From: Mesorhizobium sp.
GTDB lineage: Bacteria; Pseudomonadota; Alphaproteobacteria; Rhizobiales; Rhizobiaceae
Assembly: GCA_027492275.1 (NCBI GenBank)
Contig: JAPUFC010000048.1
Span: 3,138-67,137 of the forward strand
Length of the DNA stretch: 64,000 nt
Direction: 5' to 3'
Shown: positions 1 to 64,000 of the stretch, in pieces
How positions within the stretch are numbered: the stretch's first letter is position 1
Layout of the letters: each line of letters opens with the position of its first letter
Translations under genes and position numbers: made by a program
The notes under the pieces: model-generated
Told to the model about the DNA's origin: nothing
Seen by the model: only the letters and a program-made list of their open reading frames with translations
Database searches by the model: none

Positions 1-29
1 GGATCGGCCTCGGGGCCGGCCCCAACCCC

Positions 30-80
30 GCTCCTCCCCCGTTCTGGGGGGTGGGGGCGCGACGCGCCGGAGGGGGCGCT
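30..80. repeat. Degenerate intergenic repeat fragment downstream of era
   Basis: The non-coding end of the window beside era contains C-rich and G-rich runs ending in cggagggggcgct. This resembles the ends of the two complete inverted-repeat elements flanking pyrE. It looks like a partial or decayed copy. No gene is visible before base 89. Confidence 0.4.
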
Positions 81-88
81 GGCGATGC

Positions 89-1012
89 CTATCGCGGGAA
101 TTCCAGCCCCATCTCGCGGTATCGCTCGGGGTCGTCGCCCCAGTTCTCGCGCACCTTGACGAACAGGAAGAGATGCACCTTCTGGTCGAGCATCTCGCCG
201 ATCTCCTTGCGCGCGGCGGAGCCGATGGCGCGGATCGTCTCGCCCTTCGCGCCCAGCACGATCTTCTTCTGGCTATCGCGCTCGACATAGATGACCTGCT
301 CGATGCGCACCGAGCCGTCCTTCTTCTCCTCCCATTTCTCCGTCTCGACATGGGACGAATAGGGCAGCTCCTGATGCAACCTGAGATACAGCTTCTCGCG
401 CGTGACCTCGGCTGCGAGCTGGCGCATCGGCAGGTCGGAAATCTGGTCCTCCGGATAGTACCAGGGACCGCGCGGCAGGCTCTGCGCGAGATGATCGAGC
501 AGATGCTGGCAGCCCGATCCGGTCGCGGCCGAGACCATGAAGGTGGCGTTGAAATGCGCGCGCCTGTTGGCCTCCTCGGCGAGGCCGAGCAGCGTTTCGG
601 GCCGCACGCGGTCGATCTTGTTGAGCACGAGAATCTTGCGCTGCCGCACCTCGGCCATGGCGTCGAGTATGTCCTCGACCTCGCCCTTCAGGCCGCGCTC
701 GGCGTCGACCAGCAGCATCACCTCGTCGGCGTCCTTGGCGCCGCCCCAGGCGGTGGCGACCATGGCGGTGTCCAGCCGCCGCTTCGGCCGGAAGATGCCC
801 GGCGTGTCGATGAAGACGATCTGCGCCTGCCCGTGCGTGACGATGCCGCGCACCAGCGCGCGCGTCGTCTGCACCTTGTGCGTGACGATCGACACTTTCG
901 CGCCGACCAGCCGGTTGAGCAGCGTCGACTTGCCGGCGTTCGGCGCGCCGATCAGCGCCACGAAGCCGGAATGGGTCTTCACCTCCGGCGGAGGTGTGGG
1001 TTGTTCGCTCAT
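89..1012 (-). CDS. era: GTPase Era
   Basis: Era is an essential GTPase that binds 16S rRNA and assists 30S subunit maturation. The 307-aa protein has G1 GAPNAGKS at residues 22-29, G3 DTPG at 69-72 and G4 NKID at 131-134. A C-terminal KH RNA-binding domain follows, with its GAKGETI loop. Length is normal for the family. It is the last gene of acpS-lepB-rnc-era on the minus strand and starts 9 bases after the rnc stop, so it is almost certainly cotranscribed with rnc. RNase III and Era both act on rRNA processing, and this order is conserved in alphaproteobacteria. Confidence 0.97.
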   Translation of the reverse strand: MSEQPTPPPEVKTHSGFVALIGAPNAGKSTLLNRLVGAKVSIVTHKVQTTRALVRGIVTHGQAQIVFIDTPGIFRPKRRLDTAMVATAWGGAKDADEVMLLVDAERGLKGEVEDILDAMAEVRQRKILVLNKIDRVRPETLLGLAEEANRRAHFNATFMVSAATGSGCQHLLDHLAQSLPRGPWYYPEDQISDLPMRQLAAEVTREKLYLRLHQELPYSSHVETEKWEEKKDGSVRIEQVIYVERDSQKKIVLGAKGETIRAIGSAARKEIGEMLDQKVHLFLFVKVRENWGDDPERYREMGLEFPR

Positions 1013-1021
1013 CTGCTGCCC

Positions 1022-1720
1022 CTACCTCACGCCTTCGCGGGTCATGAATTCCGCCGCAGCCGCCTGCTGCGCGGCCTGCTTGGACGAGCCGACGCCGCGG
1101 GCGGGCTCGTGGCCCGGCACCTCGACGCGCACCGTGAAGGTGAGGTCGTGGTCCGGCCCCTCGCGGCTCTCGATGACGTAGAGGGGCGGCGTGCCGCCGC
1201 GCGCCTGCACCCATTGCTGGAGATCGGTCTTGGCGTCGCGCAGCGAGTGCGCGGAGCCGGCCGAGCGGTGCTCCCAGTAGCGCAGCACGAAGGCGCGCGC
1301 CACCTCCAGCCCGCCGTCCAGATACAGCGCGGCGATCAGCGCCTCGACCGCGTCGGCGCGGGCGTTGCGCCCCTGCTTGCCGGTCCGGCCCTTGATCGCG
1401 GCGTCGGCGCGCAGCAGGGCGACCAGCCCAAGCTCCCCGGCGATCTCGGCGCAGACGTCGCGGTTCACCAGCGCGTTGAGGCGGATCGACAGCTCGCCCT
1501 GGTCGGCTTGCGGGTAGGCGGCGTAGAGCATGTCCGAGATGACCAGGCCGAGCACGCGGTCGCCCAGGAATTCGAGCCGCTCGTTGTTGTCGACCTTGCG
1601 CCCCTGCGCGCTGGAATGCGTCAGCGCGCGCTGCATCAGCGAAAAGTCGCGGAAGACGTGGCCGGTCCTTTGCGCCAGCTCGGCGGCGAGGGTTTCGCCC
1701 GTCGGTCTGTTCAGCCCCAT
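1022..1720 (-). CDS. rnc: Ribonuclease III
   Basis: RNase III is a double-strand-specific endoribonuclease that processes rRNA precursors and structured mRNAs. The 232-aa product carries the signature NERLEFLGD at residues 46-54 with its metal-binding acidic residues. A C-terminal double-stranded RNA-binding domain ends in a SSKQAAQQAAA helix. The reading frame stays open far upstream across lepB. The ATG at 1720 is chosen because it gives the normal N-terminus and lies only 2 bases after the lepB stop, which indicates translational coupling. era follows directly. Confidence 0.96.
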   Translation of the reverse strand: MGLNRPTGETLAAELAQRTGHVFRDFSLMQRALTHSSAQGRKVDNNERLEFLGDRVLGLVISDMLYAAYPQADQGELSIRLNALVNRDVCAEIAGELGLVALLRADAAIKGRTGKQGRNARADAVEALIAALYLDGGLEVARAFVLRYWEHRSAGSAHSLRDAKTDLQQWVQARGGTPPLYVIESREGPDHDLTFTVRVEVPGHEPARGVGSSKQAAQQAAAAEFMTREGVR

Positions 1721-1722
1721 CG

Positions 1723-2472
1723 CTACCGGACGACGGTGAACAGGCGCGACAGGCGCAGCGAGGACGGCCACTTCCACAACTCCAGCGGGCTCGCGCCGTC
1801 GGCGATGGAGAAGAAGATGATGTTGGCGCGCCCGACCAGGTTCTCCTCCGGCACGAAGCCGACCGTGAAGCGGCTGTCGGAGGAGTTGTCGCGATTGTCG
1901 CCCATGGCGAAGTAGTGGCCGGCCGGCACGACGAACTCGCGCGTGTCGTCGCCGATGCCGTTGGGCGACAGGTCCAGCGTGTCGTAGGAGACGCCGTTGG
2001 GCAGCGTCTCGCGGTAGACGTCGACGGGGCGGTTGACCTCGGTGATGTCGGGATTGTCGATCTGCCCGACCTTTTCGCGGGGAACGCCGGCGCCGTTGAT
2101 GAAGAGCTGGCCGCCCTTCATCTGAACGCGGTCGCCCGGCAGGCCGACGATGCGCTTGATGTAGTCGAGCGACGGGTTGGGCGGGAACTTGAACACGACG
2201 ACATCGCCGCGCTCGGGCGCGGAGCCCCAGATGCGGCCGGAGAAGATGTCGGGCGAGAAGGGCAGCGAATGGCGCGAATAGCCGTAGGCCCACTTCGTCA
2301 CGAACAGATAGTCGCCCTCCAGCAGGGTCGGCCGCATCGAGCCGGACGGGATAGAGAAGGGCTGGAACAGGAAGGTGCGGATCACCAGCGCGAGCAGCAG
2401 CGCCTGGACGATGACGCTGACGGTCTCGCCGAGCCCGCCGGACTTCTTCTCGTTCTTTTCAGCCACGCTCAT
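1723..2472 (-). CDS. lepB: Signal peptidase I
   Basis: Type I signal peptidase cleaves signal peptides from exported proteins at the outer face of the inner membrane. The 249-aa protein has one N-terminal membrane segment (about residues 17-36). The catalytic serine sits in the SGSM motif (Ser45) and the general-base lysine in DYIKRIVG (Lys106), followed by GLPGDRV. The late box GDNRDNSSDSR is also present. It lies between acpS and rnc in the conserved acpS-lepB-rnc-era order, with 2 bases to rnc. Confidence 0.96.
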   Translation of the reverse strand: MSVAEKNEKKSGGLGETVSVIVQALLLALVIRTFLFQPFSIPSGSMRPTLLEGDYLFVTKWAYGYSRHSLPFSPDIFSGRIWGSAPERGDVVVFKFPPNPSLDYIKRIVGLPGDRVQMKGGQLFINGAGVPREKVGQIDNPDITEVNRPVDVYRETLPNGVSYDTLDLSPNGIGDDTREFVVPAGHYFAMGDNRDNSSDSRFTVGFVPEENLVGRANIIFFSIADGASPLELWKWPSSLRLSRLFTVVR

Positions 2473-2547
2473 GCCGTCCTGTGTTCCTGTGAAGGCGCCG
2501 CGTCCGATATAGTGGCAGCGGCGGGGCGGAGCAACGAAATTGCCGCG

Positions 2548-2952
2548 TCACGGCTCGATCGCCAGCGCCTCGATGACGACGAAGGCCTGCGCCAGCGGGA
2601 AATCGTCGGTGATGGTCAGGTGGATGACCGCGCGGTGGCCGCGCGGCACCATGCGCTCCAGCCGCTCGGCCGCGCCGCCGGTCAGGTGCATGGTCGGCTT
2701 GCCGCCGGGCAGGTTGACCACGCCCATGTCGCGCCAGAACACGCCGCGCGCCATGCCGGTGCCGAGCGCCTTGGCGCAGGCCTCCTTGGCCGCGAAGCGC
2801 TTGGCATAGGAGGCGGCGCGCTGCCTGCGGCGTTCGGAACGGGCGCGCTCGACCTCGGTGAAGATGCGGGCGACGAACCGCTCGCCGTGGCGCTCCAGCG
2901 TCTTCTCGACGCGGCGGATGTCGATCAGGTCGCTGCCGATGCCGAGGATCAT
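2548..2952 (-). CDS. acpS: Holo-[acyl-carrier-protein] synthase
   Basis: AcpS transfers 4'-phosphopantetheine from CoA to apo-acyl carrier protein. The 134-aa product begins with GIGSDLIDI, whose Asp8 binds Mg2+, and contains [14 protein letters not shown] with the second metal ligand (about Glu57). Both are hallmarks of the family. The frame is open further upstream through repeat sequence, so the start at 2952 is set by the conserved MILGIGSD N-terminus. It is the first gene of the acpS-lepB-rnc-era group. A 175-base gap holding an inverted-repeat element separates it from pyrE. Confidence 0.95.
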
Positions 2953-2987
2953 GGTGCGACACGGTCCGCGCCGTCGGGTCGGGTCTG

Positions 2988-3112
2988 GCGCCCCCTCCGG
3001 CCCTTCGGGCCACCTCCCCCGTGAACGGGGGAGGATCGGCGCTGCGGACGGCCTCGACCTCGATCCTCCCCTGCGAAGCGGGGGAGGTGGCCCGAAGGGC
3101 CGGAGGGGGCGC
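2988..3112. repeat. Large intergenic inverted-repeat element (copy 1)
   Basis: Two 34-base arms (2988-3021 and 3079-3112) are perfect reverse complements. The outer ends read gcgccccctccggc and gccggagggggcgc. They flank a 57-base centre that holds smaller repeats of gggggaggatcg. As RNA it would form a very long hairpin between pyrE and acpS. A related element follows relA at 3747-3864. It resembles the mobile palindromic repeats common between rhizobial genes. Confidence 0.85.
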
Positions 3113-3127
3113 TGTCGCCGCGTACCA

Positions 3128-3706
3128 TCAGATGTTCCGGCTTCCCGGCTTGACCGCGGGCAGCGCGGCCAGCTCCGGCGGGAGGCTGTCGGGGTGATAG
3201 GCCGGCACCTCGTAGTCGGCGAGCGCCACGAGCGGCACGCCGACATCCGCCTTGCCGGCCGAGCGGTCGATGATGCAGGCGGCGGCCGCCACCTCGGCGC
3301 CGAGATCGCGCAGGCACGTGATGGTTTCGCGGATCGACAGGCCGGTGGTGACGATGTCCTCGACGATCACCACGCGCGCGCCCTTCCCGATCTCGAAGCG
3401 GCGCAGCCGGAACACGCCCCCTTCCCGCTCCACCCAGATCGCCGGGACGCCGAGGTGGCGCGAGGTCTCATAGGCCGGGATCAGGCCGCCGATGGCCGGG
3501 CCCACCACATAGTCGATGCGGCCCGGCACCTGCTCGCGGATCTTCCGCGCCAGCGCCCGGCACAGGATCTCGGTCTTGTCGGCATGCATGAAGACGCGCG
3601 CCTTCTGAAGGAAGACGGGGCTGCGCAGGCCGGAGGTGAGGATGAAGTGTCCTTCCATGACGGCTCCGGCCTCGCGGAAGATGTCGATCACGTCGTCGGC
3701 GGTCAT
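3128..3706 (-). CDS. pyrE: Orotate phosphoribosyltransferase
   Basis: PyrE converts orotate and PRPP to OMP in pyrimidine synthesis. The 192-aa protein has the PRPP-binding motif [11 protein letters not shown] at residues 112-122 and the early [12 protein letters not shown] segment typical of alphaproteobacterial PyrE. The ATG at 3706 is preferred because GGAG lies 6 bases upstream. An in-frame ATG 12 bases earlier (3718) would add MEQR and cannot be excluded. The frame continues upstream through repeat DNA and is not coding there. The gene is bracketed by two inverted-repeat elements and lies downstream of relA. Confidence 0.94.
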
Positions 3707-3746
3707 GCGCTGCTCCATATGCTTTGTCCGGTCGCTGGCCAGGTCA

Positions 3747-3864
3747 GCGCCCCCTCCACCACTTCGTGGTCCCCCTCCCCCGTGAACGGGGAGGATCGAG
3801 GTCGAGGCCGGCATGTCCTCCCCTGTGAAGCGGGGGAGGTGGCCCGAAGGGTCGGAGGGGGCGC
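3747..3864. repeat. Large intergenic inverted-repeat element (copy 2)
   Basis: This is a related but less perfect copy of the element at 2988-3112. The left arm starts gcgccccctccacc and the right arm ends ggtcggagggggcgc. The arms again flank ggggaggatcg-type inner repeats. The left arm carries cca-cttcgtggt in place of the ggc-ccttcgggcc of copy 1, so the two copies have diverged. It fills the gap between relA and pyrE. Confidence 0.8.
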
Positions 3865-3873
3865 CCCATCCCC

Positions 3874-6099
3874 TCACCCATTCACCCTCTCCGCCGCGCT
3901 GACGCTCGAATTGGCCTTGAGCTGCGACAGCAGCCGGTTCAGGTGCTTCAGATCCCACACTTCCAGGTCGATGGCCATCTTGGTGAAGTCCGGCGCGGTG
4001 TTGACCATCGACAATGTGTGGATATTGGCGTCGTTGTCGGCGATGACGCGCGTGATCTCGGCCAGCGAGCCCGGCTCGTTGATGGCGGTGACGGCGATTC
4101 GCGCCGGGAAGCGCTCGTTGCTGTTCTCGTCGATGTCCCAGCGCACGTCGATCCAGCGCTCCGGCTGGTCGTCGAAGGCGGTCAGCGCCGGCGACTGGAT
4201 CGGATAGATGGTGATGCCCACGCCGGGCTGCATGATGCCGACGATGCGGTCGCCGGGCACCGCGCCCTCATCGGCGAAGCGCACCGGCAGGTCGCCGCGC
4301 ACGCCGCGGATTGGCACGCCGCCCTCGCGCGAGCCGCCCTTGCCGCGGCGCGACAGGCCGGGAAGCTGGAACAGCATGCCGGCCGCGTTTCGGATGTTGA
4401 ACCAGCCCTCCTCGCGCGGCTTGGCTCCGGCATTGGTGACGCGCTCGTCCTTGAAGTCCGGGAAGACGGCGGTCATGACGTCGCTCGACGGCAGCTCGCC
4501 GCGGCCGACCGAGGCCAGCACGTCCTCGACATCCTTGCGGCCGAGCCGGTGCAGAACGGGCTTCAGCGCATCGCGCGAGAACGTCTTGCCCGAGCGCTCG
4601 AAGGCGCGCTCCAGGATGCGCTGGCCGAGGCCGGAATACTGCTTGCGCACGGCGTTTCGCGTGGCGCGGCGGATGGCGGCGCGCGCCTTGCCGGTCACCA
4701 CCATCGATTCCCACGCCGCCGGCGGCACCTGCGCCTTGGAGCGGATGATCTCGACCTCGTCGCCGTTCTTGAGCTCGGTCATCAGCGGCATGACGCGGCC
4801 GTTGACCTTGGCGCCGACGCAGGTGTCACCGACGTCGGTGTGCACGGCATAGGCGAAGTCGATCGGGGTGGCGCCGCGCGGCAGGGCGATCAGCATGCCC
4901 TTCGGCGTGAAGCAGAACACCTGGTCCTGGAACAGCTCCAGCTTGGTGTTCTCGAGGAAGTCCTCGGGATTGTCGCCTTCGGCAAGCTGCTCGATGGTGC
5001 GCCGCAGCCAGGCATAGGCGTTGGTTTCCTTGGAGATCAGCGGGCTGACGCCCTTCATCTGCCCGGCGCTGTCCTTGTAGAGCGCATGGGCGGCCACGCC
5101 ATACTCGGCGACCGTGTTCATCTCGCGGGTGCGGATCTGGAGTTCCACGCGCTGGCGCGAGGGACCGACGATGGTGGTATGAATGGAGCGGTAGTCGTTC
5201 TGCTTGGGCGTCGAGATGTAGTCCTTGAAGCGGCCCGGCACCATCGACCAGGTGGTGTGGATGGCGCCGAGCGCGCGGTAGCAATCCTCCACCGTGTCGA
5301 CCAGGACGCGGAATCCGAAGATGTCGGAGAGCTGCTCGAAGGACAGCGCCCTGGTCTCCATCTTGCGGAAGACGGACCACGGCTTCTTCTGCCGGCTCTT
5401 CACCGCGACGGCGATGCCGCTCTTGTCGAACACGGCCGAGAGCTGGTCCTCGATCTCCTTCAGGATGTTGCGGTTCTTCTCCAGCGTGCCCGCGAGCTTT
5501 TCGGTGACGGTCTTGTAGGCGTCGGGATTGATGGTGTGGAACGCGAGCTCCTCGAGCTCCTCGCGCATGCCCTGCATGCCCATGCGGCCGGCCAGCGGCG
5601 CATAGATCTCCATCGTCTCCTCGGCGATGCGCAGTCGCTTGTCGCGCGGCATGTGGCCGAGCGTGCGCATGTTGTGCAGCCGGTCGGCGAGCTTGACGAG
5701 CAGGACGCGCACATCCTCCGCGATGGCCAGCAGCAGCTTGCGCAGGTTTTCCGCCTGCACCGCCTTCTTGGAGACGAGATCGAGCTTCTTCAGCTTGGTC
5801 AGGCCGTCGACCAGCCGCCCCATGTCGGGGCCGAACAGCTCGTCGATCTCCTGGCGCGTCGCGGTCGTGTCCTCGATCGTGTCGTGCAGCAGGGCGACTG
5901 CGATGGTTGCCTCGTCCAGATGCATGTCGGTGAGGATGGCAGCCACTTCGAGCGGATGCGAGAAATAGGGATCGCCGGAAGCGCGCTTCTGGTGGCCGTG
6001 CTTCTGCATGGCGTAGACATAGGCCTTGTTGAGCAGGGCCTCGTTCACGTCGGGCTTGTAGCGCTGGACGCGCTCGACAAGCTCGTACTGGCGCATCAT
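3874..6099 (-). CDS. relA: Bifunctional (p)ppGpp synthetase/hydrolase (RelA/SpoT homologue)
   Basis: This enzyme makes and degrades (p)ppGpp, the stringent-response alarmone. The 741-aa order is as follows. The HD hydrolase has metal ligands around His48, HD at 72-73 and DRLHNMR from 139. The synthetase has [11 protein letters not shown] and [12 protein letters not shown] domain begins FCFTPKG, and a C-terminal ACT domain spans about residues 660-735. Intact HD and synthetase motifs argue for the single bifunctional Rsh enzyme of alphaproteobacteria. It lies 117 bases after rpoZ with a predicted terminator between them, so it may have its own weak promoter or depend on read-through. Confidence 0.96.
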
Positions 6100-6131
6100 G
6101 GACGGCGACTTTCGGGCATCGACGGGATCAC

Positions 6132-6165
6132 AAACGAAAAGGGCGCCGCACGATGCGACGCCCTT
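6132..6165 (-). terminator. Rho-independent terminator after rpoZ
   Basis: On the minus strand a 12-base stem (6139-6150 with 6154-6165, one G-T pair) with a 3-base loop is followed by TTTTCGTTT. It lies between the rpoZ stop and the relA start, only 33 bases before relA. Confidence 0.8.
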
Positions 6166-6216
6166 CCAGGATAGGAGCCTTCTCTCCGCTACGGAAGAGC
6201 GATGGCGGCTAAAGGC

Positions 6217-6609
6217 TTAATAATCGTCGCTTTTTTCCGGCGGCACGAGGCCTTCGATGCCGGCGAGCAGGTCTTCCTCGCTCATGCGGTCGAAGGTGAT
6301 GTTGTCCTCCGGCTCGTCGACGTCCGGCGTCTCGGGGCGCTGGTCGGCGATTTCGGCGCCGTCCGCCTCGGGCTCGTCGATCTCGACATGCTTCTGCAGC
6401 GAGTGGATCAGGTCTTCCTTAAGGTCGCCCGGCGAGAGCGTCTCGTCGGCGATCTCGCGCAGCGCGACGACAGGGTTCTTGTCGTTGTCGCGGGGGACCG
6501 TGATCTGCGCGCCCTGGCTGATCTGGCGGGCGCGGTGACCGGCCAGCAGAACCAGCTCGAAGCGGTTCTCGACCTTGTCTATGCAATCCTCAACGGTAAC
6601 GCGGGCCAT
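6217..6609 (-). CDS. rpoZ: DNA-directed RNA polymerase subunit omega
   Basis: Omega helps assemble and stabilise RNA polymerase and contributes to ppGpp sensing. The 130-aa protein begins [20 protein letters not shown], the canonical omega N-terminus, followed by [11 protein letters not shown]. An acidic C-terminal tail of about 60 residues is typical of rhizobial omega. The ATG at 6609 is chosen for that N-terminus, although the frame is open further upstream. It precedes relA, an order linking polymerase and stringent response that is widely conserved. A 234-base divergent region separates it from the NYN gene. Confidence 0.96.
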
Positions 6610-6843
6610 AAACGCCCCTTTCATTGCATCGATTTTTCGGAAACAGGCGGCGTCCATACTCCGAATGCGGGCGGATTACAAGCGCGGCGCTCGTCCGAGC
6701 ACCGGCCGGCGGCGATCACAATGTGTTGGACAGTCCCGCGCAATCTTGGAATGTGACGCAGGCACCGTTACGATCTTGCCATCCGATCGATCCTGTCGTC
6801 AATTAAATCGGTTTATAGCTTCGATTTGAGAATGGATTTGCAC

Positions 6844-7422
6844 ATGTTTGATTCCAGGGAGAAGATCGCGCTCTTCATCGACGGCGCAAATCTCTACGCC
6901 ACGTCCCGCTCGCTCGGCTTCGACATCGACTACCGCAAGCTGCTCGCCAGCTTCCAGAAACGGGGCTACCTGCTGCGCGCCTACTATTACACCGCGCTGG
7001 TCGAGGATCAGGAATATTCCTCCATCCGCCCGCTGATCGACTGGCTCGACTACAACGGCTTCAAGGTGGTGACGAAGCCGGCCAAGGAATTCACGGACGC
7101 CGCCGGCCGGCGCAAGATCAAAGGCAACATGGACATCGAACTGGCCGTCGACGCGCTGGAGATGGCGGACCATGTCGACCACTACGTCATCTTCTCGGGC
7201 GACGGCGATTTCCGCACGCTGGTCGAGGCGCTGCAACGGCGCGGGCGCAAGGTCAGCGTCGTCTCCACCATGACCTCGCAGCCGCCGATGATCTCGGACG
7301 ATCTGAGGCGGCAGGCGGACCATTTCATCGACCTCGCCACGTTGCGCGCCGATATCGGCCGCGAGCCGTCCGAACGGCCCGTGCGCCGGATCGAGACCGG
7401 CGACGACGACGGCCACGGCTGA
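6844..7422 (+). CDS. NYN domain protein (LabA/DUF88-like putative nuclease)
   Basis: NYN domains are PIN-like folds that use clustered acidic residues, and many members are predicted RNases. In this 192-aa protein I see ALFIDGANLYA (Asp13), GNMDIELAVDAL (Asp97) and IFSGDGDF (Asp120, Asp122), which together form the expected acidic centre. The last 25 residues are a polar tail. The ATG at 6844 is chosen for the MFDSREKIALF start typical of relatives; an ATG at 6832 and a TTG at 6826 are also in frame. It is 7 bases upstream of a uracil-DNA glycosylase gene and probably cotranscribed. The RNA substrate is unknown. Confidence 0.88.
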   Translation: MFDSREKIALFIDGANLYATSRSLGFDIDYRKLLASFQKRGYLLRAYYYTALVEDQEYSSIRPLIDWLDYNGFKVVTKPAKEFTDAAGRRKIKGNMDIELAVDALEMADHVDHYVIFSGDGDFRTLVEALQRRGRKVSVVSTMTSQPPMISDDLRRQADHFIDLATLRADIGREPSERPVRRIETGDDDGHG

Positions 7423-7429
7423 TCCTCAG

Positions 7430-8098
7430 ATGGATTTTCAGTCGACCGAACCGGGGCGGGACTGCCCGTTCTGCCCGCGCCTCGTGGCGTTCCGCGAGGA
7501 GTGGCGCGCCAAGGAACCCTCGTGGCACAACGCGCCGGTGCCGACCTTCCTGCCGCCGGAGGGCGCGCAAGGGGTGCGGCTGCTGATCGTCGGGCTGGCG
7601 CCCGGCCTGCGCGGCGCCAACCGCACCGGGCGGCCCTTTACCGGCGACTATGCCGGAGACCTGCTCTATTCGACGCTGATCCGCTTCGGATTCGCGCGCG
7701 GACAGTTCAAGGCGCGGCCGGATGACGGGCTGGAACTCGCCGGCACGGCGATCACCAACGCGGTGCGCTGCGTGCCGCCGCAGAACAAGCCCGTCGGCGA
7801 GGAGATCGCCACCTGCCGGCGTTTCCTGTCCGCGACGATCGCCGCCCTGCCCCGGCTGGAGGCCATTTTGAGCCTCGGCGCGATCTCGCACCAGTCGACG
7901 GTGCGGGCTCTGGGGCTGAAACTTTCCGCCAACCCGTTCCGGCATGGCGGGCGGCTGGAGGCGGGCAGGATAGCGCTGTTCTCCAGCTATCACTGCTCGC
8001 GCTACAACACCAATACGGGCGTGCTTACCGAGGAGATGTTCGTCAGCGTTTTCCGGCAGATGGCGGACTTCCTGGAGGCAGCGAATCCGGCAACGTAG
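7430..8098 (+). CDS. Uracil-DNA glycosylase, family 5 (UDGb-like)
   Basis: This enzyme removes uracil or other deaminated bases from DNA, starting base-excision repair. The 222-aa protein has the Fe-S ligand pairs CPFC (Cys12, Cys15) and C-x14-C in RCVPP...ATC. It also has the active-site loop GLAPGLRGANRTGRPFTGD and a C-terminal SSYHCSRYNTNTG. GLAPG in place of the GEAPG of family 4, and the SYHCSRYNTNTG segment, point to family 5. It is 7 bases downstream of the NYN gene. A second, family 4 glycosylase is at 41565-42401. Confidence 0.9.
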   Translation: MDFQSTEPGRDCPFCPRLVAFREEWRAKEPSWHNAPVPTFLPPEGAQGVRLLIVGLAPGLRGANRTGRPFTGDYAGDLLYSTLIRFGFARGQFKARPDDGLELAGTAITNAVRCVPPQNKPVGEEIATCRRFLSATIAALPRLEAILSLGAISHQSTVRALGLKLSANPFRHGGRLEAGRIALFSSYHCSRYNTNTGVLTEEMFVSVFRQMADFLEAANPAT

Positions 8099-8134
8099 GA
8101 ACCCGCGCCAACACCGCGACCGGCGCCGCGTGGC

Positions 8135-8800
8135 CTAGCGTCGCTTCTCCACCACCAGCGCCTTCGAGTAGCCGGTCTTCTTGGGGTGCGGGAAATCCAG
8201 TATCTCGGCGACGTGGAAACGGCCCTTGCCCCATGTTGTCACCAGATAGGGCATGAGGGTCAGCGCCGCGCCGAACGGGTCCATCTCGCTGGTCGCCGCG
8301 GCCTCGTGACCGCTGGTGTGCTCCATGACGATGAGGCCGTGCGGCTTGAGGCACGAGACCCAGGCCGTCAGCGCCTTCTCGGGATCGTAGGCGTGGTCGA
8401 AGCTGTTGGAATAAATGAAGTCGCAGGCGCCGATCCACTCGGGCCGCGTTTCGTGGAAATCATGCTCGATCGTGTCGGGGAACTGGGTGGCGGTGTCGCT
8501 GATCTCGGTGCCGAGGACACGGCAGCCGAGTTCTTCGGCGAACCATTTCTGTTCCATGCCGCGCCGGGTGCCGTGGCACAGGCCGAATTCGGGCTTGATT
8601 CCCCGCGCCTCGATGTAGCGCGCGATGAGCGCGACCGTCTCGCGCTTGACCCATACCTTGCCGAGCTTCGCCTTGTTGCCCGCCACCTGCGCCTTGCGAT
8701 AGCGCTCGTAGTCGAACTGGCCGCCGGCACCGGTATAGGCGTGCAGCTTGTAGGCCTTGGCCGGCGTGACTTTCGCCAGCAGCTTGCGGATGGTGCCCAT
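8135..8800 (-). CDS. Putative class I SAM-dependent methyltransferase
   Basis: I read this 221-aa protein as a Methyltransf_11-like enzyme: strand and turn at EFGLCHGTRRGMEQ, an acidic motif II at VLGTEIS, then DFIYSNSFDHAYDPEKALTAW and a GLIVMEHTSGHE strand. The glycine-rich motif I is unusual, with GLCHGTRRG instead of GxGxG, so cofactor binding is inferred from the overall pattern only. The substrate is unknown. It is convergent with the glycosylase gene and about 106 bases before smpB on the same strand, with no sign of coupling. Confidence 0.72.
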   Translation of the reverse strand: MGTIRKLLAKVTPAKAYKLHAYTGAGGQFDYERYRKAQVAGNKAKLGKVWVKRETVALIARYIEARGIKPEFGLCHGTRRGMEQKWFAEELGCRVLGTEISDTATQFPDTIEHDFHETRPEWIGACDFIYSNSFDHAYDPEKALTAWVSCLKPHGLIVMEHTSGHEAAATSEMDPFGAALTLMPYLVTTWGKGRFHVAEILDFPHPKKTGYSKALVVEKRR

Positions 8801-8906
8801 TTACCCCTCCTGAACCCCGTCGGAGTGATGGTACCGCAACCGGCGAATTGTCAATATGCGCGGCAGCCCGGCGAGGCAGTCCCGAATGGCGCGTCGGACG
8901 GGCGGT

Positions 8907-9386
8907 TCAGCCCCGCTCCTTGAGCAGCCGGCCCTTTTCCCGGTTCCAGTCGCGCTGCTTCTCGCTCTCGCGCTTGTCATGCAGCTTCTTGCCGCGCGCC
9001 AAGGCGAGCAGCAGCTTGGCGCGGCCGCGATCGTTGAAGTAGATCTTCAACGGCACCATGGTCATGCCCTCGCGCTCGACGGCCTGGCCGAGCCTGGCCA
9101 TCTCGCGCTTGTTCAGCAGAAGCTTGCGGCGGCGGCGCGGCTCGTGGTTGAAGCGGTTGGCCTGCAGATATTCCGGCAGATAGGAATTGATCAGCCAGAT
9201 CTCGCCGCCCTCCAGCGAGGCGTAGGATTCCTGGATGTTGGCGTGGCCGCCGCGCAGCGATTTGACCTCGGTCCCGGTCAGCACCAGGCCGGCCTCGACC
9301 GTGTCGATGACCTCGTAGGAGAATCGCGCCTTGCGGTTCTCCGCCGCTATCCTGTTGTTGGGATCGGCTTTGCGGACCTGGTTCAT
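8907..9386 (-). CDS. smpB: SsrA-binding protein SmpB
   Basis: SmpB binds tmRNA and brings it to stalled ribosomes for trans-translation. The 159-aa protein shows [18 protein letters not shown], the GTEVKSLR motif, an ANIQESYA segment, and a basic C-terminal tail ([15 protein letters not shown]) that enters the decoding centre. The frame runs far upstream under dapA; the ATG at 9386 gives the standard N-terminus. It lies 38 bases after dapA on the same strand, a pairing common in rhizobia. The tmRNA gene itself is not in this window. Confidence 0.96.
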
Positions 9387-9424
9387 GCGCCTGACATGGG
9401 TTTTCGCGGCGGCCCGATCAAGTT

Positions 9425-10306
9425 CTAGTTGATCAGGCCGGCGTGCTTCATCGCGGCGTCCAGCCGCTCCGCCGTCGACGCCTCCACCGGCATCAGCGGC
9501 AGGCGCACGGCGCCGCCGACGCGGCCGAGCTTCGACAGCGCGTATTTCGCGCCGCTGACGCCGGGCTCGATGAAGATCGCCTTGTGCAGCGGCATCAGCC
9601 GGTCCTGCAATTCCAGCGCCTTGGCGCTGTCGCCGGACAGGCTGGCCTGCTGGAACTCGGCGCAGAGACGCGGCGCGACATTGGCGGTGACCGAGATGCA
9701 GCCGACCCCGCCATGCGCGTTGAAGCCCAGCGCGCTCGCATCCTCGCCCGAGAGCTGGACGAAATCCTTGCCGCAGGTGATGCGCTGCTCGGAGACGCGC
9801 TCGATCTTGCCGGTGGCGTCCTTCACGCCGACGATGTTGTCGAAATCGTGCGCCAGGCGGCCCATCGTCTCCGGCGTCATGTCGACGACCGAGCGCGGCG
9901 GGATGTTGTAGATGACGATCGGCAGCTTCGTGGCGCGCGCCACGGCGGCGAAATGCTCGTAGAGGCCGCGCTGGGTCGGCTTGTTGTAGTAGGGCGTGAC
10001 GACCAGCGCCGCGTCCGCGCCGACCTCCTCGGCGAAGCGGACCAGGCCGACCGCCTCCTCGGTGTTGTTGGACCCCGCGCCGGCGATCACCGGCACGCGG
10101 CCCTTCGCCTGCTCGACGCAGGCCCGCACCACGCGCCGGTGCTCGTCGTGCGAAAGCGTCGGCGACTCGCCGGTGGTGCCGACGGGCACGACGCCGGTGG
10201 TGCCTTCGCCGATCTGCCATTCGACGAAATCGCGAAAGGCTTTCTCGTCGAACGCGCCATCCGCCGCAAAGGGGGTGACGAGCGCGGTGATCGAGCCTCT
10301 CAGCAT
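9425..10306 (-). CDS. dapA: 4-hydroxy-tetrahydrodipicolinate synthase
   Basis: DapA condenses pyruvate with aspartate semialdehyde in lysine and diaminopimelate synthesis. The 293-aa protein has the TIM-barrel signatures GTTGESPTL, catalytic Tyr133 in VIYNIPPRS and the Schiff-base Lys162 in GVKDATG. Length and spacing match the family closely. It is followed by smpB on the minus strand and diverges from the lytic transglycosylase gene across a 226-base gap. Confidence 0.96.
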
Positions 10307-10532
10307 GTCGAATTCTCCAGATGCGCGCCGGCCTCTCCCGGAACGCGCGGCTTCTAGCCCAAAGCGGGGCCGCGCACCATAGTCTGGTCACCATGGCGCG
10401 GCAAGTTGCGGCCATTGTGCCAAGGATCGCATTTGAAGGGCCCGGCTAACCTTTGGTTTACCAGCTCTTCACCACCTGCGGTTACGGTCGCGGGATTAAA
10501 CCGATCCTGTTGGTATTGTGTAAGGACTGGTC

Positions 10533-12590
10533 ATGAGATCAAGCGCTGCCGCCCGGCGCCATCCCCTCGTCGGACTCCTGCTCGTCTCCGCCGCGATGAT
10601 GCCGGTGGCGGCCTGCCGCGCCAATGTCGACAGCCAGGTCACCGCCGCCATTCCGGCGGCGGCCGCCGCGGCCGCGACGCCGGTCGCCGCGCGCGCGCCT
10701 CTGACCGCCAGGGGCGACGTGACTCAGCTCAAGAACGGGCTGGACGCGCTGTCCTCCGGCCGGGTCTCGGATGCGCGCGCCGTTCGCGACGGCCTGGCGC
10801 AGAACGATCTCGACCGCCACATCCTCGCCTGGGCGATCGCCATGCGCGGCGGCACGGGCGTGTCGAGCGGCGAGATCGCCGCCGCCTCGCGCGCGCTGGC
10901 CGGCTGGCCAGGCCAGACGACGCTCAGGCGCAATTTCGAGAGCGCGCTGTTCAGCGAGCGGCCCTCGCCGCAGGCCGTGATCGGCGCCTTCGCCGGAACG
11001 GAGCCGCTGACCACCGACGGCACGATCGCGCTGGCGCGCGCGCATGTCGCGCTCGGCAACCGCAAGGCGGCGCTGGACGTGCTCGCCCCCTTCTGGCGCA
11101 CCAAGAGGCTGGACGGGGCGGATGAGGGCCGCATCATCGCCGAATTCGGCGGCCTGATTCCGGCCAGCGACCACCGCATCCGCATGGAGCGCATGCTCTA
11201 CGCCGACCGCATCGCCTCGGCGCAGCGCGTCGCCAACCTCGCCGGGGCGAAGCCGCTCGCCGACGCCTGGGCCGCCGCCTCGCGCGGCGACGCCAACGCC
11301 GCCAGGCTGCTCGCCGCCGTTCCCTCCGCGCAGCGCTCCGCCGGCTATTCCTTCGCGCAGGCCAGGCTGCTGCGGCGGCAGGAGAAGTTCGCCCAGGCCG
11401 CCGAGATCATGCTGAAGGCGCCGCGCGACCGCGCCTCGCTGGTCGATCCCGACGCCTGGTGGATCGAACGCCGCGTGCTGTCGCGCGAGCTGCTCGACAA
11501 GGGCGACGCCCGCAACGCCTACCGGGTCGCGGCCGCGCATGCCGCAGAGAGCCCGGTCAACCAGGCGGACGCCGAGTTCCATGCCGGCTGGTACGCGCTG
11601 CGGGCGCTGAAGGACGCCAAGGCGGCGCAGAAGCATTTCGCCCGCATCGCCGAGGTGGCAGAAGGGCCGATCTCGCGCTCGCGCGCCTATTACTGGCAGG
11701 GCCGCGCGGCCGAGGCCGGCGGCGGCGGCGATGCGAAGGGCTACTATCGCCGGGCGGCCGCCTACGGCACCACCTTCTACGGCCAGCTCGCAGCGGAGCG
11801 CATCGGCGACCGAAAGCTCAACGTCGCCTATCCCTCGCCCAGTGCAAGCGATCGCGCGACCTTCACGTCGCGGGAGGCCGTGACGGCCATCGCGCGGCTG
11901 GAGCAGGCGGGGCGCGCCACGCTGGCCGACCGCATCTACATGGAGCTGGCGGGCGAACTGAAGAGCCCGGGCGAGCTGGCGCAGCTCGCCGCCATGGCCG
12001 AGCGGCGCGGCAACCACTTCCTGGCGCTCAAGGTCGGCAAGATCGCCGCCGGGCGCGGCCTCGACATCGGCGCGCTGTCGCATCCGGTAGGGGCCATCCC
12101 CGCCACCGCCGACATTTCCGGCTCCGGCAAGGCGCTGGCCTACGCCATCGCGCGGCAGGAGAGCGAGTTCAACATCTCGGCCGTGTCGAGCGCGGGGGCG
12201 CTCGGCCTTCTGCAGCTCATGCCGGGCACCGCGCAGCAGGTGGCCAAGAAGTCCGGCGTGCCCTTCTCCAAGGCGCGGCTGACCACCGACGCCGGCTACA
12301 ACGCCATGCTCGGCGCCAACTATCTCGGCGAGCAGATCGGCCGCTTCAACGGCTCCTACATCCTCACCTTCATCGGCTACAATGCGGGCCCCAGCCGCGC
12401 CAGCCAGTGGGTCGGCCGCTACGGCGACCCGCGCGGCAAGGACATCGACACGGTCGTGGACTGGATCGAGCGCATCCCCTTCACCGAGACGCGCAGCTAC
12501 GTGCAGCGCGTGATGGAGAACTATCAGGTCTACAAGATGCGGCTGACCGGCAGCTACGACATCGAGGGCGACTTGATCAACGGGCGTTGA
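10533..12590 (+). CDS. Lytic transglycosylase (SLT family), probable lipoprotein
   Basis: Soluble lytic transglycosylases cleave peptidoglycan to 1,6-anhydro-muropeptides in the periplasm. The 685-aa protein starts with a signal segment ending in a lipobox-like VAAC at Cys28, so it may be lipid-anchored. Residues about 60-500 form the alpha-helical repeat superhelix. The C-terminal SLT domain has catalytic Glu543 in RQESEFN, then SSAGALGLLQLMPGTA and the late IPFTETRSYVQRVMENYQVY. An AAGG-type ribosome site lies upstream. It diverges from dapA. Confidence 0.93.
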   Translation: MRSSAAARRHPLVGLLLVSAAMMPVAACRANVDSQVTAAIPAAAAAAATPVAARAPLTARGDVTQLKNGLDALSSGRVSDARAVRDGLAQNDLDRHILAWAIAMRGGTGVSSGEIAAASRALAGWPGQTTLRRNFESALFSERPSPQAVIGAFAGTEPLTTDGTIALARAHVALGNRKAALDVLAPFWRTKRLDGADEGRIIAEFGGLIPASDHRIRMERMLYADRIASAQRVANLAGAKPLADAWAAASRGDANAARLLAAVPSAQRSAGYSFAQARLLRRQEKFAQAAEIMLKAPRDRASLVDPDAWWIERRVLSRELLDKGDARNAYRVAAAHAAESPVNQADAEFHAGWYALRALKDAKAAQKHFARIAEVAEGPISRSRAYYWQGRAAEAGGGGDAKGYYRRAAAYGTTFYGQLAAERIGDRKLNVAYPSPSASDRATFTSREAVTAIARLEQAGRATLADRIYMELAGELKSPGELAQLAAMAERRGNHFLALKVGKIAAGRGLDIGALSHPVGAIPATADISGSGKALAYAIARQESEFNISAVSSAGALGLLQLMPGTAQQVAKKSGVPFSKARLTTDAGYNAMLGANYLGEQIGRFNGSYILTFIGYNAGPSRASQWVGRYGDPRGKDIDTVVDWIERIPFTETRSYVQRVMENYQVYKMRLTGSYDIEGDLINGR

Positions 12591-12677
12591 GGCCCCGCGC
12601 CGGCCGGGCTCGCCGCCTGCCCTCCGGCATTTGACCTTGCCGCGCGCCGCCTGTAGCAATCGCGAAACAGGTGGGCG

Positions 12678-13559
12678 ATGGCAGGCGATATCCATCAGGA
12701 CTTCTTCTACGATGCCTCGGACGGGCTGCGCCTGCACGCCCGCATCTACGAGGGGACTTCCGATCCGGTCGTCTGCTTGCCGGGCCTGACGCGCAACGCG
12801 CGCGACTTCCACGAGCTCGCATTGCACCTGTCGGGGCCGGCCGGCGGCGGGCATCGCGTCGTCGTCTTCGACTATCGCGGACGCGGGCAGTCGGCCTCCG
12901 ACCCAGACTGGAAGAAATACGACGTTCGCGTCGAGGCGGCGGACGTGCTTACGGGGCTGGATGCGCTGGGGATCGCCCGCGCGCATGTCATCGGCACGTC
13001 GCGCGGCGGGCTGGTCATGCATGTGCTGGCGGCGACGCGGGCGGCGCTGTTCTTGTCGGCGGTGCTGAACGACATCGGGCCGGTGGTGGAGGCGCAGGGA
13101 CTGCTCGACATCCGCGCCTATCTCGAAAAGGCTGCCCGGCCCCGCAGCTTCGCCGAGGCGGCGGCGGCGCAACGCGCCGTCCACGGCGCGGCCTTCCCGG
13201 CGCTGGCCGACGCGGACTGGGACAGGCTGGCGCGGGCCCTGCACCGCGACGAGGGCGGCGTGCCGGTCGCCGACTTCGATCCCGCGCTGCTCAACGTGCT
13301 CATCGCCTTCGATCCGGCCAAGCCGGCGCCCGACCTGTGGCCGCTCTTCGACCGGCTGGCGGGCCTTCCGCTGATGGTCATCCGTGGCGAGAACTCCTCG
13401 CTGCTGTCGGCCGAGACGCTGGCGGAAATGGCGCGGCGGCATCCCGCCTGCGAGACGATCACCGCTACAGGCCAGGGCCATCCGCCGATGCTGGAGACGG
13501 GCGACCTGCCGCAGCGCATCGCGGCGTTCCTCGACCGGGCAGCGACCGCCGCTTCATGA
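12678..13559 (+). CDS. Alpha/beta hydrolase
   Basis: A 293-aa alpha/beta-hydrolase-fold protein of unknown substrate. The oxyanion region CLPGLTRNARDF, the FDYRGRGQSASDP segment and the nucleophile elbow GTSRGG are intact, and the catalytic histidine is likely in GQGHPPML. The usual acid site after strand 7 reads RGENSSLLS; many relatives have Asp where the second Ser is, so the acid may be another residue or activity may be altered. Its stop codon overlaps the start of the glycosyltransferase gene (ATGA), so the two are translationally coupled. Confidence 0.88.
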   Translation: MAGDIHQDFFYDASDGLRLHARIYEGTSDPVVCLPGLTRNARDFHELALHLSGPAGGGHRVVVFDYRGRGQSASDPDWKKYDVRVEAADVLTGLDALGIARAHVIGTSRGGLVMHVLAATRAALFLSAVLNDIGPVVEAQGLLDIRAYLEKAARPRSFAEAAAAQRAVHGAAFPALADADWDRLARALHRDEGGVPVADFDPALLNVLIAFDPAKPAPDLWPLFDRLAGLPLMVIRGENSSLLSAETLAEMARRHPACETITATGQGHPPMLETGDLPQRIAAFLDRAATAAS

Positions 13560-15187
13560 CGTCGAAGATCGCGCTTCTCGTGCAGGGGCTGTGGGAGCTG
13601 TCGGACTCCGTCGGCTACGACTGCATCAGCGAATACCGGCTGCTGAAGCGCCTTCTGCCCGAGGACAGCGAGGTGCGGGTCTTCTCCGACGTCTTCGACG
13701 CGGCGCGCTACCCGGACGTGGACATATCCGCGGCCCGGAACCTCTCGGCCTGGCTGGCGGCCAATCCCGACGCGACGCTGATCTACCACTGGAGCGACGG
13801 CTGGCCGGACATCAATCGCGGCCTGGCCGACATGGGGGTCCGCACCGTCATCCGCTGGCACAACAGCACGCCGCCCTGGTTCTTCGCCCCGTATTCGCCG
13901 GGCCTGGCAGGCGCCGGCGTCCGCGGCTACGGCGCGCTCTTGAGGATCGCCGGCGCCCGGCACGTGGAATTCTGGGTCAATTCCGACTTCACCGCGCGCC
14001 AGCTCGCCTTCCTCGGGGTCGAGGACGCGCGCATCCATGTGGTTTTCCCGCTTTCGCCCTTCCTGGACAAGGATGCGGAAGCGCCCTCGCCGGCCGCGAC
14101 CCGCCCCATGCCGGCGGATGACGGTACCGCGCCGCTGAGGCTGCTGTTCGTCGGCCGGGCGGTGCCGCACAAGGGCCACAAGCACATACTGGCCGCCGCC
14201 GCGCGGGTGCAGGAGAGACTCGGCAGACCGGTCGCGGTCGACATGCCCGGCCGCGCCGACCCCGACATGGCGCTCTATGTGACCGAGTCTCTCGGGCTCG
14301 CGAAGCGGCTCGGGGTCCGGGCGCGCATGGACGGCGAGGCCTCCTTCGCCGAGATACGGCGTCTCTACGATGCAGCGGACGTGTTCGTCTGCCTGTCCGA
14401 GCACGAGGGATTCGGCCTGCCGATCTTCGAGGCGATGCGCGCCGGCCTGCCGGTCGTCGGGCTGCGCTCGACGGCGATCGGCGATTTCCTCGCCGCCCAT
14501 CCGCTGGGGGTGGACGAGATGGATCACGACGCGATCGCGGCGCGCATCGCCGCCGCCGCCGATCCGGCGATCCGCAGGGCCGTGAACGCCTGGCAGCGGG
14601 CCAACATCCTCGCCCACTACACGCCCGCCATCGTCGAGGCGCAGATCGCGGCCGGGCTGGCGGGCAGCCACAGCCGCGCCGGCATGCCGGTCCGCCGCGA
14701 CGAAGCGCTGGAGCGGACGGTCGCCGCGGCCCTGCCCCGCGCGGCCCATACCCGCACGCACGTCGCCGACCTGGGGCGCGACACCACGGACCGCTTCGTC
14801 ACGCGGCACGACCTGCGCAGCTACGAGGCGCTTTTCGCGCGCATCGCAGACGTGACGCCCGAACCGAGGGCCGACACGCTCTACAATCATCTGTGGCGCA
14901 GCGCCTTCCCGCGCGGAAGCCGGCCGCTCAGTGGGTTCTGGCGCTTGGTCCGCCGCCAGGCCATGAGCCTGAACTTCGGTCTCGTCGCGGCCGTCGAGCA
15001 GTCACGCCGGGAAACGTCAGAAGAGATTTCGGCGCTGCGCCGCCAGATCGCCGAACTGAAGGAAAGCGTCGAGATGTCCGTTTCGCGAACCGGTCCCGAG
15101 GCCGGTCGGAACTCCCGCCGCAAGGTGGCCGCCTCCCAGGCGGACGGCAGGCCGGGATCGCTACCCGGACCGGGATCGAAGGTGTAG
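13556..15187 (+). CDS. Glycosyltransferase, GT4/GT-B type
   Basis: The 543-aa protein has a GT-B C-terminal Rossmann core: LLFVGRAVPHKGHKHIL, then DVFVCLSEHEGFGLPIFEAM with the EHEGFGLPxxE donor-binding signature, and GLPVVGLRSTAIGDF. These identify a retaining group 1 (GT4) transferase. The N-terminal 200 residues are the acceptor domain. After about residue 370 comes a roughly 170-residue extension ending in a charged, coiled-coil-like stretch (QSRRETSEEISALRRQIAEL). No membrane segment is seen. The ATG overlaps the hydrolase stop, and a SET-domain gene follows after 6 bases. Likely substrates are surface glycans, but nothing here shows which. Confidence 0.87.
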   Translation: MTSKIALLVQGLWELSDSVGYDCISEYRLLKRLLPEDSEVRVFSDVFDAARYPDVDISAARNLSAWLAANPDATLIYHWSDGWPDINRGLADMGVRTVIRWHNSTPPWFFAPYSPGLAGAGVRGYGALLRIAGARHVEFWVNSDFTARQLAFLGVEDARIHVVFPLSPFLDKDAEAPSPAATRPMPADDGTAPLRLLFVGRAVPHKGHKHILAAAARVQERLGRPVAVDMPGRADPDMALYVTESLGLAKRLGVRARMDGEASFAEIRRLYDAADVFVCLSEHEGFGLPIFEAMRAGLPVVGLRSTAIGDFLAAHPLGVDEMDHDAIAARIAAAADPAIRRAVNAWQRANILAHYTPAIVEAQIAAGLAGSHSRAGMPVRRDEALERTVAAALPRAAHTRTHVADLGRDTTDRFVTRHDLRSYEALFARIADVTPEPRADTLYNHLWRSAFPRGSRPLSGFWRLVRRQAMSLNFGLVAAVEQSRRETSEEISALRRQIAELKESVEMSVSRTGPEAGRNSRRKVAASQADGRPGSLPGPGSKV

Positions 15188-15193
15188 ACGCCC

Positions 15194-15565
15194 ATGCTCG
15201 TGATCAGGACATATGTAGCGCCCAGCGGCATCGAGGGCCTCGGCGTGTTCGCCGCCGAGGCGGTGGAGGCCGGCGCGGTGCTGTGGCGGCCCGACCCGCG
15301 CTTCGACCTAGCCATCGCCGCGACCGAGCGCGACGCCGGCTCGCCGGCGCTGAAGGATCTGCTCGACCGCTACAGCTACCCCTGCCCGCTCAGGCCGGGC
15401 ATCCTGGTCTACGAGGCGGACAACGGCCGTTTCATGAACCATTCGGACGCGCCGAACACCGACTTCTCCCGCGAGGGCAAGGGCGTCGCCACGCGCGCGA
15501 TCGCGCCGGGCGAGGAGATCACCTGCGACTACGCGCAGTTCCACTCAGGCTTCCGGGGCTTCTGA
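15194..15565 (+). CDS. Small SET-domain protein (putative lysine methyltransferase)
   Basis: SET domains usually methylate protein lysines using SAM. This 123-aa protein is a minimal SET domain. It has the N-terminal GIEGLGVFA turn, NGRFMNHSDAPN (the family's RFxNHSCxPN with Cys replaced by Asp) and GEEITCDYAQF (the GEELTYDY motif). There are no pre- or post-SET cysteine clusters. It is 6 bases downstream of the glycosyltransferase and is the last gene of that unit. Its 3' end overlaps the convergent cotransporter gene by 21 bases. The target is unknown. Confidence 0.85.
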   Translation: MLVIRTYVAPSGIEGLGVFAAEAVEAGAVLWRPDPRFDLAIAATERDAGSPALKDLLDRYSYPCPLRPGILVYEADNGRFMNHSDAPNTDFSREGKGVATRAIAPGEEITCDYAQFHSGFRGF

Positions 15566-17227
15566 GCCGGCCTTGAGTCGCGTGCCGCCGAGCAGGCCGT
15601 GCTCCTCCAGCACCGGATAGGCGATGGAGGCCAGCAGCGAGTTGATCTGCTTCAGGTCGCGGATGGTGTCGAGGTGGATCGAGCTGGTTTCGACGCTTCG
15701 GGCCGTGCCGTCCCGCAGCCGCAGGAAGTGGTTCTGGCTCGACCGCTTCTCGATGCCGCGCAGCCGGTCCTTCTCGCGGACGAGCTGCAGCGCGGTCGCC
15801 GCGTCGCGCGAGATCAGCACGTTGAACGCCATGCGGGCATTGGCCAGCACGGTGGCGTGGAAGGAGACGAGCTCGCGCCAGCCCTCGGGCGTGAACTCCA
15901 GCCCCCGCTCGATCTTCTTGCGAACCTGCGCCAGCATGTTGCCGACGATGATGTCGCCGACCTGCTCCAGCTTCACGCAGGCGCCCAGAAGCTCCTGGCA
16001 GCGCAGGGCCTCGTCTTCGCTCAGCGGTCGGATCGTCACCCGGGCGAGATACAGCTTGATGGCGGAGTGGCGGCTGTCGATGCGGTCGTCCAGCGCCGCC
16101 AGCGCCCGGATCGCGTCCTCGTCGGCGCTCTCGTAGAGCGCGATGATGCGCTTCAGCATGATCTCGACCGTCTCGCAGACGCCGACCACCTCCCGCGCGG
16201 CGTTGGCCAGCGCCTGCGCCGGCTTGTCCAATGCCGTTTCGTCCAGCGCGGACAGTTCCTCGAACGCCTGCGCCGCAGCGGGCTCGGACGGGGCAAGCAG
16301 CGCGACGATCCTGCCGGATGCGCGGAAGACCAGTCCCGACAACGGCATGCCGATCAGGAGGATGGCGACGTTGAACAGGATGTGCGCGTTGACGATCCGG
16401 TCGGCCTCGGTGGCGCCAAGGAACTCCGTGCGGGGCTCCCAGGCGAGGAACAGCGCCAGCATGACCAGCGAGCCCAGCCCGCGCATGAGCAGATTGCCGA
16501 TGGGCACGACGCGCACGGCGGGCGGCGCGTTGCGGGTCAGCAGCGGGGCGATCACCGAGCTGCCGAGATTGATCCCCAGCACCAGCACGACGCCCAGTTC
16601 CGGCGATATGAAGCCGCGCCCGGCCAGTGTCGCCATCAAAAGCACCGCCGCGATGCTGGAATGGAACAGCCACGTGACCAGCGCCGCCAGCAGGTAGGCC
16701 GACACGGGATCGCCGGAGAAATAGTCGACGACGACCGGCATCAGCCGGCTTTCGCGCAAGGGGCCGGACGCCTCGCCGATCATCTCGAGGGACAGGACGA
16801 GGAGGCCTATTCCGATCAGGATCCTGCCGACCTGCCGCCACGAGCGGCGCTCTGTGGCCATGAACATGACCGTTCCCGCCAGCAGGCAGAGCGGCACCAG
16901 CACCGAGAGATCGAAGGTCAGCAGCTTGACCACCAGCGCCGAGCCGATCTCCGCCCCGCGCACGGCAAGCTGGCCGGCGAGCCCGCTGACGATGCCCGAT
17001 CCCGCGAAGGAGCCGACGAGGAGCGTCACGGCGGTCGAGCTCTGCAAAGCGATGGCGAGGCCCGTGCCCGCGAGCACCGCGAGCAGCGGATTGCCCATCG
17101 CGGCGCGCAGCCTGAGGCGAAGCAGATCGCCATAGGCACGCTCGACGCCGGTCTTGACCATGCGCGTCGCGAACAGCATCAGCGCGACCGCGCCGGCGAG
17201 ATGGAGCAGGACCACCGAACCGCTCAT
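15545..17227 (-). CDS. Na+/phosphate cotransporter family protein (NptA/PNaS type)
   Basis: The 560-aa inner-membrane protein has two inverted halves typical of the Na/Pi cotransporter family: the first contains LQSSTAVTLL at residues 61-70, the second FHSSIAAVLL. Eight or more hydrophobic segments occupy residues 1-310. The C-terminal 230 residues are a PhoU-like helical domain (ALDDRIDSRHSAIKLYL, CVKLEQVGDIIVGNM). Such proteins import phosphate with sodium or keep cytosolic phosphate balance. It lies 25 bases after the NUDIX gene on the same strand and runs into the SET gene at its 3' end. Confidence 0.9.
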   Translation of the reverse strand: MSGSVVLLHLAGAVALMLFATRMVKTGVERAYGDLLRLRLRAAMGNPLLAVLAGTGLAIALQSSTAVTLLVGSFAGSGIVSGLAGQLAVRGAEIGSALVVKLLTFDLSVLVPLCLLAGTVMFMATERRSWRQVGRILIGIGLLVLSLEMIGEASGPLRESRLMPVVVDYFSGDPVSAYLLAALVTWLFHSSIAAVLLMATLAGRGFISPELGVVLVLGINLGSSVIAPLLTRNAPPAVRVVPIGNLLMRGLGSLVMLALFLAWEPRTEFLGATEADRIVNAHILFNVAILLIGMPLSGLVFRASGRIVALLAPSEPAAAQAFEELSALDETALDKPAQALANAAREVVGVCETVEIMLKRIIALYESADEDAIRALAALDDRIDSRHSAIKLYLARVTIRPLSEDEALRCQELLGACVKLEQVGDIIVGNMLAQVRKKIERGLEFTPEGWRELVSFHATVLANARMAFNVLISRDAATALQLVREKDRLRGIEKRSSQNHFLRLRDGTARSVETSSIHLDTIRDLKQINSLLASIAYPVLEEHGLLGGTRLKAGSEAPEA

Positions 17228-17252
17228 CCCCGCGCGCTCCGGGCGGCCGGCG

Positions 17253-17744
17253 TCATAGCGAAGCCTGCGCCGTCTTCAGCACATGGACCAGCTCGGGCTC
17301 GTCCACCAGCGCCACAGCCTGCTCCGGCGTGACCCAGTCGCGCAGGCGCTGGTGCTTCTCGTCCCAGCGCGGCATCTCCTCCTCGACCTCCAGCGGGTAG
17401 ACATCAACGGTGATGGGGACGAAGACCTTCTTGAGCCGCTTCCAATAGAAATAGCGTCCGATCGGCTTCCTGGCGGCGCGCCCCAGCACGCCTGCCTCCT
17501 CCTTCGCCTCGATCGCGGCAGCGTCGGCGTCGGCGAGCTTCTTCATCTGCCAGCCCTTCGGAATCACGAAGCGGCTGGTGCCACGCGAGGTGACGAGCAG
17601 GAAACGCAGCCCGCCATCGGCGTCGCGACGGAACGGAAGCGCGCCGACCTGCCTCAGGCGCCGCCCCTTCCTCGCTTTCGCCTTGGCCTTCTTGACCTTC
17701 ATAACCGGCGCGAATCTCCTTATCTGGCTAACTTTCCCGACCAT
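17253..17744 (-). CDS. NUDIX hydrolase
   Basis: A small NUDIX-fold protein of about 163 aa, probably hydrolysing nucleoside diphosphate or diphosphoinositol-type substrates. The fold is shown by QVGALPFRRD, RFVIPKGWQMKK and the Nudix helix AAAIEAKEEAGV. The metal-binding glutamates of the REUxEE core are kept, but the first Glu of the box is Leu and the Arg is Ile, so the box is degenerate. Three in-frame starts are possible (17774, 17744, 17702). 17744 is chosen for MVGKVSQIRRF; 17702 has AAGGAG 13 bases upstream. It precedes the Na/Pi cotransporter gene. Confidence 0.82.
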   Translation of the reverse strand: MVGKVSQIRRFAPVMKVKKAKAKARKGRRLRQVGALPFRRDADGGLRFLLVTSRGTSRFVIPKGWQMKKLADADAAAIEAKEEAGVLGRAARKPIGRYFYWKRLKKVFVPITVDVYPLEVEEEMPRWDEKHQRLRDWVTPEQAVALVDEPELVHVLKTAQASL

Positions 17745-17913
17745 AGTTGAACGGCATTGTTCGGCCGATATCAAGACGCCGATGTGTCAGCGCGTGCTTT
17801 GTATCATCGGCCGCGAACGACGGCCGTCCATCGCCAGCACGGGATTTCTGCCCTATAAGACCGGCAGCCGCCGTCTCGCGTCGGACGCGGCGGGATACGT
17901 CGTCGAGCATGTC

Positions 17914-19206
17914 ATGGGTTTCAGCGCCACGTCCTCCTGTTGCCGGCGCGACCGGCAGGCCGGCCTCCGGCAATGTCTGCGGGCCGGGGGCGCAAGGGCT
18001 GCCGCGCTGATTCTTCTCGCGCTGCTCGGCGGCTGCGGCGGCCGCCTCGAGGGGGTGCTGGTGCCGCTGACGGCCCCGCCCGCCTCTTCAGAGTCCGTCG
18101 TCAGCATGCTGGTGGCGACCAGCCGGCAGCCGACGGGCGATCCCGCGACCCTGTTCTCCGGCGAGCGCAGCACCGAGCTTTCGCTCACCGACATCGCGGT
18201 GTCTATCCCGCCGAATCGCCAGCCGGGCACCGTGCAGTGGCCGCGCAGGCTGCCGCCCGATCCGGCCACCGATTTCGCGGTGGTGCACGCGACGCCTGTC
18301 GACATGGCGGGCGCCCGCGCGTGGTTCCACGACCACAATCGCGGCGGGCGCGTGCTGGTTTTCGTGCACGGCTTCAACAACCGCTACGAGGACTCGGTCT
18401 TCCGCTTCAGCCAGATCGTCCACGATTCCGGCGCGGCGGTGACGCCCATCCTGTTCACCTGGCCGTCGCGGGCCCGCGTGGTCGACTACAATTACGACAA
18501 GGAAAGCACCAATTTCTCCCGCACCGCGCTGGAACAGACGCTGGAAGCGCTGGTGGAGGAGCGCGGCGTCACCGAGATCACGGTGATGGCGCATTCGATG
18601 GGCACGTGGCTGGCGATGGAATCGCTGCGCCAGATGGGCATCAGGCGCGGCGGCGTGCCGGCCAAGATCAAGGACGTGATGCTGGCCTCGCCCGACCTCG
18701 ACGTCGACGTCTTCACCCGGCAGTGGAACGAGCTGGGCGACCACAAACCGCATTTCACCATCTTCGTGTCGCGCGACGACAGGGCGCTCGCGCTGTCGCG
18801 GCTGATCTCGGGCGGCGTGCAGCGGGTCGGCGCGATCAATCCCGCCGAGGAGCCCTACCGGAGCCGGCTGGAGGAGGCCGGAATCGTCGCCATCGACCTG
18901 ACCAAGGTGAAGAGCGGCGACCGGCTGCACCACGGAAAGTTCGCCGAAAGTCCGCAGATCGTCCAGGCGATCGGCTCGCGGTTGATGAACGGCCAGACGC
19001 TCACCGACGAGCGGATCGGGCTCGGCGACCGCATCGGCACCGCCGTCGGCGGTACGATCGGGACCGTCGGCGTCATCGCCGGCACCGCCGTCAGCGCGCC
19101 GGTCAAAGTGATCGAGGGCCAGCCGCTCTACGAACGCCCGGACGGAGCCCGCCCGGCGGTACAGCGCGGCGTCCCGAACGAGGCCGAATCAGGGCAGGAC
19201 CACTAG
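17914..19206 (+). CDS. Alpha/beta hydrolase (DUF900-like esterase), predicted lipoprotein
   Basis: The 430-aa protein has a hydrophobic segment ending in a lipobox LGGC (Cys41), so it is probably exported and lipid-anchored. The hydrolase domain contains FVHGFNN (oxyanion), PILFTWPSRARVVDYNYDKES, and the nucleophile elbow AHSMGTWLA. These place it in the DUF900 (esterase/lipase-like) family. A glycine- and threonine-rich helix near residues 370-400 (GTAVGGTIGTVGVIAGTAV) resembles a glycine zipper. The ATG at 17914 is the nearest upstream start giving a signal sequence. It stands alone, followed by tRNA-Ser on the opposite strand. Confidence 0.85.
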   Translation: MGFSATSSCCRRDRQAGLRQCLRAGGARAAALILLALLGGCGGRLEGVLVPLTAPPASSESVVSMLVATSRQPTGDPATLFSGERSTELSLTDIAVSIPPNRQPGTVQWPRRLPPDPATDFAVVHATPVDMAGARAWFHDHNRGGRVLVFVHGFNNRYEDSVFRFSQIVHDSGAAVTPILFTWPSRARVVDYNYDKESTNFSRTALEQTLEALVEERGVTEITVMAHSMGTWLAMESLRQMGIRRGGVPAKIKDVMLASPDLDVDVFTRQWNELGDHKPHFTIFVSRDDRALALSRLISGGVQRVGAINPAEEPYRSRLEEAGIVAIDLTKVKSGDRLHHGKFAESPQIVQAIGSRLMNGQTLTDERIGLGDRIGTAVGGTIGTVGVIAGTAVSAPVKVIEGQPLYERPDGARPAVQRGVPNEAESGQDH

Positions 19207-19351
19207 AAGACCGGCGGAAGAATCGGCGTCGCCCATCTGCGCTTGCCGACCGCGAATCGGGTGTGTGTCCAGGGGACGGACAGCCCGGGCTAACCGCGTC
19301 ATGGTCAAAGGAGAGGCTGGAGGCAGAAAATGCGAATTGCGACTCGCGGCA

Positions 19352-19442
19352 TGGCGGAGAGGAAGGGATTCGAACCCTCGAGAAGCTTTTGACCTCTACT
19401 CCCTTAGCAGGGGAGCGCCTTCGACCACTCGGCCACCTCTCC
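19352..19442 (-). tRNA. tRNA-Ser (anticodon GCU)
   Basis: Read on the minus strand, a 7-bp acceptor stem GGAGAGG/CCTCTCC, discriminator G and encoded CCA are visible. The D arm is GCCGAGTGGTCGAAGGC, and the anticodon arm TCCCCTGCTAAGGGA carries anticodon GCT. A long variable arm follows, then the T arm GGGTTCGAATCCC. The class II structure and anticodon give serine, reading AGC/AGU. It is 157 bases from the end of the esterase gene. Confidence 0.97.
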
Positions 19443-19818
19443 GTCGCGCCGGTGGATAAAGAAAACGGCGGGCATAATCAATAAGCCTGCTCACCGGTCC
19501 GCAAGAATCGACTCCGCCTTGGATGATTCTGATGGAAACCGTGCCGTTTCAGGACCGCGCGTCCGCTCTGGCTCTGCATCGCGCTCCAGCACCGCCCGAC
19601 TTCGTGACATTTGCGCAACAGATGCACAGGATAGCGGCAGGTACGCGGGCTTGGCGGCAGGATCATGATTGAACCGTGGCGATGTATGGGTAATGTCGGC
19701 CTCGAAGAAGTCGCGGTGCGCGTCTTTTTCGTTTGGGGGATGGGGTAAGGGAACGCTGTCCTTCGGTAACAATAAGACCCGAACTTCGTTTTAAGAACTT
19801 TTGACTGGAGGTCAGAAA
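19443..19818. other. Non-coding region between tRNA-Ser and porin 1
   Basis: This 376-base stretch holds no convincing gene. It is comparatively AT-rich just before the porin (taagaacttttgactggagg) and should contain the porin promoter and 5' leader; GGAGG lies 8 bases before the ATG at 19819. Three GANTC sites are packed into 19505-19529 (GAATC, GACTC, GATTC). Confidence 0.6.
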
Positions 19819-21081
19819 ATGAACATCAAGAGCCTTCTCCTCGGCTCGGCTGCGGCCCTCGTCGCAGTTACCGGTGCGCGCGCCGCCGACGCCGTCGTCG
19901 TCGCCGAACCGGAGCCCGTCGAGTACGTTCGCGTCTGCGACACCTACGGCGCCGGCTTCTTCTACATCCCGGGCACCGAGACCTGCATGCGCATCGGCGG
20001 CCTGCTGCGTTACGACATCGACTGGAACAACGCGCCCGACGCCATCTACGTCGATCCGACCCCGGACAGCGATCCGGTCAGCGGCACGATCACCATCAAC
20101 CCTCCCGGACCGAACAACACCACCGTCATCAGCTTCAACAATGACGGGTCGGTGTTCATCAACGGCGTCTTCACGCCGCGCATCACGATCGACCTGGACG
20201 CCTTCGATCCGGAAGACAACTCCGCGACCATCACGCAGCGCGGCCTCGACGAAGGCTGGGCGAAGACCGCCATGGCGCGCATCAACATTGACGTCCGGTC
20301 GGAGACCGAGTTCGGCACCTTCCGCCGCTTCATCCGTCTGGAAGGCACGTCCAACAGCGGCACCAACTCCGGTGGCCTCAACATCGTCTACGCCTATGTC
20401 GAGCTTGGCGGCCTGCTCGTCGGCCTCTACGAGTCGCTGTATGACGGTGGCCTGACGCCCGAGTTCGAGCAGATCAACCCGCAGGGTGGCCGTACCCACC
20501 AGATCCGCTACACCTTCTCGGGTGGCAACGGCATCACCGCGGCGGTCTCGCTGGAAGAAGAGGATTACAACCTCGACTACACGCCGAACGTGGTCGGCAA
20601 CCTGCGTATCGCGCAGGGCTGGGGTTCGGCTTCGGCCTGGGCTGCCTACGACGCCACGGCCGAAGAGTGGGCTGCCAAGGGCATCCTGACCTTCAAGGCC
20701 TCGGACGCCATCACCCTCGAACTCGCTGGCACCTACGAGTCCGGCAGCAGCGCCTACAGCGTTCTCTCCGGCTGGCAGGGCAACGTTGCGCAGGCTCTGA
20801 GGTACTACGTCAGCGGTGGAAGCTGGGTCCGCGCCATCGGCGGCTACGAAGCGTCGCTGGCTGGTGCCGTTAGCTTCAAGGCTAACGATAAGCTGACCCT
20901 GCGCGCCGGCGGTCAGTACTTCTGGAACGCCCACCTGAACGGCTCGGACGACTACGCCATCGGCGGTCAGGTGGACTACACCATCGTCCAGAACTTGCTC
21001 CTGCGCGGTCAGGTCCGCTACAATGGCGGCGACAGCCAGGACTTCTGGGACGGTAAGATCCGTCTCGAGTCTTCGTTCTAA
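19819..21081 (+). CDS. Outer-membrane porin 1, RopA/Porin_2 family
   Basis: The 420-aa protein forms a beta-barrel diffusion channel. A signal peptide of 22 residues ends in ARA, followed by the rhizobial porin start AVVVAEPEPVEYVRVCDTYG and the conserved YIPGTETCMRIGG. The C-terminus ends in LESSF, an outer-membrane sorting signal with terminal Phe. A Thr/Asn/Pro/Asp-rich segment of about 50 residues (about 60-110) is longer than I expect for RopA and may be a surface loop. Its first 528 bases past the second codon are identical but for one base to porin 2, whereas the rest diverges. A strong terminator follows. Confidence 0.94.
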   Translation: MNIKSLLLGSAAALVAVTGARAADAVVVAEPEPVEYVRVCDTYGAGFFYIPGTETCMRIGGLLRYDIDWNNAPDAIYVDPTPDSDPVSGTITINPPGPNNTTVISFNNDGSVFINGVFTPRITIDLDAFDPEDNSATITQRGLDEGWAKTAMARINIDVRSETEFGTFRRFIRLEGTSNSGTNSGGLNIVYAYVELGGLLVGLYESLYDGGLTPEFEQINPQGGRTHQIRYTFSGGNGITAAVSLEEEDYNLDYTPNVVGNLRIAQGWGSASAWAAYDATAEEWAAKGILTFKASDAITLELAGTYESGSSAYSVLSGWQGNVAQALRYYVSGGSWVRAIGGYEASLAGAVSFKANDKLTLRAGGQYFWNAHLNGSDDYAIGGQVDYTIVQNLLLRGQVRYNGGDSQDFWDGKIRLESSF

Positions 21082-21101
21082 TCCTTACCCAAGGACCAAG
21101 G

Positions 21102-21130
21102 AGCCCGGCGGGAAACCGCCGGGCTTTTTT
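21102..21130 (+). terminator. Rho-independent terminator after porin 1
   Basis: The stem gcccggcgg/ccgccgggc with a GAAA loop and six T residues starts 20 bases after the porin 1 stop. The same hairpin follows porin 2, so the duplication included the 3' end. Confidence 0.93.
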
Positions 21131-21934
21131 CGTTTGGGGCCACTGTCGAGTTCCCTCTTCCGACGTTCGCCGAGACCGATCAAAGTCCATCCCCTTTGCA
21201 AGATCGCCGGAACTGGTGGGGTCTGCGCCGGCACGTCGCGCAGGTTTGCGAAACGTCGCGCAGGTTTGCGAAAGCGATGAGGTTCGGGAAGCCAGGCACC
21301 AACCCGACGAGCCCCATCCGCCCCTCCGAAGCTGCGGGTGGACGCCGGCCTCGTCTCTCCCGTGCCGAGATCGCGACTCCGTGGACCGTCTCCGGCCTGT
21401 CCGGTACTCCGGCACGACGAGAAGATGGGCAAACGACTCGCGACACACGCTTGCCGCAGACGGACCGAATCCTCCCTACCCCCTTCCAGGTTTGCAACGT
21501 TCCAGCTTCCCGTCTGCGCACAGGTTCCCGCCCCGAAGCCGCGTCCTTGCCTCGGAGGACATGCCTGGCAAACGGATGCCGCAGCCTAGCATTCTCCTGC
21601 TGTCCGCGGTGATTCGCGACCAATCGGACGCCCTCGCCAGACCTTGCCGCGGCAAGCAAACGGAAGCAGCAGATGGCGTGTAATTAAGCAGAAATGTGCC
21701 CACAACTTCGGCAGTCCGGACCGAAAACTTATTGTATTCTTAATGCCTTGCGCCGAATCGTGGATTTTCTGCAACATCAACTCTGGATTGTTCGGTGTAT
21801 CGGTGTAGAACGCCGTCATTCGGATTGAAGGTCCCGAAAACTGGGCTATCCTTCCTGAAATTCGCTTCCTGGACTTCGCAAAAAGCAGGCGGTGCCCCAA
21901 GAGCCGCCTCAAGCATCAGACTGGAGACCTCCCA
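21131..21934. other. Long non-coding region between the two porin genes
   Basis: These 804 bases contain short open frames on both strands but none with a recognisable product or good ribosome site, so I treat the region as non-coding. It holds a tandem pair of 20-base repeats at 21234-21273 and an AT-rich last 250 bases (from about 21660) that should carry the porin 2 promoter and leader. The 5' leaders of the two porins share little beyond ACTGGAG. A regulatory RNA in this gap is possible but unsupported. Confidence 0.6.
21234..21273. repeat. Tandem direct repeat, 2 x 20 bp
   Basis: Two perfect back-to-back copies of cgtcgcgcaggtttgcgaaa lie in the inter-porin gap. A shorter, imperfect relative (ccaggtttgcaacgt) lies near 21487. 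Function is unknown. Confidence 0.9.
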
Positions 21935-23191
21935 ATGACCATCAAGAGCCTTCTCCTCGGCTCGGCTGCGGCCCTCGTCGCAGTTACCGGTGTGCGCGCC
22001 GCCGACGCCGTCGTCGTCGCCGAACCGGAGCCCGTCGAGTACGTTCGCGTCTGCGACACCTACGGCGCCGGCTTCTTCTACATCCCGGGCACCGAGACCT
22101 GCATGCGCATCGGCGGCCTGCTGCGTTACGACATCGACTGGAACAACGCGCCCGACGCCATCTACGTCGATCCGACCCCGGACAGCGATCCGGTCAGCGG
22201 CACGATCACCATCAACCCTCCCGGACCGAACAACACCACCGTCATCAGCTTCAACAATGACGGGTCGGTGTTCATCAACGGCGTCTTCACGCCGCGCATC
22301 ACGATCGACCTGGACGCCTTCGATCCGGAAGACAACTCCGCGACCATCACGCAGCGCGGCCTCGACGAAGGCTGGGCGAAGACCGCCATGGCGCGCATCA
22401 ACATTGACGTCCGGTCGGAGACCGAGTTCGGCACCTTCCGCCGCTTCATCCGTCTGGAAGGCACGTCGAGCAGCGGCACCAATTCCGGCAGCCTGCAGGT
22501 CGCCTTCGCCTATGTCGAGCTCGGCGGTCTGCTCGTCGGCCTCTACGACACGCTCTATGACGGCGAGATGTCGCCGGAATTCGATTCGGGCGGCGGCAGC
22601 CCGGCCCACCAGATCCGCTACACCTTCGGCGGCGGCAACGGCATCACCGCCCAGCTCTCGATCGAAGAGCAGGACTACAATCTCGACTACACGCCCAACG
22701 TCGTCGGCAAGCTGATGATCGAGCAGGGCTGGGGTTCGGCCGCCGGCTTCGTCGCCTACGACGCCACGACCGAGGAGTGGGCGGCCAAGCTGCTCGCGGC
22801 CTTCAAGGTGACCGACGCCATCACGCTCGAAGGCATGGCCACCTACGAAAGCGGCTCCAGCGACTTCAGCGTCCTGTCCGGCTGGCAGGGCAACGTCACC
22901 GAAGCGCTCGCCTACTTCAACGACGGCACCTCCTGGGTCGCGGCGATCGGCGGCTACGAGTACTCGCTCGCCGCCGCGGTGTCGTTCCAGGCCACCGACA
23001 AGCTGAACCTGAAGGTCGGCGGCCAGTACTTCGCCAACGCCCACATCAACGGCTCCGACGACTACGCCATCGGCGGCCAGGTGGACTACACCGTTGTCGA
23101 GAACATGCTGCTGCGCGGCCAGGTCCGCTACAATGGCGGCGACAGCCAGGACTTCTGGGACGGCAAGATCCGCCTCGAATCCTCGTTCTGA
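21935..23191 (+). CDS. Outer-membrane porin 2, RopA/Porin_2 family
   Basis: A second porin gene of 418 aa, in tandem with porin 1. The signal peptide ends VRA instead of ARA, a change from the only mismatch (C to T) in the shared 528-base tract. From about residue 178 the sequence departs from porin 1 (GSLQVAF against GGLNIVY), while keeping the barrel pattern and the same LESSF end. The 3' half has visibly higher third-position GC than porin 1. Start ATG follows ctggagacctccca. The same hairpin terminator follows. Different substrates or surface antigens for the pair are plausible but not shown. Confidence 0.94.
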   Translation: MTIKSLLLGSAAALVAVTGVRAADAVVVAEPEPVEYVRVCDTYGAGFFYIPGTETCMRIGGLLRYDIDWNNAPDAIYVDPTPDSDPVSGTITINPPGPNNTTVISFNNDGSVFINGVFTPRITIDLDAFDPEDNSATITQRGLDEGWAKTAMARINIDVRSETEFGTFRRFIRLEGTSSSGTNSGSLQVAFAYVELGGLLVGLYDTLYDGEMSPEFDSGGGSPAHQIRYTFGGGNGITAQLSIEEQDYNLDYTPNVVGKLMIEQGWGSAAGFVAYDATTEEWAAKLLAAFKVTDAITLEGMATYESGSSDFSVLSGWQGNVTEALAYFNDGTSWVAAIGGYEYSLAAAVSFQATDKLNLKVGGQYFANAHINGSDDYAIGGQVDYTVVENMLLRGQVRYNGGDSQDFWDGKIRLESSF

Positions 23192-23212
23192 CCGGCCTGA
23201 TCCCGATCACCG

Positions 23213-23247
23213 AAAGCCCGGCGGGAAACCGCCGGGCTTTTCTTTTT
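23213..23247 (+). terminator. Rho-independent terminator after porin 2
   Basis: The stem aaagcccggcgg/ccgccgggcttt with a GAAA loop and a tcttttt tail starts about 22 bases after the stop. The stem core matches the porin 1 terminator. Confidence 0.93.
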
Positions 23248-23350
23248 CGGCGCGTGTTCGCCGCGGCGTATTTCCGCTTCGGTCTTCGTCCGGCATGCTA
23301 TGATCGGTTGCCGCCCACGCGGCTGCCACCCGCCTGCCGCCCGAGGTTCC

Positions 23351-24463
23351 ATGCGCGACCGCCCCTTTCCCACGCCGCTCATCCGCGCGCTCGCCGCGAC
23401 GGTGCCCTTCGTCGGGCCGGAAACGCAGGAGCGGGCGAGCGGACGACCGTTTCGCGCCCGCATCGGCGCCAACGAGAGCGGTTTCGGCCCGGCTCCCTCC
23501 GTCATCGCGGCGATGGAGGCGGCGGTCGGCGACATGTGGAAATACGGCGACCCGGAGAATTTCGATCTCCGCGCGGCGCTGGCCGCGCATCATGGCGTCG
23601 GCGTTGACAACGTCCTGATCGGAGAAGGGGTCGACGGCCTGCTCGGCCTGTCGGTTCGCATGTTCGCCGAGCCCGGCGCGGCGGTGGTCACGTCGCTCGG
23701 AGGCTACCCGACCTTCAACTTCCATGTCGCCGGTTTCGGTGCGCGGCTGGTCCCGGTGCCCTATGAGCGCGATCGCGAAAATCTCCACGGGCTGGCGGAG
23801 GCCGCGCGCCGGGAAAAGCCCGCACTGGTCTATCTGGCCAACCCGGACAATCCGATGGGAAGCTGGTGGGAGGCGCCGGAGGTGGAGCGCTTCATGGCGG
23901 CTCTTCCCGCGAGCAGCATGCTGCTTCTCGACGAGGCCTATGGGGAGACGGCGCCGGCCTCGGCGCTGCCGCCAATCGACGTGTCGCGGCCGAACGTCAT
24001 CCGGCTGCGGACCTTCTCCAAGGCCTATGGCCTGGCCGGGCTGCGCTGCGGCTATGCCATCGCCGAAGCGGGGGTGATCCGGGAATTCGAGAAGATCCGC
24101 GCGCATTACGGGATGAACCGCATGGCGCTGACCGCCGCGCAGGCGGCGCTGCGCGACCAGGCCTATCTGCGCGAGGTCGTCGCCAAAGTGGAGGCAGGAC
24201 GCGGCAGGCTGGCGCGCATCGCGGCGGAGAACGGATTGCGGCCCCTGCCCTCGGCGACCAATTTCGTGGCGATCGACTGCGGGCGGGACGGCGTGTTCGC
24301 CAAGGCGGTGCTGGATGCGCTGCTGGCGCGCGGCATTTTCGTGCGCAAACCCATGGTGCCGGTGCTCGACCGCTGCATCCGGGTCAGCGTCGGGCTGGAC
24401 CACGAACTCGACCTGTTCGCGGAAGAACTGCCGCGAGCGCTCACGGCCGCCGCCCGCGGATGA
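23351..24463 (+). CDS. PLP-dependent aminotransferase, HisC-like
   Basis: The 370-aa protein is a fold type I aminotransferase close to histidinol-phosphate aminotransferase. It shows ARIGANESGFGPAPS near the start, YLANPDNPMGSWW, LLLDEAYGE with the Asp that contacts the pyridine nitrogen, the Schiff-base lysine in RTFSKAYGLAGLRCGY, and the late FVRKPMVP...IRVSVG. It may act on histidinol phosphate or aromatic amino acids. It is not next to other histidine genes, so I do not call it hisC. The ATG at 23351 gives the usual N-terminus. It stands alone after the porin terminator. Confidence 0.88.
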   Translation: MRDRPFPTPLIRALAATVPFVGPETQERASGRPFRARIGANESGFGPAPSVIAAMEAAVGDMWKYGDPENFDLRAALAAHHGVGVDNVLIGEGVDGLLGLSVRMFAEPGAAVVTSLGGYPTFNFHVAGFGARLVPVPYERDRENLHGLAEAARREKPALVYLANPDNPMGSWWEAPEVERFMAALPASSMLLLDEAYGETAPASALPPIDVSRPNVIRLRTFSKAYGLAGLRCGYAIAEAGVIREFEKIRAHYGMNRMALTAAQAALRDQAYLREVVAKVEAGRGRLARIAAENGLRPLPSATNFVAIDCGRDGVFAKAVLDALLARGIFVRKPMVPVLDRCIRVSVGLDHELDLFAEELPRALTAAARG

Positions 24464-24552
24464 ACGCATCGCCCGAGAGGCGGCCAAGCCCTTGGGAAAC
24501 CGAAAGTTTACCGACTCAGCGCAAATCTGGCGTCTCACAGCAGAGCGAGCGA

Positions 24553-24807
24553 ATGACCCAGATCGTAGCATTTCCCATGACCGCGCAAGCCAACGAAGTC
24601 CGGCTTGCCGCCGATGCGCTCTGCGCGCTGCACGGAGAGGCGGCGAACACGTTCTGGCGGCAGACGATCGCGCGGCTGCGTCTGCAACTGGCCGAGGGCG
24701 GCGTCGATCGCGAGGACGGCGAACGGGAACTGCGCGCGTTCTGCAACGCGGTGTTCGCCCGCGTGCGGGAGACGGGCGCGCCGGCCGGGTCCGAGAAAAC
24801 CGGCTGA
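24553..24807 (+). CDS. Small hypothetical protein (possibly DUF6074-like)
   Basis: An 84-aa protein starting MTQIVAFPMTAQANEVRLAA, with FWRQTIARLRLQLAEGG and a helical, basic middle. The IVAFP start and FW...L...G pattern remind me of the short rhizobial DUF6074 proteins, but I cannot confirm it. No signal peptide or membrane segment is seen. It lies between the aminotransferase gene and the convergent pccR. Confidence 0.6.
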   Translation: MTQIVAFPMTAQANEVRLAADALCALHGEAANTFWRQTIARLRLQLAEGGVDREDGERELRAFCNAVFARVRETGAPAGSEKTG

Positions 24808-24835
24808 CGCATCCGGTGTGGCCGAACGACCGCCG

Positions 24836-26248
24836 TCACTGGATGTCGTAGGGCACCACGCCGCGTGACAGCGGATCGACCGTGATGCGATGCTTGAGCG
24901 GCGGCACGGCCCGCTGCTCGCAGTTGCTGCGGCTGCAGATCCGGCACGATATGCCGATCGGGTCGAAGGCCGAGCGCGAGGCGAGATCGAGCCCGTCCGC
25001 ATAGACGAAGTCGGCGGCGTAGGAAATCTCGCAGCCCAGCGCGATGGCGTAGCGGCGATGCAGGGCGTTGAAGCCGCCGCCGCCTTTCGAAATCTCCGTC
25101 GCCACCGACAGATAGCGCACGCCGTCCGGCGTTTCGGCGAGTTGGCGCACGATCCGGCCGGGCGTCTCGAAGGCCTGATGCACGTTCCACAAGGGGCAGG
25201 CCGCGCCGAAGCGGGCGAATTGCAGCTTCGCGGCGCTGTGGCGCTTGGTGATGTTGCCGGCGCGGTCCATGCGGGCGAAGAAGACCGGCACGCCCTTCGA
25301 TCCCGGCCGCTGCAAGGTCGACAGCCGGTGCGCCACCTGCTCGACGCTGGCGCCGAAGCGGGCCGCCAGCAGGTCGAGATCGTGGCGAAGCTCCTTCGCC
25401 GCCGCCAGGAACGGCTGGTAGGGCAGGACGAGCGCGCCGGCGAAATAGTTTCGAAGCCCGATCTTGCAGATGTCCGCCGCCTCGGGCGTGCGGAAATCGG
25501 CCTGGCGCGCGGTCGCTTCCACCGCGCCCGCCATGTCCAGCGCGGCGATCTGGAACGCCATCTGGAACGTGCGGGTGGGCGGCGGGGAATAGGGATTGAC
25601 GAACAGCACGCGCGAGGCCGGATCGTAACGCCGCAACACCCCCTCGCCCGGCTCGGCGCGGATGACGCGGACGCCATGGCGCGCTTCCAGATGCGCCGCA
25701 AGCGCGAGACCGGCGTCACGCTCGGGCAGGCCCAGTTCGCCGGCCAGCCTTTCGGCCGCCATGTCCAGCTCGTGAATGTAGTTGTCGACGAAGTGGAAGA
25801 AGTCCCGCACCTCCTCGTAGGGCGTGGTCTCGACGAAGGCCGCCGTTCGCCCGAGCGTGTCGTCCAGGCTGGCGAGCTGCTCGCTGGTGCGGCGATAGGC
25901 CTGATGGCAGGCGATGAGCGCATGGGCGAGGCCCGGCGCGTTCTGCGTCACCAGCTTCAATTCCTGCAGGCCGGGAGAATAGGCGTCGAAGACCGGGTCG
26001 GCCAGCGCCTCGCTCAGCGCCGACAGCAACCGGTCGCCGTCGCTGGACGAGATCGTGCCGATGTCGATCTGGAATTTTTCCGCCAGAGCGAGAAGGACGG
26101 CGGCGGACACCGGACGCTGGTTGTTCTCGATCTGGTTCAGGTAGCTGGTCGAGATGCCCAGCCTGTCGGCGAAGGCCGACTGGGTGGCCTTCGTCGTCTC
26201 GCGCAATTCGCGGATGCGGCGGCCGATATAGAGCTTGCCCAATGCCAT
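24836..26248 (-). CDS. pccR: Short-chain fatty acyl transcriptional regulator (PccR/ScfR family)
   Basis: The 470-aa protein has an N-terminal XRE helix-turn-helix (about residues 9-63, with [27 protein letters not shown] as recognition unit). A central metallopeptidase-like (IrrE/ImmA-related) region and a C-terminal ligand domain follow, with a CRICSRSNC cysteine cluster near the end. This is the architecture of PccR of Rhodobacter and RamB of actinobacteria, which sense acyl-CoAs and control propionyl-CoA carboxylase or glyoxylate genes. It diverges from pccB across 180 bases that hold TTTGCAA-type sites, which fits a local regulator that also controls itself. Confidence 0.9.
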
Positions 26249-26310
26249 GTTTGCAATTTCGCAATTCGCATTTTTGTTTTTTCTACACTACGCTTTTGCA
26301 CATGTTCAAA
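26249..26310. promoter_or_regulatory. Candidate PccR operators (TTTGCAA-type sites)
   Basis: Between pccR and pccB, TTTGCAAT begins at 26250 and is followed at once by the related octamers TTCGCAAT and TCGCATTT. A second site TTTTGCACATGTTCAAA spans 26294-26310. PccR/RamB-type regulators are known to use TTTGCAAA-like motifs, so these are likely operators. The first site abuts the pccR start codon, which would suit autorepression. Confidence 0.55.
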
Positions 26311-26428
26311 CGTTTTCTCGGCGTGCGGCTTTCCCTATGCCCCACGCAAGCCACGTCGCGGAAAACCATGGCGTTTTGCCGGAAGCTGGCTGAAAATGCG
26401 GGACATCCGGGCGGAGGACAGGCGTTTC

Positions 26429-27961
26429 ATGCGGGCAATCCTGGAACAGCTTGAGGAACGCCGCGAGCAGGCAAGGCTCGGCGGCGGCACGAAGCGCATC
26501 GAGGCGCAGCACGCCAAGGGCAAGCTGACGGCGCGCGAGCGGCTGGACGTGCTGCTCGACGAAGGCTCTTTCGAGGAATTCGACATGTATGTCGCCCACC
26601 GCGCGGTGGATTTCGGCATGGCGGCCCAGAAATATCCCGGCGACGGCGTCGTCACAGGATGGGGCACGATCAACGGCCGACTGGTCTACGTCTTCTCACA
26701 GGATTTCACGGTGCTGGGCGGCTCGCTGTCGGAGACGCATGCGCAGAAGATCTGCAAGATCATGGACATGGCCGTGCGCAACGGCGCGCCGGTGATCGGG
26801 CTGAACGATTCCGGCGGCGCGCGCATCCAGGAGGGGGTGGCCTCGCTCGCCGGCTATGCCGACGTCTTCAAGCGCAATGTCGATTCTTCCGGCGTCATCC
26901 CTCAGATCTCGGTCATCATGGGCCCCTGCGCCGGCGGCGCGGTTTATTCGCCGGCCATGACCGATTTCATCTTCATGGTGCGCGATTCCTCCTACATGTT
27001 CGTCACCGGCCCCGATGTGGTGAAGACGGTCACCAACGAGATCGTGACGGCCGAGGAACTGGGCGGCGCGCGCACCCACACGCAGAAATCCTCCGTCGCG
27101 GACGGCGCATTCGACAACGACATCGAGGCGCTGGAGGGAATTCGCCGGCTGTTCGACTTCCTGCCGCTGAACAATCGCGAGAAGCCACCGGTGCGGCCCT
27201 TCTACGACGATCCCTCGCGGCAGGAGATGCGGCTGGACACGCTGATTCCCGACAGCGCCAACAAGCCATACGACATGAAGGAGCTCATCCTCGCCATCGC
27301 CGACGAGAGCGATTTCTACGAAATCCAGGAAGCCTATGCGCGCAACATCATCACCGGCTTCCTGCGCATCGAGGGCCAGACCGTCGGCATCGTCGCCAAC
27401 CAGCCCATGGTGCTGGCCGGCTGCCTCGACATCGATTCCAGCCGCAAGGCGGCGCGTTTCGTGCGCTTCTGCGACGCCTTCAACATACCTATCCTGACGC
27501 TGGTCGACGTGCCGGGCTTTTTGCCGGGCACGGCGCAGGAGTATGGCGGCGTCATCAAGCATGGGGCGAAGCTGCTGTTCGCCTATTCGCAGGCCACGGT
27601 GCCGATGGTGACGCTGATCACGCGCAAGGCCTATGGCGGCGCCTATGACGTCATGGCCTCCAAGCATATCGGCGCGGACGTCAACTATGCCTGGCCGACC
27701 GCCGAGATCGCGGTGATGGGCGCGAAGGGCGCGACGGAAATCCTCTACCGTTCCGAACTCGGCGATCCGGAGAAGATCGCGGCGCGGACGAAGGAGTACG
27801 AGACGAACTTCGCCAACCCGTTCAAGGCGGCCGAGCGCGGCTTCATCGACGAGGTGATCATGCCGCATTCCTCGCGCAAGCGGATCGCGCGGGCCTTCGC
27901 CGCGCTGCGCTCCAAACGCGCCGAGCAGCCGTGGAAGAAACACGACACTATGCCGCTGTGA
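26429..27961 (+). CDS. pccB: Propionyl-CoA carboxylase beta subunit
   Basis: PccB is the carboxyltransferase of propionyl-CoA carboxylase, moving CO2 from biotin to propionyl-CoA. The 510-aa protein has the two crotonase-like halves: N-half [45 protein letters not shown]-half [29 protein letters not shown] and [14 protein letters not shown]. The frame is open far upstream; the ATG at 26429 has GGAGG about 11 bases before it and the conserved start [12 protein letters not shown]. pccA starts 24 bases after the stop, so the two subunits are made together. Confidence 0.95.
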
Positions 27962-27985
27962 TTGGGCCGCTGTGAGGACAAAACG

Positions 27986-29986
27986 ATGATCAAGAAAATC
28001 CTCATCGCCAATCGCGGCGAGATCGCCTGCCGGGTCATCCGCACGGCGAAGAAACTCGGCATCAAGACGGTGGCCGTCTATTCGGACGCCGACCGCGAGG
28101 CGCTGCATGTGCGGCAGGCCGACGAGGCGGTGCATATCGGCGCGCCGCCCTCGGCGCAGTCCTATCTGGTGATCCCCAAAATCCTGGAGGCGATCCGGCA
28201 GACGGGCGCGGACGCGGTGCATCCCGGCTATGGCTTCCTGTCGGAGAATGCCGCCTTCGCGCAGGCGCTGGAGAAGGAAGGCGTCGCCTTCATCGGCCCG
28301 CCGGTCAAGGCCATCGAGGCGATGGGCGACAAGATCACGTCCAAGAAGATCGCGGCGGCGGCCGGGGTCAGCACCGTGCCCGGCCATATGGGGCTTATCG
28401 AGGACGCGGACGAGGCCGTCCGCATCGCCGGCTCGATCGGCTATCCGGTGATGATCAAGGCGTCCGCCGGCGGCGGCGGCAAAGGCATGCGCATCGCCTG
28501 GAACGACGCCGAGGCGCGGGAAGGTTTTGCACTGTCGCGCAGCGAGGCCAAGTCGTCCTTCGGCGACGACCGCATCTTCATCGAGAAATTCGTCACCGAG
28601 CCGCGCCACATCGAGATCCAGGTGCTCGGCGACCAGCATGGCAATCTGCTCTATCTCGGCGAACGCGAATGCTCGATCCAGCGCCGCAACCAGAAGGTGA
28701 TCGAGGAAGCCCCCTCGCCCTTCCTCGACGCCGCCACGCGCAAGGCGATGGGCGAACAGGCCGTCGCGCTGGGCAAGGCGGTCGGCTATTTCTCCGCCGG
28801 CACGGTGGAGTTCATCGTCGACGGCGCGCGTAATTTCTATTTCCTCGAGATGAACACGCGGCTGCAGGTGGAGCATCCGGTGACGGAGCTGATCACCGGC
28901 ATCGACCTGGTCGAGCAAATGATCCGCGTGGCGGCCGGAGAAAAGCTCTCCTTCGGCCAAGACGACGTGACCCTGAACGGCTGGGCCATCGAAAGCCGGC
29001 TCTACGCCGAAGACCCCTACCGCAACTTCCTGCCATCCATCGGCCGGCTGACGCGCTACCGCCCGCCCGCAGAGGGTACGAAGGAGGACGGGACGATCGT
29101 GCGCAACGACACGGGCGTCTTCGAGGGCGGCGAGATCTCGATGTATTACGACCCGATGATCGCCAAACTGTGCACTTGGGCGCCGGACAGGGCCGCCGCG
29201 ATCGACGCCATGGGCAAGGCGCTGGACGATTTCGAGGTGGACGGCATCGGGCATAACCTGCCCTTCCTGTCGGCCGTGATGCAGCAGGATCGGTTCCGCT
29301 CCGGCAAGCTGACCACCGCCTATATCGCGGAAGAATTTCCGGACGGCTTTTCGGGCGTGGTCCCCTCCGAGGAGGATGCGCGCAAGCTGGCGGCAGTCGC
29401 GGCCTTCGCCAATCTGCGCATGCAGAAGCGGGGCACGCTGGTGTCCGGCACGCTGGCCAACCACAAGCGCGCGGTGGGCGAGGAGTGGGTCGTGTCCATC
29501 GGCGACCGCGTCCTGCCCGTCACCGTCAAGGAGGGTGGCGGGGCCCGCGTGGCTTTCGGCGACGGCAATGCCCTCGACGTCGGCAGCGACTGGCTGCCGG
29601 GCCGCAGCCACGCGCAGTTCACGGTCGGCGGCGCGGTGATGGGCGTCAAGTTCGCGCCGGCCGGCACAGGGTTCCGGCTGCGCTGGCACGGCGTCGACGA
29701 AGTGGTGCATGTACGCAGTCCGCATGTCGCCGCGCTGGCGAAGCTGATGCCGAAGAAGCTGCCGCCCGACACGTCCAGGCTGCTGCTGTGCCCGATGCCG
29801 GGCGTCGTCACCTCGATCCTCGTCGGCGAAGGCGACGCCGTCGAGGCGGGTCAGGCGCTGGCCACGGTCGAGGCCATGAAGATGGAGAACGTGCTGCGCG
29901 CCGAGCGCCGGGGCGTGGTCAAGCGCGTGGTCGCCGCCGCAGGGGCGAGCCTTGCCGTCGACGAACTCATCATGGAATTCGAATGA
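27986..29986 (+). CDS. pccA: Propionyl-CoA carboxylase alpha subunit (biotin carboxylase + BCCP)
   Basis: PccA carboxylates its own biotin using ATP and bicarbonate. The 666-aa order is as follows. The biotin carboxylase domain is residues 1-445: [19 protein letters not shown]-grasp [28 protein letters not shown] linker domain follows, then a C-terminal biotinyl domain with biotin on the Lys of EAMKMEN. The ATG at 27986 is chosen for the conserved start; a TTG 24 bases earlier is unlikely. Its stop overlaps the first ATG of mutB (ATGATGA), so translation is coupled. Confidence 0.95.
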
Positions 29987-32121
29987 TGACCGACAAACTC
30001 GAAAAATGGCGCGCCGCCGCCGAAAAGGAGATCAAGGGCGATCCCGAAAGGCTGGTCTGGAAGACGCCGGAGGGGATCGACGTCAAGCCGGTCTATACGG
30101 AAGACGACCTCGCCTCGGCCGGTCATCTCGGCTCGATGCCCGGCGAGGCGCCCTTCGTGCGCGGCCCGCGCGCGACCATGTATACGGGGCGGCCGTGGAC
30201 GATCCGGCAATATGCCGGCTTCTCCACGGCGGAGGCCTCCAACGCCTTCTATCGCAAGGCGCTGGCCGCCGGGCAGCAGGGCGTGTCGGTGGCATTCGAT
30301 CTCGCCACGCATCGCGGCTATGACAGCGACCATCCGCGTGTCGAGGGCGATGTCGGCAAGGCGGGCGTCGCGATCGACTCGGTCGAGGACATGAAGATCC
30401 TGTTCGACGGCATCCCGCTCGAAAAGGTCTCGGTGTCGATGACCATGAACGGCGCGGTGATCCCGATCCTGGCGAACTTCATCGTCGCCGGCGAGGAACA
30501 GGGCGTTTCGCGCGACAAACTGTCGGGGACCATCCAGAACGACATCCTCAAGGAGTTCATGGTCCGCAACACCTACATCTACCCGCCCGAACCCTCGATG
30601 CGGATCATCGCCGACATCATCGAATACACGGCCAGGGAGATGCCGAAGTTCAACTCCATCTCCATCTCCGGCTACCACATGCAGGAAGCCGGGGCGACGC
30701 TGGTGCAGGAACTGGCCTTCACGCTGGCCGACGGGCGCGAATATGTGCGCGCCGCGCTGAAGAAAGGCCTGAACGTCGACGATTTCGCCGGACGGCTGTC
30801 GTTCTTCTTCGCCATCGGCATGAACTTCTTCATGGAAGCGGCGAAGCTGCGCGCGGCGCGGCTCTTGTGGACGCGCATCATGGAGGAGTTCCAGCCGAAG
30901 AAGGCGTCCTCGCTGATGCTGCGCACGCATTGCCAGACGTCGGGCGTGTCGCTTCAGGAGCAGGACCCGTACAACAACGTCGTCCGCACCGCCTATGAGG
31001 CGATGTCCGCCGCGCTTGGCGGCACGCAGTCGCTGCACACCAACGCGCTGGACGAGGCTATCGCCCTGCCGACGGAGTTTTCCGCCCGCATCGCGCGCAA
31101 CACGCAGTTGATCCTCCAGCATGAGACCGGCGTGACCAGGGTGGTCGATCCGCTGGCCGGCTCCTACTATGTCGAGAGCCTGACCAAGGAGCTCGCCGAC
31201 AAGGCCTGGGCCCTGATCGAGGAGGTCGAGGCGATGGGCGGCATGACCAGGGCGGTCAACGAGGGCCTGCCCAAGCGCCTCATCGAGGAGGCGGCGACCC
31301 GCAAGCAGGCGGCCATCGACCGCGGCGACGAGGTGATCGTCGGCGTCAACAAGTACCGGCTGGAGCAGGAAGACCAGCTCGACATCCTAGACATCGACAA
31401 CAAGGCGGTGCGCGAGGCGCAGATCGCCCGCATCGAGAAAACGCGCCGCCAGCGCGACCCGAAACGCTGGCAGGAAACGATCGACGCGTTGCGCGCGGTG
31501 GCGCGGAGTGGCAAGGGCAACATCCTCGCGGCGGCCGTCGACGCGGCGCGCGCGCGGGCGACGCTGGGTGAAATCTCCGACGCGCTGCGCGACGCCTTCG
31601 GCGACCACGCGGCCGTGCCGAAAGTGGTCCGCGACGTCTACGGCCCGGCCTATGAGGGCGACCCGGAATACGCCATGCTGGTCGATCGCATCGACCAGTT
31701 GAAGCAGACGCTGAAGGAATCGCCGAAGATCATGGTCGCGAAGCTCGGCCAGGACGGGCACGACCGCGGCGCCAAGGTGATCGCCTCGGCTTTCGGCGAC
31801 ATCGGTTTCGACGTGGTCGCCGGGCCGCTGTTCCAGACGCCGGACGAGGCGGCCGACACGGCCGTGAAGGCGAAGGTCCACGTCGTCGGCATGTCGTCGC
31901 TGGCAGCCGGCCACAAGACGCTGGCGCCGCAACTGGTCGAGGCGCTGAAGGCGAAGGGGGCGGAGAACGTCATCGTCGTCGCCGGCGGCGTCATTCCCCG
32001 GCAGGACTATCAGTATCTGCTCGACAACGGCGTCGCCGCCGTGTTCGGGCCGGGCACCAACGTACTCGACGCGGCGCGCGCGGTGCTCGACCTGATGGAA
32101 GGCAAGCGCCGCAACATGTGA
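29983..32121 (+). CDS. mutB: Methylmalonyl-CoA mutase
   Basis: The adenosylcobalamin enzyme converts methylmalonyl-CoA to succinyl-CoA, the last step of propionate entry into the TCA cycle. The single 712-aa chain carries the barrel domain ([34 protein letters not shown]) and the C-terminal B12 domain with the DxHxxG motif in [10 protein letters not shown], then SSLAAGHKT and VVAGGVIP. This fused homodimeric type is usual in rhizobia (also named bhbA or scpA). It overlaps pccA by 4 bases. The epimerase and the MeaB-type chaperone are not in the window. Confidence 0.95.
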
Positions 32122-32167
32122 TAGCGTTCTCCGGCGCGGGCCTTCTTGTCCGCGCGGGAGGCTTTCC

Positions 32168-33331
32168 ATGTATCAGAACACGCTCGACTTCGGACTTGGC
32201 GAGGAGATCGACGCGCTGCGCGAGCAGGTGCGGCGCTTCGCGGCCGACCGGATCGCGCCGCTGGCGGCCGAAACCGACCGCTCCAACGAGTTTCCGATGC
32301 ATCTGTGGCAGGAGATGGGCGCGCTCGGCCTGCTCGGCATGACCGCCGACCCGGATTTCGGCGGCACCGGCCTCACCTACCTAGCCCATGTCGTCGCCAT
32401 GGAGGAGATTTCGCGCGCCTCGGCCTCGGTCGGGCTTTCCTACGGCGCGCATTCGAACCTGTGCGTCAACCAGATCAACCGCTGGGGAGCGGAGGCGCAG
32501 AAGCGAAGATACCTGCCGAAGCTCTGTTCCGGGGAGCATATCGGCGCGCTGGCCATGTCGGAGCCGAACGCGGGTTCCGACGTGGTCTCCATGCGGCTGA
32601 AGGCGGAAAGGCGCGGCGACCGCTACGTGCTCAACGGCACGAAGATGTGGATCACCAACGGACCGGACGCCGACACGCTGGTGATCTACGCCAGGACCGC
32701 GCCGGACAAGGGCTCGCGCGGCATCACCGCCTTCATCGTGGAAAGCGCGTGGACAGGCTTTTCGGTGGCGCAGAAGCTGGACAAGCTCGGCATGCGCGGC
32801 TCCAGCACGGGCGAGCTCGTGTTTCAGGATGTCGAAGTGCCGGCCGAAAACGTGCTGGGCGAGGAGAACCAGGGCGTCGAGGTCTTGATGTCCGGGCTGG
32901 ACTACGAGCGCACGGTTCTGTCGGGCGGGCCGCTCGGCATCATGGCCGCCTGCCTCGACGTCGCCGTGCCCTATGCGCGCGAGCGCCGGCAGTTCGAGCG
33001 CGCCATCGGCGAGTTCCAGCTGGTGCAGGGCAAGCTCGCCGACATGTATGCGACGATGAACGCCTGCCGCGCCTATGTCTATGCGGTGGCGGCCGCCTGC
33101 GACCGCCGGACGCCCGCCCGCAAGGACGCGGCCGGCTGCATCCTGTTCTCGGCCGAGAAGGCGACGCAGATGGCGCTGGATGCGCTGCAACTGCTCGGCG
33201 GCAACGGCTACATCAACGACTATCCGACCGGCCGCCTGCTGCGCGACGCCAAGCTCTACGAGATCGGCGCAGGCACCAGCGAGATCAGGCGCTGGCTGAT
33301 CGGCCGCGAGATCGTCGGCGAAGACGGCTGA
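32168..33331 (+). CDS. Isovaleryl-CoA dehydrogenase-like acyl-CoA dehydrogenase
   Basis: The 387-aa flavoenzyme has the acyl-CoA dehydrogenase signatures [11 protein letters not shown] and [13 protein letters not shown] for [16 protein letters not shown] and the final [19 protein letters not shown]. The [17 protein letters not shown] segment places the catalytic Glu in the helix used by isovaleryl-CoA dehydrogenase rather than the usual C-terminal position (there Gly precedes AGTSE), so leucine breakdown is the best guess. GGGAGG lies upstream of the ATG. It follows mutB by 46 bases and fits a branched-chain acyl-CoA module that feeds electrons to ETF and ETF-QO. Confidence 0.88.
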
Positions 33332-33393
33332 GGCGACTCGCTCCACCCATCCTCGTCCGCGAATGAAAAGAGTGTCGAGCCCGGCAGCAGACG

Positions 33394-33657
33394 ATGACAA
33401 GAACCGCCATCAACCGCCTTGGTCTTCTCCTGCTTGAACAGTGGGATCCCATCGGCATAGCCGATGAACCAGCGGCACGCGACGAATACGATATGTACGC
33501 CAGGCGGCTCGAAGCACGTGTCCTTGCCGGCGCATCCCGGTCGGACCTTCAACAGTTCCTCCTTGACGTCGAGGGCGAAGAGATGGGGTTGGCGCCGGAC
33601 TCCCGGAGGGCAGCGGTGGTGGTCGGGCGTATCCTCGAAATCTACAGGGGCGGATAG
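33394..33657 (+). CDS. Small hypothetical protein (DUF1871-like pattern)
   Basis: The 87-aa protein reads INRLGLLLLEQWDPIGI near its start, then DEYDMYARRLEARV and VEGEEMGL. The WDPIGI...DEYD pattern recurs in small bacterial proteins of the DUF1871 type, which suggests a real gene, but function is unknown. No signal or membrane segment is apparent. It lies between the dehydrogenase and the VOC gene on the same strand. Confidence 0.7.
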   Translation: MTRTAINRLGLLLLEQWDPIGIADEPAARDEYDMYARRLEARVLAGASRSDLQQFLLDVEGEEMGLAPDSRRAAVVVGRILEIYRGG

Positions 33658-33751
33658 CGCAGGATCGTGACAGGAGCATGCGGCGGTCATGAGCGCGCCA
33701 TCAAGGCGCCCTACTTATGCCGGACGAAGCGACATCGACAGGAGACTCGAC

Positions 33752-34513
33752 ATGGCTTCCAGCTTCATCTGGTACGAACTGATGACGTCCGACCTGCCCG
33801 CGGCCGAGGTTTTCTACAAGGCCGTTGTCGGCTGGACGACCGAGGACTTTCCGGGAAGCGATTTCCGCTATGTGGTGGCCAAGGCCGGCGAGCGGGGCAT
33901 CGGCGGCATGATGACGCTGCCGGAACAGGCCGCCGCGATGGGCGCGAAGCCGTGCTGGCTCGGCTATATCCACGCCGCCGACGTGGACGCCGCGACCGAG
34001 GCCGTCCGCAAGGCCGGCGGCAAGGTTTTCCAGCAGCCGATGGATATTCCCGATGTCGGGCGGTTCTCGGTCGTCGCCGATCCGCAAGGCGTTGTGTTCA
34101 TGATGATGACGCCGAAGGGGCCCGACCAGCCGCCCGCGCCGATGGGCACGCCGGGCCATATCGACTGGCACGAGCTCTACGCGGCCGACGGCGGCACGGC
34201 GCTCGATTTCTACGCCAGCCAGTTCGGCTGGACCAAGGACCACGACATGGACATGGGCGCGATGGGCGTCTATCGCATCTTCGCCATCGACGGGGTGGCG
34301 AAAGGCGGCATCATGACCAAGCCGGCGCAGATGCCTGCGCCTGCCTGGATCTTCTACTTCAACGTCGGGGCCATCGACGACGCCGTCTCGCGCGTCAAGG
34401 ACAATGGCGGGCAGGTCATCAACGGGCCGATGGAGGTGCCGGGCGGCGCCTGGGTCGTCCAGTGCCTCGACCCGCAGGGCGCGATGTTCGCCCTGGTCGC
34501 CCCAAAGCGCTGA
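33752..34513 (+). CDS. VOC (glyoxalase/bleomycin-resistance fold) family protein, two-domain
   Basis: The 253-aa protein contains two vicinal-oxygen-chelate modules. The first runs from FIWYELMTSDLPAAEVFYKAVVGW to VVADPQGVVFMMM; the second from DWHELYAADGGTALDFYASQFGW to QCLDPQGAMFALV. Each has the duplicated beta-alpha-beta-beta-beta pattern. Substrate is unknown; relatives are annotated as glyoxalase-like or hydroxylase-like. The ATG at 33752 follows GACAGGAGA, a good ribosome site. It is convergent with the Sel1-like gene across a large hairpin. Confidence 0.87.
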   Translation: MASSFIWYELMTSDLPAAEVFYKAVVGWTTEDFPGSDFRYVVAKAGERGIGGMMTLPEQAAAMGAKPCWLGYIHAADVDAATEAVRKAGGKVFQQPMDIPDVGRFSVVADPQGVVFMMMTPKGPDQPPAPMGTPGHIDWHELYAADGGTALDFYASQFGWTKDHDMDMGAMGVYRIFAIDGVAKGGIMTKPAQMPAPAWIFYFNVGAIDDAVSRVKDNGGQVINGPMEVPGGAWVVQCLDPQGAMFALVAPKR

Positions 34514-34549
34514 GGTTCACAGCGCCTCGTCGAGATAAGGATCGGGGGC

Positions 34550-34603
34550 AAAAGGAAAAGGCCGCTCCAGCCTCTGTCGGGCTGGTTGGCGGCCGTTCCT
34601 TTT
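34550..34603. terminator. Bidirectional terminator-like hairpin
   Basis: A segmented stem pairs aaaaggaa with ttcctttt, ggccgc with gcggcc and ccagcc with ggctgg, with small internal bulges and a 7-base loop. T-rich arms on both strands and the position between convergent genes suit a bidirectional terminator. Confidence 0.7.
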
Positions 34604-34739
34604 GAGAATTCCGGTCCCCGTCAGAACCGTTTTCGCCTGCCTGTTTTGTCGCGGCCCGCCTTCTGGGGAGGCTTCGGCCGTCTTGTTCGTGGGACCCGCC
34701 TTTGCGGCGTGTGTCCGTCGCAGTCCCCTCGTCGTCAAT

Positions 34740-35006
34740 TCAGTGCATGGTCATCCATTCGCGGGCTTCGCGCAGCGCCTTGGCGATCTCGACCTTGCTC
34801 ATCGTGGCGGACACCTCGGAGCGCAGCTCGGCGGCGCGCTGCGAACCCTTGATCGCCGCGATGTTGAACCATTTGTGCGCGGCGACCATGTCGGCGGCGC
34901 AGTCGCGCCCGGTGGCGTACATCATGCCGAGTTCGAGAAGGATGTCGGCCTGGGCGGTGGCGCCCATCGTGCCAAGGCCGGATTCAAGCATTTCAAAACG
35001 AGCCAT
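34740..35006 (-). CDS. Sel1-like repeat small protein
   Basis: The 88-aa protein contains one Sel1/TPR-like unit: LLELGMMYATGRDCAADMVAAHKWFNIAA followed by KGSQRAAELRSEV. Such helical repeats mediate protein contacts. Short single-repeat versions are common as conserved hypotheticals in rhizobia. No signal peptide is seen. An upstream AGGGGA may serve as ribosome site. It faces the VOC gene across the hairpin at 34550-34603. Confidence 0.8.
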   Translation of the reverse strand: MARFEMLESGLGTMGATAQADILLELGMMYATGRDCAADMVAAHKWFNIAAIKGSQRAAELRSEVSATMSKVEIAKALREAREWMTMH

Positions 35007-35398
35007 CTGAAGTCCCCTGTCTGCCTTTCGGAGCGCCTCGCTTGTCGCCTTGAGGTCGCCCTTTCGATGCTTCCGAGGATGAAGCCGAGCCTTGAATCCG
35101 CCGTTAAACGGCTTGCTTAACGCGCGACCAACAAAATCCGAAAAAGACGTAAATGATGGAAATCATTAAGGATACGGATGGCGTGAACGCGCCGTTCCGA
35201 CGATCCGCGCCGTCTTGCGGCGGCCAAATGGCGGCCCGCCGCGTCAAACCTTCGCTAACCACGGCGACGGCTTTCATCGTTCGGACTTTGCTCAAATTGT
35301 CGGAAAGACGGCCGCAATGTCTTTGCCACGCCGCGACGAGCCGCTCGAAGGCGCGGCGAATCATCGTATGCTGGCATCGCTCGCAGCGGGAGGCTTCG
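35007..35398. other. Intergenic region with an FNR/FixK-like inverted repeat
   Basis: This 392-base stretch separates the divergent Sel1-like and DUF2147 genes and shows no convincing gene. At 35152-35167 a perfect inverted repeat AATGAT-ggaa-ATCATT contains the core TGAT-N4-ATCA of FNR/FixK boxes (TTGAT-N4-ATCAA), matching 8 of 10 positions. At 35104-35120 two TTAA tetramers lie 9 bases apart. Neither is proven to act. Confidence 0.45.
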
Positions 35399-35734
35399 AT
35401 GATGCGCGTCATGGGCGTGGCGTTGGTCTTCTTGACAATGGCGGGAAGCGCGCTGGCCGACCCCATCGAAGGCAACTGGCGCACGGCGGCCGGCTCTACG
35501 GCGGCGATCGCGCCCTGCGGCGGCGAGTTCTGCATCAGGCTCACCAGCGGCGCGCATTCGGGCAAGGCCATCGGGCGGATGAAGGCCGGCGGCGGCGGCT
35601 ACACCGGCACGGTGACGGACCCGGCGGAAGACAAGACCTATTCCGGCTCCGCCACCGTTTCGGGCTCGTCGCTGAAGCTCACGGGCTGCGCGCTGAAGAT
35701 CTTCTGCAAATCGCAGACCTGGAAGAAGCTCTGA
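35399..35734 (+). CDS. DUF2147 family secreted protein
   Basis: The 111-aa protein has a signal peptide ending ALA, then DPIEGNWRTAAGSTAAIAPCGG, KAGGGGYTGTVTDPAEDKTYSG and LTGCALKIFCKSQTWKK. This matches the DUF2147 pattern (a small beta-barrel, lipocalin-like periplasmic protein, with paired cysteines). The function of the family is unknown. The start at 35399 (ATGATG) is chosen for the signal peptide and the nearby GGGAGG; the open frame continues upstream without coding signs. Confidence 0.85.
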   Translation: MMRVMGVALVFLTMAGSALADPIEGNWRTAAGSTAAIAPCGGEFCIRLTSGAHSGKAIGRMKAGGGGYTGTVTDPAEDKTYSGSATVSGSSLKLTGCALKIFCKSQTWKKL

Positions 35735-35787
35735 GCGTTGCGACGGTGAAAGCCGGGGCGGCGATCGTTAAAATGCCGTCAATCATC

Positions 35788-35804
35788 TTGAACGCCACAT
35801 GAAC
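35788..35804. promoter_or_regulatory. Direct-repeat box TGAAC-N6-TGAAC (shared with the feuN-like gene)
   Basis: The sequence TTGAACGCCACATGAAC has two TGAAC half-sites 11 bases apart, one helical turn, as expected for an OmpR/PhoP-type regulator dimer. It lies 62 bases before the 56-aa gene. The 16-base core matches the box at 63542-63557 at 14 positions. Binding by the FeuP-like regulator is an inference. Confidence 0.5.
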
Positions 35805-35866
35805 GTCCATATCAGGGGCGGTTCAGTGGCATTGCGGCATCTTCGCGGCAGCAAGGAGATGCCGCC

Positions 35867-36037
35867 ATGTTCACCCGCCGCTTCACCATCGTGTTCCTGC
35901 TCACCACGCTGTTCGGCATGGGTCTGGCCATCCTGGTCGCCGAGAACAGCCGCAATTCCATCCGCCTCGCCGCCTCGAAGCCGACGCTGTGCGCCATGGC
36001 CCCTTTCGGCCCGTGCGCGCCCGGCCTGTTCCGCTGA
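35867..36037 (+). CDS. 56-aa single-pass membrane protein
   Basis: A short but well-supported gene: ATG preceded by AAGGAG with 8-base spacing, and 57 codons including the stop. The product starts MFTRRFTIVFLLTTLFGMGL: basic residues, then one hydrophobic segment (about residues 6-25), then a polar tail with two cysteines (TLCAMAPFGPCAP). It would sit in the inner membrane with the tail outside, or be an uncleaved exported peptide. It is 8 bases upstream of the 61-aa gene, forming a tiny operon. I do not recognise a family. Confidence 0.7.
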   Translation: MFTRRFTIVFLLTTLFGMGLAILVAENSRNSIRLAASKPTLCAMAPFGPCAPGLFR

Positions 36038-36045
36038 GAGCGGCC

Positions 36046-36231
36046 ATGCCCGAGCGCATCAGGCAATCGGTTCGGCTTCTGCCGCGCGCGGCGCTGCTTG
36101 CCGCGTTCCTCGCCGGCCCGGTGCTGTCGGTGCCGTCGATCGAGGCCGGCCAGTCGGCGGTCATCGAGGCGACGGCGAAAAAGGGCGGCGGCATCGGCTT
36201 CGTCCTGCTGGTGAGCCTGCAGCGCCCGTAG
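36046..36231 (+). CDS. 61-aa putative exported small protein
   Basis: The 61-aa product has a basic start, a signal-like hydrophobic stretch (RAALLAAFLAGPVLSVPS) and a short mature part ending in a second hydrophobic strand (GFVLLVSLQRP). It begins 8 bases after the stop of the 56-aa gene, so coupled translation is likely. No family is recognised. AMP nucleosidase starts 48 bases downstream. Confidence 0.55.
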   Translation: MPERIRQSVRLLPRAALLAAFLAGPVLSVPSIEAGQSAVIEATAKKGGGIGFVLLVSLQRP

Positions 36232-36279
36232 GCGCGCCGCCCCCCTCCCGCACGGGCTTGCGAAGCCCTATAGTGGGTC

Positions 36280-37782
36280 ATGGACAAGAGAATCTATCCC
36301 GCGCCGATCGAGACCGTCGTCTCGCCGCCGCCCGCGCCGCAAGAGAGCCATCACGATGCCGACAAGGCGGTCGCGGCGCTCAGAAGGCTCTACGACCGCA
36401 ACACCGAATTCCTGCGTCATTCCTTCGCCGAGCTGGCCCGCGTCGGCGACACGACCCGTCGCTACCGGGCCTTCTATCCCGAGCTCGGCGTGACGATCGG
36501 CTCCTACAGCCAGGTGGATTCTCGGCTCGCCTACGGGCATATGCCGATCCCCGGCCATTTCACCACCACGATCACCCGGCCCGACCTGTTCGAAAGCTAC
36601 CTGACCGAGCAGATCCGGCTGATCATGCGCAATCACGGCGTGCCGGTGACGGTCGGGGAATCGACGACGCCGATCCCGCTGCATTTCGCCTTCTTCGAAG
36701 ACAAGTATGTGGACGGCTCGGTGGCCGACAGCATCAGGCGGCCGATCCGCGACCTGTTCGACGTGCCGGACCTCGACGGCACCGACGATCAGATCGCCAA
36801 CGGCACGTTCGAGACGCTGCCCGGCGCGACGCGGCCGCTGGCGCCGTTCACCGCGCAACGCATCGACTATTCGCTGCATCGCCTGTCGCATTACACGGCG
36901 ACCAGCCCGCAGCATTTCCAGAACTTCGTGCTGTTCACCAACTACCAGTTCTACATCGATGAGTTCTGCGCGCATGCGCGCCGGCTGATGGAACAGGGCG
37001 GCGGTGGATATTCCGCCTTCGTGGAGCCGGGCAACATCGAGACGCCGGCGGGCCGGGGCAGCCCCGTCGAGGGCAGGCTTCTGGCGCGCATCCCGCAGAT
37101 GCCGGCCTATCACCTGAAGAAGCCGGGCCATGGCGGCATCACCATGGTCAATATCGGCGTCGGACCCTCCAACGCCAAGACGATCACCGACCACATCGCG
37201 GTGCTGCGGCCGCATGCCTGGCTGATGCTCGGCCACTGCGCCGGGCTGCGCAACACGCAGGCGCTGGGCGACTACGTGCTGGCGCACGCCTATGTGCGCG
37301 AGGACCACGTCCTGGACGAGGACCTGCCGGTGTGGGTGCCGATACCGCCGCTGGCGGAGGTGCAGGTGGCCCTGCAGGAAGCGGTGGCAGAGGTGACCGG
37401 CCTGTCCGGATATGAGCTCAAGCGCATCATGCGCACCGGCACCGTCGCCACCATCGACAACCGCAATTGGGAGTTGCGCGACCAGCGCGGGCCGGTGCAG
37501 CGCCTGTCGCAGTCGCGCGCCATCGCGCTGGACATGGAATCGGCGACGATCGCGGCCAACGGCTTCCGCTTCCGCGTGCCCTACGGCACGCTGCTGTGCG
37601 TGTCCGACAAGCCGCTGCACGGCGAACTGAAGCTGCCGGGCATGGCCTCGGAGTTTTATCGGCGGCAGGTCGCGCAGCATCTGACGATCGGCATCCGCGC
37701 CATGGAGAAGCTGGCCGAGATGCCGACCGAAAAGCTGCATTCGCGCAAGCTCAGAAGCTTTTCGGAAACCGCCTTCCAGTAA
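36280..37782 (+). CDS. amn: AMP nucleosidase
   Basis: Amn hydrolyses AMP to adenine and ribose 5-phosphate, adjusting adenylate pools. The 500-aa length matches the long bacterial AMP nucleosidase. The N-terminal regulatory half contains YRAFYPELGVTIGSYSQVD. The C-terminal phosphorylase-like half contains VNIGVGPSNAKTITDH, WLMLGHCAGLR, and ALDMESATIAANGFRFRVPYGTLLCVSDKPLHGE with the catalytic acidic cluster. It starts a plus-strand pair with the downstream EEP-family gene, 34 bases apart. Confidence 0.94.
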   Translation: MDKRIYPAPIETVVSPPPAPQESHHDADKAVAALRRLYDRNTEFLRHSFAELARVGDTTRRYRAFYPELGVTIGSYSQVDSRLAYGHMPIPGHFTTTITRPDLFESYLTEQIRLIMRNHGVPVTVGESTTPIPLHFAFFEDKYVDGSVADSIRRPIRDLFDVPDLDGTDDQIANGTFETLPGATRPLAPFTAQRIDYSLHRLSHYTATSPQHFQNFVLFTNYQFYIDEFCAHARRLMEQGGGGYSAFVEPGNIETPAGRGSPVEGRLLARIPQMPAYHLKKPGHGGITMVNIGVGPSNAKTITDHIAVLRPHAWLMLGHCAGLRNTQALGDYVLAHAYVREDHVLDEDLPVWVPIPPLAEVQVALQEAVAEVTGLSGYELKRIMRTGTVATIDNRNWELRDQRGPVQRLSQSRAIALDMESATIAANGFRFRVPYGTLLCVSDKPLHGELKLPGMASEFYRRQVAQHLTIGIRAMEKLAEMPTEKLHSRKLRSFSETAFQ

Positions 37783-37816
37783 GGGTGCCGTTCACGCTCG
37801 CTCTCCGGCACCGCCA

Positions 37817-38863
37817 ATGACCGCCAACCCATCCCCGAGGCACGGCCCCGACCGGACCTCCAGCGCCGCCGTCCTTCTGCTGCTCGCCGCCGCGACCATC
37901 GTGTCGCTGCCGCTGATCGCCGGCTTTTTCGGGACGCGGCATCCGGCGCTCGATTCCTTCGCGCATTTCCGGCTGCATCTGGCGCTGGCGCTGTTCGTGG
38001 TGTCGCTGCTGCTCGTCATCCGCAGAGGCGCGCGGCTGACGGGCGCGGCCGGTCTGGCCTTCGCGCTGGCGGCGGCCGCCACCACCGGCGCGCTGCCCTT
38101 CGCCGGGCGGCTCGGACCTTACGGCGCGCAGGAGCCCCTGCCGCAGGGCCGGACCGTGTACCGGCTGATGCACATGAACCTGCGCTTCGACAACCCGCAG
38201 ACGGGCGAGGTGCTGGCGCTGGTCGAGCGCCATCGGCCGGACGTCATCAGCTTCGCCGAAGTGTCCATGAACTGGCGCGAGCGGCTGAGGCCGCTGGAGA
38301 CCGCCTACCCCCATACGATCTTCTGCGACCCGCCGGGACAGGCCGGCGGGGTGGCGCTTCTGTCCAGGCGACCTTTCGCGCCCGGCGCCGCGCCGGCATG
38401 TCTCGACGGCGGAACCTTCGCCGAGGCCCGCATCGACTTCGAGGGCAGCGACGCGGCGGTCGCCACGGTGCATCTGCATTGGCCGTGGCCCGGCAACCAG
38501 GCCGCGCAGGCAGCAGGCTTCTACCCGATCCTGCGCGGCCTGCCCGACACGATGCTGCTGGCCGGCGACTTCAACGCGACGCCGTGGAGCGCCACGGTGC
38601 GCGGCATCGCGTCGGCCGGGGGGCTGACGGTGGCGGGGCCGTTCGGGGCGACCTGGATGTACCGGCGGCTGCCCTACGCCCTGCTCTTCGCAGGGCTGCC
38701 GATCGACCAGGTGCTGTCCAGGGGCGGCATCGCGATCCATTCCACGCGGACGCTGGAGCCGGCGGGATCGGACCATGTCGGCCTGCTGGTCGAATTCTCG
38801 ATCCATCCCGATCCGGCGCCGGACCGGCAGGCGCCGAAGACGTCGACCGCAATGCTGCGCTAG
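37817..38863 (+). CDS. Membrane-anchored endonuclease/exonuclease/phosphatase family protein
   Basis: The 348-aa protein has three hydrophobic segments in its first 100 residues, then an EEP (DNase I-like) domain with its usual motifs. These are MHMNLRFDN, DVISFAEVS with the metal-binding Glu, LAGDFNATPWS (GDFN motif) and the final GSDHVGLLVEF (SDH motif). All catalytic positions appear intact. The active domain would face the periplasm. The substrate could be nucleic acid, lipid or inositol phosphate. It follows amn by 34 bases, and a rhizobial repeat element follows its stop. Confidence 0.88.
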   Translation: MTANPSPRHGPDRTSSAAVLLLLAAATIVSLPLIAGFFGTRHPALDSFAHFRLHLALALFVVSLLLVIRRGARLTGAAGLAFALAAAATTGALPFAGRLGPYGAQEPLPQGRTVYRLMHMNLRFDNPQTGEVLALVERHRPDVISFAEVSMNWRERLRPLETAYPHTIFCDPPGQAGGVALLSRRPFAPGAAPACLDGGTFAEARIDFEGSDAAVATVHLHWPWPGNQAAQAAGFYPILRGLPDTMLLAGDFNATPWSATVRGIASAGGLTVAGPFGATWMYRRLPYALLFAGLPIDQVLSRGGIAIHSTRTLEPAGSDHVGLLVEFSIHPDPAPDRQAPKTSTAMLR

Positions 38864-38864
38864 C

Positions 38865-38963
38865 GCGGTTTCGGTTTTCGCGGAATCGGCAGAACCGCTC
38901 TATCTCTTTGTTTTAGCCGCATTTCCGGACGCAAAACCGCTTCGCACTTTTGCTGGAAATGCT
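38865..38963. repeat. Rhizobial intergenic palindromic repeat
   Basis: The interval between the EEP and DUF922 genes contains gcatttccggacgc...tgctggaaatgc, an inverted repeat, next to gcggtttcggttttcgcgga and agaaccgctctatctc. I recognise this sequence type as a repeated intergenic element of Mesorhizobium-like genomes. It fills the whole gap and may end transcription from both sides. Confidence 0.65.
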
Positions 38964-39560
38964 TTAGCGCGCCAGCCTCACGACGAGCCCTTCGACCGGG
39001 CCGCCCGGCCGATGCTCGCGCCGGTCGAAGCGGTTCTGGCGGCGCTCGTAGTCGTCGTAGACGGCGGCCAGGCGACGCTTGACCTCGGCCTTGGCCTTGC
39101 GGCAGGCGCGGTCGCCGGCGATCCGGACGTCGAGCGCGGCCTTGCGCGCCGCGCGCGCCATCTGGCCGGCCATGACGCCGTGCCGTTCCTCATGCGCCCG
39201 AACGCCGCTCAGGAAAGCCGCCCAGCGGCGCTTCAGCGGTGGCGGAACGTCGCCTTCCAGCTTCGGATAGGTGTAGGTGACGGCCAGCTTGCCGTCCACG
39301 CGGCGCACCCGGCAGTCGTCACGGGACTGCGCCCATTCGATGTTCCACGACACCGAATAGCGGGTCTGGGCGATGGCGCGGGCGCGAAAACCGTGGCGCG
39401 GCCCGCGCCGGTCCATGACGGCGAGAAGCGCGGCTCCCGTATCGCCGGAAACGGCGTAGGACCGGGTCTCGACCTTGGTGACGATGTCGGCGGACGCCGA
39501 TCCAAGGCCCGCGCCGACACAGGCCAGCACCGTCACCACCGTTCCGACCAGCCGCCGCAT
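38964..39560 (-). CDS. DUF922 putative secreted Zn-dependent protease
   Basis: The 198-aa protein has a signal peptide (MRRLVGTVVTVLACVGAGLGSASA) and the DUF922 pattern SVSWNIEWAQSRDDCRVRRVDGKLAVTYTYP. A metal-site motif HEERHG lies in FLSGVRAHEERHGVMAG, preceding a basic helix tail. HExxH suggests a metalloprotease, but activity is unproven for the family. The ATG at 39560 is chosen to give a clean signal peptide; an in-frame ATG at 39593 would add 11 residues before it. Confidence 0.82.
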   Translation of the reverse strand: MRRLVGTVVTVLACVGAGLGSASADIVTKVETRSYAVSGDTGAALLAVMDRRGPRHGFRARAIAQTRYSVSWNIEWAQSRDDCRVRRVDGKLAVTYTYPKLEGDVPPPLKRRWAAFLSGVRAHEERHGVMAGQMARAARKAALDVRIAGDRACRKAKAEVKRRLAAVYDDYERRQNRFDRREHRPGGPVEGLVVRLAR

Positions 39561-39644
39561 CGCCGACCTCTCCGCAGAGCCGGAACTCAGCATATCCGCG
39601 CCGCCGGATCAACCGAGGCGTGAGGACCGCCGGCGCGGCCGTCC

Positions 39645-41360
39645 TCACATGTTCGGATAGACGGGACCCTCGCCGCCCTGCGGCGGCACCCAGTTGATGT
39701 TCTGGTTCGGGTCCTTGATGTCGCAGGTCTTACAGTGGACGCAGTTCTGCGCGTTGATGACGAAGCGCGCCTTTTCGCGCGGATGGCGGTTCTCGCCGCC
39801 CTTGTCGCCGGCCAAAGGCCCGCCCGCGATGGAATTGCCGTCCTCGTCGACCCATTCGTAGACTCCGGCCGGGCAGTAGCGCGTCGAAGGGCCGGAGAAC
39901 ACCTCCAGCTCCGAGCGCTTCTGAAGCTCCATGTCCTTGACTTGGAGATGGATCGGCTCGTTCTCCTCATGGTTGGTGTTCGACAGGAACACGGATGAGA
40001 GACGATCGAAGGTGAGCACGCCGTCGGGCTTGGGATAGGCGATGGGGCTGTGCCTGGAGGCCGGCTCGAGCGACTGGGCGTCGGTCTTGCCGTGCTTCAG
40101 CGTTCCGAAGGGCGAGAAGCCGAAGAGCGTGTTCAACCACATGTCCAGCCCGCCAAGGCCGATGCCGATCACCGTGCCGAAGCGCGACCACAGCGGCTTG
40201 ACGTTGCGGACCTTCTTGAGGTCCTTGCCGATGTCGCTGCCGCGCCAGGCCTCCTCGTAGGAGGCCAGCTCGTCATGCGCGCGGCCGGCGCCAATCGCCT
40301 CCGCAACGTGCTCGGCGGCGAGCATGCCGGACAACACCGCGTTGTGCGAGCCCTTTATGCGCGGCACGTTGACGAAGCCTGCCGAGCAGCCGATCAGCGC
40401 GCCGCCGGGGAAGCAGAGCTTCGGCACCGACTGCCAGCCGCCCTCCGTGATGGCGCGCGCGCCGTAGGAGATGCGCTTGGCGCCCTCGAAGACGCCGCGG
40501 ATGGACGGGTGCGTCTTGAAGCGCTGGAATTCCTCGAACGGCGCGAGGTAGGGATTCTTGTAGTTCAGGTGGACGACGAAGCCGACGGCGACCTGGTTGT
40601 CCTCCAGATGGTAGAGGAAGGAACCGCCGCCGGTGGAAAAGCCGAGCGGCCAGCCGAAGCTGTGCTGGACCAGGCCGGGTCGGTGGTTCTCCGGCTTCAC
40701 CTGCCACAGCTCCTTGAGGCCGATGCCGTATTTTTCCGGCTCCCGGCCCTCGTCCAGCTTGAATTTCGCGATGAGCTGCTTGGCCAGCGAGCCGCGCGCG
40801 CCCTCGCCGATCAGCACGTACTTGCCCATCAGCGCCATGCCGGGCTGGTAGTTGGGCCCATGCGTGCCGTCGCGCTCGACGCCCATGTCGCCGGTGATGA
40901 CGCCGGTAACCGCGCCCTTCTCGTCGTGGACGAGGCTGACCGCCGCGAAGCCGGGATAGATCTCGACGCCCAGCGCCTCGGCGTGGCCGGCCAGCCAGCG
41001 GCAGACATTGCCGAGCGAGACGGCGTAGTTGCCGTGGTTGTTCATCAGCGGCGGCATCAGCGCGTTGGGCAGGCGGACCGAACCCGCCGGCCCGAGCACC
41101 AGGAACTGGTCGTCGGTGACCGGCGTCCTGAAGGGGTGGCCCTCCTCCTCGCGCCAGCCGGGGATGAGCCGGTCGATGCCGACCGGATCGACAACGGCGC
41201 CGGACAGGATGTGCGCGCCGACTTCGCCGCCCTTCTCAAGCACGACGACGGAGAGTTCGGGATTGACCTGCTTGAGACGGATGGCGGCGGCCAGTCCGGC
41301 CGGCCCTGCGCCGACGATCACCACGTCGAATTCCATGCTCTCGCGTTCGATCTCGCTCAT
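39645..41360 (-). CDS. Electron transfer flavoprotein-ubiquinone oxidoreductase
   Basis: ETF-QO passes electrons from ETF, reduced by acyl-CoA dehydrogenases, to ubiquinone. The 571-aa protein has an FAD motif VVIVGAGPAGLAAAIRL near the start, the middle ubiquinone-binding part, and the C-terminal 4Fe-4S site with RYCPAGVYEW and QNCVHCKTCDIKDP. Length is normal. It stands alone, facing the DUF922 gene, and diverges from the family 4 glycosylase. It is the expected electron acceptor for the dehydrogenase at 32168-33331. Confidence 0.95.
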   Translation of the reverse strand: MSEIERESMEFDVVIVGAGPAGLAAAIRLKQVNPELSVVVLEKGGEVGAHILSGAVVDPVGIDRLIPGWREEEGHPFRTPVTDDQFLVLGPAGSVRLPNALMPPLMNNHGNYAVSLGNVCRWLAGHAEALGVEIYPGFAAVSLVHDEKGAVTGVITGDMGVERDGTHGPNYQPGMALMGKYVLIGEGARGSLAKQLIAKFKLDEGREPEKYGIGLKELWQVKPENHRPGLVQHSFGWPLGFSTGGGSFLYHLEDNQVAVGFVVHLNYKNPYLAPFEEFQRFKTHPSIRGVFEGAKRISYGARAITEGGWQSVPKLCFPGGALIGCSAGFVNVPRIKGSHNAVLSGMLAAEHVAEAIGAGRAHDELASYEEAWRGSDIGKDLKKVRNVKPLWSRFGTVIGIGLGGLDMWLNTLFGFSPFGTLKHGKTDAQSLEPASRHSPIAYPKPDGVLTFDRLSSVFLSNTNHEENEPIHLQVKDMELQKRSELEVFSGPSTRYCPAGVYEWVDEDGNSIAGGPLAGDKGGENRHPREKARFVINAQNCVHCKTCDIKDPNQNINWVPPQGGEGPVYPNM

Positions 41361-41564
41361 TCACCTCTCCGAACTGGCTGGACCCGTCGATCTGCATTCC
41401 CGTCGCCGACGCTCTTAGCGCATCCACGGCGGGCGTCAAACGGCGAGATGGGAGAACGGCCGCACCGGTCCACCCGCGCCAAAGGGGCTTGCCGCGTATC
41501 CGCTTCGCGCATTCCAACTTTCCCAGGCTTGCATTTACGGGCGCGCGAGCCGATTTTGCCGGCG

Positions 41565-42401
41565 ATGACAGAGCACGCCCCTCCCCTCACGCTCCACGAG
41601 CTGCTGGCGTTCTACGCCGAGGCCGGCGTGGACGACGCGCTGCTCGACGAGGCGCCCAACCGGCTCGCCACGCCGCAGCCGGCGGCGCGACAGGCGCAGG
41701 AACGGTCGAGGGAGCGTCCCGCTCCCGCCGCACCGATGCGCGAAACGTCGCGGCCGATGCCGGCGGCGGCCGTGCCGGACGACGGCCAGGTCGCGCTGGC
41801 GCGGCAGCGGGCCGCCACGGCGACCAGCCTCGAGGCGCTGCGCGCCGAGATGGCCGCCTTCGACGGCTGCAACCTGAAGCTGACCGCCAAGAACCTCGTC
41901 TTCGCCGACGGCACGCCGGGCGCGCCGCTGATGCTGGTCGGCGAGGCGCCGGGCCGCGACGAGGACATGGAGGGGCTGCCGTTCGTCGGCCGATCCGGCA
42001 AGCTGCTCGACCGCATGCTGGCCGCGATCGGCATCGACCGCGGCACCGCCTACATCGCCAACGTCATCCCATGGCGGCCGCCCGGCAACCGCACGCCGAC
42101 GCCGCAGGAGACCGAAATCTGCCGGCCCTTCATCGAGCGCCAGATCGAGCTGGCGCAGCCGAAGCTGCTGGTGACGCTGGGCGGTCCCTCCGCCAAGGTG
42201 CTGATCGGCGCGCCGGACGGCATCCTTCGGCTGCGCGGCAACTGGAGGACACACGTGACCGCATCGGGAACGGCGATCCCGGTGATGCCGACGCTGCACC
42301 CGGCCTATCTGCTGCGCAATCCGGCGCACAAGAGGCTGGCCTGGCGCGACTTCCTCGAAATCAAGGCGAGGCTGCGCGAACTCGGCAGCCTTCCCGGCTG
42401 A
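41565..42401 (+). CDS. Uracil-DNA glycosylase, family 4 type, lacking two Fe-S cysteines
   Basis: The 278-aa protein starts with an about 95-residue Pro/Ala/Arg-rich extension. The family 4 fold follows: LMLVGEAPGRDEDMEGLPFVGRSGKLLDRML, VIPWRPPGNRTPTPQETEI, LVTLGGPSAKVLIG and MPTLHPAYLLRNP. The normal enzyme binds 4Fe-4S with four cysteines. Here only two cysteines exist in the whole protein: the CxxC pair reads CNLK and the cysteine before RPPGNR is Trp. Cluster binding is therefore doubtful. It may still excise uracil or have another role. The ATG at 41565 is the closest good start; the open frame continues upstream under ETF-QO. Confidence 0.88.
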   Translation: MTEHAPPLTLHELLAFYAEAGVDDALLDEAPNRLATPQPAARQAQERSRERPAPAAPMRETSRPMPAAAVPDDGQVALARQRAATATSLEALRAEMAAFDGCNLKLTAKNLVFADGTPGAPLMLVGEAPGRDEDMEGLPFVGRSGKLLDRMLAAIGIDRGTAYIANVIPWRPPGNRTPTPQETEICRPFIERQIELAQPKLLVTLGGPSAKVLIGAPDGILRLRGNWRTHVTASGTAIPVMPTLHPAYLLRNPAHKRLAWRDFLEIKARLRELGSLPG

Positions 42402-42404
42402 CGC

Positions 42405-43337
42405 TCAGCCGGGATTCTGGTTCACCTTGGCCCGCTCGATGCCGAGCCGGCGCTCCCGCCAGATGATGAACACGCCGGCCACGATGACGATGGTGCCGCC
42501 GACCAGCACATGGATCGTCGGCACGTCGCCGAAGGCGAAATAGCCGACTACGATGGCCAGAAGCAGCGAGATGTAGTCGAAGGGGGCCACGGTGGAGGGC
42601 GCCGCGTAGCGGTAGCTCTCCGTCATCAGCAACTGGGCGATGCCGCCCAGGATTCCGCCGCCGACCAGGAGCGCCATCTGCGTCGCGGAGAGATCGGCCC
42701 AGCCGAAGGGAAGCGTGAGGAGCGCCGCCAGGCTGCAGGTGACCGACAGCCACACGACGATGGTGGAGGTGCGTTCAGTCGCCACCAGATTGCGCAGGAT
42801 GATGGTGACCAGCCCCGAGATGCAGGCCCCGGACAGCGCCGCCAGCACGCCGGCGAATTCATCGCTGCTCATCGCATGGCCGGAGCCGAACAAGGTGAGC
42901 TTGGGCCACGAGATGATGGCGACGCCGAGAAGGCCGGCCAACACGGCGCTCCACCGGTGGAACCGGACACGCTCCCCGAAGAACAGCGCGCTGAGGATGA
43001 CGACCATCAAGGGCTGCGCATAGTTCAAGGCCGTCGCTTCCGGCAAGGGCAGGCGCGTCAGGGCGTAGAAGCCCAGCCCCATCGACACGACGCCCAGCAG
43101 CGAGCGCGAGACGTGTCCCATCGGCCGCCGCGTATAGACGCAGTCGCGAAGCTCGCCGCGCCACCCCAGCACGACGATGATCGGAAACAACGCGAAGAAG
43201 GACCGGTAGAAGACGATCTGTCCCGCCGGCACCTGACCGGAGGCCTTGATGAGCGAGGCCATGCCGACGAACAGGACGACCGCGCCGATCTTCAGCGCGA
43301 TGCCCATGAGGGCGTTCTGGTCCGGCGTGGCCTTCAC
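42405..43337 (-). CDS. DMT/EamA family transporter
   Basis: The protein has ten hydrophobic segments in two EamA repeats, with the family turns YALTRLPLPEATALNYAQPLMVVILSALFFGE and YRYAAPSTVAPFDYISLLLAIVVGYFAFGD. It is probably an inner-membrane drug or metabolite exporter. A GTG at 43337 (310 aa) is chosen because GGAAG precedes it by 6 bases; an ATG at 43307 (300 aa) is an alternative, and the open frame extends further upstream. It ends 3 bases from the convergent glycosylase gene. Confidence 0.86.
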   Translation of the reverse strand: MKATPDQNALMGIALKIGAVVLFVGMASLIKASGQVPAGQIVFYRSFFALFPIIVVLGWRGELRDCVYTRRPMGHVSRSLLGVVSMGLGFYALTRLPLPEATALNYAQPLMVVILSALFFGERVRFHRWSAVLAGLLGVAIISWPKLTLFGSGHAMSSDEFAGVLAALSGACISGLVTIILRNLVATERTSTIVVWLSVTCSLAALLTLPFGWADLSATQMALLVGGGILGGIAQLLMTESYRYAAPSTVAPFDYISLLLAIVVGYFAFGDVPTIHVLVGGTIVIVAGVFIIWRERRLGIERAKVNQNPG

Positions 43338-43600
43338 CTGCGACTTCCAATGCTGTTTTGCCGCCGGACGCCTACAGCGCGCGCGGCCTGGAGAGAAGCC
43401 CCGGCGCGCAGGGCGGATCGGCCCATGCCGCGATCGGGCGCCGGGATCGTCATCACTGCCTCGTCGAGACACCGGGAGAAATGGCGCGAAGCCGCCGGCT
43501 CGCAGTTTTGTCGAGCATCCGTTTCGTGTAAAGCCACGGCGTCCATATTTTCACGGCCGCGGATGGGTTTTCCCGGCCGGCACGAGGCCAAGACCGCGAC

Positions 43601-46246
43601 ATGCGAACAGACACAGGCCAGATCTTCCGCCTGGAAGACTACCGCCCCAGCGACTACCTGATTCCACGCACGCGGCTGCTGTTCCGGCTCGACGCCGGCC
43701 GCACGCAGGTGCGCGTCGAGCTGACGATCCGGCGGCGCGACGGCATTTCGCCGGGGACGCCGCTGATTCTCGACGGCGACGGCCTCGCCCTCGGCAGCAT
43801 CGCGGTGGACGGCGCGGCGCTGCCGGCGGGCTCCTACACGGCCACGCCGGAGCGGCTGGCGATCGCGGTGCCGCCGGCGGCGCGGGAGTTCCGGCTGACG
43901 ATCGAGACGGAGATCTCGCCGTCGACCAACGCGGCGCTGATGGGCCTCTACCGGTCGAACGGCAACTACTGCACGCAGTGCGAGGCCGAAGGCTTCCGGC
44001 GCATCATCTATTTCCTCGACCGGCCGGACGTGCTGTCCGTCTATACGGTGCGCGTCGAGGCGGACCGGCGGGATGCGCCGCTGCTGCTGTCCAACGGCAA
44101 TCCGGTGGAAAGCGGCGAGCTCGAGGGCGGACGGCATTATGCGGTCTGGCACGACCCGTTTCCCAAACCCTCCTACCTGTTCGCGCTGGTCGCGGGCGAT
44201 CTCGGGCTGGTCGCCGACCGCTTCATCACCGCTTCGGGGCGCGAGGTGCGGCTCGGCATCCATGTCGAGCACGGCAAGGAGAGGCTGGCCGCCTATGCGA
44301 TGGACGCGCTGAAGCGCTCCATGCGCTGGGACGAGGAGGTTTACGGGCGCGAATACGACCTCGACGTGTTCAACATCGTCGCCGTCTCCGACTTCAACAT
44401 GGGGGCGATGGAGAACAAGGGCCTCAACGTCTTCAACGACAAATACGTGCTGGCCGACGACGACACCGCGACGGACGCCGACTTCGCCAATATCGAGGCG
44501 ATCATCGCGCATGAGTATTTCCACAATTGGACAGGCAACAGAATCACTTGCCGCGACTGGTTCCAGCTCTGCCTGAAGGAAGGCCTGACCGTCTTCCGCG
44601 ACCACGAGTTCTCGGCCGACCAGCGCTCGCGGCCGGTGAAGCGGATCGCCGAGGTGCGCACCCTGCGCGCGCACCAGTTTCCGGAAGACCAGGGACCGCT
44701 GGCGCATCCGGTGCGGCCGCGCCGCTACCGCGAGATCAACAACTTCTACACGGCGACCGTCTACGAGAAGGGATCGGAGGTGGTGCGCATGATCCGCACC
44801 ATCCTCGGCCGCGACACGTTCCGGAAGGGCATGGACCTCTATTTCGAGCGGCATGACGGCGACGCCGCGACGATCGAGGATTTCCTCAAGGTCTTCGAGG
44901 ACGCCTCCGGGCGCGACCTGTCGCAGTTCGCGCTGTGGTATCATCAGGCCGGCACGCCCAATGTCGCCGTGTCGACCGGCCACGATCCGGCGCGCGCCGA
45001 ATTCACGGTCGAGCTGGAGCAGTCGTCGCCGCCGACGCCGTCCGAAAGCCGTAAGCGGCTGATGCACATCCCGCTCGCCTTCGGGCTGGTCGGGCCGGAC
45101 GGGCGGGACATGGCGTTCACGGGCGTCGAGGGCGCCAGCGTCGAGAACGGCGTCATCCACCTGCGCAAGCGGCGTCACACGGTGCGTTTCTCCGGCGTGG
45201 CCGAACGGCCCGTCCTCTCCCTCAACCGCGGGTTTTCCGCGCCGGTGACGCTGGCCGTCGAGCAGCGCGCCGAGGATCAGGCGTTCCTGGCGCGCCACGA
45301 CAGCGACCCGTTCTCGCGCTGGCAGGCCTACAACAGCCTGCTGACCGACGCGCTGATCGGCGCGTTCCGGATGGCGCGCGGCGGCAAGGAGATGGTCTTC
45401 CTGCCGGCCGTGGTCGATCTCGCCGGCGCGATCGCGGCCGATGAGAGGCTGGAGCACGCGTTCCGCGCCCTTGCCGTGACGCTGCCGGGCGAGGCCGACA
45501 TCGCCCGCGAGATCGCGCAGAACATCGATCCCGACGCGGTGTTGGCGGCGCGCGACGGGCTGGCGCGCGCCATCGTCACGCAAAACCGCGACGCCTTCCG
45601 GCGAATCTACGAAGCGCTTCGCGACCCGGAGCCGTTCAGGCCGGACGCGGCCGGCGCGGGACGCCGTGCGCTGCGCAACGTGCTCCTCGATTTCCTGGCG
45701 CTGCTGCCGGGCGGGGTGGCGCTCGCGGCGTCCCATTTCGCGCAGGCTTCCAACATGACCGACCGCGCGGCGGCGATGGGCGTGCTGGCGCACAGGCATG
45801 GCGACAGCGCTGAGGCGCGCGACGCGCTTTCGGCCTTCGAGGCGCGGTATCGCGACGATCCGCTGGTGATGGACAAGTGGCTGATGATCCAGGCCACGGT
45901 GCCGGGTGCGGCGACGCTGGAACGGGTGAAGGCGCTGACCGCGCATCCCGGCTTCTCGATGGCCAACCCGAACCGGGTGCGCGCGCTGGTCGGCACCTTC
46001 GCCAGCGCCAACCAGACCGGTTTCCACCGGGCGGACGGGGCGGGCTACGCCTTCTTCGCCGAAGTCGTGCTGGGGATCGACGGGCGCAACCCGCAACTCG
46101 CCGCACGCCTCGCCACCGCGTTGCGCTCCTGGCGCTCGCTGGAGCCGGGACGCCGGGACAAGGCGCGCGAGACGCTGGCCGGCATGGCAGGGGCGAAGGG
46201 CCTGTCGGCCGATCTGCGCGACATCGTCGAGCGCACGCTGGCCTGA
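43601..46246 (+). CDS. pepN: Aminopeptidase N
   Basis: PepN is an M1 zinc aminopeptidase that finishes cytosolic protein breakdown. The 881-aa protein has the exopeptidase motif GAMENKG and the zinc site HEYFH at residues 304-308 with the third ligand Glu327 in KEGLTVFRD. The ITCRDWFQL segment between them is typical of the E. coli-like group. The C-terminal half is the helical domain. Length is normal. It diverges from the DMT transporter across 263 bases and lies upstream of the PleC-like kinase, with 250 bases between. Confidence 0.95.
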   Translation: MRTDTGQIFRLEDYRPSDYLIPRTRLLFRLDAGRTQVRVELTIRRRDGISPGTPLILDGDGLALGSIAVDGAALPAGSYTATPERLAIAVPPAAREFRLTIETEISPSTNAALMGLYRSNGNYCTQCEAEGFRRIIYFLDRPDVLSVYTVRVEADRRDAPLLLSNGNPVESGELEGGRHYAVWHDPFPKPSYLFALVAGDLGLVADRFITASGREVRLGIHVEHGKERLAAYAMDALKRSMRWDEEVYGREYDLDVFNIVAVSDFNMGAMENKGLNVFNDKYVLADDDTATDADFANIEAIIAHEYFHNWTGNRITCRDWFQLCLKEGLTVFRDHEFSADQRSRPVKRIAEVRTLRAHQFPEDQGPLAHPVRPRRYREINNFYTATVYEKGSEVVRMIRTILGRDTFRKGMDLYFERHDGDAATIEDFLKVFEDASGRDLSQFALWYHQAGTPNVAVSTGHDPARAEFTVELEQSSPPTPSESRKRLMHIPLAFGLVGPDGRDMAFTGVEGASVENGVIHLRKRRHTVRFSGVAERPVLSLNRGFSAPVTLAVEQRAEDQAFLARHDSDPFSRWQAYNSLLTDALIGAFRMARGGKEMVFLPAVVDLAGAIAADERLEHAFRALAVTLPGEADIAREIAQNIDPDAVLAARDGLARAIVTQNRDAFRRIYEALRDPEPFRPDAAGAGRRALRNVLLDFLALLPGGVALAASHFAQASNMTDRAAAMGVLAHRHGDSAEARDALSAFEARYRDDPLVMDKWLMIQATVPGAATLERVKALTAHPGFSMANPNRVRALVGTFASANQTGFHRADGAGYAFFAEVVLGIDGRNPQLAARLATALRSWRSLEPGRRDKARETLAGMAGAKGLSADLRDIVERTLA

Positions 46247-46347
46247 CGCGAAGTCCTCTTCGTCATTCCGGGTTCTGCTGCGTGGCCCCGGACTGACGAA
46301 CGTGGGAAAGCGGAAGCAGCCCTCGGGGGCCGCGCGTCTGTCACGGT

Positions 46348-46451
46348 GAGTCTTTTCGGACTCGCCCGGCGGAAATCGACCGTGCGCGAATCGTTTTTCA
46401 GCCCCTACCACTGGACAAGCCGAATCACGAATGATTCCTTAATGACGATTC
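46348..46451. promoter_or_regulatory. Cluster of six GANTC (CcrM-type) sites upstream of the PleC-like kinase
   Basis: GANTC occurs at 46348, 46359, 46388, 46422, 46433 and 46447, six sites in 104 bases. From base composition fewer than one is expected. In alphaproteobacteria CcrM methylates GANTC and hemimethylation times cell-cycle promoters. The cluster ends 45 bases before the start of the kinase gene. Confidence 0.6.
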
Positions 46452-46496
46452 GGGCGTGCGGTGTAGCCGGATCATTCTGGGGATATGTGGGGATAG

Positions 46497-48851
46497 ATGG
46501 CCATGGCAGCGGACGCGTGGAGCGCGCCCGATCGGTTGAGCTTTTTCCGGCGGAACCGCCAGCCCGGCGGTCTTTCGGGCAATGCGCGGCTGCTCGCCGC
46601 GCCGGCCTACCGACGCCTGCTGGCGGCCGAGCCGATCCTGCGCCAGTCCATCCCGGCGCTGATAGTCATCTTCCTCGTCTTCATCGCAGGCGCGCGGTTC
46701 CTGTCCATGATGGGATGGCGCGAGGAGATTGAGCGCGACGCGCGCGCCATGCTGGCCATCGCCGCCAGCGAGCTGTCCAGTTCGCTCGCCACCGCCGGCA
46801 AGGACGGCGAGCTGCGGCAGACGGTCGACCGGGCGAGCCAGCGCCTGTCGGTCATGGGCCGCTTCGGCCTCGTGGCCACCGATGGCGACTACGAGATCAA
46901 GGCCGCCACGGCGGCGCTGGGCGACTGGGAAGGACGCGCGCTCGATTCGCTGGTCACCGACGGCCAGCCGCTGTTCCTGTTCGGCGAGCGCGCCGGGGTC
47001 ATGGAGGTGTCGATCGGCGGGCGCAAATGGTTCGCCGCGCTGGACCAGACCCCCGACCGCGCCCACGCGGCGGCGGCGCTGATCGCCAAGGACGCCGTGT
47101 TCGCCGAATGGCGCAGGTCCGTGTCGATGAACGTGACGCTGTTCGCGATGACGGCGATCGTACTGCTCGTCATCCTCTACGCCTATTTCAGCCAGGCGGC
47201 GCGGGCGCAGGCCGCCGACCGCATCTACCAGGAGGCGCACCAGCGCATCGACCTCGCGCTGGTGCGCGGACGCTGCGGCCTGTGGGACTGGGACATGGTG
47301 CGCGGACGCATGTACTGGTCGCGCTCCATGTACGAGATGCTGGGCTACGAGCCGAGCGACCTGATGCTGTCCTTCGGCGAGGTGGCGCAGATCATCCAGA
47401 GCGAGGATTGCGACCTGTTCGACCTCGCCAACCGGATCGTGGCACGCGAGATCGACCAGATCGACCAGGTGTTCCGCATGCGCCATGCCGACGGGCGCTG
47501 GGTGTGGATGCGGGCGCGCGCGCAGGTCGTGGACCCCGACGCCCCGGAAATCCAGCTCATCGGCATCGCCGTCGACGTGACGGAGCAGCGGCATCTGGCC
47601 ATGCGCTCGGAGGTCGCGGACCTGCGGCTGCGCACGGCGATCGAGAACATCAACCAGTCCTTCGTGCTGTGGGACGCCGCCGGCCGGCTGATCATGTGCA
47701 ACTCGAAATTCCAGAAGGACCACGGGCTGGCCGACCGCGACGTGGTGCCCGGCACGCAGCGCGCCGTGGTCGAAGAGCGCATGCTGGACCTGAAGATGGA
47801 GCGCCGGCTGCCCAATGCGGGCGGACCGCAGGGCGGCGCCACCTTCCAGCGGCAGCTCGCGGACGGGCGCTGGATGCAGGTCAACGAATTGAGGACGCGC
47901 GACGGCGGCATCGTCTCGGTGGGTTCCGACATCACCCAGATCAAGCAGCACCAGGAAAAGCTGGTGGAGAGCGAGCGGCGGCTGATGGCGACGATCCACG
48001 ACCTCAGCCTGGCGCGCCGGGCCGAGCACGAGCACGCCGCCGAGCTGGTCGAGCTCAACCGCAAATACATGCGCGAGACGGAGCGCGCCGAAGCCGCCAA
48101 CCGCGCCAAGTCCGAGTTCCTCGCCAATATGAGCCACGAGCTGCGCACCCCGCTCAACGCCATCATCGGCTTCTCCGAGGTGATGACCTCGGAGCTGTTC
48201 GGCCCGATGGGCTCGGAGCGCTACAAGGAATACGTCAGGGACATCCAGAGCAGCGGCACCTACCTTCTGGGCGTCATCAACGACATCCTCGACATGTCCA
48301 AGATCGAGGCCGGCCAGTTCTCCATGGAGCGGGAGGAGATCGATCTGTGCCCGCTGATCCACGAGACCGTGCGGGTCATCTCCTTGCAGGCGGCCGGCAA
48401 GGCCATCACCGTCGAGACGCAGATCGCCGACTCCATCGAGCTCTACGCCGACCGTCGCGCGGTGAAGCAGATCGCGCTGAACCTGTTGTCCAACGCCGTG
48501 AAGTTCACCGGCCAGGGCGGGCACATCACCGTGCGGGCGCGCAACGTGGCGGACGCGCTGATGCTGTCGATCGAGGACAATGGCTGCGGCATTCCCAAGC
48601 ACGCGCTGGCCAAGCTCGGCCGTCCCTTCGAACAGGTGCAGAACCAGTTCTCGAAGAACCATACGGGCTCGGGCCTGGGGCTGGCGATCTCGCGCTCGCT
48701 GGCAGAGCTGCATGGCGGCTCGCTGCGCATCCGCTCGACCGATGGTTTCGGCACCATCGTCGCGGTGCGCATCCCGTTCGTGTCGGCCGGCAAGACGGCG
48801 GCCAACGCCGCCGGACCAGCCGAGAAGAAAGTCGCCCGGAAAGCCGCCTGA
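46497..48851 (+). CDS. pleC: PAS-domain sensor histidine kinase, PleC-like
   Basis: The 784-aa inner-membrane kinase has two membrane segments (about 50-70 and 205-230) around a periplasmic domain. Two PAS regions follow (GRCGLWDWDMVRGRMYWS... and AIENINQSFVLWDAAGR). The HisKA box has His547 in NMSHELRTPLNAIIGFSEVM, then ELFGPMG and NDILDMSKIEAG. The HATPase domain has NLLSNAVKFT, DNGCGI and GSGLGLAIS. The ELFGPxG segment and closeness to glnE match PleC of Sinorhizobium, a DivK kinase/phosphatase in cell-cycle control. Exact orthology is inferred. Upstream are six GANTC sites; a hairpin terminator follows. Confidence 0.85.
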   Translation: MAMAADAWSAPDRLSFFRRNRQPGGLSGNARLLAAPAYRRLLAAEPILRQSIPALIVIFLVFIAGARFLSMMGWREEIERDARAMLAIAASELSSSLATAGKDGELRQTVDRASQRLSVMGRFGLVATDGDYEIKAATAALGDWEGRALDSLVTDGQPLFLFGERAGVMEVSIGGRKWFAALDQTPDRAHAAAALIAKDAVFAEWRRSVSMNVTLFAMTAIVLLVILYAYFSQAARAQAADRIYQEAHQRIDLALVRGRCGLWDWDMVRGRMYWSRSMYEMLGYEPSDLMLSFGEVAQIIQSEDCDLFDLANRIVAREIDQIDQVFRMRHADGRWVWMRARAQVVDPDAPEIQLIGIAVDVTEQRHLAMRSEVADLRLRTAIENINQSFVLWDAAGRLIMCNSKFQKDHGLADRDVVPGTQRAVVEERMLDLKMERRLPNAGGPQGGATFQRQLADGRWMQVNELRTRDGGIVSVGSDITQIKQHQEKLVESERRLMATIHDLSLARRAEHEHAAELVELNRKYMRETERAEAANRAKSEFLANMSHELRTPLNAIIGFSEVMTSELFGPMGSERYKEYVRDIQSSGTYLLGVINDILDMSKIEAGQFSMEREEIDLCPLIHETVRVISLQAAGKAITVETQIADSIELYADRRAVKQIALNLLSNAVKFTGQGGHITVRARNVADALMLSIEDNGCGIPKHALAKLGRPFEQVQNQFSKNHTGSGLGLAISRSLAELHGGSLRIRSTDGFGTIVAVRIPFVSAGKTAANAAGPAEKKVARKAA

Positions 48852-48856
48852 CTCGA

Positions 48857-48882
48857 AAAGCCCCGGCCGAAACCGGGGCTTT
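48857..48882. terminator. Hairpin terminator between the PleC-like and EF-hand genes
   Basis: The perfect 10-base stem aaagccccgg/ccggggcttt with a 6-base loop lies between convergent genes, 5 bases after the kinase stop. The T run is short. Confidence 0.75.
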
Positions 48883-48901
48883 CCTGTCCGGGCGATGAGC
48901 C

Positions 48902-49414
48902 TCAGCGGTCGTCGCGGTGACGGCGGTGCTCGCCCTTGCGGCGATCGTCCTCGCGCCAGTGGCGGCGCTCCATGTTGCGCCCTTCGCGCGCGCGCGGCAT
49001 CTCGTTCGCGGTGATCCTGCCGTCGTCGTTGCGGTCGAGCAGGGCGAACATCTTCTTCTGCCGCGCCTCGATCTCGGCGGTGGTCAGCATGCCGTCGCCA
49101 TCCGTATCGAAGCGCTCGATGATGCGGCGCGCCATGCGCTCGGCGCGCATCTTCTCGATCGCTGCGGCGATCTCGCTCACCGTCATCTTGCCGTCCTTGT
49201 CGGTGTCGGCGTCGCCGAGACGCGTCTTCATCGCGGCGGCGAACTCCTCGAAGGTCACGTCGCCGCTGGAATCGGCGTCGGCCTTCTGCAGCCGGGTCAT
49301 GCCCGGACGCTTGTCGCCGTCGGCCCGGCCATGCCTGTCGCCCTGGGCGAAGGCGGTCGTGCCCGCCATCCCCGCCAGAGCGAGGAAAGCCAGGGTCAGC
49401 TTCATCTTGTTCAT
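48902..49414 (-). CDS. Exported EF-hand calcium-binding protein
   Basis: The 170-aa protein has a signal peptide ending AFA, followed by four EF-hand loops: DADSSGDVTFEE, DTDKDGKMTVSE, DTDGDGMLTTAE and DRNDDGRITANE. Each has Asp/Asn at loop positions 1, 3 and 5 and Glu at 12, so all should bind Ca2+. A very basic tail (RRHWREDDRRKGEHRRHRDDR) follows. Such periplasmic calmodulin-like proteins are frequent in rhizobia but their role is unknown. It lies 49 bases after glnE on the same strand. Confidence 0.9.
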   Translation of the reverse strand: MNKMKLTLAFLALAGMAGTTAFAQGDRHGRADGDKRPGMTRLQKADADSSGDVTFEEFAAAMKTRLGDADTDKDGKMTVSEIAAAIEKMRAERMARRIIERFDTDGDGMLTTAEIEARQKKMFALLDRNDDGRITANEMPRAREGRNMERRHWREDDRRKGEHRRHRDDR

Positions 49415-49463
49415 GATCGTCTCCTTTGCATCGTCACCCCCGATGCGGATCGAAGCGGGCGGG

Positions 49464-52436
49464 TCATCGCCGTCCCCGCTTCGAACGAAGCAGAAGGTCG
49501 AAATGCGATCGAACCTTCCGCGACGTCTCCTTGATGTGCGCCTCCAGCACCGACAGATCGGGCAGGTCGGTCGCGGCGGCCAGAAGGTCCGCCAGACCGG
49601 GCGGAACCTCCTTCCTGTCCAGCGGACCGGTGAGGCACAGCCTGACCATCTGCGTCACGCGAGAATAGAGGGTGAAAGCCTCGGCGAGATCGGCTTTCGC
49701 CTGCGGCTCGGCGAAGCCGGGATCCAGCGAGGAAAGCACGGCGGCCGTGTCCTGGCGCGCCGCGCCCGGCGCCACGCGCCGGATGAGCACCGCCACCTGC
49801 GCGATGAATTCGAGGTCGATCAGCCCGCCGGGGATGAGCTTGACGTCCCAGATGTCGCGCGGCGGCTTCTCCTGCTCGATCAGCGCGCGCATCTCGGCGG
49901 CGTCGGCCGCGATCTTCGCGGCATCACGCTTCATCGCGAGGATCGTCTCGATGTCGGTCTCCACCTCGGCCAGCAGGCCCGCGTCCCCTGCGACGGGCCG
50001 GGCGCGCGTCAGCGCCATGTGCTCCCAGGTCCAGGCCTGCTCGCGCTGGTATTTGCGGAAGGCGTCGACATGGGTGGCGACGGGCCCCTTGTTGCCCGAG
50101 GGGCGAAGGCGCAGGTCGAGCTCGTAGAGCACGCCCTCGGCCGTCGGCGCGGAGACGGCAGCGATGAGGCGCTGCGTCAGCCGCGCATAGTAGTGCGACG
50201 AAGCGAGCTGCTTGTCGCCATCGGATTCGTCGGCGTCCGCGTCGTGGTCGTAGAGCAGGATCAGATCGACGTCGGAACCCGCCGTGAGCTCGCGGCTGCC
50301 GAGCTTGCCCATGCCGAGCACGGCCACCCGCCCGCCGGCCACCCGGCCGTGACGCCGGGCGAATTCCGCCTCCACGGCCCGCAGCGCCGCGCCGATGGTG
50401 AGGTCGGCGAGATCGGAAAAGGCGCGCCCCGCCCGGGCCGCATCGATCGCGCCGGCCAGCAGGCGCACGCCGATGAGGAATTTCTGCTCGGCGGCGAAGA
50501 TGCGCAGACGGTCGAGCGTCTCCTCGTAGAGCACGGTGTTCTGGAGGAAAGCGGCCAGGCGGGCGGCGAGATAGTCGCGGCTGGGAAGCTCGGACAGCAG
50601 CGCCGGATCGAGAAGGCCGTCAAAGACATGCGGCCTGCGCGTGATGATGCCGGCCAGCCGGGGAGCGGCGCCCATGATGGTGGCGAGCAGGCGCAGCAGC
50701 GCCGGATTGGACTGGAGAAGCGAGAAGAGCTGGATGCCTGCCGGCAGGCCCGCCAGAAATTCGTCGAAGCGTATCAGCGCCTCGTCGGCGCGCTTGGTGC
50801 GGCCGAAAGCTTCCAGCAATGCCGGGGTCAGCTCGGTCAGGCGCTCGCGCGCTTCGGCCGACTGGGTGGCGCGGTAGCGGCCGAAATGCCAGCCCCGGAT
50901 GACGCGGCAGATGTCGCTCGGACGGGCGAAGCCGAGGCGCGAGAGCGTCTCCAGCGTGTCGGGATCGTCGACATCGCCGGTGAAAACGAGATTGCCGATG
51001 CCGGACGACAGCTCCGGCGCGCTTTCGAACAGGGCCGCGTAGTGGCTCTCGACGTCCTTGAGCGAGGCGCGGAAGCTCTTTGAAAACGCGCCGGCGTCGG
51101 AAAAGCTCAGCATGCGGGCGATCCGCGTCAGGCCCTGCTCGTCCTCCGGCAGCGTGTGCGACTGCTCGTCGGCGACCATCTGGATGGCGTGCTCGACGCG
51201 GCGCAGGAACCAGTATTGCCGCGTCAGCGCATCCCGCGCCTCGGCGGTGATCCAGCCGCGCGCGGCGAGTTCGCCGAGCATGGCGACGGTCTCGCGGCCG
51301 CGCAGTTCGGGAAAGCGGCCGCCGGCGATGAGCTGCTGCGTCTGGACGAAGAACTCGATCTCGCGGATGCCGCCGCGGCCGAGCTTGACGTTGTGGCCCG
51401 CCACCGCCACAGCGCCGTGGCCCTTGTGGGCATGGATCTGGCGCTTGATGGAATGCACGTCGGCGATGGCCGCATAGTCCAGATATTTGCGCCACACATA
51501 GGGCTGGAGTTCCTTCAGGAACGCCTCGCCGGCGGCAAGGTCGCCGGCCACCGGGCGCGCCTTGATCATGGCAGCGCGCTCCCAGTTCTGTCCCCTGCCC
51601 TCGTAGTAGACCAGCGCGGCCGGCACCGAGACGGCGAGCGGCGTCGCGCCGGGATCGGGTCGCAGGCGCAGGTCGGTGCGGAACACGTAGCCGTGCTCGG
51701 TGCGGTCCTGGAGGATGCGCGACAGGCGGCGCGTCAGGCGCGGGAAGAGATCGGACGCCTCCATCGGATCGACGACGGCCGGGGCTTCCGGATCGTAGAA
51801 GGAGATCAGGTCGATGTCGGAGGAAAAATTCAGCTCATGCGCGCCGAGCTTGCCCATGCCGAGCAGGATCCAGCCGGAGCCTTCGCCCGGCCGTTCGGGA
51901 TCGGCGAGCTTGAGCTTGCCCTGCCGGTGCGCGTCGCGCAGCAGGAAGCCGGCGGCGGCGGCCACGCAAGCATCGGCAAGATCGCTAAGGCGGCGCACGG
52001 TTACGTCCGCCGTCACCTCCCCCGCCAGCTCGGACAGGGCGATCAGCGCGTGGGCTTCAGCCTTGAGCTCACGAAGGCGGCGCATGACGTCGCCTTCGGC
52101 GATCCCCTCGGCCGCCGGCACCGCACCGATCTCGCCGAGGATCGCGGCGAGCCTGTCGCCGACGCTCGCGTCGAAGAGCCTGTCGAGGATGGCGGGCGAA
52201 CGCCGCGCCGCATCGCGCAGGAAGTCGGAGAGGTCGAACGCGGCGGCGAAGAAATCGGGCAGATCGCCCTTTGCCGACAGAAGGCCGGCCAGGCGGTCAA
52301 GACCTTCCTCGCGCGCCAGCGCGGCGATATCGGCCAGATCCGATGCGGCGGCGGACGCATCGAGCGGCGTCGGCCTCGCCTGCGGACGAAGACCGAAATC
52401 CACCGGTTTCCCCTGCTTCGCCGGCTCGGCCATCAT
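49464..52436 (-). CDS. glnE: Bifunctional glutamine synthetase adenylyltransferase/deadenylylase
   Basis: GlnE adds AMP to glutamine synthetase or removes it in response to PII state. The 990-aa protein has two nucleotidyltransferase domains joined by helices. The N-terminal deadenylylase has NFSSDIDLISFYD, and the C-terminal adenylyltransferase has TAGSDVDLILLYDHD. Both keep the DxD pair. Length is normal. Its start overlaps the stop of the upstream histidine kinase gene by 4 bases, so it belongs to the degP-regulator-kinase-glnE unit. That order is shared with Sinorhizobium. Confidence 0.96.
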   Translation of the reverse strand: MMAEPAKQGKPVDFGLRPQARPTPLDASAAASDLADIAALAREEGLDRLAGLLSAKGDLPDFFAAAFDLSDFLRDAARRSPAILDRLFDASVGDRLAAILGEIGAVPAAEGIAEGDVMRRLRELKAEAHALIALSELAGEVTADVTVRRLSDLADACVAAAAGFLLRDAHRQGKLKLADPERPGEGSGWILLGMGKLGAHELNFSSDIDLISFYDPEAPAVVDPMEASDLFPRLTRRLSRILQDRTEHGYVFRTDLRLRPDPGATPLAVSVPAALVYYEGRGQNWERAAMIKARPVAGDLAAGEAFLKELQPYVWRKYLDYAAIADVHSIKRQIHAHKGHGAVAVAGHNVKLGRGGIREIEFFVQTQQLIAGGRFPELRGRETVAMLGELAARGWITAEARDALTRQYWFLRRVEHAIQMVADEQSHTLPEDEQGLTRIARMLSFSDAGAFSKSFRASLKDVESHYAALFESAPELSSGIGNLVFTGDVDDPDTLETLSRLGFARPSDICRVIRGWHFGRYRATQSAEARERLTELTPALLEAFGRTKRADEALIRFDEFLAGLPAGIQLFSLLQSNPALLRLLATIMGAAPRLAGIITRRPHVFDGLLDPALLSELPSRDYLAARLAAFLQNTVLYEETLDRLRIFAAEQKFLIGVRLLAGAIDAARAGRAFSDLADLTIGAALRAVEAEFARRHGRVAGGRVAVLGMGKLGSRELTAGSDVDLILLYDHDADADESDGDKQLASSHYYARLTQRLIAAVSAPTAEGVLYELDLRLRPSGNKGPVATHVDAFRKYQREQAWTWEHMALTRARPVAGDAGLLAEVETDIETILAMKRDAAKIAADAAEMRALIEQEKPPRDIWDVKLIPGGLIDLEFIAQVAVLIRRVAPGAARQDTAAVLSSLDPGFAEPQAKADLAEAFTLYSRVTQMVRLCLTGPLDRKEVPPGLADLLAAATDLPDLSVLEAHIKETSRKVRSHFDLLLRSKRGRR

Positions 52437-53893
52437 TGCTCCCTCACTTGCGGGAATGCCATCACGACCGTCAGGCCGGGACTGCCGGGCAGGAGGTCGA
52501 GCCGTCCTCCATGGAACTTCATCACCGCCTTGGCAAGGCTCAGGCCGAGGCCGGAGCCAGGCTGGGACCGGCTCTGCTCCAGCCGCACGAAGCGCTCCGT
52601 GGCCCGCTCGCGGTCGTGCTCGTCGGGAATGCCGGGTCCGTTGTCCTCCACGCGCAGCCGGATTTCGTCGGCCGCTCTCTCCACCGAAACGCGTACGGCC
52701 GGCTTGCCAGAACCTCCGGCCGAATATTTGATCGCATTGTCGACGACATTCGACAGGGCCTGGCCGATCAGTTCGCGGTTGCCGAGAATCGTGGACGGGG
52801 ACGTGTCGGCCGCCGCGTCGAGCGCAACGCCCTCCTCCTCGGCCACCGGCTCGTAAAGCTCGACCACGTCGCGGACGGCGGCCGAAAGATCGACGGGTGT
52901 GAGCGATTCGGAGGACTGGCCGGCCTCCAGCCGGGAGATCATCAGGATGGCGTTGAAAACCTTGATGAGGCGGTCGGATTCGGCGATCGTCCCTTCGAGC
53001 GCCTCGCGGTAGTCCTTCGTTTCGGGGTTGCCGGCAAGCGCCGCTTCGGCGCGGTTGCGCAGTCGCGTGAGCGGCGTCTTCAGGTCATGGGCGATGTTGT
53101 CCGACACCTGCTTCAGCCCCTCGTTGAGGGCGGCGATGCGGGTCAGCATGACGTTCAGGTTTTCCGACAGGCGGTCGAACTCGTCGCCCGCGCCGGTGAT
53201 CGGCAGGCGGCCGGTGAGGTCGCCGCCCATGATGCGGCGTCCGGCCTGCGACACGTCGTCGATGCGCTTGAGGGCGCGGCGGCCGACGAAATACCAGATC
53301 AGCAGGCCGCCGAGCGCCATCATGCCGAGCGACAGCATCAACGACTGGCGCACCACCGAGCGGAAGCGCTCCGGCTCGCCGAGGTCGCGGCCGACCAGCA
53401 CGATCATCTGGTTGGGCAGGCGCCACACCAGCGCGATGGCGGCGTGGCGATGCTCGCCGGACGGCGTCTGGGCCTCGTCCTGCGCCGTCTCCTCGTCGGC
53501 GCGCCGGCGCTCGGTGCCCTCGCCGTAGCGCTGATAGGCGAACGAATTGGTGGTCCAGCCCTGCGTCGCCAGCACGCCGGGCTCGATGCTTTCGACATTG
53601 CCGGTGAGGATGCGGCCGTTGGGGTCGGCGACGAGATAGAGGTTCGCGCCGGGCTGGCGCGAGCGCTGCTCGATGGTGCGCACCAGCGCCGGCAGGCCGC
53701 CGCGGCGGTAGAACCGGTCGAGGCCGAGCACCTCCTCGTTGATCGTGTCCATGGTCTGGCCGGCGAGCATGCGCGCCGACAGGGAGGTCATGTAGAAAAC
53801 GAGAAGGACGGCGCAGATGGCGAACAGGATCAAATAGAGCGCCGAGAGCCGGGCCGCCGTCGTGCGCATGATGGCGGGCAGCCGAAGCGACAT
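52433..53893 (-). CDS. Two-component sensor histidine kinase
   Basis: The 486-aa EnvZ/OmpR-type kinase has membrane segments at about residues 14-36 and 180-200, with a periplasmic domain between. A HAMP region follows (RRIMGGDLTGRLPITGAGDEFDRL). The phospho-acceptor His is in DNIAHDLKTPLTRLRNR. The ATPase domain has NVVDNAIKYS, DNGPGIP and GSGLGLSLA. It directly follows its response regulator (no gap) and overlaps glnE by 4 bases. The stimulus is unknown. Location after degP suggests envelope stress, but this is inference. Confidence 0.92.
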   Translation of the reverse strand: MSLRLPAIMRTTAARLSALYLILFAICAVLLVFYMTSLSARMLAGQTMDTINEEVLGLDRFYRRGGLPALVRTIEQRSRQPGANLYLVADPNGRILTGNVESIEPGVLATQGWTTNSFAYQRYGEGTERRRADEETAQDEAQTPSGEHRHAAIALVWRLPNQMIVLVGRDLGEPERFRSVVRQSLMLSLGMMALGGLLIWYFVGRRALKRIDDVSQAGRRIMGGDLTGRLPITGAGDEFDRLSENLNVMLTRIAALNEGLKQVSDNIAHDLKTPLTRLRNRAEAALAGNPETKDYREALEGTIAESDRLIKVFNAILMISRLEAGQSSESLTPVDLSAAVRDVVELYEPVAEEEGVALDAAADTSPSTILGNRELIGQALSNVVDNAIKYSAGGSGKPAVRVSVERAADEIRLRVEDNGPGIPDEHDRERATERFVRLEQSRSQPGSGLGLSLAKAVMKFHGGRLDLLPGSPGLTVVMAFPQVREQ

Positions 53894-54568
53894 CTAGCCG
53901 GCCTTCAGCATGTAGCCGGCGCCGCGAACCGTGTGCAGGATCGGCCTGTCGAAACCCTTCTCGATCTTGCCGCGCAGACGCGAGACGTGAACGTCGATGA
54001 CGTTGGTCTGCGGGTCGAAATGATAGTCCCAGACGTTCTCCAGCAGCATGGTGCGCGTCACCACCTGACCGGCGTGGCGCATCAAATATTCGAGCAGGCG
54101 GAATTCGCGCGGCTGCAGCGTGATCTCGCGCCCCGCGCGCTTGACCGTGTGGGACAGACGGTCAAGCTCGAGATCGCCGGTGCGGTAGATCGTTTCGGCC
54201 TCGCGCGCCGAGGCGCGGCGGTTCAGCACCTCGATGCGCGCCAGAAGCTCGGAAAAGGCATAGGGCTTGGTGAGGTAGTCGTCGCCGCCGGCGCGCAGGC
54301 CCGTGACCCGGTCGTCTACCTCGCCCAGCGCCGACAGGATCAGCACCGGCGTGTCGTTGCCGCGCGAGCGCAGGCCGGCGATCACGGAGAGGCCGTCGCG
54401 GCGGGGCAGCATGCGGTCCACCACCATGACGTCGTATTCGCCCGTGTCGGCCAGCGTGAAGCCGGAATCGCCGTCGCCCGCGACATGGGCGGTATGGCCG
54501 GCCTCGGCGAAAGCCTTGACCAGGTAGTCGGCAGCCTCGCGATCGTCTTCGATGACCAGGATCTTCAT
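53894..54568 (-). CDS. OmpR-family response regulator
   Basis: The 224-aa regulator has a receiver domain with DD near residue 8, a phospho-acceptor Asp in VMVVDRMLPRRDG and Lys in DDYLTKPY. A winged-helix DNA-binding domain follows (LQPREFRLLEYLMRHAGQVVTR, VDVHVSRLRGKIEKG, TVRGAGYMLK). It partners the kinase that begins at the next base. A long perfect hairpin at 54601-54630 lies between it and degP. Confidence 0.93.
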   Translation of the reverse strand: MKILVIEDDREAADYLVKAFAEAGHTAHVAGDGDSGFTLADTGEYDVMVVDRMLPRRDGLSVIAGLRSRGNDTPVLILSALGEVDDRVTGLRAGGDDYLTKPYAFSELLARIEVLNRRASAREAETIYRTGDLELDRLSHTVKRAGREITLQPREFRLLEYLMRHAGQVVTRTMLLENVWDYHFDPQTNVIDVHVSRLRGKIEKGFDRPILHTVRGAGYMLKAG

Positions 54569-54600
54569 GGGCGCGTCACAAGCTGCATGGCCGGAAAATT

Positions 54601-54630
54601 CGGCAGCAGGCCGGCGAGGGCCTGCTGCCG
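54601..54630. terminator. Perfect 12-bp stem-loop between degP and the response regulator gene
   Basis: cggcagcaggcc and ggcctgctgccg pair perfectly around a 6-base loop. On the minus strand AATTTTCC follows. It is placed to end or attenuate degP transcription before the two-component genes. Confidence 0.6.
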
Positions 54631-54736
54631 CCGGTTTGGCCGTCTCGCCGAACTGACTGGGCGAGCGCGGCTCCGGATCTCCGGAACGGCGGTTCGGGGG
54701 TGTTTACACCGCCGCCCCGGAAGATCGCAATCGGCG

Positions 54737-56290
54737 TCAGCCGCGCCCGACCGGCAGCGTCACGAAGCGGCTGGCGTTGTCGCGCATGACCTGCACCAGA
54801 ACCGCCTTGCGGCCGTTCTTCGCCGCCGCGTCCATGGCCTTGGACACGTCGCCGGCGCTGGCGACCTCGCTGGCGTTGACGCTGACGATGACGTCACCCG
54901 CCTGCAGGCCGCGATCGGCGGCGTCGCTGCCGCCGTCGACGTCGGTCACCACGAGACCCTTGCCGTCCTCGGAGGGCGTCACGGTGATGCCGAGATCGGC
55001 CAGTCTGTCGCTTTCGGCCGGCGCGGCGGGAGCGTCGGGCGCGGCCGACGCCTGCTTCTCGGGCGCAGGAAGCTCGCCCAGCGCCACCTTCAGCACCTCG
55101 CTCTTGCCGTTGCGCCAGACGGTGATCTCCACGGAGCTTCCGGGCTGGATGCCGGCGATCTGACGCGAGAGCTCGCGCGGAGAGGCGACCTCCTTGCCGT
55201 TCACCGCCGTGATCACGTCGCCCGCCTTGACGCCGGCCTTCTTGGCCGGGCCGCCATCCTGCGCGCCGGAGACCAGCGCGCCCTTGGTGCCGGTCAGGCC
55301 GAGCGAGTCCGATATCTCGGACGTGACCTGCTGGATCTCGACGCCGAGCCAACCGCGCGCCACGGTGCCGCCCTTGATGAGATCGCCGACCACCTGGCGG
55401 GCGGTCGAAGCGGGGATGGCGAAGGCGATGCCGACATTGCCGCCGGAGGGCGAGAAGATCGCCGTGTTGATGCCGACCACCTCGCCGCTCAGATTGAAGG
55501 CCGGGCCGCCGGAATTGCCGCGATTCACCGCCGCGTCGATCTGGATGAAGTCGTCATAGGGACCCGCGCCGATGTCGCGGCCGCGCGCCGAGACGATGCC
55601 GGCGGTCACGGTGCCGCCGAGACCGAACGGATTGCCGACGGCGACCACCCAGTCGCCGACGCGGACCTTGGCGTCGTCGGCGAAATCGACATAGGTGAAC
55701 TTGTCGCGGCTATCGACCTTCAGCACGGCGAGATCCGTGCGCGGATCGGTTCCGACCAGCTTGGCGTCGAGCTCACGGCCGTCATCCATCACGACGGTGT
55801 AGGACGTGCCGTCCGAAACGACGTGGTTGTTGGTGACCAGATAGCCGTCCTCGGAAATGAAGAAGCCCGATCCTTGAGCGACGGGGCGGGGCTGATCGTT
55901 GTTGCGGCGGTTGCGCTGCGCGCGGCGCTGATCCGGCTGCGGGCCGTTGAAGTCGCGGAAGAAGCGCTTGAGCGGGTGATCGTCGGGCAGGTCCTCGAAG
56001 CCCCCACCACCGCCGCGCGGGGTGCCGAACTGGAAGAACTGTCCGCCACGATCGGCGGCCGGATCGACCTTGGCGTTGACGCGGACGCTGACCACGGCCG
56101 GCGACACGCGCTCGACGACGTCGGCGAAGCTCGGAACCTGCGGGCCATTGACGCGAACCGCCTCGGCGAGCACCGGAACCGTGCCGGAGGTCACCGCGCC
56201 GAAGCCGATGGCGCCGGCGATGGCGAGCGATGCGGCGGCAGCCAGCAGACGGCTGCGGCCGCGCGAAGAAATCTTTCTCGAAGGGGTCAT
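54737..56290 (-). CDS. degP: DegP/HtrA-family periplasmic serine protease (Do type)
   Basis: DegP degrades or refolds misfolded periplasmic proteins. The 517-aa protein has a signal peptide (cleavage near VLAEA). The trypsin-like domain has the triad His in VTNNHVVS, Asp in TDPRTDLAVLK and Ser in NRGNSGGPAF. Two PDZ domains follow, the first from GWLGVEIQQV and the second from LGITVTPSEDGKGLVV. The Q-linker has the typical Gly/Arg/Asn-rich loop (RRAQRNRRNNDQPRP). It follows ccmH by 110 bases and precedes a two-component system, a context seen in other rhizobia. Confidence 0.95.
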   Translation of the reverse strand: MTPSRKISSRGRSRLLAAAASLAIAGAIGFGAVTSGTVPVLAEAVRVNGPQVPSFADVVERVSPAVVSVRVNAKVDPAADRGGQFFQFGTPRGGGGGFEDLPDDHPLKRFFRDFNGPQPDQRRAQRNRRNNDQPRPVAQGSGFFISEDGYLVTNNHVVSDGTSYTVVMDDGRELDAKLVGTDPRTDLAVLKVDSRDKFTYVDFADDAKVRVGDWVVAVGNPFGLGGTVTAGIVSARGRDIGAGPYDDFIQIDAAVNRGNSGGPAFNLSGEVVGINTAIFSPSGGNVGIAFAIPASTARQVVGDLIKGGTVARGWLGVEIQQVTSEISDSLGLTGTKGALVSGAQDGGPAKKAGVKAGDVITAVNGKEVASPRELSRQIAGIQPGSSVEITVWRNGKSEVLKVALGELPAPEKQASAAPDAPAAPAESDRLADLGITVTPSEDGKGLVVTDVDGGSDAADRGLQAGDVIVSVNASEVASAGDVSKAMDAAAKNGRKAVLVQVMRDNASRFVTLPVGRG

Positions 56291-56400
56291 CTCTCACGTC
56301 CTCGTTCTGATGGGCGCTTTACGTCGCCCTCGACATGAGAAATAGAAAGCCGGACATTACGGCGCCATTTCTGGCGCATGAAATTTTCGTAATGAAGCGG

Positions 56401-56877
56401 TCAGGCGGGCGGGCCGGTGCGCCTTTCCAGAATGCGGTCCAGCGCCGCCCTCTCCTCGGCGCTGAGCGCGGCCGCCGCGTGACGCCGCCCGCGCGCGAAA
56501 ACCAGATACAGCCCGCCGACCAGCAGGATCACGGCCGGCGTTCCCCACAGCGCGGCGTTGCGCAGGCTGAAGCGAGGCTTCAGCAGAACGAACTCGCCAT
56601 AACGGGAGACGATATAGTCGACGACCTGGGCATCGCTGTCGCCCGCCGTCAGCCGCTCGCGGACCAGCACGCGCAGATCGTGCGCCAGTTCGGAATCCGA
56701 ATCGTCGATGGACTGGTTCTGGCAGACCATGCAGCGCAGATTGGCCGACAGCGCGCGCGCGCGCGCCTCCAGCGCCGGGTCCGGCAGGACCTCGCTCGGC
56801 CGGACGGCGGCAAGGCCTGCGGCGGGCAACACCGCAACCGCCAGCAGCAGGGCGAACAGGCGGAGGGCGGACCTCAT
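56401..56877 (-). CDS. ccmH: Cytochrome c biogenesis protein CcmH (CycL)
   Basis: CcmH reduces the haem-binding cysteines of apocytochrome c. The 158-aa protein has a signal peptide, the redox motif [18 protein letters not shown] (CxxC) and one C-terminal membrane segment, as in single-domain CcmH. The frame continues upstream under ccmF; the ATG at 56877 overlaps the ccmF stop by 4 bases, showing coupling. It ends the ccmI-E-F-H series. Confidence 0.95.
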
Positions 56878-58862
56878 ACCGGCTTCTCCGCCGCCGCGAA
56901 CACGCGCCGCCGCTTCGGCGCGCCGACCCGCAGCCGGCGGTCCGACAGCGACACCGCGCCGCCGGCCATCATGACCAGCGCGCCGAGCCAGATCAGCGTC
57001 ACCATCGGCTTCCACCAAATGCGCACGACGACGCCGCCGTCGGCGGTCTCGTCTCCAAGCGAGAGATAGAGCTGGCTGAAGCCGAAGGTCCGGATGCCCG
57101 CCTCGGTGGTCGGCATCTGCCGCACGGGGTAGAAGCGCTTGGAGGAGACGATGTCGCCTCTGGCCTGGTTTGCGGCGCCGAAGACCGAGAAGCGCGCGCG
57201 GCTCTCGGTGAAATTCGCCCCGCGGAACGGCTCGACCGCTTCGAAGCGCACCGAGAACGGCCCGGCGGCGGCGCTTTCGCCGGGTTTCATGGCGAGGATG
57301 TGTTCCTGCTGGAAGGCCACCACGCCGACGATGCCAAGCACGGTCAGGCCGAGGCCGAGATGCGCGAACGCGGTGCCGAACACTGAGCGCGGCAGGCCGG
57401 CCAGCCGGCGCATGGCGGTCCGGGCGGGCGCGGACGGCCAACCCGAGCGCAGCACGAGATCGGTCAGCGCGCCGAGCACCAGCCACGTCGCCAGGCCGGC
57501 GCCGAGAGCGGCCAGCAGCGAGGCGCGGTCCACGAACAGCATGGTGCCCAGCACGACCAGCAGCGCCGCCGCGAACGCGGCGAACAGACGCTGGGAGACA
57601 GCCGCGAGATCGCCGCGCTTCCAGGCCAGCAATGGGCCGAACGGGACGATCATCAGCAGCGGCACCATCAGCGGTGCGAAGGTCATGTTGAAAAAGGGCG
57701 CGCCCACCGAAATCTTGTCGCCGGTCAGCGTCTCCAGCAGCAGCGGGTACAGGGTGCCGACCAGCACCGTCGCCGTTGCGGTAGTGAGGAAGAGGTTGTT
57801 CACGACCAGCGCGCCCTCCCGCGAGATGGGCTGGAACAGCCCTCCCGCCGTCAGCGTCTGGGCGCGCCATGCGAACAGCGCCAGCGAACCGCCGATGAAC
57901 AGCGTCAGGATCGACAGGATGAACACGCCGCGCCCCGGATCGGTGGCGAAGGCGTGGACGGAGGTCAGCACGCCCGAGCGCACCAGGAACGTACCGAGCA
58001 GCGACAGCGAGAAGGTCAGGATAGCGAGCAGCAGCGTCCAGATCTTCAGCGCGGAACGCTTTTCCATGACGATGGCCGAATGCAGCAGCGCTGTGCCGGC
58101 GAGCCAGGGCATGAAGGAGGCGTTCTCGACGGGATCCCAGAACCAGAAGCCGCCCCAGCCGAGCTCGTAGTAGGCCCAGTAGGACCCCATGGCGATGCCG
58201 CCGGTCAGGAAGACCCACGCGGCCAGCGTCCAGGGCCGCACCCAGCGCGCCCAGGCGGCGTCGATTCGGCCGCCGATCAGCGCTGCGACGGCGAAGGAGA
58301 AGCTGACGGAGAAGCCGACATAGCCGAGATAGAGCAGCGGCGGGTGCACGGCGAGGCCGATGTCCTGAAGGATCGGATTTAGGTCCTGCCCTTCGAGCGG
58401 AGCCGGGTCGATGCGCGCGAAGGGGTTGGAGGTCAGCAGGATGAACAGCAGGAAGGCCGCGCCGATCCAGCCCTGCACGGCGATGACGTTGGCCTTCAGG
58501 GAGAGCGGCAGGTTCGATCCGAAGGCGGCGATCAGCGCGCCGAAGAAGGTGAGGATCAGCACCCACAGCAACATGGAGCCTTCGTGGTTCCCCCATGTGC
58601 CGGTGATCTTGTAGAGCATCGGCTTCAGCGAATGGGAGTTTTCCCAGACGTTCTGCACGGAGAAGTCCGAGCGGACATAGGCCATCACGAGCACGGCAAA
58701 GGCCAGTGCGGTGAAGGCGAAACCGGCCACGGCGACCGGGCCCGAGACGGCCATCAGGCGGGCATCGCCGCGCACCGCACCGACGAGCGGCACGAGCGAC
58801 TGAACGAGCGCCAGCGCGAAGGCCAGGACCAGCGCGAAATGCCCGATCTCGACCATCAGCAA
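56874..58862 (-). CDS. ccmF: Haem lyase CcmF (CycK)
   Basis: CcmF joins haem from CcmE to apocytochrome c. The 662-aa protein has at least twelve hydrophobic segments and the WWD domain [19 protein letters not shown] that holds haem. Conserved histidines such as [10 protein letters not shown] and [10 protein letters not shown] are present. Length is typical. It lies 10 bases after ccmE and overlaps ccmH. Confidence 0.96.
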
Positions 58863-58872
58863 GCAGCGCCTC

Positions 58873-59310
58873 TCATTGCGTTTCCTGCCACACGCCCTTG
58901 GCCTTCAGGCTCTCGGCCACCTCCTTGGGCATGTAGTTCTCGTCATGCTTGGCCAGCACGCTGTCGGCGACGAAGGTGCCGCCCTCGCCGAGCGTTCCCT
59001 CGGTGATGACGCCCTGTTCCTCGCGAAAGAGGTCGGGCAGGATGCCGATGTAGCTGACCTTGACCGACTGCCCGCCATCGGTGACGGCGAAACGCACCTC
59101 GGCGCCTTGTCCCCGCTCGATCGAACCCTTCTCCACCAGTCCGCCGAGACGGATGCGCTGCCCGGGCTGCAGGGTGGCGGCGGCAAGCTCGGTCGGCATG
59201 AAGAAGTAGGACGCCTTCTGCCCGAGCGCGTAGAGCGTCAGGCCGGCGGCGCAGGCCAGCACGCCCAGGCCCCCGAATATCACGGAAAGTCGCTTCTGCT
59301 TGCGCGTCAT
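58873..59310 (-). CDS. ccmE: Haem chaperone CcmE (CycJ)
   Basis: CcmE carries haem in the periplasm through a covalent bond to a histidine. The 145-aa protein has one N-terminal membrane anchor and an OB-fold. The haem-binding His and Tyr are seen in VLAKHDENYMPKE. RIRLGGLVEKGSIERG and YIGILPDLFREEQGVI are family segments. The ATG at 59310 is chosen as the conserved MTRKQKRL start, 1 base after the ccmI stop; the open frame runs on upstream. Confidence 0.95.
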   Translation of the reverse strand: MTRKQKRLSVIFGGLGVLACAAGLTLYALGQKASYFFMPTELAAATLQPGQRIRLGGLVEKGSIERGQGAEVRFAVTDGGQSVKVSYIGILPDLFREEQGVITEGTLGEGGTFVADSVLAKHDENYMPKEVAESLKAKGVWQETQ

Positions 59311-59311
59311 C

Positions 59312-60451
59312 CTAGTCCGCCACCGATATACCGAGGGACGCGGCGAAAGCACTCAACCTGCCGCGATCATCTCCCGTTAGGACCTCGACGCCCCGTCTCA
59401 ACGCGTCGCGTGCGTCATCGGCGCGCCCGAGCACGACATAGGAACGAACGAGCCGCGTCCAGCCTTCCGCGTCCTGCGGATTCAGGCGCAGCCTCTCGTC
59501 CAGGCTGGCCACCATGCCCTCCACCATGGCCTGACGATCGGCCGGCGACATCGACGCCGCCCGGTCCATCTGCGCCTGGTCGGGCCCCGGCCGTTCCGCC
59601 GACGCCTGCTGGGAAGACGCCTGCGTCTGGGATGCTTGGGTCTGGGCGACAGCGCCGGCGATGGCGTCGCTCCATGGCGAATCGGCCGGCAGGCCGCGCG
59701 CCAGATCGTTCCAGGCCTCGACGGCGGCCTGCGCCTTGCCGTCCTGCGCCAGCGCGGCAGCAAGGTAGAAGCGGGCCTTGAGGTCCGCCGGCTCGATCGC
59801 CAGGGCGCGCTCGAAGGCAGCCTTGGCCTCGGCGGTCACGACGCCGCCGGCCGTGGTGGACAGCGCCTCCCCCAGGCCGGCCTCCCTCGAGGCGCTCGCG
59901 CCGGCAAGCCGGATAGCGTTGCGGTAAGCCGTCACCGCCTCGTCGGCCCGGCCGAGCCGCAGATAGATAGGCGCCAGCACATCCCAACCGCGCCCGTCCT
60001 CGGGGTTCGCCGCGAGATGCGCCTCGGCCCGCGCGACCAGTTCGGCCACGGTGCTTTGGTCTGCGTTTTTGGCCAGCCGCGCCGCAAGCGGCTGCGAGGG
60101 CAGGTCGGGCGAGCCGAGCGCGACGTAAGAGCCCCAGCTCACCAGCGGCACCGCGATCACCGCCATGGCGGCTATGGCGCGCGACGACACCATCGCCGTG
60201 GCGACAACCGGGCTCCCAGCCTTGTCCGCCTTCAGGATGCGGCGCGCGATCTCGGCATGCGCCTCGGCGACGTCGGCGGGCGCGACGAGCCCCCGCGCGG
60301 CATCGCGGTCGAGCTCGGAAAGCTGATCGCGGTAGACTTCCAGATCGTTGTTTTGCCCCGAATCATCCGGTGTCCGCCGCCGCGACAGCGGCAGCAGCAC
60401 CGCAAGGCTCGCGGCCAGGGTCAGCAACGCTGCAACCGTCCAGAATACCAT
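59312..60451 (-). CDS. ccmI: Cytochrome c biogenesis protein CcmI (CycH)
   Basis: CcmI is a membrane protein with TPR repeats that chaperones apocytochrome c to the lyase. The 379-aa protein has membrane segments at about residues 3-22 and 90-115. Periplasmic TPR-like units follow (ARAEAHLAANPEDGRGWDVLAPIYLRLGRADEAVTAYRNA, and a later RLNPQDAEGWTRLVRSYVVLGRADDARDAL). A Gln/Ser-rich stretch lies between them. The ATG at 60451 is chosen for the conserved MVFWTVAALL start. It begins the ccmIEFH operon. Confidence 0.92.
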   Translation of the reverse strand: MVFWTVAALLTLAASLAVLLPLSRRRTPDDSGQNNDLEVYRDQLSELDRDAARGLVAPADVAEAHAEIARRILKADKAGSPVVATAMVSSRAIAAMAVIAVPLVSWGSYVALGSPDLPSQPLAARLAKNADQSTVAELVARAEAHLAANPEDGRGWDVLAPIYLRLGRADEAVTAYRNAIRLAGASASREAGLGEALSTTAGGVVTAEAKAAFERALAIEPADLKARFYLAAALAQDGKAQAAVEAWNDLARGLPADSPWSDAIAGAVAQTQASQTQASSQQASAERPGPDQAQMDRAASMSPADRQAMVEGMVASLDERLRLNPQDAEGWTRLVRSYVVLGRADDARDALRRGVEVLTGDDRGRLSAFAASLGISVAD

Positions 60452-60542
60452 GGCGTCCAAATATACCCGGTCGACAGAGCTGCCAATATCACGTCCCTGC
60501 GGCGGATTGGCGGCGGGCCGGGTCACATTTGCGGCACGACGC

Positions 60543-61001
60543 TCAGGTCAGCGGCGACCAGCTTCCGTCCGGATTGCGACAGGCGGTCCCGCGCAGCGCG
60601 CGGCGCTGGCCGTCGACGGAGAGAGAATGGGTGTATTGCCGGCAGTCCTGTGAACCGACCCGGTAGGGCTGCGCCGCCGTGACCTCGCCGGACTTTGTGC
60701 CCGCGCTGTTGCGCCAGCGAACAACCTCGCCGGCCGGCGTGTATTCCAGCGCGCGGTACTCGGCTTCGAGGGCCTGCCTGCGCTCGCCCTGATTGAGCCC
60801 CACACCCGCGACCAGCCCGCCATTCATCTCATCGATGATGGACGACGCCACGTTTCCGCCGCCGCCGCCCGGCAGGACGGATGCGGCGCGTTCGACGCCG
60901 CCGGACACGCAGGCGGAAGCCATCAGGAGAGTGGCCATCAAGGCAAGGCCGACGCGCACCTTCTGTCCGCCGGCCGGGTTCAGCACCGATCGAGATTCCA
61001 T
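60543..61001 (-). CDS. RT0821/Lpp0805-type surface lipoprotein (17-kDa antigen-like)
   Basis: The 152-aa protein has a signal segment ending in a lipobox-like ASAC (MATLLMASACVSGG), then a Gly-rich stretch (PGGGGGNVASSIIDEMNGGLVAGVG) and a compact C-terminal domain. That domain reads LEYTPAGEVVRWRNSAGTKSGEV...DCRQYTHSLSVDGQRRALRGTACRNPDGSW. This resembles the RT0821/Lpp0805 and rickettsial 17-kDa surface antigen family. An outer-membrane location is likely. It lies between feuQ-like and ccmI genes on the same strand, 61 bases from the kinase stop. Confidence 0.82.
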   Translation of the reverse strand: MESRSVLNPAGGQKVRVGLALMATLLMASACVSGGVERAASVLPGGGGGNVASSIIDEMNGGLVAGVGLNQGERRQALEAEYRALEYTPAGEVVRWRNSAGTKSGEVTAAQPYRVGSQDCRQYTHSLSVDGQRRALRGTACRNPDGSWSPLT

Positions 61002-61062
61002 CGTCCTACCAGTATCCTGTCGGCCGGTCCGGCCGGCATTTGGTCCGCTCGCATGTTGCGTT

Positions 61063-62379
61063 CTAGTCGATGCTGCGAAGCTCAACAACGGCCTTGAGGC
61101 CGCCGCGTTCCGATCGTTCGAGCAGCAGCCGCCCGCCATATTCGCTGACCAGTTCGGAAACGATGGCCAGGCCGAGGCCCGTTCCGGGCTTCGTCTCGTC
61201 CAGCCGTCGTCCGCGCTTGAGCGCGTCGCGCGCCTTCTCGTCCGGAATGCCGGGGCCATCGTCGGAGATGGCGATGGTGAACCGCCCCTTCTCGCCCGCC
61301 TCGGCCGGCACGATATCGACCGCGATGTCGACGCCGCTGCTCGCCCATTTGGTCGCGTTCTCAAGAAGATTGCCGACGATCTCCTCCAGATCCTCGCTCT
61401 CCCCCGCGAACACGACCTCGCCGGCCGGCAGGGTCGAGGTGATCCGCAGCCCGCGGCCAAGCTTCTCGAACACGCGCACCATGCGCTCCATCAGCGGCTG
61501 GACCGGCGTGCGGTAGACCACGCTGTCGCGCTGCGCGGCCAGCCGGGCGCGGCGCAGATAATGTTCGACCTGCTGCTGCATGGCGGAGGACTGGTCGACG
61601 ATGAGCGCGCCCTTGGCGCCGCCCAGCGCCCTGCCCTCGTTCAGCAGGACGGCCAACGGCGTCTTCAGCGAATGCGCCAGGTTGCCGACCTGCGTGCGGG
61701 CGCGCTCCACGATGCGGCGGTTGTTCTCGATCAGCGCGTTCGTCTCGTTGGCCAGCGGCTCGATCTCGGCGGGGAAAGGCCCGTCGAGCCTTTGCGCCGT
61801 ACCCTCGCGCACCATCGCCAGCGCATCGCGCACCCGCCGCAAAGGCCGCAGCCCGAACAGGATCGCGATCGCGTTGATGGCGATCATCCCGACACCGAAC
61901 AGCGCGAGATAGAAGAACAGCCGCCGCTCGAAGACGGAGATCTCGCGCTCCAGCTCCGACTTGTTGCCCATCAGGCGGAAGCGGGCGATGCGGTTCTGGT
62001 TGTCCAGCAGGATTTCGCTTTCCACCACCACCAGCGACTCTCCGCCCGGCCCGAGCGCCACGTAGCGTCGCTGGAACGCGTCGTCGAACGGTACCTCGAT
62101 CACGGAGGGCGCTGCCACCGGCTCCAGCATGGACGCCGAGCTCAGCGCGCCCTTCACGTCCTGCGAGACGGGCTCGACCGACCAGTACCAGCCCGAATTC
62201 ATCTGCGAGAAGCGCAGGTCGCCCAGATTGGGACTGCCTTCCAGAAAACCGCCGTCGGTCAGCCCGACCGAGCCGATGAGGTTGAACAGATGCGCCGACA
62301 GCAGGCTGTCGAAACTGCGCTCGCTGGCCTGCCGGTACAGGGTGGAGATCACGGTGGAAATGACGATCAGCGTCACCAC
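61063..62379 (-). CDS. feuQ: Sensor histidine kinase, FeuQ-like (start uncertain)
   Basis: FeuQ senses envelope or osmotic conditions and acts with FeuP; in Sinorhizobium the pair controls cyclic glucan export. From the GTG at 62379 the 438-aa protein has a periplasmic sensor with STLYRQASERSFDSLLSAHLFNLIGSVGL and a second membrane segment (YLALFGVGMIAINAIAILFGL). HAMP follows, then a HisKA-like box GNLAHSLKTPLAVLLNE and the ATPase motifs NLLENATKWA, DDGPGIP and GTGLGLAIV. That start cuts the first membrane segment in two. The frame stays open upstream to about 62478 (LFAEARAVLQPRSLAFRV) with no ATG, GTG or TTG, so the true start is probably non-standard, perhaps the CTG at 62457. Confidence 0.85.
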   Translation of the reverse strand: MVTLIVISTVISTLYRQASERSFDSLLSAHLFNLIGSVGLTDGGFLEGSPNLGDLRFSQMNSGWYWSVEPVSQDVKGALSSASMLEPVAAPSVIEVPFDDAFQRRYVALGPGGESLVVVESEILLDNQNRIARFRLMGNKSELEREISVFERRLFFYLALFGVGMIAINAIAILFGLRPLRRVRDALAMVREGTAQRLDGPFPAEIEPLANETNALIENNRRIVERARTQVGNLAHSLKTPLAVLLNEGRALGGAKGALIVDQSSAMQQQVEHYLRRARLAAQRDSVVYRTPVQPLMERMVRVFEKLGRGLRITSTLPAGEVVFAGESEDLEEIVGNLLENATKWASSGVDIAVDIVPAEAGEKGRFTIAISDDGPGIPDEKARDALKRGRRLDETKPGTGLGLAIVSELVSEYGGRLLLERSERGGLKAVVELRSID

Positions 62380-62479
62380 CGCCCAGCAGGTGGAGATGGC
62401 GATGACGCGGAAGGCGAGCGAGCGCGGCTGCAGGACCGCGCGGGCTTCCGCGAACAGTCGATGCGGGAGGCGTTCCGTG

Positions 62480-63154
62480 TCAGGCCCCCGGTTCGCGCAT
62501 GCGATAGCCCATGCCGCGCACGGTCTCGATCATGTCGATGCCCATCTTCTTGCGCAACCGCCCGACGAAGACCTCGATCGTATTGGAATCGCGGTCGAAA
62601 TCCTGATCGTAGAGGTGCTCGACCAGTTCCGTGCGCGAGACCACTTCGCCCATATGGTGCATCAGGTAGGCCAGCAGCCTGAACTCGTGCGAGGTCAGCT
62701 TCAACGGCTTGCCGTCGACATCCGCCTTGGAAGCGCGCGTGTCGAGCCTGAGCGGTCCGCAGGACAGTTCCGAGGAGGCGTGGCCCGCCGCCCGCCGGAT
62801 CAGCGCGCGCACGCGCGCCAGCACTTCCTCGATATGGTAGGGCTTGGTCACGTAGTCGTCGGCGCCGGCGTCGATGCCGGCGACCTTGTCGCTCCACCGG
62901 TCGCGGGCGGTCAGGATCAGCACGGGCATCTTGCGGCCCGACCTGCGCCAGCGTTCCACGACGCTGATGCCGTCCATCTGGGGCAGGCCGATGTCCAGCA
63001 CCACGGCGTCGTAGGGCTCGGTATCGCCCAGATAGTGCCCCTCCTCGCCGTCATAGGCGCGGTCGACGACGTAGCCGGCGTCGCCCAGCGCTTCCGAAAG
63101 CTGGCGATTCAGCTCCTTGTCATCTTCAACGACGAGAATGCGCATCAACCCCAT
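62480..63154 (-). CDS. feuP: OmpR-family response regulator, FeuP-like
   Basis: The 224-aa regulator has receiver motifs EDD near the start, phospho-acceptor Asp in VVLDIGLPQMDG and Lys in DDYVTKPYH. A winged-helix domain follows (LTSHEFRLLAYLMHHMGEVVSRTELVEHLYDQD, IETVRGMGYRM). The sequence closely resembles FeuP of Rhizobium as I know it. Starts at 63154 (MGLMRILVV) and 63145 (MRILVV) are both possible; the second is the more usual N-terminus. It lies between the feuN-like gene and the feuQ-like kinase. Confidence 0.9.
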   Translation of the reverse strand: MGLMRILVVEDDKELNRQLSEALGDAGYVVDRAYDGEEGHYLGDTEPYDAVVLDIGLPQMDGISVVERWRRSGRKMPVLILTARDRWSDKVAGIDAGADDYVTKPYHIEEVLARVRALIRRAAGHASSELSCGPLRLDTRASKADVDGKPLKLTSHEFRLLAYLMHHMGEVVSRTELVEHLYDQDFDRDSNTIEVFVGRLRKKMGIDMIETVRGMGYRMREPGA

Positions 63155-63220
63155 CCGAGCATGGTGAGCGGTAGATATAGGCGATGCCGCGCCCTGCGGG
63201 AAAGCTGCCGGCGCCCCGCC

Positions 63221-63517
63221 TCATTCGGCCGGAACCACCACTTCCATGCGGCGCGGCCGCTGGCCGTCGCGCGCGGGCACCACCACGACGATCACGCAGA
63301 CCGCCCGTCCGCCCTGATTGGCTGCGGAGGCGCGCGCCAGCGTGCCCCCGTTCTGCGCGGCAACGCGCTGGCCGACCGCGTAGCAGTCGGCGGCGGCGAC
63401 CTGCGACGCGGCCGGCGACGTCTGCGCCAGGCTCGGGGCGGCGGTCGCAAGGCACGACGCCGCCACCGAAACGGCGGCCGCCACCACGATCCTAAAGCGC
63501 TTGCTGAGCTTGTCCAT
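63221..63517 (-). CDS. Small periplasmic PepSY-like protein, FeuN-like by position
   Basis: The 98-aa protein has a signal peptide (cleavage near SLAQ) and a short mature part with two cysteines (DCYAVGQ and AVCVIVVVV). A pattern like a single PepSY module (AAQNGGTLARASAANQGGRAVCVIVVVV...RRMEVVVP) is seen. In Sinorhizobium a small periplasmic protein, FeuN, lies before feuPQ and inhibits FeuQ. Size, export signal and position fit, but sequence identity to FeuN is not checked. A direct-repeat box sits 24 bases before its start. Confidence 0.75.
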   Translation of the reverse strand: MDKLSKRFRIVVAAAVSVAASCLATAAPSLAQTSPAASQVAAADCYAVGQRVAAQNGGTLARASAANQGGRAVCVIVVVVPARDGQRPRRMEVVVPAE

Positions 63518-63541
63518 GCCTGGGTTCTAGCGCAAGCGCTC

Positions 63542-63557
63542 TGAACGTCAAATGAAC
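63542..63557. promoter_or_regulatory. Direct-repeat box TGAAC-N6-TGAAC before the feuN-like gene
   Basis: TGAACGTCAAATGAAC has two TGAAC half-sites 11 bases apart. Read with the gene it is GTTCA-N6-GTTCA, like the spaced repeats of PhoP-type regulators. The core matches 35789-35804 at 14 of 16 bases. It is a candidate autoregulatory FeuP site. Confidence 0.55.
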
Positions 63558-63581
63558 ACCGGTCCGCGCCCGGCGTTCAGC

Positions 63582-63797
63582 TCACTTGCCGAGCCGGCTG
63601 CTCGCATTCAGGCGGCCGAAGATCGCGAGCAGTCCGCTGATGGCGGTGACCGCCTGCAGCAGGGTGTCGGTCAGCGCCGAACCGTCAATCCCGGCGAGCG
63701 GCAGTCCGGCGATGCCGCCGACGGCGGTCAGGATGGTCACCAGCGAGGCCCAGATGGTTCGCGACAGATACCATGGCTTGATGTCGGTCATTGTCAT
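63582..63797 (-). CDS. Small membrane protein, holin-like in shape
   Basis: The 71-aa protein reads MTMTDIKPWYLSRTIWASLV, then two hydrophobic stretches around a GLPLAGIDGSALTDTLLQAV turn, and a basic end (FGRLNASSRLGK). Similar short proteins occur in rhizobial genomes, some near phage or gene-transfer-agent genes. AAGGAG lies upstream. Function is unknown; the holin-like label describes only size and membrane pattern. It is 64 bases before the feuN-like gene. Confidence 0.65.
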   Translation of the reverse strand: MTMTDIKPWYLSRTIWASLVTILTAVGGIAGLPLAGIDGSALTDTLLQAVTAISGLLAIFGRLNASSRLGK

Positions 63798-63817
63798 TCT
63801 CCTTGGCGTTGAAAATT

Positions 63818-64000
63818 CTAGGGCGTGACCCTCAGCCTGCGCGGCAGGCCCGGTCCGACAACGGCGCTCATCTGCCGGACCGTGACATCGAGCCCTGCCG
63901 GCGGCGTGCCGAAATCGGCGGCCAGCATCGCCGCCGAATAGGCGAAAGCGGGCTGCGTCACGATGGCGGTACGGACCACCGCGCCGCCGACGGGCGCCAC
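63818..64000 (-). CDS. 3' end of an unidentified gene, cut by the window edge
   Basis: About 60 codons with a clean stop at 63818 run off the window. The visible part (VVRTAIVTQPAFAYSAAMLAADFGTPPAGL, then VRQMSAVVGPGLPRR) matches no family I can name. A GTG at the very edge is in frame, but the gene probably starts beyond it. The small membrane protein begins 20 bases after its stop, so the two may be cotranscribed. Confidence 0.5.
   Translation of the reverse strand: MAPVGGAVVRTAIVTQPAFAYSAAMLAADFGTPPAGLDVTVRQMSAVVGPGLPRRLRVTP

Follow-up and report, generated by a model that had tools for sequence, protein, structure and literature searches.

The window, by which we mean the whole 64 kb stretch of Mesorhizobium sp. 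DNA that was analyzed, encodes on its plus strand a sensor histidine kinase of 784 amino acids (46497–48851), preceded on the same strand by pepN, the gene of aminopeptidase N (43601–46246; TIGR02414, 1203.7 bits against a cut-off of 718.2). The Pfam matches of the kinase are PAS domains, HisKA, and HATPase_c, which is the architecture expected of PleC, and we keep for the product the name PleC-like from the preliminary description, as a putative kinase/phosphatase of DivK. Among the best 25 of the 85 NCBIfam matches to the kinase there was no PleC model, and the DivJ model scored 224 bits against a cut-off of 1000. The same genome encodes CcrM (match to the CcrMI chain 6pbd, E 5.3e-167) and GcrA (PF07750, 194.3 bits, cut-off 26.9).

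The two genes are separated by a 250-bp gap with 60% GC (46247–46496). The preliminary description had placed six GANTC sequences here, at 46348, 46359, 46388, 46422, 46433, and 46447, and had called them densely packed upstream of the PleC-like kinase. All six were found at these positions, and they form the densest GANTC group in the window. The data showed that GANTC is avoided in the window, with 101 sites present versus the 313 that dinucleotide shuffles predict. A span of 104 bp should hold 0.16 sites at this density, and none of the other spans of that length in the window matches the six; when the 101 sites were redistributed uniformly, six were reached in 0 of 5000 trials, with a mean maximum of 2.7. 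Within the gap the six sites compare with a shuffle mean of 1.7 (P ~0.005), and this enrichment, taken alone, is a modest result. The strong evidence comes from relatives, in which spacing is conserved. Another dense patch, with eight GANTC in ~345 bp (19186–19529), surrounds a tRNA-Ser gene on the minus strand (19352–19442).

The sites at 46422, 46433, and 46447 are located within what looks like the core promoter of the pleC-like gene; its elements and its start are predictions from spacing and conservation. A putative −35-like element, TGGACA (46412–46417, plus strand as are all features of the gap), is separated by 4 bp from the first of these sites, site 1 (GAATC, 46422–46426), which lies in the spacer and whose context CGAATCA reads as TGATTCG on the minus strand. 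Site 2 (GATTC, 46433–46437) overlaps a predicted −10-like hexamer, TTCCTT (46435–46440), which was placed by spacing and alignment at a distance of 17 bp from TGGACA. The transcription start is expected ~7 bp past this hexamer, where it coincides with site 3 (GATTC, 46447–46451), which is also the 5′ arm of a putative RNA hairpin. As in promoters of the CcrM/GcrA type, GANTC is thus found in the predicted core promoter, at 46422 between the −35- and −10-like elements and at 46433 at them. The TTCCTT hexamer is a weak match to the sigma70 −10, and the −10 is poor in this family; TCAAAT is the hexamer in many rows from the order's other families, and the −10 region of rows outside the family, within the order, is often GATTCAAAT or GAATCAAT.

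Sixty-one genomes of the family, probably Rhizobiaceae in the broad sense, were searched for the kinase, and 60 upstream regions were read; in the small genome G006 the match was weak only (E 1e-12). One row, L021, in which the contig ends 12 bp upstream, was dropped from all family counts, leaving 59 genomes. With the best-scoring TRGACW start taken in each row, a choice that favors the module and was applied alike to the shuffled control, site 1 was present in 55 of the 59 genomes (0.24 in shuffles), site 2 in 50 (0.46), and site 3 in 50 (0.63), while the arm that pairs with site 3, referred to as site 4, was GANTC in 24. The variable base of site 1 was A in 41 cases, T in 13, and G in 1, whereas that of site 2 was T in every case. 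The spacing of the sites was likewise constant. Among the 55 family gaps with a located pepN end (L021, L030, L037, L041, and L061 of the 60 rows being omitted), GANTC pairs at +11 occurred in 39 (0.36 expected), at +25 in 41 (0.32 expected), and both together in 30 (0.005 expected); a fourth GANTC is often found near +46. These gaps contain 242 GANTC in 14,086 bp (17.2 per kb) compared with 69 in shuffles, while the pepN parts of the same loci contain 63 in 68,414 bp (0.9 per kb) versus 350 expected. The −35-like element is conserved as well: when 48 family rows were anchored on GANTC, and hence independently of this element, its six positions were T in 46, G in 42, G in 46, A in 46, C in 47, and A in 45 of them. 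The element is lacking in L037. In one branch of the family CGAATCA at site 1 is replaced by its reverse complement TGATTCG, which is still GANTC, and from one branch site 2 is absent.

The three remaining sites behave differently. The pair at 46348–46363, GAGTC-N6-GACTC, is located outside the conserved module and forms the arms of a hairpin after pepN; the fold of 46340–46375 has a predicted energy of −16.3 kcal/mol (z −2.6) and no T run, and in the examined relatives the best hairpins of the interval from pepN to the module differ in place and sequence. The site at 46388–46392 precedes the −35-like element by 24 bp. At the matching offset from the −35 (within 1 bp), GANTC was found in 2 of 57 relatives for 46348, in 3 of 57 for 46359, and in 0 of 57 for 46388, and from this comparison the three sites look incidental. 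Enrichment in orthologous promoters, on which the idea of a methylation-timed gene had been made to depend, was therefore seen for 46422, 46433, and 46447, where the spacing is constant, and was not seen for 46348, 46359, and 46388. What the window contains is a real signal, one instance of a deeply conserved, predicted promoter element diluted by three incidental sites. An accumulation of GANTC by chance in an A+T-richer gap might be considered in view of the three unconserved sites and the gap-only P of ~0.005, but spacing that stays constant across genera is incompatible with chance, which leaves this explanation next to no probability; it is refuted for 46422–46451 and may stand for 46388.

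To follow the module beyond the family, a search at E 1e-80 was made in 61 genomes of the order, with matches in 46, of which 44 were outside the family. Thirty of these 44, from 26 families, were chosen for their better scores (E up to 5e-164) and for a match start within the first 44 residues. TRGACW was accompanied by site 2 in 29 of the 30 genomes (0.14 in shuffles), by site 3 in 26 (0.13), and by site 1 in 12 (0.05), and in 24 of 25 rows anchored on a GANTC pair TRGACA was found upstream. The variable base of site 2 was T in 21 and A in 8 of these genomes, while that of site 3 was T in 74 of the 76 family and order-level genomes having the site. No single site is indispensable, since one family branch is without site 2 and 18 of the 30 order-level genomes are without site 1. 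Outside the order, a match at E 1e-90 was obtained in 6 of 142 genomes including our own, which gave five homologues; two of them show the form (L235 with all three sites, L236 with sites 2 and 3), and this form was not found in the other three. A scan of 289 genomes of the class for an AAAT-type three-site pattern with at most 2 mismatches returned one genome with a poor, chance-like match, which says little about the order, because only 3 of these genomes besides our own were labeled as belonging to it.

Among the scan matches listed, the module is largely confined to one locus. When the genome collection was scanned with the family form of the pattern, at least 119 stretches were obtained, and 115 of those listed are at the pepN–pleC locus, 95 with both genes in place and 20 with one gene within the stretch; four listed stretches (L122, L141, L158, and L160) are chance stretches unrelated to it. 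Over 75 listed loci, GANTC had a density of 32.9 per kb in the 100 bp that begin at the −35, of 8.3 per kb in the preceding 100 bp, and of 0.2–2.7 per kb in the bins from −2000 to −200, while a few bins of the kinase gene rise to 4.2–5.6 per kb. In our own genome TKGACA-N4-GANTC occurs four times, once at the pleC-like promoter. GANTC-N6-GANTC has 14 occurrences there, compared with 3 of the reversed control, and two of the 14 are inside the 104-bp cluster. Among the scan matches were also L116 and L147, whose record titles are Bacillus subtilis SK6B4 and MAG Arenimonas sp.; L147 carries a rhizobial-type pepN and L116 a rhizobial-type pepN–pleC, and both records are probably mislabeled or contaminated.

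Site 3 is also part of a stem–loop, GATTCGG...CCGGATC (46447–46473), in the predicted 5′ UTR, in which it pairs with the fourth arm as GATTCGG/CCGRATC. The hairpin was analyzed in 124 distinct fragments, which consist of 53 of the 60 family rows and 75 of 80 listed scan loci, less 4 duplicates. Seven family rows failing a stricter start pattern (L021, L035, L037, L045, L056, L059, and L060) are outside this set, as are the four chance stretches and the cut locus L137 from the scan; L161–L199 were not used. Counts of sites 1 and 2 in the fragments are not independent, because the fragments were chosen for site 1 and the scan rows also for site 2, whereas the counts in the 59 genomes are independent of this selection. 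The downstream arm, CCGGATC in the window, is not GANTC there but is GANTC in 64 of the 124 fragments.

The probing of the stem by sequence variation supports pairing in RNA. Its cells were paired in 92% of cases, compared with at most 59% when the arms were slid, and the seven pairs contained 101 G-U and 11 A-C cells over the 124 fragments. On a tree of 115 taxa, which omits the 9 fragments without a usable pepN end, the stem underwent 31 changes from Watson-Crick to G-U, 6 from Watson-Crick to A-C, 7 double changes from one Watson-Crick pair to another (examples of compensation being L005, L091, and L112), and also 22 single changes to other mismatches. The promoter dyad formed by sites 1 and 2 served as a control on the same tree, and it showed 14 changes to G-U, 4 to A-C, and no double change. 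Both the covariation and the tolerance of G-U on the sense strand that a sense-strand hairpin should display were thus observed. The excess of G-U is not a clean proof, because the control leans the same way (14 vs. 4, P 0.03, compared with 31 vs. 6, P 4e-5, in the hairpin), and the seven double changes versus none carry more weight. Predicted folds hold the stem in 114 of the 124 fragments with a mean z of −1.9, in regions whose ends were chosen at the arms, while the leader in the window itself is no stabler than shuffles (z +0.70 over 55 nt; z −1.1 for the stem–loop alone). Arms that have lost GANTC often still pair, through G-U, and hence RNA pairing is a separate constraint on these bases. 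As site 3 is a hairpin arm too, its count overstates the methylation signal, and its nearly invariant N, which a hairpin arm would give, counts against the reading by methylation. In the order-level rows the stems had on average 6.5 pairs compared with 5.9 in shuffles (27 of 30 rows), and the hairpin is therefore not established outside the family, although several of these rows have stems of 8–10 pairs with a different sequence. No Rfam family was detected at 46000–46800, where three matches (E 2.9–4.6) were far under their gathering scores. In several relatives TGCGGC was seen by eye to recur in the hairpin loop and downstream, before the ribosome site.

We consider it somewhat probable, at roughly 60%, that the core promoter of the pleC-like gene is built on three phased GANTC sites through which methylation and GcrA binding link its transcription to replication. 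CcrM would methylate sites 1–3, and the methylated sites would let GcrA and the sigma70 polymerase open the weak −10. Behind the replication fork the sites would stay hemimethylated until CcrM returns, and transcription of pleC would for this reason change with replication. Methylation is expected to activate, as it does at Caulobacter promoters that have GANTC between −35 and −10; repression is possible, and the sign of the effect is left open by a GANTC-rich A. tumefaciens promoter that is less active when methylated (PMC11514494). The transcript would start with the conserved hairpin, which most likely protects the short leader or sets its translation.

In anatomy the module strongly resembles CcrM/GcrA promoters; the function we infer. 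In Caulobacter, ctrA P1 and podJ P2 are described with GANTC in the −35/−10 region, at ~−28 and ~−24, and a GANTC between −10 and −35 accompanies activation of start sites at 40–60 min (PMC4287350). Caulobacter CcrM/GcrA promoters have a TGATTCG-type site, and this sequence, or YGAKTCK, is tied to activation by GcrA in that species, while the Brevundimonas GcrA is reported to be without a preference for YGAKTCK (PMC7987155). In the window site 1 fits YGAKTCK, and in the fragments it is fitted by site 1 in 116 of 124 (chosen for this site), by site 3 in 57 of 89, by site 4 in 62 of 64, and mostly not by site 2 (33 of 116). The Caulobacter pleC gene is alike, at the level of the gene, in that it is bound by GcrA in a CcrM-dependent manner, as one of 80 loci at which efficient binding of GcrA requires CcrM; the GcrA proteins of S. 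meliloti and B. abortus have their best binding with fully methylated probes (PMC3667746). The promoter described here differs from those of Caulobacter in that its three sites are phased, with one of them in the −10 and another at the start, and in its hairpin, whereas of 96 Caulobacter cell-cycle start sites with upstream GANTC 11 have more than one (PMC4287350). In A. tumefaciens, the gcrA promoter has six GANTC in 250 bp and is less active when methylated, and the repE promoter has three, one of them in the predicted core promoter (PMC11514494). These are other genes, likened by description rather than by sequence, and the sign at gcrA is opposite to the expectation; pleC is absent from the main text of that CcrM-depletion study (PMC11514494). 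For S. meliloti pleC, the same gene by name, a CtrA motif is described upstream of the start site (PMC3616915), and the sRNA EcpR1 altered transcript levels of pleC and not its translational fusion (PMC4414408); the passages on pleC in these S. meliloti reports do not mention GANTC at the gene.

The same bases could also be kept only as the −10 (site 2), the start region, and the RNA hairpin (site 3 and its partner), with methylation regulating nothing. The overlap of site 2 with the −10, the covariation around site 3, and the continued G-U pairing of arms that are no longer GANTC all fit this explanation, but site 1 is outside both the −10 and the hairpin and yet is GANTC in 55 of 59 genomes with a varying N. 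The N of site 2 varies as well across the order (T 21, A 8), and the adjoining pepN coding DNA avoids GANTC (63 vs. 350 expected), so that we regard conservation for promoter and hairpin alone as rather improbable. That the GANTC content is a by-product of an operator for an ordinary dimeric regulator is suggested by the inverted repeat GAATCA-N4-TGATTC, which sites 1 and 2 form in the window and in most family rows, with Watson-Crick dyad cells in 618 of 690. The dyad has, however, become a direct repeat or lost one half, while site 1 is still GANTC, in the branch that holds L036, L039, L052, and L055 as well as in rows outside the family; no double compensation occurred at the dyad on the 115-taxon tree, and the matches listed in the family-form scan tie the module to a single locus, which is unusual for the operator of a regulon. 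An operator is thus unlikely.

Another candidate for the cell-cycle input is CtrA, with the GANTC sites being secondary. In the family, 10 of 59 rows have a GGTTAA box, often with TAA-N7-TTA, at a distance of 26–27 bp upstream of the −35-like element, and CtrA of S. meliloti is reported to bind at pleC; by the patterns tried no such box was present in the window or in L002–L015, and the change of pleC upon CtrA depletion in S. meliloti is given as not significant (PMC4433202), which makes this very improbable for the module. The box was seen at a constant 26 bp in L026, L027, L029, L030, L038, L040, L044, L047, L048, and L056, and at −27 in L058.

If the promoter, as we propose, depends on methylation, replication in rhizobia and related bacteria would have a direct tie to the DivK phosphatase, and through it to CtrA. 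More tentatively, the start-point bases may be coded doubly, as DNA methylation marks and as the 5′ arm of an mRNA hairpin, beside the marks in the spacer and the −10, and pleC could then act as a reporter of the fork with a controlled leader. Judged from the alignments, the DNA part would span most of the order's families examined and two of five homologues outside it, while the hairpin is established in the family only. A 2010 survey of the alphaproteobacteria stated that counting GANTC upstream of cell-cycle genes does not allow methylation control to be derived (PMC2877005), and the promoters of Ensifer cell-cycle genes, as a set, are reported as not enriched in GANTC (PMC8725594); here it is constant spacing, not counts, that singles out one promoter with precise, mutable positions. 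In the open-access literature searched, a description of the module was not found, and one may be in print.

Zero GANTC are located within ~600 bp upstream of the listed start of ccrM (L079). Four GANTC lie at 1086–1143 of L079, in the short gap between ccrM and a convergent gene, presumably mutY-like. Upstream of gcrA in our own genome (L078, G000:C65) there are five GANTC, at −181, −163, −150, −42, and −35 from the likely start, which recalls the six described before A. tumefaciens gcrA (PMC11514494).
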